DNA from: a virus
IMG/VR virus record: IMGVR_UViG_3300017527_000196
Location: 1-22,219 of that record
Length of the DNA: 22,219 bases
Strand: one strand, 5' to 3'
The translations under genes and the position numbers were made by a program. Shown here in pieces: positions 1-22,219 of the stretch (position 1 is the stretch's first letter; each line of letters begins with the position of its first letter). The notes under the pieces are model-generated. The model was not told where the DNA came from and ran no database searches. It saw only the letters and a list, made by a program, of their open reading frames with translations.

Positions 1-11
1 AGCGGAGGTAT

Positions 12-236
12 TTGGGGGCATTGTGTGTCCATAAACATGAATACAAGAAAACCAGAAAGAGTTTGAGATATAAAAACTGCAGAACTTGCTGCACTTGCAA
101 TGCTGTCGCTGTCGAAAAGAATAAGAACAGATACAAAACTTATCGAGAGGATGAAGAGAACAAAGAGAAAATGAGCAAGTACCAGCGTAGTTATAACAAA
201 GACTACAGAAGCCAAAACAAAAAAATCAATTCTTAA
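12..236 (+). CDS. small Cys/His-rich, probably zinc-binding phage protein
   Basis: A 74-residue basic protein. Near the N-terminus it has Cys5 and His9, followed by Cys23, Cys26, Cys27 and Cys29, a C-x3-H...C-x2-C pattern like the zinc-binding front part of many short phage HNH-type proteins. The rest is a highly charged Lys/Arg/Glu/Tyr-rich tail with no visible HNH catalytic core. The start is uncertain: a GGAGG stands at 4-8, only 3 bases before TTG at 12 and 12 bases before the next TTG at 21, and the frame is open to the window edge, so the gene could begin upstream. It ends 11 bases before the small terminase gene, suggesting co-transcription. It may be a stand-alone zinc finger protein or a remnant of an HNH gene; function is not established. 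Confidence 0.5.
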   Translation: MGALCVHKHEYKKTRKSLRYKNCRTCCTCNAVAVEKNKNRYKTYREDEENKEKMSKYQRSYNKDYRSQNKKINS

Positions 237-247
237 CAAAGGACAAT

Positions 248-760
248 ATGGCGAAGAAAAAATCAGTCAAGAAAAAGGAAACGAAGTTGATATCAATGTC
301 CCAGTATGCGAAGCAGCGCGACGTCTCATATTCTCTGATCCGTAGATATTGCAAGATTGAGCCAGTTAAAATAACACTGATCAATGGGATGATTGATCCC
401 GAAGCTGCAGACCTAGAGCTTGAACAGAATGTCAATATAAACGGAAACTCGAAGCTTGACAAAAAGGCAGAGAAAAAAGTCACAGAAGTCAATCATGGTG
501 TTGAGTTCAACAAAGCAAAGGCCCGGCGCGAAAAAAGCAAAGCTGATCTGGCAGAGCTGGAATATAAAGAGAAAGCCGGGCAAGTGATTAACACGAAGCA
601 AGTAAAAAAAGAGGCTGAAGATTTATACAGACGTTACCGGGATCAAATGTTGAATGTAGTAGTCAGAGCAGCAAAGAAGCTACTCGGAGAAACCGACGAG
701 TTTAAATTCAAGGCAATATTAAAGAAAGAGATTGAAAGTGCCATTCGAGAGGTGAAGTAA
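248..760 (+). CDS. terminase small subunit (Nu1-like)
   Basis: A 170-residue protein that probably recognises phage DNA and loads it onto the large terminase. After a Lys-rich N-terminus, residues 15-37 (SMSQYAKQRDVSYSLIRRY region) resemble the winged helix-turn-helix of Nu1-type small terminases. Residues 88-115 form a charged helix with the alternating KARREKSKADLAELEYKEK pattern followed by a G-x-V-I turn, which is characteristic of this family and contributes to oligomerisation and contact with the large subunit. Length is close to lambda Nu1 (about 180). The start ATG has AAAGGA just upstream. Its stop overlaps the next ATG (TAATG at 758-762). Unusually, the large subunit lies 2.5 kb downstream rather than adjacent. 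The family assignment rests on pattern and context, not on a search. Confidence 0.8.
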   Translation: MAKKKSVKKKETKLISMSQYAKQRDVSYSLIRRYCKIEPVKITLINGMIDPEAADLELEQNVNINGNSKLDKKAEKKVTEVNHGVEFNKAKARREKSKADLAELEYKEKAGQVINTKQVKKEAEDLYRRYRDQMLNVVVRAAKKLLGETDEFKFKAILKKEIESAIREVK

Positions 761-1404
761 TGAGAAAAAGACTTGATATAGCAGGTTTTAGATTTGGGAG
801 AATTACCGCTGTTAAGGTTAGCCAAAAAGCTACCAATCAAGGCAAAATTCTTTGGGATTTGGTTTGTGAATGTGGGAATAATCATACAGGACTAGCCTCA
901 GACTTGACACGCGGAAAGATTTTGTCGTGTGGTTGTTGGAGAAAAGAAGTCACAACTAAAAGAAATACGACTCACGGTAAGACTAGAAACAGATCCTATA
1001 ATACTTGGAATCATATAAAGGATAGATGTCTTAATCCAAAAAACAATGCTTATTATAATTATGGGGAAAGGGGCATAGATGTTTGTCAAGAGTGGATAAG
1101 TAGTTTTGATAGATTTTATCTTGACATGGGAGATCAACCAAAAGGAATGTCAATAGAAAGGATTGATAATAATAAAGGTTATTGCAAGTCTAATTGTAAA
1201 TGGGCAACTTCAAAAGAGCAGAACCGCAATAAAAGAAATATTCGTTTTGTTAGTCTTTTTGGGCAAAAAGAAAAATTGTCTTATTGGTGTGACGTTTATG
1301 ATATACAGAAAGACGTGCTATGGTCTAGGATCAAAAATGGATGGACTGATTACGAGGCGGTTACAAGGCCAGTTAGAAAAAAAACAAAAACACAAACAGG
1401 TTAA
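760..1404 (+). CDS. HNH-type phage homing endonuclease-like protein
   Basis: A 214-residue protein with the layout of free-standing phage HNH-like endonucleases. Residues 9-60 form an N-terminal zinc-ribbon-like part with CxC at 36-38 and SCGC at 56-59. Residues 79-160 are the nuclease-like core: the Y-x-x-W...R-C start, the YYNYGERGI segment near 98-106, the SIERIDNNKGY motif near 131-141, then NCKWAT and an Asn/Arg-rich end. Residues 163-203 look like the small C-terminal DNA-binding helix-turn-helix common in this group (L-x-x-R...GW...A). Such proteins cut DNA at specific sites and often move between phages; some HNH proteins beside terminases instead assist packaging. The gene is translationally coupled to the upstream gene by TAATG and by eye is more AT-rich than its neighbours, consistent with a later arrival. 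Confidence 0.8.
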   Translation: MRKRLDIAGFRFGRITAVKVSQKATNQGKILWDLVCECGNNHTGLASDLTRGKILSCGCWRKEVTTKRNTTHGKTRNRSYNTWNHIKDRCLNPKNNAYYNYGERGIDVCQEWISSFDRFYLDMGDQPKGMSIERIDNNKGYCKSNCKWATSKEQNRNKRNIRFVSLFGQKEKLSYWCDVYDIQKDVLWSRIKNGWTDYEAVTRPVRKKTKTQTG

Positions 1405-1424
1405 ATAGAAAGGAAGATAAAAAA

Positions 1425-1685
1425 ATGATTGACTCGTTTATACCAGACAATATTGATAAAGCTCAGTGGCATTTCACGGGAGAAGGAGAGGACGTTTTCG
1501 GAGTCCGGGAGGGAGTGAAAGTTGTCGAAAAATTCGCGCTGGTGAAAAGACGTCCAGACGGTTCCTTTGATTGGTCTATAGCTGGCACTGCTTTTCAAGG
1601 CCGGGAGCCTAACCGGGAAAGAGCGATTGACAAAGTTAATAGTTTATTCCTTTCGGCGATGGAAATGAAAGAGTCTCTGTCGTGA
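1425..1685 (+). CDS. small hypothetical phage protein
   Basis: An 86-residue protein that I do not recognise. It has a mixed alpha/beta character, a central KFALVKRRPDGSFDW segment that looks like two strands joined by a turn, and a helical end (ERAIDKVNSLFLSAMEM). There is no signal peptide, membrane segment or cysteine cluster. The ATG is preceded by AAGGA with ordinary spacing, and the gene lies 20 bases after the HNH gene. Its position in the compact packaging interval makes it a real gene, but nothing shows its role. Confidence 0.6.
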   Translation: MIDSFIPDNIDKAQWHFTGEGEDVFGVREGVKVVEKFALVKRRPDGSFDWSIAGTAFQGREPNRERAIDKVNSLFLSAMEMKESLS

Positions 1686-1701
1686 AGATGACAGACGATT
1701 A

Positions 1702-1908
1702 TTGATTGAGCTGGCGATTGCTTTTAGTAATACCGACGACTCTGATCTGGGAAGTTATCACAGGCGAAATTTAATGTCGATTTTCGCTGATCTTAATTGT
1801 GAACATATCGACTATCTGAAGTATGATAAAAAAGAAAGGGACTATAAATATGCTAAGCCATTACAGAACACTGAATGTCAAGCAGAAAGCAAAACCGGAA
1901 GAGATTAA
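1702..1908 (+). CDS. possible small hypothetical protein with TTG start, overlapping the J-domain gene
   Basis: A 68-residue reading frame starting at TTG. The part before 1850 reads like genuine protein (charged and amphipathic, with ...LAIAFSNTDDSDLG... and ...MSIFADLNCEHIDYL...), while the last 20 residues overlap the start of the J-domain gene and may be shadow. No good ribosome binding site precedes the TTG. Instead, an ATG at 1688 opens a five-codon frame (M-T-D-D-Y-stop) whose TGA at 1703-1705 overlaps the TTG as TTGA. That could be stop-start coupling, a -1 frameshift joining both parts, or a sequencing indel that broke one gene. Function unknown. Confidence 0.35.
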   Translation: MIELAIAFSNTDDSDLGSYHRRNLMSIFADLNCEHIDYLKYDKKERDYKYAKPLQNTECQAESKTGRD

Positions 1909-2500
1909 AGATCAATACCGGGAATTATCAAAGAAATATCATCCTGATAAAAATCAGGGCAACAAGGAAGCAGAGGAGAAGTTCAAGGGAATTACTGCAG
2001 CTTATGAAGTTTTAAGCTATCCAGAAAGGCGCAAGAATTACGATCTGACAGGAAGCGACGTGTCAGAGGCCGACATATCAGTGAAAGCGGGAGGATTGCT
2101 TCAACAACTATTTCAGAATGTAGTATCTCGAAAAGGTCTGGCTGAGATTGTCAATGCCGACATGATAGAACTGGTTAATAAGGCCCTTGACTCAGGGATG
2201 GTCAAACTGGAAACAAATATAACCACCGTAAGAGATAGCAGAAAGGAGATAGGCCGTATTTTGAAGAAATTAAAACACGAGAACAAAAACAATCCTATCG
2301 CTTTGATGCTGAAACAAGAGATCGCAAAACACACCGAAGCGATTGACACGTCAAAGCAGAATATCAGGATATGGAAAAAAGCAAGGATGCTCTGGAAAGA
2401 CTATGGCTTTGACTATGACCAGAAAATGAAAGTCAATTATCGCACTGGATATGGACCGAACATGAAAACAAACATGTTCACAACGACGGTGATGTCATGA
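1850..2500 (+). CDS. J-domain (DnaJ-like) co-chaperone protein
   Basis: A 216-residue protein with a complete N-terminal J domain at residues 1-66: helix I (SHYRTLNV), helix II (EEIKDQYRELSKKY), the diagnostic HPD tripeptide at 31-33, and helix III (AEEKFKGITAAYEVLSYPERRKNYD). J domains stimulate ATP hydrolysis by Hsp70/DnaK and bring it to a client. The remainder has no Gly/Phe region, zinc-finger region or DnaJ C-terminal domain; it is a helical, Lys-rich domain of unknown type, probably the client-binding part. I prefer the ATG at 1850, where the J domain begins, over an ATG at 1823 that would add nine residues. AAAGGGA lies upstream. The end overlaps the RusA gene as ATGA. It may recruit host DnaK to phage replication, packaging or head assembly; which one is unknown. 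Confidence 0.85.
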   Translation: MLSHYRTLNVKQKAKPEEIKDQYRELSKKYHPDKNQGNKEAEEKFKGITAAYEVLSYPERRKNYDLTGSDVSEADISVKAGGLLQQLFQNVVSRKGLAEIVNADMIELVNKALDSGMVKLETNITTVRDSRKEIGRILKKLKHENKNNPIALMLKQEIAKHTEAIDTSKQNIRIWKKARMLWKDYGFDYDQKMKVNYRTGYGPNMKTNMFTTTVMS

Positions 2501-2841
2501 CCGAGATAACAACTGTCAGAGCAAAACCGCTTTCAGTGAATGACGCATGGAGAGGGAGACGTTTCAAAACCGATAACTATAAGATTTATGAACGGGCTCT
2601 GCTTATAATGCTTCCGACTGAAATTTTTATCCCGGAGGGAGATTTAGAAATTACTCTTGAGTTTGGACTTTCTAACAAGGGGGGAGACTGGGACAATCCG
2701 ATTAAACCGTTTGTCGATGTGTTGCAAAAAAAATATGGATTCAATGACAATCGGATTTATGACGCAATTGTCAGAAAAAGAATAGTTCCGAGAGGAGAGG
2801 AATATATCAAGTTTAAATTAAAGGAGATTGACGTTGAGTGA
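2497..2841 (+). CDS. RusA-type Holliday junction resolvase
   Basis: A 114-residue endonuclease of the RusA family, which resolves four-way DNA junctions as a dimer using Mg2+. The start PLSVNDAWRGRR matches the family's substrate-binding opening. The active-site cluster is present: Asp64, Asp66, Asn67 (GDWDNPIK), Lys70, Asp74, and Asp84 in the following G-F-N-D segment. These match the acidic residues known to be essential in E. coli RusA, with nearly the same spacing, and the length is also close. It is coupled to the J-domain gene by ATGA. In a packaging block it probably removes branches from replicated or recombined concatemers so that terminase can proceed, as proposed for RusA and related resolvases in other phages. 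Confidence 0.88.
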   Translation: MTEITTVRAKPLSVNDAWRGRRFKTDNYKIYERALLIMLPTEIFIPEGDLEITLEFGLSNKGGDWDNPIKPFVDVLQKKYGFNDNRIYDAIVRKRIVPRGEEYIKFKLKEIDVE

Positions 2842-3265
2842 CGAGAGTAAGAAAAAAATAATGTATAGTTTGGAAAAAGAGAATGAGACATGGTACTACA
2901 GCGATATTGACGAGCTGATACAAGATGGATACAGAGAGGACTTGATTACATTGGAAGGAAAAGACGATCTTATCGTATACAGTGGCGTTTCTCATGTTAA
3001 AAAAGCCTCGACTTATTTAAATGATATTGTTGAGACGCTTACAGAAAATGCGCATGAGGAGTGCGGAGAGGTTTCTAGTTCATGGCTGGAGTCGGTTGGC
3101 GATACACTACAAAAACACATGGAAAAGTGTCTCGACGATTGGTGTTATAAGTACGGACAAGATGCATTTTTCGGACTCATAGAAAACATTAAGCCGATAC
3201 ACATTGTCGTATTAAAGGTTGATGATGCCGGAGTCAAGTGGATGTATAGAGATATGGATAATTAG
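2834..3265 (+). CDS. hypothetical phage protein (TTG start)
   Basis: About 143 residues, acidic, unrecognised. I choose TTG at 2834 because AAGGAG at 2821-2826 sits 7 bases before it; a TTG at 2828 in the same frame is too close to that site. The gene overlaps the end of RusA by 8 bases, so it is probably translationally coupled. The N-terminal half has a WYYSDIDELIQDGYRED segment, and the middle has a helical stretch with Cys residues (EECGEV, EKCLDDWCYKYG). It ends with a beta-like IHIVVLKV segment. There is no membrane segment or signal peptide. It is the last gene before the terL promoter. Confidence 0.6.
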   Translation: MSDESKKKIMYSLEKENETWYYSDIDELIQDGYREDLITLEGKDDLIVYSGVSHVKKASTYLNDIVETLTENAHEECGEVSSSWLESVGDTLQKHMEKCLDDWCYKYGQDAFFGLIENIKPIHIVVLKVDDAGVKWMYRDMDN

Positions 3266-3272
3266 ATAAAAC

Positions 3273-3301
3273 TTGACGATTAATCATGTACTTTTTATTA
3301 T
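3273..3301 (+). promoter_or_regulatory. sigma70-like promoter for the large terminase and head genes
   Basis: TTGACG at 3273-3278, a 17-base spacer, then TATTAT at 3296-3301: each box is one base off consensus with ideal spacing. A start 7 bases after the -10 box falls at about 3308, the A of the terL ATG, so the transcript would be leaderless. No Shine-Dalgarno sequence lies before that ATG, unlike most genes in the window. Confidence 0.6.
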
Positions 3302-3310
3302 TTGTACATG
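3285..3310. repeat. perfect 7+7 bp inverted repeat over the -10 box and terL start codon
   Basis: CATGTAC (3285-3291) and GTACATG (3304-3310) are exact reverse complements separated by 12 T-rich bases. The repeat is centred on the -10 box and its right arm contains the terL ATG. As DNA it looks like an operator for a dimeric regulator. In RNA made by readthrough from upstream it could fold and hide the AUG. Confidence 0.65.
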
Positions 3311-5218
3311 GTGGCATTAAAAAAAGGCGTCTACACAAAAGCAGCTCTCAGGGGGCTCACTCTTGATCCAGACTTACAGGTTCATGAGTGGGCCGAACAA
3401 TACAGAGTTCTATCCTCAAAAGGCTCAGCAGAGCCGGGGCGATGGAGAAACGAAAGAACACCATACCTCACAGAGATTATGTCTTGTCTCTCCGCAAATA
3501 ATCCCATTGACTACGCCGTGTTTGTTTCTGGGACGCAGCTCGGAAAAACAGAATGTATTCTGAACTGGGCTGGTGAAGTGATCCATTTAATGCCGGGGCC
3601 TATGGGGATCGTTCAGTCTACGTTGAAATCAGTCGAAGCTTTTTCAAAGCAAAGATTGCAACCGATGATTGATTGCACACCAGTGTTGACCGGGAGAGTT
3701 GCGAGCTCGCGAGAACGCGAAGCAGGCAACACTATTGATATGAAAGAGTTTCCCGGAGGCAGTATCAACCTAATGACTGCAAATTCCGAAGATACTTTGA
3801 GATCAAAGCCGATACGTTTTCTCGCTCTTGACGAGGTTGACATGTATCCGGGCTGGACTGTCTCTAAGGCTATCGAAAGAACAGAAACTTTTTCAAACAG
3901 AAAAATCTTTCTTTGTTCCTCTCCAAAAAAAGAAGTTGATTCTATAATCTGGGCTGAGTTCCTTATGTCTGATCAGCGTTTGTTTTTCCTTCCTTGTCCT
4001 GAGTGTGATAATTACGACACCATTAAATGGAAGAATATCAAATTTGATTATGACAGGGAGACGTTCAAGATTGCAGGTCAAGTGCTGCTTGCATGTGAGA
4101 ATTGCGGGACACTTATCCCGGAAAGCAAAAAACTTTCGATGTTGCAACAAGGCGAATGGAGACCACAAAATCCCGCTGGAAAGTATCCCGGATTCAGACT
4201 TCCACAACTTTATTCTGTACTTGGCTCCAGTAAGTGGAGGAGTGCAGTTAATAAACACTTAAAGATTCTGCAGAAAAAGAAAAAAGGAAATCCGACATAC
4301 ATAGAGGACAGGGAGACATGGACAAATGACGTCCTCGCTGAGCCGTGGGAGGAGGAAGAGACTCCCTCTATGAGCTGGGAGAAACTATTCAACAGGCGCG
4401 AAGATTACAAGATCGAGCCGTTAAATAAAAATATAGTTCTCTTAACAGCGGGGCTTGATATACAGGACGACAGAATCGAGGTTCAAGTTCTCGGTTTCGG
4501 CCTTAACTACGAAACTTATGTGATTGAATATAAAACATTTCATGGTGTTCTTGCTGATCTTGAAATCTGGTCGCATGTAGACGAATTCCTTTTAAAATCA
4601 TATGCGCATCCGTCAGGACAGAGAATGAGGATCATGTCAGCTGCCTTGGATACTGGCGGGCACTATCCCGCGAAAGTTTATGAATTTTGCAAGACTCGTT
4701 ATATACTAAAACAGAGATATGTATTTTCGATAAAAGGCTCTAGCTCATATAATCAGCCTATTGTCAAGGCTCCGTCTAAGCAGCAAGGGGCATATTTGTT
4801 TGTGGTAGGTACAGACACGGCAAAGGACCATTTGAACGAGTGCTTAAAGACTGAGGTTCCCGGAGCAGGTTATATTCATTTTCCTTTGAGAATGCCAGAG
4901 TCTTATTTTCATCAACTTTGTTCTGAGCGGAAGGTGACGGAGTGGTATAAAGGAAAACGTCGAAAGGTCTGGAAGAATACGAGCAGAGCGAGGAACGAGG
5001 CCCTTGACACTTTTGTTTATGGAATTGTCGCTCTTAATATTATGCAATACTGGCTTTATCCAAACGCTACAGTCTCACAGATGATCGAGGATATATCAAA
5101 AAAATATAATATAACTTTACAAAGTCCTCAGAATAAGGTAATTGAGCAAGGTACACAAAAAGGAAATCAGGTTCAAAAACCGAAACGACGAGTGATATCA
5201 AAAGGAGTTCAACTATAA
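3308..5218 (+). CDS. terminase large subunit (lambda gpA family)
   Basis: A 636-residue ATP-driven DNA packaging motor and nuclease; lambda gpA is about 641. The N-terminal ATPase carries Walker A (SGTQLGKTE, residues 74-82) and Walker B (FLALDEVD, 171-178, with Asp175-Glu176). A zinc-ribbon-like insert follows (CPEC... then CENC, around residues 226-264), as in other gpA-type terminases. The C-terminal nuclease shows its acidic residues in GLDIQDDRIEVQ, ALDTGGHYP and NEALDTFVYG, in the expected order. ATG at 3308 is chosen; a TTG two codons upstream is the only other nearby start. No ribosome binding site is visible, but the promoter places the transcript start at the ATG. With the Nu1-like subunit it would cut concatemers at cos-like sites, although no cos site was recognised here. 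Confidence 0.95.
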   Translation: MVALKKGVYTKAALRGLTLDPDLQVHEWAEQYRVLSSKGSAEPGRWRNERTPYLTEIMSCLSANNPIDYAVFVSGTQLGKTECILNWAGEVIHLMPGPMGIVQSTLKSVEAFSKQRLQPMIDCTPVLTGRVASSREREAGNTIDMKEFPGGSINLMTANSEDTLRSKPIRFLALDEVDMYPGWTVSKAIERTETFSNRKIFLCSSPKKEVDSIIWAEFLMSDQRLFFLPCPECDNYDTIKWKNIKFDYDRETFKIAGQVLLACENCGTLIPESKKLSMLQQGEWRPQNPAGKYPGFRLPQLYSVLGSSKWRSAVNKHLKILQKKKKGNPTYIEDRETWTNDVLAEPWEEEETPSMSWEKLFNRREDYKIEPLNKNIVLLTAGLDIQDDRIEVQVLGFGLNYETYVIEYKTFHGVLADLEIWSHVDEFLLKSYAHPSGQRMRIMSAALDTGGHYPAKVYEFCKTRYILKQRYVFSIKGSSSYNQPIVKAPSKQQGAYLFVVGTDTAKDHLNECLKTEVPGAGYIHFPLRMPESYFHQLCSERKVTEWYKGKRRKVWKNTSRARNEALDTFVYGIVALNIMQYWLYPNATVSQMIEDISKKYNITLQSPQNKVIEQGTQKGNQVQKPKRRVISKGVQL

Positions 5219-5219
5219 C

Positions 5220-5432
5220 ATGGCACTGACAACAGCTGAAATGGAAACGAATCTCTCTCTCGCTAATACAGCATACGCTGCAGCGGTAACAGCTGCACAA
5301 TATACAATCGGTAACAGGTCGAAAACTAATCAGAAAATCAAAGACCTTAGAGAGGAAATTCAATTCTGGAATGGAGAGATTGCAAAGAAGAGCCGGGGAG
5401 GTATTAAAGTACGTGGAATAACAACAATTTAG
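5220..5432 (+). CDS. gpW-like head completion protein (probable)
   Basis: A 70-residue protein starting one base after the terL stop, where lambda W (68 residues) lies between A and B. The N-terminal 30 residues are an Ala-rich helix (TAYAAAVTAAQYT), the middle is a charged helix (KIKDLREEIQFWNGEI), and the tail is short and basic with a Gly-Gly turn. This matches the general plan of gpW, a small alpha/beta plug below the portal that closes the filled head and prepares it for tail joining. The sequence itself is too short and divergent for a firm family call, so the assignment rests mainly on length and position. AAAGGAG lies 9-10 bases before the ATG. Confidence 0.6.
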   Translation: MALTTAEMETNLSLANTAYAAAVTAAQYTIGNRSKTNQKIKDLREEIQFWNGEIAKKSRGGIKVRGITTI

Positions 5433-5459
5433 CATGAAAAACGGGAAAAAGGATAAAAA

Positions 5460-5669
5460 ATGGATCAAAAAACGGCAAAAAGGGACGAAAAAGCATTATA
5501 TTATGTTCAACCAAACGCTCAGGCGAATCCACAAGTGGACTTGTTTTGTGCTAACTCAAAATGTGTGAATTTTATTCCGGTTCACCAGACATGCAACTTG
5601 AAATCAATCCTGATTAATGAGAAAGGAAAGTGTCAATTCTTTGCAAAGAGGAAAGCAAAGAGAAAATAA
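5460..5669 (+). CDS. small four-cysteine protein, DUF1540-like pattern
   Basis: A 69-residue protein with cysteines at 30, 35, 45 and 58 in a C-x4-C-x9-C-x12-C arrangement, with hydrophobic residues around the third and an Ile-rich strand before the fourth, ending C-x-F. This resembles the small Cys-rich DUF1540 proteins, thought to bind metal. The last ten residues are Lys/Arg-rich, suggesting nucleic acid contact. AAAGGA precedes the ATG. It lies between the W-like and portal genes, where lambda has nothing, so it is an extra gene in the head module. Role unknown. Confidence 0.6.
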   Translation: MDQKTAKRDEKALYYVQPNAQANPQVDLFCANSKCVNFIPVHQTCNLKSILINEKGKCQFFAKRKAKRK

Positions 5670-5675
5670 AAGCTC

Positions 5676-7280
5676 ATGAGAAATAGACTAAACAAAATAA
5701 CTCGCAGCAACAATCCTGTCAACATGGCTGCTTTGCCTTTGATCGCTCAACAGAGTATGATTGAGAAAAATAACTTTGTCGGTATTAATGGCGCATACAA
5801 CGGGGCCTCTAAAAAAAGGCGAACCATAAAAGAATTCGATCCCAAAGTGGGAGACGCTGACGCCGACACGCTGGACGACCTTCCGACTTTAAGAAATCGC
5901 AGTCGTTCATTATTGAGAAACACTCCCATTGCAGCTGGAGCCGTCAAAACGAATCAAGTCCATGTCATAGGATCAGGACTGAAACTTCAATCAAGGATAG
6001 ATGCTGGCAAACTTGGCTTGAGTGCTGAACAGGCCGACGAATGGCAACAAAACACAGAGGCTGAATTCAACTCGTGGGCTGAGTCTCTTGACTGTGACAT
6101 TAACAGAGGAAAAAATTTCTACGACTTTCAAAATATGGTTTTTCGTTCGATCCTTGAAAGTGGGGATTGTTTCGTCCTTCCTTTGTTCAAGGAAATCAAT
6201 ACATTAAATTATGGATTAAGGCTGCAGGTTCTCGAAGCTGACAGAGTAGAAAATCCACATAATAAAAGAGATACAACGACACTGGCTGGAGGTATAGAAA
6301 AAACAAAGGCCGGGACACCGAAAAGATACTGGATCAGAACGCAGCATCCGGGAGCAGAGTCAACACCTATCGAGCGGAAGTGGGACTCAATCAGTGCCTT
6401 TACCGGGAACGGACGAAGAAAAATAATACATGTCTTTGAACAATTAAGACCGGGCCAGAGTAGAGGAATTCCATATCTCGCGCCTGTCGTTGAAATGCTT
6501 CACCAGCTCGGCAAGTACACGGACGCAGAGTTGCAGAGTGCTGTCATTTCATCATACTTCACAGTGTTTGTGGAAACACCAGAGGGAGGGGCTGACTTTT
6601 CAACGTTCTTGCCTAGTGACGAGGGCGGAGAGTCAACAGACGAAGATTATCAAATGGGAAGCGGTGCAATTGTTGGACTGGCAGAGGGGGAGAAAATATC
6701 AACAGCAAATCCGGGGAGGCCTAACTCTGCATTTGATCCATTCGTCCAGAGTATATTGAGACAAATCGGAGCAGCACTGGGGCTGCCTTTTGAATTATTG
6801 ATCCAGCATTTTACAAAGAGTTATTCTGCAGCGCGAACAGCTATGTTGAATGCTTGGAAAGTTTTCATGACTCGTCGAGGTTTTATGGTCGATCATTTTT
6901 GTAATTTGATATATGAGCTCTGGATGGAAGAGGCCGTCTTGAGAAACAGGATAATCGCTCCCGGTTACTTGACTGATCCATTAATCAGAAAAGCATATCT
7001 CGGAAACTTATGGATCGGACCGTCACAAGGTCAAATTGATCCAACAAAAGAAACAGCTGCAGCACAAGCAAGAGTTGACGGTTTCTTCAGCAACATTGCT
7101 GCAGAGTCTGCATCTATGGGGATTGACTTTGATCAAAATATTAAGCAGGTGAAAAAAGAGCAGACAAAACTTGCAGAGATTAGAAAAATAATAAATCCTA
7201 TGCCTGTTGAAGCTACAACAGGAAACGATAATAACTCTTTGAGTGAGGAATCAAACGATGACAATAAAACAGGGGCTTAA
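5676..7280 (+). CDS. portal protein (lambda gpB family)
   Basis: A 534-residue portal, almost exactly the length of lambda gpB (533). Twelve copies would form the ring at the capsid vertex through which terminase packs DNA and to which head completion proteins bind. Family features include the N-terminal TLRNRSRSLLRNTPIAAGAV-type helix (around residues 70-90), the GIPYLAPVVEMLHQLGKYTDAE region (around 267-288), and the strongly conserved LPFELLIQHF then YSAARTAMLNAWK region (around 369-393). The ATG lies 6 bases after the preceding gene. Its last 23 bases overlap the protease gene. In lambda the homologue is partly cleaved by the head protease; cleavage here is not predictable from sequence. 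Confidence 0.93.
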   Translation: MRNRLNKITRSNNPVNMAALPLIAQQSMIEKNNFVGINGAYNGASKKRRTIKEFDPKVGDADADTLDDLPTLRNRSRSLLRNTPIAAGAVKTNQVHVIGSGLKLQSRIDAGKLGLSAEQADEWQQNTEAEFNSWAESLDCDINRGKNFYDFQNMVFRSILESGDCFVLPLFKEINTLNYGLRLQVLEADRVENPHNKRDTTTLAGGIEKTKAGTPKRYWIRTQHPGAESTPIERKWDSISAFTGNGRRKIIHVFEQLRPGQSRGIPYLAPVVEMLHQLGKYTDAELQSAVISSYFTVFVETPEGGADFSTFLPSDEGGESTDEDYQMGSGAIVGLAEGEKISTANPGRPNSAFDPFVQSILRQIGAALGLPFELLIQHFTKSYSAARTAMLNAWKVFMTRRGFMVDHFCNLIYELWMEEAVLRNRIIAPGYLTDPLIRKAYLGNLWIGPSQGQIDPTKETAAAQARVDGFFSNIAAESASMGIDFDQNIKQVKKEQTKLAEIRKIINPMPVEATTGNDNNSLSEESNDDNKTGA

Positions 7281-8634
7281 ATTATTTCCTTCATTGTGGG
7301 CAATCCTTCAATCAGAGCTGACAAAAATTGAGTCTGTCTATGATGGTATAACAAGTGAGATGATTGCTGGCTTTGAAAAAGAAGCAAATGGCCTTTTTGA
7401 TGTGGAAGAGAAAGCAGATACGAGGCTGTCTCCGGACATTGAAATTATCGACAACGTAGGCGTTTTAAATATCGAAGGAGTGATCACACAAAAGGCTGAC
7501 ATATTTACTATGCTTTTTGGTGGCGCGACTCTTGACACGCTTACTGTCGATTTCAAGACACTACTCAATAATGAAGGAATCGACACAATTGTCCTGAATA
7601 TTGACTCTCCCGGTGGAACTGTCAGTGGTGTTCAGGATTTTGCAAATCTTATTTTTGACTCAAGAGATAAGAAAAAAATTATTACAATTTCATCTTCAAT
7701 AATGACGTCAGCTGCAATGTGGATCGGGGCCGCTGCAGAACATGTCTTGATCTCAGGTGGAACTGTTACAACTGGCAGTATCGGTGTATTGACCACACAT
7801 GTGGATACATCGGTTATGGAATCTGACCTCGGAATTAAAACAACAGAAATTACAGCGGGGAAATATAAACGTATAGCCTCGACACATGCTCCGCTGACAG
7901 ATGTCGGGCGTTCTGAATTACAAAGTCAAGTAGACAAGATCATGGAAGCCTTTGTCAGTGACGTTGCGAAGTTTAGAGATGTAAGCGAACAGGAAGTCGG
8001 GAGTGTTATGGCAGACGGTAAAATATTCATTGGAGACAATGCAATAAAAGCCGGGCTTGTCGATGAAATTAAAACGTTTGATTTATTAATTGAAACCATT
8101 AACAATGGAGGTTTAAACATGGCATTATTCGCGAAGAAAGAAGCAAATCTGGAAAATTTAAAAGCTGACCATATCGCTCTGTATAATGAGGCCGTTGCGG
8201 TTGGAGTTGAACAGGCAAAAGCTGCAAACACTCAGACTGCACAGGCTGCAGAGGATGACGGCTACAAAGCTGGAGTTGATGCAGGTGTAGAGGCAGAAAG
8301 AGCCCGTATTCAAGGAATTCAGGACTGTACTATTATAGGTCATGAAGACCTTGCAAAAGCTATGATCTCAGATGGTAAAACCACTGTCGGTGAGGCTGCA
8401 GTCAAGATGATCAATGCAGATAAAAAGTCAAATGCTTCAGCACTGGAAAAGATCAAAAACACTTCAGCTCAGGCTGTAGCAGATGAAGCAGAAGAGACCG
8501 TTGTTGACCAGACTGACATGTCAGCTAAGGAAAAGTGGGACGCTGATCCGAAACTCAAGAAGGAATTTGACAGCTTTGAAGCTTTCGAAGCTATGGACAA
8601 AAATTCCGACAATTACAGAGTTCTGAGAAGGTAA
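7258..8634 (+). CDS. head maturation protease, S49 (gpC-like), with C-terminal scaffold part
   Basis: A 458-residue fusion-type protein. Residues 60-285 are a ClpP-fold S49 peptidase: VLNIEGVI strand, the LNIDSPGGTVSG oxyanion segment near 113-124, nucleophile Ser151 in IMTSAAMWIG, and the Lys base in ITAGKYKR near 199-205. Residues 288-458 are acidic, Ala/Glu-rich and helical, like a scaffold. This is the layout of lambda C, whose 3' end also encodes Nu3. ATG at 7258 is preceded by a TGAGGAA site; a GTG at 7243 would add five residues but lies inside that site. The start overlaps the portal gene. The enzyme would degrade scaffold and trim structural proteins during head maturation. Confidence 0.9.
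   Translation: MTIKQGLKLFPSLWAILQSELTKIESVYDGITSEMIAGFEKEANGLFDVEEKADTRLSPDIEIIDNVGVLNIEGVITQKADIFTMLFGGATLDTLTVDFKTLLNNEGIDTIVLNIDSPGGTVSGVQDFANLIFDSRDKKKIITISSSIMTSAAMWIGAAAEHVLISGGTVTTGSIGVLTTHVDTSVMESDLGIKTTEITAGKYKRIASTHAPLTDVGRSELQSQVDKIMEAFVSDVAKFRDVSEQEVGSVMADGKIFIGDNAIKAGLVDEIKTFDLLIETINNGGLNMALFAKKEANLENLKADHIALYNEAVAVGVEQAKAANTQTAQAAEDDGYKAGVDAGVEAERARIQGIQDCTIIGHEDLAKAMISDGKTTVGEAAVKMINADKKSNASALEKIKNTSAQAVADEAEETVVDQTDMSAKEKWDADPKLKKEFDSFEAFEAMDKNSDNYRVLRR
8119..8634 (+). CDS. nested in-frame scaffold protein (Nu3-like)
   Basis: An internal ATG in the protease frame gives a 171-residue protein. GGAGG at 8107-8111 lies exactly 7 bases before it, one of the best ribosome binding sites in the window, although it sits inside coding sequence. 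The product starts where the peptidase domain ends, and is acidic and Ala/Glu/Lys-rich with long helices (NLKADHIALYNEAVAVGVEQAK, given in part; AGVDAGVEAERARIQGI) and a C-terminal SFEAFEAM helix. This matches lambda, where the scaffold Nu3 is translated independently from within C. It would template capsid shell assembly and then be removed by the protease. Confidence 0.72.
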   Translation: MALFAKKEANLENLKADHIALYNEAVAVGVEQAKAANTQTAQAAEDDGYKAGVDAGVEAERARIQGIQDCTIIGHEDLAKAMISDGKTTVGEAAVKMINADKKSNASALEKIKNTSAQAVADEAEETVVDQTDMSAKEKWDADPKLKKEFDSFEAFEAMDKNSDNYRVLRR

Positions 8635-8735
8635 ATTTTTAAAGCTTAATAGTATTTTATTCTGAAAAAAATAATCTTGGTTTAGTCTCTGCGAAAAAAA
8701 GAGCTTAAGCCTTAATCAAATGGAGGAAAAAAGTT

Positions 8736-9500
8736 ATGACTACATTGGCAGCTAATGAGGCGAGGTCGTTTGTACTGGGAAACGAAAATGATTTTCCAGC
8801 TATGGCCGATATATTTTATGAAGGTTCTGCAGTGGGACTCGTTGACGCAACGGGCCACGCCAGACCACTGACCAGCGTTGACAGATTTGTCGGCTTTGTT
8901 CAGGAACAACTTGACAACTCAGATGGTGCTGCAGCTGATAGAAACGTGAGAGTGAGAAAAAGAGGCGTAGTTCAGCTCTCTGTTTCTGGCGCTGTGATTA
9001 CTGACGTCGGCCAGCCTATCTACGCAACTGACGACGACACGTTTGTGTTCTCTCCAGTGGGCGGAATATTCATCGGAAAAGTGGTTCGTTTTGCTTCCTC
9101 TGGCGTTGTTGATGTTGAGTTTGACGCTGGTAATATGGCTGATCCTTACGGTGGTCGCGTGTGGGAGTTGGTTGACGACGATTTGACTCTTGACATTCAA
9201 GACAATGGAAAAGGTCTCTGGTTCACCACTGACACGAAAACAGTCACGCTGTTGACTTATGCAGCTGCAACGGCGCTGGACGTGATGATCGTAAATGGTG
9301 GAGCTTTTGGAGCTGTTGGAACTATTGTTTCTCCCGCCGCTGGTGACAAGATCGCTGGCCCGGATGATACCGGAGCAGACGAAGGCGACGCGGTAAACAC
9401 AAAAGCGACGGCCAGACGTGGAGATTATTTGATTGTGAAATCTGGCGGTGACGATGGTTATGTCATCACTGAAAAAGTCGGTGTCTGGACAATAGCATAA
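8736..9500 (+). CDS. head decoration/cement protein with extra C-terminal domain
   Basis: A 254-residue protein placed, like lambda D, between scaffold and major capsid genes. Residues 5-133 follow a common phage capsid cement pattern: ARSFVLG, FPAMADIFYEGSAVGL, RFVGFVQEQLDN, VRVRKRGVVQL, an IYATDDDTF turn, and a final GKVVRFASSGVVDVEF strand. Residues about 150-254 are an additional beta-rich module with a Ser-Pro-Ala-Ala-Gly-Asp turn and a terminal G-V-W-T-I-A, probably exposed on the capsid surface. A strong GGAGG is 10 bases upstream of the ATG. The preceding 100-base gap is A/T-rich with two AGCTTAA repeats (8643, 8702) and no convincing promoter. It would stabilise the expanded shell. 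Confidence 0.8.
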   Translation: MTTLAANEARSFVLGNENDFPAMADIFYEGSAVGLVDATGHARPLTSVDRFVGFVQEQLDNSDGAAADRNVRVRKRGVVQLSVSGAVITDVGQPIYATDDDTFVFSPVGGIFIGKVVRFASSGVVDVEFDAGNMADPYGGRVWELVDDDLTLDIQDNGKGLWFTTDTKTVTLLTYAAATALDVMIVNGGAFGAVGTIVSPAAGDKIAGPDDTGADEGDAVNTKATARRGDYLIVKSGGDDGYVITEKVGVWTIA

Positions 9501-9516
9501 AACATTAATAGTGACG

Positions 9517-9551
9517 GAGGGGCCACGGTTACACCGTTCTCGTGGCCTCTC
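9517..9551 (+). terminator. stable hairpin between decoration and major capsid genes (attenuator or weak terminator)
   Basis: GAGGGGCCACG (9517-9527) pairs with CGTGGCCTCTC (9541-9551), an 11-pair stem with one G-U and a 13-base loop. It is followed by a mixed T/C tract (TCTTTCTTTC), not a clean T run. It may partially terminate, or protect the 5' end of a processed capsid mRNA; the capsid ribosome site lies about 30 bases further on. Confidence 0.45.
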
Positions 9552-9594
9552 AGTCTTTCTTTCAACATGACAATTTTTACATAAGGAGAATAAC

Positions 9595-10524
9595 ATGGGC
9601 GCACTAGCTTTATCAAGCAGAGCGATAATCGGAGAATTTTTCCTTCGATTAGAGCAAAACGTCGGAACCTCTTGGATTGATCCTATTTCAATGAAGTTTC
9701 AGTCAAATCAAGAATCAGAGACTTATAAATGGCTTGGAATGGTTCCTCAGATGCGTGAGTGGCTCGGAGGTCGTAACGCTAAAGGCTTCAGAGACAACGG
9801 AATCACTATCACGAATCTGGAATTCGAAGCAACTCTGGAAGTCCTTGTCAAAGAACTTCGAAGAGATAAAACTGGTCAGGTTCGTTTGAGGATCAGAGAG
9901 CTTGCAGACCGCACAAACTCACACTGGGCGAAATTGCTTTCTGAGCTGATAATCAATGGAGAATCAACAGCGTGTTATGACGGTCAGTTTTACTTTGATA
10001 CTGATCATTCAGAGGGCGACTCAGGATCACAATCAAACGACATATCTTACGACGTGACAACTACTACAGCTCCAACAGCTGCAGAAATGGAGCTTGCTAT
10101 ACTTGCAGCCGTTACGCAAATTCTGTCGTTCGTTGATGATCAGGGCGAGCCTATGAACGAAGGGGCTAACTCTTTCGGCATCATGGTTCCAGTTCCTTTC
10201 ATGGCATCTGCAATGTCTGCACTTAAAAACGCAACGATTGTAGACGGATCAGGATCAAGACAGAATACAATTATGTCCTCTGGAGTCAACTTTGATTTGT
10301 GGGTCAATCCTAGATTGACATGGACAACAAAGTTCGCAACTTTCCGAACTGATGGGAACGCAAAGCCGTTGATCAGGCAGGAAGAGGAGGCCGTCCAGCT
10401 TGACGCAATAGCTGAGGGCTCAGAGCTTGAGTTCAATGATAAAAAGCATCACTACGGTGTTTCTGCAAGTCGCAACGTTGGTTATGGATTCTGGCAACAT
10501 GCGAATCTGACCACATTAACATAA
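9595..10524 (+). CDS. major capsid protein (Mu gpT family)
   Basis: A 309-residue shell protein, the length expected for Mu-like gpT (about 300-305). The N-terminus has IIGEFFLRLEQ; then come YKWLGMVPQMREWLGGR (around 44-60), the FEATLEVLVKELRRDKTG segment (around 77-94), and the family hallmark GQFYFDTDHSEG (130-141). The C-terminal half has the IMVPVPFMASAMSAL and FDLWVNPRL strands and ends in YGFWQHA. It is expected to have an HK97-type fold. ATAAGGAG lies about 8 bases before the ATG. A Mu-type capsid in an otherwise lambda-type packaging module shows modular exchange between decoration and joining genes. It is predicted to be among the most abundant virion proteins. Confidence 0.92.
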   Translation: MGALALSSRAIIGEFFLRLEQNVGTSWIDPISMKFQSNQESETYKWLGMVPQMREWLGGRNAKGFRDNGITITNLEFEATLEVLVKELRRDKTGQVRLRIRELADRTNSHWAKLLSELIINGESTACYDGQFYFDTDHSEGDSGSQSNDISYDVTTTTAPTAAEMELAILAAVTQILSFVDDQGEPMNEGANSFGIMVPVPFMASAMSALKNATIVDGSGSRQNTIMSSGVNFDLWVNPRLTWTTKFATFRTDGNAKPLIRQEEEAVQLDAIAEGSELEFNDKKHHYGVSASRNVGYGFWQHANLTTLT

Positions 10525-10557
10525 TATTTTTTTATATAATTTGCCTGCTTCCTCTGT

Positions 10558-10589
10558 CAATAATGGCTTTCGTCCTTTCTTCATTATTG
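10558..10589 (+). repeat. inverted repeat downstream of the major capsid gene
   Basis: CAATAATG (10558-10565) and CATTATTG (10582-10589) are exact reverse complements around a 16-base pyrimidine-rich loop. The stem is AT-rich and lacks a following T run, so it is not a clear terminator. It could be an mRNA processing or stability element after the capsid gene. Confidence 0.4.
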
Positions 10590-10594
10590 GCGGG

Positions 10595-10604
10595 GGGAGC
10601 TCCC
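10595..10604. promoter_or_regulatory. palindrome containing the ribosome binding site of the FII-like gene
   Basis: GGGAGCTCCC is a perfect 10-base palindrome preceded by three more G residues. Its GGAG is the only ribosome site candidate for the ATG at 10612 (12 bases away, rather long), and TATAAT stands directly before that ATG. No -35 box at the right distance was found, so I do not call a promoter. Confidence 0.35.
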
Positions 10605-10611
10605 GTATAAT

Positions 10612-10911
10612 ATGACATTCAAAGCCGACATAATAACTGACCTAGACACATTCATTAACGCTGACGAGTTCGCGGTTGATATTACCTATAACGCAGCCAC
10701 GATCCAAGGTGTATTTGACGACGAGTTTTCAAGTGCTGTACAAGGCGAAATGGGAATTGAATCAACAGTCCCACAAGTTCAAGTTAAGACCAGCGACGTT
10801 CCGACAGTGGCTCACGGCGAAACAATGACTATTAATTCCACTGTATACAATATCATCGGGATTCAACCGGACGGAACTGGAATGACTTTGATTTTACTTT
10901 CAGAAGATTAA
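10612..10911 (+). CDS. head-tail joining protein (lambda FII-like)
   Basis: A 99-residue protein right after the major capsid gene. The layout fits FII-type joining proteins, beta-barrel proteins of about 100-117 residues at the head-tail interface: a short N-terminal helix (ADIITDLDTFINADEF), then strands VDITYNAATIQGVFDDEF, a middle loop, PQVQVKTSDVPTV, ETMTINSTVYNIIGIQPDG and MTLILLSED. The conserved final pattern (value strand, turn, then hydrophobic strand) is typical of this group. Position and length support the call; the sequence match is by eye. It would sit below the W-like protein and receive the tail tube with its terminator. Confidence 0.72.
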   Translation: MTFKADIITDLDTFINADEFAVDITYNAATIQGVFDDEFSSAVQGEMGIESTVPQVQVKTSDVPTVAHGETMTINSTVYNIIGIQPDGTGMTLILLSED

Positions 10912-10929
10912 AAAGAGGAGATTTGAAAT

Positions 10930-11433
10930 ATGAAGATTTTTAATAGAAACAAATTCAAAAATATTTTAATTGTGCCTTTGGCTGCTTGTTTATTTTTTAT
11001 GGCGACCTCCGCAGATGCACGAGATGAAAACGGTGTGACGGTCACTGATCGTGGGACAACTAAGATTTATGGATTAGATATTGACCATTTCAGCGCATTC
11101 AATCCGACGTCTGCAACTTATATATATAATGAGGATGGCGAGTCCGCTGCCACCTCTGGAGAGGTTGAAACGGAGGATCATATCGGGACAAAGACAGTTT
11201 CTGTTTCGGTTCCGACTTTAGGTTCCACAAGTATAGACTTTAGGATTGAGGGCAAAGTCGCAAATTCGCCTGTTTGGGCTGAAATATATGTGTTGAATGT
11301 GGCAGCAGCAACAACAGAAGCTGTAATAATTCCTGTTAATGAATATGTAAAAGCGTACAGGATCGGCGTGAAGGTAAATACTAACGGGACAGATGTTATA
11401 GACGTCAATACAAGTGTAATCAGTAAGCAATGA
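10930..11433 (+). CDS. exported protein with signal peptide, phage accessory
   Basis: A 167-residue protein with a clear N-terminal signal: basic MKIFNRNKFKN, a hydrophobic core at 12-25, and a likely signal peptidase I site after Ala-Asp-Ala at 28-30. An LAAC stretch at 17-20 resembles a lipobox, but the hydrophobic core continues after it, so a lipoprotein is less likely. The mature part is about 137 residues, beta-rich and Thr/Val/Ser-rich, with strands such as TKTVSVSVPTLGSTSIDFRIEG and VWAEIYVLNVA, resembling small beta-sandwich phage proteins. AAGAGGAG precedes the ATG. Its presence between head-tail joining and tail genes is odd because virion proteins assemble in the cytoplasm. It may be a lysogenic-conversion or cell-surface protein; function unknown. 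Confidence 0.7.
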   Translation: MKIFNRNKFKNILIVPLAACLFFMATSADARDENGVTVTDRGTTKIYGLDIDHFSAFNPTSATYIYNEDGESAATSGEVETEDHIGTKTVSVSVPTLGSTSIDFRIEGKVANSPVWAEIYVLNVAAATTEAVIIPVNEYVKAYRIGVKVNTNGTDVIDVNTSVISKQ

Positions 11434-11467
11434 TTTTATATTTTACAGGATTTATGGAGCTAAGGAA

Positions 11468-12547
11468 ATGCTGAATAAAAAATTTATTATAAGTTTGTTT
11501 ATGTCGTTGTTTTTAAGTGCAGTATATATGAGTCAAGATGCTTATACACATGGCATTCTTCCGACTCCACTTAATTCAACGGAAGTAGGGCAAGCATTAA
11601 AGAACTCTCTTAACGGTTCGGGGAAATGGTCATCTATTACCTTTGCTGATGACACAGTACAAACAACGGCTGGTAGTGGAGATGTTTCAAAAGTTGGAAC
11701 GCCTAGCGACAATGAGCTTGCGATATGGAAAAGTGATGGAACTATTGAAGGTTCCCCGAATGTGACCTATAACGACTCTGCTTTTGCTGTAGAGGCCAGT
11801 CTATTGTTTAATAATAGTGGAGCTGACAAGAATAGTAGATTCGAGGGATTGACAGATACACACTTGTTTTTTCTTGATGCTGGTCTTGATTTTGTTGGTA
11901 TTGGCGAAGATGTGCCAAGGAGCAAAATGGAAATTACAACAAATGGCGCTGTTGATCTTACCGCGGCATTGAGGCTTACAAAGGCTGTTGATGGTAGTGG
12001 CAGTGCTACAGGAATTCTGTTTGGAGCGGTAGCGTCTGGAGGTTCTAAAGCTGGTATTTTCTATACAAATAAAGGCATTGGACAAGGTAGAGGTCATCTG
12101 TCTTTTGCGGTAAATAATACCGCTGACATAGCCGATACAGCTTTGTCTGATACAGTTATGAAACTGACAAATACGGGACGTGTTGGTATTGGTATAGATG
12201 ATCCGACTAGTGCTCTTAGTATGGGAGACGATAAAATTATAGCAAGAGACGTCAACGCAGGATTAACGGCAGGCACTACGCAAACTCAAGGAGGCGGTCT
12301 CGCTCTTACGGCAGAGATAAATGAAATATCAACATGCGCAAATGAAAGCGATACAGTCGTTTTGCCTACAGCGGTTGCAGGACTAAAGATCATTATTATT
12401 AACAATGGCGCAAATGGCGTTCAAATATTCCCGGCAAGCTCTGATAATTTAGGAGCTGGAGTAGATACGGCCCGTGCTGCTAATTTGGCAACGGGAACAA
12501 ACGTGGTTTTTGTCTCATACGATTCTACTAATTGGGAAGAAATTTGA
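11468..12547 (+). CDS. signal-peptide-bearing fibre-like surface protein
   Basis: A 359-residue protein. Residues 1-25 look like a signal peptide (basic LNKK, hydrophobic FIISLFMSLFLSAVY, possible cleavage after Gln-Asp-Ala). Residues 54-68 carry SITFADDTVQTTAG, a motif seen in many phage tail fibres. Residues 148-250 include the MEITTNG...LRLTKA stretch and GRVGIGIDDPTSAL, like the fibre region that often precedes an intramolecular chaperone, but no such chaperone domain follows. Residues 282-359 are a beta module with VVLPTAVAGLKIIIINNGAN and a final Asn-Trp-Glu-Glu-Ile. It follows another exported protein by 35 bases, with AAGGA close to the ATG. An exported fibre-like protein is unusual. 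It may decorate the host surface or be incorporated into virions if the hydrophobic start is retained. Confidence 0.65.
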   Translation: MLNKKFIISLFMSLFLSAVYMSQDAYTHGILPTPLNSTEVGQALKNSLNGSGKWSSITFADDTVQTTAGSGDVSKVGTPSDNELAIWKSDGTIEGSPNVTYNDSAFAVEASLLFNNSGADKNSRFEGLTDTHLFFLDAGLDFVGIGEDVPRSKMEITTNGAVDLTAALRLTKAVDGSGSATGILFGAVASGGSKAGIFYTNKGIGQGRGHLSFAVNNTADIADTALSDTVMKLTNTGRVGIGIDDPTSALSMGDDKIIARDVNAGLTAGTTQTQGGGLALTAEINEISTCANESDTVVLPTAVAGLKIIIINNGANGVQIFPASSDNLGAGVDTARAANLATGTNVVFVSYDSTNWEEI

Positions 12548-12635
12548 TTTTATTATCTGAAGACTAAGGGGGCATTTAACGACTTCAACCATTGATTTAT
12601 GTAGTTATAAATATATATTAAGGAAGGAAAAATAA

Positions 12636-13031
12636 ATGGATATAGAAAAATTAAAAACAGAAATTGATACAGATCCTTTAGTTAGAGGATATGCAGGGAT
12701 GACAGACGCACAAGTTAAAGCAGATGGACATACTAAGTACAGAACAAGAAACAAAACATCTTTAACAGGTTCGGAAGTTTTAAATGCAATTGATAAAACA
12801 GAATTTAATTCTAAAACAGACGCGCAAAAACAGCAAGTATGGGATTTGGTACATTTAGGCACATTAAACCCATTCGGCATTGAAGCGAGTTTGATGGTAG
12901 ATATATTTGGTGGTGGGAGTGTAACTATTGTAGCATTGCAAGCGTTAAGGGTTGAATCTATATCCAGGTGGGAGGAATTATCATTAGGTAATGTGAGAGA
13001 AGGTCATATACAGAAAGTGAGGGTATCATAA
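12636..13031 (+). CDS. conserved phage-type hypothetical protein
   Basis: A 131-residue protein of a type common in phage structural clusters: an opening DPLVRGYAGMTDAQV, a helical middle (TGSEVLNAIDKTEF, DAQKQQVWDLVHLGTLNPFG), a hydrophobic VDIFGGGSVTIVALQAL segment, and the SRWEELSLGNVREGHI ending. I recognise the pattern but know of no assigned function. AAGGAAGG lies 7-8 bases before the ATG. It ends TAATG, coupling it to the next gene. Its frequent company in other phages with fibre and lectin genes suggests a virion or assembly role, which is inference. It opens a stretch that is by eye more AT-rich, with more TTA and ACA codons than the head genes. Confidence 0.7.
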   Translation: MDIEKLKTEIDTDPLVRGYAGMTDAQVKADGHTKYRTRNKTSLTGSEVLNAIDKTEFNSKTDAQKQQVWDLVHLGTLNPFGIEASLMVDIFGGGSVTIVALQALRVESISRWEELSLGNVREGHIQKVRVS

Positions 13032-13507
13032 TGGCATTACCACAATTTAGACAATGGGTAGTTGTAAACAATTCAGGACAAACATTAACATACAATAACA
13101 ACGGTAGAATAAACATAAAAGAAACCGCGGTACATTATACCACTACAAGTGGTGTGTCTAAACTTACATATACCCAATTAGCAGATGATGATTTAGGTTT
13201 TGTTGCCGCGTCTACATTAGCAGATGCGGCGGAAATTGTCGGAGATAATGAAGTTGATAACACATCAAACTTATACATGGGTTCGCAGGTACAGCTAGAA
13301 ATTACACACGATGAAGGTACGCTGGCAGACGGTACATTTGATTTATACATGGCAAGTGGTGATACAACAGGCGAACTTCCTACGGATGGTAGTGGTTACG
13401 CAGGTGCAGAAGCAAACGGATTAACCTTTATTGGAGCTTTAGTATGGGAATCAAACGGTTTAGATGATGAAGTTATGAGGTCAAATACATTTACGGTTGG
13501 AATGTAA
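13031..13507 (+). CDS. probable structural hypothetical protein, beta-rich
   Basis: A 158-residue protein started by the ATG of a TAATG overlap. It opens QWVVVNNSGQTLTY and continues with alternating short strands rich in Thr, Gly, Asp and Asn. A central EVDNTSNLYMGSQVQLEITHDEG segment leads to a C-terminal strand DEVMRSNTFTVGM. No cysteines, signal peptide or membrane segment are visible. The composition fits a small beta-sandwich virion protein, perhaps a decoration or tail-surface subunit. No family name is certain. Confidence 0.6.
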   Translation: MALPQFRQWVVVNNSGQTLTYNNNGRINIKETAVHYTTTSGVSKLTYTQLADDDLGFVAASTLADAAEIVGDNEVDNTSNLYMGSQVQLEITHDEGTLADGTFDLYMASGDTTGELPTDGSGYAGAEANGLTFIGALVWESNGLDDEVMRSNTFTVGM

Positions 13508-13522
13508 CGGAGAGTAAAAAAA

Positions 13523-13996
13523 ATGGCAATAGTATCAAGCATTACAGAATCAAGTATAATTCAAAAAGACGGTAGAATCTCTATTGTGGAAAGACATACA
13601 AGCCATATAGGAGAGGAAATCACCAAAGTATATAAAGTTCCAGACGGAAGTGATATACCCGCGTTATTAGCTGCAAATGCTATCAAAGTAGATACTGGAT
13701 TAAAAGATGCAGAAGAATCTAGGTTTGTGGATAGAGCGAAACGAGGTAGGAATGTAATCAATAATACTGCTAATTACATAACTAAACGCAGAGCATTGAA
13801 AGCGATTCTGAAAACATTCTTGACCAGTGATAGTGATACTGCAAGACGAATGTTAAACACTGTAAGTAACCTAAGTGATGCACAGATTAATACAGATTGG
13901 AGTAACAAACTAGTTAAAGTGAAAAGACGAGTAGTTAATTTATTAGCAATACAAGCTGACGTTGATATAGATACTGTAGATGTGGAGGGTGAATGA
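13523..13996 (+). CDS. hypothetical phage protein, mixed alpha/beta
   Basis: A 157-residue protein, unrecognised. Residues 1-45 look like a beta segment (GRISIVERHTSHIGEEITKVYKV), and the rest is helical and basic (LLAANAIKV, RAKRGRNVIN, KRRALKAILKTFLTS, VKVKRRVVNLLAIQADVD). The N-terminal strand pattern followed by a charged helical domain is common in small proteins of fibre gene clusters. CGGAGAG precedes the ATG. It overlaps the next gene (ATGATG with TGA inside). Confidence 0.6.
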   Translation: MAIVSSITESSIIQKDGRISIVERHTSHIGEEITKVYKVPDGSDIPALLAANAIKVDTGLKDAEESRFVDRAKRGRNVINNTANYITKRRALKAILKTFLTSDSDTARRMLNTVSNLSDAQINTDWSNKLVKVKRRVVNLLAIQADVDIDTVDVEGE

Positions 13997-15267
13997 TGGC
14001 TGATATATATTTAAGAAGTAGTGATGGTGATAATGGTGATGATGGCTCAACATGGGCATTAGCAAAAGCTACGCTTGCAGGGGCTATAACCGCTGCTGGA
14101 GCAGGAGGTAGAGTCTTTATGTCTGATAATCATTCAGAAACTGGTGCCTCATCTATTGTCGGAGGGACAGTAAGTGCTCCAATACAAATATTATCTGTTG
14201 ATGATTCAGGTGATCCAGAACCTCCTACATCATTGCTTGCAGGAGGGATTATATCTACAACAGGCTCAACAGATATTACAATGAATGGATATTTATATTT
14301 TCACGGTGTAGCAATTACATCGGGAGATTGGATGCAGATGATAACAGCTGATTCTAAACTTACATTTGAAGAGTGCGTAATAACCAGTCCTGATCAGTGG
14401 CGAATAGGAAGCTCTGATGAAGATATGGTAATTCATATGATAAATACCAATATAGATATGGGCGGGACTAATAATGAAATATATGTAAGTTTTGGAGCAA
14501 AATTTATATGGGAAGGAGGGGCATTAATAAATACTGCTCCAACAACATTATTTGATACTCATACAAGAAGTAGTTCTGTTGTTATCCGGGATGTTGACTT
14601 GTCTACATTAAGTGGAAATTTAATTAATCCTACAGGGACTACGGGTTTCTTTGAGGTTCTTCTTGAAAGGTGCAAACTGCATGCATCTTTAACTGTATTA
14701 CAAAATGCTATTGTTGGTGCTGGTAGTTATAGAGTCAGGCTACATTCTTGTGATACAGATGGAGATACTTATGAATTCCATGAAGAATATTATGAAGGAA
14801 CAAATACTACAAGTATTACTGAGTATAGAACAGGCGGTGCAAGTGATGGTACAGATGGTCAGTCTATACAGATGACTACTAATACAAATGCGATAGAAGT
14901 CATCCAGCCTTTAGTAAGTCCTCCTATAGTACATTGGACAGATTCAACAAGTTCAACGACATTTACAGTTGAATTCTTACATGATAGTGCAACTGCTTTA
15001 CAGAAGGATGAAGTATGGATGGAATTAGAATATCCAGGAACTACAAGTTCTACATGGTCAATTGCTACAACTAAAATAGATGTTCTTACAACACCTACAG
15101 ATACAGATTCATCAGCAGAAGTATGGACTGAAACATTAACAAATGAAAATGAACGTAAGCTATCCGTTACTGTCACACCTAATAGAGCTGGACCAGTAAC
15201 AGCAAGAGTATATTTAGGCAAGGCAAGTACCACCGCATATATTGATCCAGTAATAACAGAAAGTTAA
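13993..15267 (+). CDS. probable beta-helix surface protein
   Basis: A 424-residue protein. It opens IYLRSSDGDNGDDGSTWALAKATLAGAITAAG, the typical entrance of phage parallel beta-helix proteins, where a short strand and a Gly/Asp-rich turn precede a capping helix. Residues 35-270 show repeated short strands separated by Gly/Asn/Asp/Thr turns (GGTVSAP, GYLYFHGVAIT, LTFEECVIT, VIHMINTNIDM, KFIWEGGALI, VVIRDVDLS, EVLLERCKLH, RVRLHSCD), roughly one rung per 20-25 residues. Residues 290-424 look like a separate beta-sandwich. Such proteins bind or cleave surface polysaccharides, but no catalytic pair can be assigned. The second ATG (13996) is equally possible and better spaced from GGAGGG. Confidence 0.65.
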   Translation: MMADIYLRSSDGDNGDDGSTWALAKATLAGAITAAGAGGRVFMSDNHSETGASSIVGGTVSAPIQILSVDDSGDPEPPTSLLAGGIISTTGSTDITMNGYLYFHGVAITSGDWMQMITADSKLTFEECVITSPDQWRIGSSDEDMVIHMINTNIDMGGTNNEIYVSFGAKFIWEGGALINTAPTTLFDTHTRSSSVVIRDVDLSTLSGNLINPTGTTGFFEVLLERCKLHASLTVLQNAIVGAGSYRVRLHSCDTDGDTYEFHEEYYEGTNTTSITEYRTGGASDGTDGQSIQMTTNTNAIEVIQPLVSPPIVHWTDSTSSTTFTVEFLHDSATALQKDEVWMELEYPGTTSSTWSIATTKIDVLTTPTDTDSSAEVWTETLTNENERKLSVTVTPNRAGPVTARVYLGKASTTAYIDPVITES

Positions 15268-15268
15268 T

Positions 15269-16216
15269 ATGGCGAATGACAAACAATATTTAATTCCAGG
15301 TTATGGGTATATAGATGCTAAGAATGAAGGGGAACAGTGGTTAATTCCTGGACTTGGATATACGACAGAATCAGAAGCGTTACCTACAACTACGAACCTG
15401 GTTTATACATCTACGCAGCAATCAAGACCGTCGTATACAGAAGGTTTTGCTAGAAACCAATCTGAATCCGCTAATCCTAATCTATGGGATGGTTTAGTAG
15501 GTGCTTGGTGTCCAAGTTTAGGCCCAACGGGTACAACGCTGAGAGATATTTCAAATAACCATCGTCACGGAGCCTTTACTTATATGGATGGTAGTAATTG
15601 GGGTATATCTAAAAATGGGTATGTTTTAGATTACGATGGAAGTAGCGATTATATAGGCGTATCTAATTTTACATATGCTTTTACAGATCAAATAACTATA
15701 TCTGCATGGATGAAGCCGTCTGTAATAACTGGCGATAATAGACAGTGGATTGCAACAAATAATACTTATTTCATGTCTTATATTATGGGGTCAAACGCAG
15801 AAATCCAGTTTCGTCTGAATACAGGTAGTGAAACTACACTTGATAGTAATTCTGCAATGTCTCTTGATGTGTGGCAGTATGTTACTCTCGTATATGATGG
15901 GTCAAATATGTTCATATATGTAGATACTGATCTATGGGGACATATAGCAAAAACAGGAAATATTCAATCTATAACAAGATTAACTATAGGTGCTGGTGAT
16001 AATGGTTGGGCTGATTGGTTTAATGGTCACATGGGAGATATTTTAATATATAACAGAGCATTATCTTCCTCGGAAATCCAACAACTTTACGTAGACCCGC
16101 AAGCATTACTCAGAAGGCAATATTTATACCCATTTGGTACAGCAGTAGCAGGTGGCACAAGACCACAAAACCCATTTAACCATCCATTTATCGGGGCTTT
16201 AGGAGGGCCAATATAA
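15269..16216 (+). CDS. LamG/concanavalin A-like lectin domain protein
   Basis: A 315-residue protein. Residues 6-34 contain two 17-residue units with the core LIPGYGY/LIPGLGY, a motif found in other phage structural proteins. Residues about 72-275 are a LamG-like (laminin G type 3) jelly roll: LVGAWCPSLGP, RDISNNHRHGAF, LDYDGSSDYIGV, ITISAWMKP, WQYVTLVYDGSNMFIYVD, LTIGAGDNG and the closing GHMGDILIYNRALSSSEIQQLY. These domains bind glycans and are common on phage surface proteins, so host-cell or mucus carbohydrate binding is likely. It starts 2 bases after the previous stop without a clear ribosome site, suggesting translational coupling, and ends in TAATG. Confidence 0.85.
   Translation: MANDKQYLIPGYGYIDAKNEGEQWLIPGLGYTTESEALPTTTNLVYTSTQQSRPSYTEGFARNQSESANPNLWDGLVGAWCPSLGPTGTTLRDISNNHRHGAFTYMDGSNWGISKNGYVLDYDGSSDYIGVSNFTYAFTDQITISAWMKPSVITGDNRQWIATNNTYFMSYIMGSNAEIQFRLNTGSETTLDSNSAMSLDVWQYVTLVYDGSNMFIYVDTDLWGHIAKTGNIQSITRLTIGAGDNGWADWFNGHMGDILIYNRALSSSEIQQLYVDPQALLRRQYLYPFGTAVAGGTRPQNPFNHPFIGALGGPI
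15284..15370 (+). repeat. two 17-residue LIPGxGY repeats
   Basis: Residues 6-22 and 23-34 of the lectin-like protein share Q-(Y/W)-LIPG-(Y/L)-GY at a spacing of exactly 17. The DNA copies differ at several third positions, so they are not a recent duplication. Confidence 0.7.
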
Positions 16217-17733
16217 TGATACCATACATAGGTGATTTCGCAGAAGATGTGACAGTGTATCATTACTTCAATACGTTTGATGCTAATGATCCATGTAACT
16301 CTGTAACTATAACTGATCTAGCAGATACAGATATATTTGTATATAAAGATGGTAGTGTAACTGACTTGGTTACAGATGGGGCGTCTGTTGTTATCAATTT
16401 TGATAGTAGGACAGGGCTTCATAAAATAACAATTGATACCAGTGCACATGCAGATTATGCCATAGGTTCTGATTATATGGTCATGGTGAATGGAACTACT
16501 GTTGATGGTGGTACTGTAACTGCTGGGTTATTTACATTCTCTATTGAAAATAGGTATAATGATGTTAATGTAGTTACAGTTAGTGGTACATCACAGACTG
16601 CTAACGATAATGGTGCAGATATTAATGCAATTCTTGCAGATACAAATGAGCTTCAGACAGATGATGTTCCGGGTTTAATATCGACATTAGATGCAGTGGT
16701 TGATACCGTTAAAGCAGAAACAGCATTAATTGTCGCTGATACAAATGAACTTCAGACTGATTGGGCTGATGGTGGTAGATTAGACCTATTGCTTGATGGC
16801 GCAGCTTCTGCTGGTGATCCATGGACTACAACATTGCCGGGAGCTTATGGAGCAGGAACGGCTGGTAAAATAATTGGGGACAATATAGATGCGCCTATTA
16901 GTACAGTCGATGCAAACGTTGATTCAATACTAACAGATACTGGAACAACATTACCAGCAACGTTAAGTACGATAGATGGAAAGGTGGATACAATTGATAC
17001 TAACGTTGATCAAATAGAAGCAGCTGTAATTACAAATGCGGCGGGGGTAGACATAGCGGCAGATATTATTGCAGTGAAGGCTGAAACGGCGCTGATCGTT
17101 GCAGATACAAACGAATTGCAAACGGATGATATACCTGCTGCAATTTCAGGGCTCAATGACGTAGCGGCAACTGACATAGTGTCGGCCGGCGCGATAACAA
17201 CTTTGGCAGGTGCAGTGGTTAATGTTGATCTTGTAGATACTACAACCACTAATACAGACATGCGAGGTACAGACGGCGCAAATACAACCGTACCAGATGC
17301 GGCGGGAGTTGCGCCAACCGCAATTGAAAATAGACAAGAGATGGATAGCAATTCCGTAGAGCTTGCAAAGATAGACGAGCTGACGACTCAAGGAGATACA
17401 AACGAGACCAAAATTGATGCGATAAAAGCCGAGACGGCGTTGATTGTTGCAGATACTAACGAGCTTCAATCTGACGATTTACCCGGCCTGATAGCAGCGT
17501 TAAATGATCTGAGTAGTTCGGACGTATTAACTACCGCGTTGACTGAATCGTACGCGGCTGATGGTTCAGAAGCTACTTTGTCACAATTGTTATATCAAGT
17601 ATGGAGTGTGATGAATTCGTTGAAATTTGTATCAACTACAGGAACATCAAGGAAATTAGACGGCACAACGACAGCAATGACGTTTACTATTGACGATGCA
17701 ACAACACCGACAGATATAAACAGAGCAACATAA
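16216..17733 (+). CDS. repetitive fibre-like structural protein
   Basis: A 505-residue acidic protein. Residues 1-112 are a beta domain like the N-terminal domains of some phage fibre and baseplate proteins (ITDLADTDIFVYKDGS, TGLHKITIDTSAHADYAIG, FTFSIENR). Residues 120-430 are helical with recurring AETALIVADTNELQ-type blocks, interrupted by a Gly-rich GAYGAGTAGKIIGDNI segment and TLPATLSTIDGKVDTIDTNVD, so probably a trimeric coiled coil shaft. The C-terminus has FVSTTGTSRKLDGTTTAMTFTIDDA and RAT, an end seen in many phage tail proteins. AGGAGG lies 9 bases before the ATG, which overlaps the previous stop. Tail fibre, head fibre or spacer roles are all possible. Confidence 0.7.
   Translation: MIPYIGDFAEDVTVYHYFNTFDANDPCNSVTITDLADTDIFVYKDGSVTDLVTDGASVVINFDSRTGLHKITIDTSAHADYAIGSDYMVMVNGTTVDGGTVTAGLFTFSIENRYNDVNVVTVSGTSQTANDNGADINAILADTNELQTDDVPGLISTLDAVVDTVKAETALIVADTNELQTDWADGGRLDLLLDGAASAGDPWTTTLPGAYGAGTAGKIIGDNIDAPISTVDANVDSILTDTGTTLPATLSTIDGKVDTIDTNVDQIEAAVITNAAGVDIAADIIAVKAETALIVADTNELQTDDIPAAISGLNDVAATDIVSAGAITTLAGAVVNVDLVDTTTTNTDMRGTDGANTTVPDAAGVAPTAIENRQEMDSNSVELAKIDELTTQGDTNETKIDAIKAETALIVADTNELQSDDLPGLIAALNDLSSSDVLTTALTESYAADGSEATLSQLLYQVWSVMNSLKFVSTTGTSRKLDGTTTAMTFTIDDATTPTDINRAT
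16630..17502 (+). repeat. four dispersed copies of a VADTNELQTDD-type repeat
   Basis: The copies are at 16630-16689, 16708-16767, 17074-17154 and 17422-17502. The last three begin (V/I)KAETALIVADTNELQ, and three copies share the (D/S)DD-x-P-x-x-I extension. Protein identity is high while third codon positions differ widely, which indicates old duplications kept by selection, or import of copies from different sources. Confidence 0.8.
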
Positions 17734-17939
17734 TGGCAATAAGAATAATAACAAAAGGATTGAGCACGGGGGCTGTGGCCGGAGGAGTGAAGTTTATTCT
17801 TCGGCGCGGTTTGTCTTCGGGTGTTTTTGTTGCTCCGACAATCCCAGAGGATACTATCCCTTTCAATTTATTCATAGATCAAAAGAAGGACTTAATTTTA
17901 TTTATTGATCAAGAAAAACCTTTCACTTTGGAGTTTTAA
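17733..17939 (+). CDS. small hypothetical protein
   Basis: A 68-residue protein started by the ATG of a TAATG overlap with the fibre-like gene. It opens MAIRIITKGLSTGAV and ends with two similar strands, FNLFIDQKKDLILFIDQEK, where FIDQ(K/E)K is repeated at 10-residue spacing. A Gly/Ala-rich centre is only weakly hydrophobic, so no transmembrane segment is called. Similar short proteins occur after fibre genes in other phages, but I know no function. Coupling suggests it is made in proportion to its neighbour. Confidence 0.5.
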   Translation: MAIRIITKGLSTGAVAGGVKFILRRGLSSGVFVAPTIPEDTIPFNLFIDQKKDLILFIDQEKPFTLEF

Positions 17940-17941
17940 CT

Positions 17942-18271
17942 ATGTCAACATCAACTGAAATTATAGAAGAAATACATGTGGATGATGTAGGAACAGTATT
18001 AGAGGTTACTCTAAAAAACGATAACACACCGGTTGATATTTCTTCTGCCACGACTAAACAGATAATACTGCAAAATCCGTCCTTAACAGGTGGCGCCTTT
18101 GCTGCTGCTTTCACTACTGATGGCACAGATGGGCGTCTACAGTATACGACTACAGTTAATGACTTGGATGAGTCTGGAGTCTGGCAGATACAAGCGTATG
18201 TGGTAACGCCTGAAGGAGCGTGGCATTCAGATATAAAAGAATTTAGCGTATTTCCTAATTTAAGTTCATGA
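17942..18271 (+). CDS. BppU-like N-terminal beta domain protein
   Basis: A 109-residue protein made of one beta-sandwich of the kind found at the N-terminus of phage baseplate upper proteins (BppU, DUF2479-like): DVGTVLEVTLKNDNTPVDISSATTK, an IILQNPSL strand, GRLQYTTTVNDLDESGVWQIQAYV, and the final WHSDIKEFSVF. In larger proteins this domain anchors fibres. Here it stands alone, so it may be an adaptor for the neighbouring fibre-like protein, which carries a related N-terminal domain. GGAG is 8 bases before the ATG. It is the last gene of the accessory cassette. Confidence 0.65.
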   Translation: MSTSTEIIEEIHVDDVGTVLEVTLKNDNTPVDISSATTKQIILQNPSLTGGAFAAAFTTDGTDGRLQYTTTVNDLDESGVWQIQAYVVTPEGAWHSDIKEFSVFPNLSS

Positions 18272-18294
18272 TTTTTTAAGGTTATTAAATTGCT

Positions 18295-18741
18295 ATGGCA
18301 GATTCAAGACGACAACGAATAATCACGGAGCTGGTTTCAGTTCTCGAAAAAGTGACAAAATTATATGGACATAAAACAGATGTTGGCTCAAACGTTTTTG
18401 AATGGAAGTCTATTGACTTTCAAGATTCAGAAATTCCGGGAATTGATATCCGGGACACCAGCGAGGCTGTAGAGACAAGAGGCGGGAGACATTACCATAC
18501 ATTAACGATCGAGCTTGAGGCGAAAGTATCAGCTAGCACGTCAACTGGAGGCGCAAGGGAAGTATTGGCAGATATCGAAACCGCACTCGGAACTAATCAG
18601 AATCTCGGAGGGCTGGCACATCTTGTGAGGCCCATCCAGAATGAGCTTTTAGATTTTGAAAGGCTCAATAACAAATATGGAACTGTATCAATGACACTGG
18701 AAGTACAGTACGCAACGAAAGCTTTTCAACCTTATACATGA
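18295..18741 (+). CDS. tail terminator protein (gpU-like)
   Basis: A 148-residue protein expected to form a hexameric ring that caps the tail tube and joins it to the head. The sequence fits the minor tail protein U group: an N-terminal helix RQRIITELVSVLEKV, then EIPGIDIRDTSE, a long HTLTIELEAKVS strand, a helix AREVLADIETALGTN, an N-L-G-G-L turn, and a last strand TVSMTLEVQYATK. Only a weak AAGG lies 13 bases before the ATG. It lies directly before the tail tube gene, as U precedes V in lambda. No separate tail completion gene (lambda Z type) was recognised upstream. Confidence 0.75.
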   Translation: MADSRRQRIITELVSVLEKVTKLYGHKTDVGSNVFEWKSIDFQDSEIPGIDIRDTSEAVETRGGRHYHTLTIELEAKVSASTSTGGAREVLADIETALGTNQNLGGLAHLVRPIQNELLDFERLNNKYGTVSMTLEVQYATKAFQPYT

Positions 18742-18754
18742 GGAGGATTTTACA

Positions 18755-19528
18755 ATGGCTACAACTGATTATACGCTCGGTGGAGCGAGGCTATTCTTTA
18801 ACGACGGCGGTCAAGATGGGGCTGCCGGGAATGGCTATCTCGATTTGGGAAATATCCCGAATTTTTCCGTGGAGCGTACGATAGCAGAAATCGAACATTT
18901 CGCCTATATCGCGAGTTCATCATCACGGCAAAAAGACCTAAATATTGTAACTGATATCGGAATGAGTTTCAATTTCGCTGTTGATGAATTGTTCGCTGAA
19001 AACTGGAATATTATTCTTTTCGGAAACGGAACAACGTCAACGACTCAATCAGGTTCAGCTATCACAGACGAAGCTGCAACGGCTCCAGTCCTTTTGGATC
19101 GTTCTATCTTTACAGCTGAAACAAATATTTCGGCTCTGACGGTTGACGGTTCTGGTGGAACGCCGACTTATACTCTCAACACAGACTATGAGTTGATTAA
19201 TGCTGTGACTGGAGAAATTAAAATTCTGTCAACTGGTTCGATCACGACTGGTCTGGCCCTTGAGTTGAATTATACTTCAGCTGCAAGAACGAGAAACAGG
19301 ATTGTTCCCGGAGACGACACCAGTATCCTTGGATCAGCAAGGCTGGAGTTTGAAGGACAAAACGGTGGTGATATCACATGGATCATAAACAACTGTGAGA
19401 TCAAACCAGACGGATCAAGTCCTCTTTCTTCAACAGAAGTGTCTGAGTCGAACTTGATATTAAACATTCTGGTTGACAAAGTAGTCACACCAACTGAACC
19501 ATTTGGCTATGTAATGCACGGAGCTTAA
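18755..19528 (+). CDS. major tail tube protein
   Basis: A 257-residue tail tube subunit; lambda V is similar in length. It opens YTLGGARLFFND, continues with YLDLGNIPNFSVERTIAEIEHF (N-terminal tube strands), the SSRQKDLNIVTDIGMSFNFAVDEL segment, and FGNGTTSTTQSG. A middle stretch (SALTVDGSGGTPTYTLNTDYELINAVTGEIKIL) closely resembles phage tail tube proteins that describe a value, then a ramp strand. It ends with ITWIINNCEIKPDGSSPLSST and LILNILVDKV. AGGAGG lies 8 bases before the ATG. It lies between the tail terminator and chaperone genes, as expected for a siphovirus. Confidence 0.85.
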   Translation: MATTDYTLGGARLFFNDGGQDGAAGNGYLDLGNIPNFSVERTIAEIEHFAYIASSSSRQKDLNIVTDIGMSFNFAVDELFAENWNIILFGNGTTSTTQSGSAITDEAATAPVLLDRSIFTAETNISALTVDGSGGTPTYTLNTDYELINAVTGEIKILSTGSITTGLALELNYTSAARTRNRIVPGDDTSILGSARLEFEGQNGGDITWIINNCEIKPDGSSPLSSTEVSESNLILNILVDKVVTPTEPFGYVMHGA

Positions 19529-19531
19529 TTT

Positions 19532-20062
19532 TTGAAAAGTTACTTTGATGAAAAATTAATTTCTATCAGTAATGATCAAGGACAAGTTCTTGAATTCTTT
19601 ATGCGTCCGATTAAGATAAAAGAATTAAATATTATTAATCGCGTGGGAGCTCTGGCAACATCTCCCGACGCTGAAGAATACACAACGGCTTTGCTCTTAT
19701 CTCTCATGATAGACTGTCTCAGTATTGACAAGAGGGCTATCCCGGCAACGACGGTCGATAAACTGATGGAAACTTTTATCAGTTATAATTTCCCGGAGGA
19801 CAAAAAGGAGTTTGAGGAGAGTGAGAGGTCAGTCACAAAGAGTTCTGGAGAAGCAAGACCTTTGTCATTTTATATAGATTTTCTGGTCAATCAAGGCCAC
19901 ACTGTTTCAGATATTATGGAAATGACAATGATACAATTCAACGAGTTAGTATTGCGGGCCGGGGAAAGATTAAATCCTGAGAAAAAGGTACTTGATCCAA
20001 TGGTTGCATTTAAAAAAATGGGACTTCCAATAAGGTCGAGAGGGAAAACAAATGGCAGATAA
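19532..20062 (+). CDS. tail assembly chaperone (G/T fused in one frame)
   Basis: A 176-residue protein between tail tube and tape measure, where lambda has G and GT. Residues 1-90 form a compact alpha/beta domain (FFMRPIKIKELNIINRVG, LLSLMIDCLSI). A charged linker (90-112) leads to a second helical domain with LSFYIDFLVNQGHTVSDIMEMTMIQFNELV, the hallmark of the T-like part, which binds the tube protein. In lambda the second part is added by a -1 ribosomal frameshift; here both are in one continuous frame. The start is TTG at 19532, with GGAG 8 bases upstream; the next in-frame ATG (19602) would remove 23 residues. It overlaps the tape measure start by 11 bases. Confidence 0.75.
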   Translation: MKSYFDEKLISISNDQGQVLEFFMRPIKIKELNIINRVGALATSPDAEEYTTALLLSLMIDCLSIDKRAIPATTVDKLMETFISYNFPEDKKEFEESERSVTKSSGEARPLSFYIDFLVNQGHTVSDIMEMTMIQFNELVLRAGERLNPEKKVLDPMVAFKKMGLPIRSRGKTNGR

Positions 20063-22219
20063 GGTTAAGATTGAAATCGGTGGAGACTCTTCCGGGGCTG
20101 AAGCCACACTCAAAGATTTGGAAGCTGCATATTTCAAGACATTTGACAAGATGGCAGGGAAGGCAGACGGAACAAGCAAGGAGGTTGCGACAGCTTTCCA
20201 AAAGTCAGGACTGAGGACAGAGAAAGCAATCAAGGAGAGTTCCCGGAAAGCACAAGCCGACTTTAAAAAGATAAAGGATTCTGGTGTTGCTTCCGCTAAT
20301 GATATCAGAAGAGCTCACGATGTCATGACGGCAAAGATCAAAAAGAATAACAGGGAGCTGAACGCTGGTGTCGGATTGTTAAGTAAGGCATTCAAAGGAT
20401 TCAAGGGAAATCTTGTAGCGATCGGAGCAACTGCAGTCGGTCTGGGATTCACTCTTTCTAAGTTGTTCGACTTTACAGAAGGAGCTGCAAAGCTGAAAGC
20501 TCAGGAAGCAGCATTCAAAAATTTTACAGCAAATCTCGGTCAAGATTCAGAAGGATTACTCAAGAAGCTGGACGAAGTGGCGAGAGGTACGGTTTCGCGT
20601 TCTAATCTGGTAAAGAGTGCTGGAACTGCTTTGCTGCTTGGACTTGATCCGACAAAGATCACAGAGCTCATGGAAGTTGCAAGGGCCTCGTCAAAGATAA
20701 CAGGCGAAGCATTGACAACACAATTTGAGGACGTGGCAAAAGGTACGGGTCGTGCCAGTAAGTTGATACTTGATAATCTTGGTATTCAATTCTCACAAGC
20801 TGAGGCGACAAGGAGAGCAGCTGCAGCAGCTGGCGTGCTTACGTCAGAGCTGACGTCTCAACAGATAGCAGTCGGAAACTTGACAGAAGTTATCCGTCAG
20901 GGGCAACAAATCATTCAGGGAGTCGGAAAAGATTTTGACAGTCAGGCTGATGTCCTCGCAAGGATCAGGACAAGATATACGAATCTGGTCAATGTTATCG
21001 GTCAGAAGTTTTTGAAGTTATTGCCAAAGATCGAAATCGGAGTCTTGAAGATATCAAAAAAATTCTTGCAGTTTGCAAAAGTATTGTCTCAGGTCGCGAG
21101 AGTCAACGCTGTTTTCTCTGACTTTCTTGGAATAACAAACAAGGCGACAGAAAGAGCTGATCATGGAATTGATAATCTGACAAAGGGAATAGCAGCTCTT
21201 GAAAAACAGCTGGTATCAGCTTCAGACGTTCAGAAGGAAATGGCAGCGAACCAGACAATCGGAGCCGACAAACTGCAGACGCTTATTAATAAAGCGAGGG
21301 AGAGAAAAAAGATTCTGGCGGAGCAAGAGAAAGATATTATCTCTCAAATGAATACTGAGATTGCAGCTATCAACTCGACCGCTGCAGCTCAGAAAGTTAA
21401 AAACGAATTAATCAAGAAACAGATAACAGCAAGTAAACAGGAATTACGAGAGCTACAAGCAGAGGTTAAGAAGTCAGCCGACTTTGCACAACAAATTCTG
21501 GACACTATCGCGGAGAGTCAGAAGAAAAGAGCGCAAAGCGGATTTGATCCTCTTGAGAAACTGGTTGACGATCTCGATCGCGCCGAAGATGATTTTCAGC
21601 AGGCCACAAAGGAAAGAGCTGCAGGAAACGTCGATAGAGCGCGAGAACTTACGCTGTCAGCGGTGCAGGCAGCAAACGCCATACTTGAGTTGCAGAAAGA
21701 CGCCAGCAAGGGCTCAGACGTCACGACAGGCGAACTGAACAGAGCGACAAAGTCAGCTGATAAGCTGGTAGAGTCAGCGACAAAGTTTTCCAAGGAAATG
21801 AAAGAGGCTGCAGAGAATGCAGTCCCGGTCGTTGAGGCAGAGATTGAGAGCTTGAATTCTCAGCTTGAACTCGGAAAAGCTACAGTAAAAGGCGTGAAAG
21901 ACGAAATTGCACTGGCAACGGAAAAAGCAAATCTGTTGAAATTGAAGTTGAGCGAGAATACGACGGCGACTCACACTCAGGTTATCAACACTGTCTCGAC
22001 TGGTGGAGTGCCAGACGTTCCCGGCTTTTCGACTGGTGTCAGGCTTCCGGGATACGGTGGAGGCGACAAGATACTGGCACGACTTGAGGCCGGGGAAAGA
22101 GTTATCAAGAAAGAAGCTGTAAGGAGCCTTGAGACTCTTGGAGGGCGTGCGATGAACGCACTACAGCAAGGAAATGTTCAGGGCCTTGTGGAAGCATTGC
22201 CGGGATATAATCAAGGAGG
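20052..22219 (+). CDS. tape measure protein, partial (runs off the window)
   Basis: At least 722 codons, with no stop before the edge. It sets tail length and fills the tube lumen. Residues 1-110 are charged helix, with a hydrophobic segment at 118-137 (NLVAIGATAVGLGFTLSKLF) that may enter the host membrane during DNA ejection. Residues 150-350 resemble the conserved tape measure core (DEVARGTV, SSKITGEALTTQFEDVAKGTGRASK). Residues 370-640 are long Lys/Glu/Ala-rich coiled coil. Near 655-705 is the Gly/Pro-rich GFSTGVRLPGYGGGDKILARL...GERVIKKEAV motif common close to the end of tape measures, so little is probably missing. ATG at 20052 has a weak upstream site and overlaps the chaperone gene. 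Confidence 0.92.
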   Translation, partial: MADKVKIEIGGDSSGAEATLKDLEAAYFKTFDKMAGKADGTSKEVATAFQKSGLRTEKAIKESSRKAQADFKKIKDSGVASANDIRRAHDVMTAKIKKNNRELNAGVGLLSKAFKGFKGNLVAIGATAVGLGFTLSKLFDFTEGAAKLKAQEAAFKNFTANLGQDSEGLLKKLDEVARGTVSRSNLVKSAGTALLLGLDPTKITELMEVARASSKITGEALTTQFEDVAKGTGRASKLILDNLGIQFSQAEATRRAAAAAGVLTSELTSQQIAVGNLTEVIRQGQQIIQGVGKDFDSQADVLARIRTRYTNLVNVIGQKFLKLLPKIEIGVLKISKKFLQFAKVLSQVARVNAVFSDFLGITNKATERADHGIDNLTKGIAALEKQLVSASDVQKEMAANQTIGADKLQTLINKARERKKILAEQEKDIISQMNTEIAAINSTAAAQKVKNELIKKQITASKQELRELQAEVKKSADFAQQILDTIAESQKKRAQSGFDPLEKLVDDLDRAEDDFQQATKERAAGNVDRARELTLSAVQAANAILELQKDASKGSDVTTGELNRATKSADKLVESATKFSKEMKEAAENAVPVVEAEIESLNSQLELGKATVKGVKDEIALATEKANLLKLKLSENTTATHTQVINTVSTGGVPDVPGFSTGVRLPGYGGGDKILARLEAGERVIKKEAVRSLETLGGRAMNALQQGNVQGLVEALPGYNQG

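Follow-up and report, generated by a model that had tools for sequence, protein, structure and literature searches.

A conserved promoter adjoining the start codon of the large terminase gene points to a leaderless terL mRNA in a clade of phages

The viral DNA analyzed here (IMG/VR record IMGVR_UViG_3300017527_000196), the whole 22,219-nucleotide stretch of which is termed the window, contains a large terminase gene, terL, that is directly preceded by promoter-like boxes and has no Shine-Dalgarno (SD) site. The relevant genes and features are as follows.

248..760, plus strand: terS, small terminase subunit (phrog_57, 6e-21).
1823-2500: gene for a DnaJ-domain protein (PF00226, 3e-25).
2834..3265, plus strand: gene adjacent to terL on the upstream side, PHROG 1672 (PHROG match 3e-9).
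3273..3278, plus strand: -35 box TTGACG, of which TTGAC is kept in six other distinct sequences.
3285..3291, plus strand: left arm CATGTAC of an inverted repeat, which in readthrough RNA might base-pair with 3304-3310 and is paired in the predicted fold.
3296..3301, plus strand: -10 box TATTAT, ending six bases 5' of the ATG.
3304..3310, plus strand: right arm GTACATG, which includes the ATG and, like the left arm, is absent from all relatives.
3308..3310, plus strand: ATG start codon of terL, whose A at 3308 is the predicted transcript start.
3308..5218, plus strand: terL, GpA-type large terminase subunit (PF05876, 9e-70; PF20454, 9e-73).

Both family matches of terL are far over the cut-off and the ATPase and nuclease domains of the GpA family are present; no Rfam families or tRNAs were found in the window. 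The terS gene lies about 2.5 kb before terL, and in all members of the clade where both genes were seen they are parted by 2.5-3.6 kb of variable genes (760-3265 in the window), which include an HNH endonuclease, DnaJ-like and RusA-like or VRR-NUC-like genes and others that are unassigned. The PHROG 1672 gene does not adjoin terL in the relatives, where the upstream neighbor, by reading of the sequences, is HNH endonuclease-like in G001, VRR-NUC-like in L002 and a small gene in G003 and G004. In L007 the -35 box is contained in the last part of the preceding gene. Measured from terL, the nearest predicted stop upstream is 23-56 nt away in some records and more than 500 nt in others. A DnaJ-domain protein between terS and terL is kept across the clade (G001 4369-5067, G002 4048-4695, G003 36847-37647, G004 1315-1962 and G005 6109-6825), and phage RB43 is known to encode a functional J-domain protein (PMC3486835). 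The putative promoter heads a run consisting of terL and the genes for the head-tail adaptor, portal, protease and capsid, and all of the predicted genes are on one strand in the window, G001-G003 and G005-G007.

The boxes TTGACG and TATTAT (3273-3301) are separated by a 17-nt spacer (3279-3295) and are followed by TTGTAC and the terL ATG at 3308, just as an earlier note on this DNA had claimed. Because the -10 box ends six bases upstream, the predicted transcription start is the A of this ATG, a placement based on the distance from the -10 box, on this being the sole start codon position common to all relatives, and on the absence of an SD throughout. Taken alone, the window promoter is only modestly unusual. 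Relative to shuffles of the upstream DNA, the p value is 0.024 for a promoter equally good and equally far from the ATG and 0.0016 for the strict promoter pattern at terL, and promoter-like sites show no general enrichment in the window (51 versus 48.8 expected). It is because of its conservation in relatives that the terL promoter rises above chance.

The first search yielded L001 and one true relative, L002 (71% TerL identity). With 99.9% DNA identity over 7.9 kb, L001 is the same virus, so that it says nothing on conservation and was rejected as a relative. A further six, L004, L005, L007, L082, L164, and L165 (79-84% TerL identity), came from alignment-based searches together with a portal search, with L006, which has the same sequence as L005 at the terL start region, counted together with it as one. 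Eight distinct sequences were thus compared, namely the window, the six at 79-84% identity and L002. Scans of genome contigs found no close relative and thus no host.

In the window and the six relatives, terL is preceded by TTGAC, a spacer of 16-18 nt, a TANNNT hexamer (TATTAT, TAGTAT or TATATT) and exactly six bases before the ATG, with 10-11 of 12 matches in these seven sequences to the sigma70-type consensus TTGACA/TATAAT. L002 has TATACT-N7-ATG without a convincing -35 box (9 of 12 matches, the -35 being weak), and hence the first T of the -10 box is 12 bases 5' of the ATG in seven sequences and 13 in L002. The strict pattern matches terL in eight of the nine records (seven distinct sequences, window included), with one other site across all nine and none in the reversed control, and the terL promoter is the only promoter-like intergenic site that recurs between genomes (eight records). 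Mean pairwise identity is 0.88 for the -35 box (0.43 when shuffled) and 0.80 for the -10 box, and is at background both in the spacer (0.51 versus 0.48 shuffled) and in the 100 nt upstream (0.57 versus 0.55), which is a footprint of selection acting on both boxes and on the interval between them and the ATG. The promoter cases are not fully independent, since six of the seven full cases share at least 79% TerL identity, and L082, L164, and L165 are close to one another.

Among 154 distant TerL loci, a plausible SD is present in 118 and a leaderless-type promoter with at least 9 of 12 matches in none; the predicted leaderless arrangement at terL is one that belongs to this clade, the distant GpA terminases being without it. 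The strict motif is found in 44 stretches of viral contigs, and most of those outside the clade precede very short or unrelated reading frames. The motif scan also revealed a recurring promoter-like element, TTGAC...TATACTATGTGTATGGT, in other phage contigs (L184, L199, L206, L209, L215, L186, and L226), where it precedes a frame of eight or three codons (MVLFYTDI, MVG) and has two copies at a single locus in L186 and L226; this element is perhaps a conserved phage promoter.

That terL lacks an SD while most genes here have one, as the earlier note stated, is borne out by a pairing energy of +0.9 kcal/mol at the terL ATG of the window, compared with -4 kcal/mol or better in 20 of its 25 predicted genes. 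Across the eight sequences the values at this ATG range from +0.4 to +1.9 kcal/mol, such that none has an SD there, and about 170 of the 211 predicted genes in the compared records (~80%) do have one, with the genes called by a home-made finder that picks the start with the best SD. An ATG is present at the terL start in all eight. Relative to the window, L005 has three more residues and L002 one fewer before a shared GxxTxAAL stretch, and the distance from the -10 box to the ATG is constant within one base despite these differences in N-terminal length. The second terL codon varies synonymously (GTG, GTC, GTT) except in L002, as would be expected if coding begins at this ATG. A downstream in-frame TTG, which was the SD-based choice in several relatives, was rejected as the start since the window and L005 have no start codon at that position, and this serves as a warning for gene callers that SD-guided choice misplaces the terL start. 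Two other genes have a weak SD or none. The portal gene (window 5676) has a pairing energy of -2.9 kcal/mol (-2.4 to -3.2 in several relatives) and a start without a leaderless-type promoter, and the gene that directly follows the longest one of the tail region lacks an SD and has a conserved AATCCGTATTAAAYTATG before its start (G001 22148, G003 10319 and G005 23664, in contig coordinates), where coupling is likely because the start closely follows the previous stop.

We propose that the host sigma70-type RNA polymerase would start on the A of the terL ATG and that ribosomes binding the 5'-terminal AUG would translate TerL from a leaderless mRNA. The boxes, their spacing, the absence of an SD and the conservation are read directly from the sequence, and from these we infer the start site, the leaderless translation and the role of the promoter. 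That terL has its own sigma70-type promoter, with a predicted start on the ATG and a leaderless mRNA, is in our judgment highly probable, and the leaderless mRNA is well supported by the conserved boxes, the spacing, the lack of an SD and the strict pattern matches. This part of the earlier proposal is supported, as the arrangement is kept in six further distinct sequences and partly in L002, with an SD absent from all of them. The promoter would serve the packaging and head gene run opened by terL and probably drives the structural genes, because it is located at the head of the terL-capsid run, past the variable block. A reason for its retention may be that terS and terL are parted by a swappable gene block (nucleases, DnaJ-like and others). 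Readthrough RNA, with no SD and an internal and often paired AUG, would contribute little, so that TerL would be made mainly from its own promoter.

Leaderless phage mRNAs are already known, including those of lambda cI and of PY54 cI and cro (PMC4488713, PMC9031893), and according to one transcriptomic paper phage transcripts are often leaderless (PMC5312081); among bacteria, such mRNAs are seldom seen in the enterobacteria and are frequent in certain other groups (PMC9031893). These phage genes resemble terL in having a phage promoter whose -10 box adjoins the coding region and in having the AUG at the very 5' end of the mRNA, as is predicted for terL, but they encode regulators and have mapped starts and known operators, whereas terL encodes a terminase and has a predicted start and no conserved operator that we could find. 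Bacterial leaderless genes have a TANNNT signal whose first T lies 12 bases upstream of the start codon (Zheng et al., 2011, PMC3160421). The same distance and the same lack of an SD are seen at terL, which differs from them in that it also has a good -35 box and is one gene in otherwise SD-using genomes. We found no report of a leaderless terminase in the open literature, subscription papers being outside the scope of the search.

A further mechanism, additional to the leaderless promoter, would be sequestration of the AUG by a hairpin in the readthrough RNA, with RNA from the proximal promoter being without the 5' strand of that hairpin. This is the situation with T4 gene e, soc and I-TevI, in which a hairpin over the start region is combined with a proximal late promoter (PMC3014915, PMC2988022). 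We regard this as possible at terL but tentative. In the predicted folds the AUG is almost fully paired in the readthrough RNA of the window and L005, and freer in the leaderless RNA (unpaired probability 0.63 and 0.91, respectively), bases 5' of the AUG pair with early codons in L007 and L002, and L007, L002, L004, and L082 each show different hairpins at the start region. A start at the AUG, as predicted, would exclude every upstream hairpin arm from the proximal-promoter RNA. The cost of opening the start region exceeds that of shuffled upstream DNA with a combined p of about 0.0001-0.002, the range reflecting which close relative represents its group, on a measure that was picked after the folds were seen. 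However, its excess over other gene starts is no more than marginal (p 0.03-0.06), the pairing is not conserved among the relatives, and the overall fold energy of the window has a z of 0.06. Because the measures were chosen after seeing the folds, occlusion of the AUG is a lead and not a result, and, with the SD missing, translation of terL from readthrough RNA is expected to be poor whether or not a hairpin forms. As in the T4 gene e type, the long transcript is predicted to fold over the start and the proximal-promoter RNA to lack the 5' strand, but T4 uses its own late sigma and its mRNA keeps an SD, whereas terL has sigma70-type boxes and no leader, and its pairings are predicted only and differ between lineages. 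The suggestion that readthrough RNA hides the AUG thus stands tentatively as a general property, although in the relatives it would not be by way of the CATGTAC repeat. We consider it less likely still that the clade controls its packaging motor in this way, with lineage-specific hairpins that hide the AUG and translation only of AUG-started RNA, so that TerL synthesis would perhaps depend on how many 70S ribosomes are available during infection. Relative to the known leaderless phage genes, the terL case would add an extension, still unproven, towards start occlusion of the T4 type.

It seems improbable that TerL is made instead from a long readthrough RNA in an SD-independent fashion, by means of a U-rich standby site, coupling or 70S scanning, with the promoter mattering little. 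The location of the predicted genes on one strand makes readthrough likely and the region before the terL ATG is U-rich, but both hexamers, and how far they lie from the ATG, have been conserved against a background of divergence in the spacer and the DNA further upstream, and coupling is not a common feature of the members because the upstream genes and the stop distances vary.

The inverted repeat described in the earlier note, CATGTAC-N12-GTACATG, is present in the window with perfect 7-bp arms and a 12-nt loop and includes the ATG, and its position over the -10 box would suit an operator at which a dimeric regulator represses the terL promoter. However, the repeat is absent from every relative compared, including all that keep the promoter, and no shared palindrome of any other kind was found at this place among them (L082 and L165 have a different 6-bp repeat in common, which L164 lacks). 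The only copies of CATGTAC in the window are these two (2.2 expected by chance), with no second pair of arms elsewhere in it, and its 33 repeats of this class, with an arm length of 7 or more and a loop length of up to 20, compare with 34.5 in shuffles. With the palindrome missing from every relative and repeats of its class at the shuffled level, the operator idea is unsupported and a conserved operator at this place is unlikely; repression of the terL promoter by a dimeric regulator bound to the palindrome we would judge very improbable. Hence, what the relatives preserve of the earlier proposal are the promoter boxes and not the CATGTAC repeat. Least credible of all is that an AT-rich gap merely resembles promoter boxes, in that promoter-like sites in the window are indeed near the expected number but six other sequences carry the pattern at the corresponding position, and a single stray match is found elsewhere.

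The mapped leaderless phage mRNAs that we found in the literature encode regulators and so, if true, a conserved leaderless terL promoter would bring leaderless initiation into the packaging and structural program of a phage. It would also provide a testable case of why a phage withholds the ribosome-binding site from one gene, for which possible reasons are that the motor is kept scarce relative to the capsid protein or that its synthesis is tied to its own promoter.
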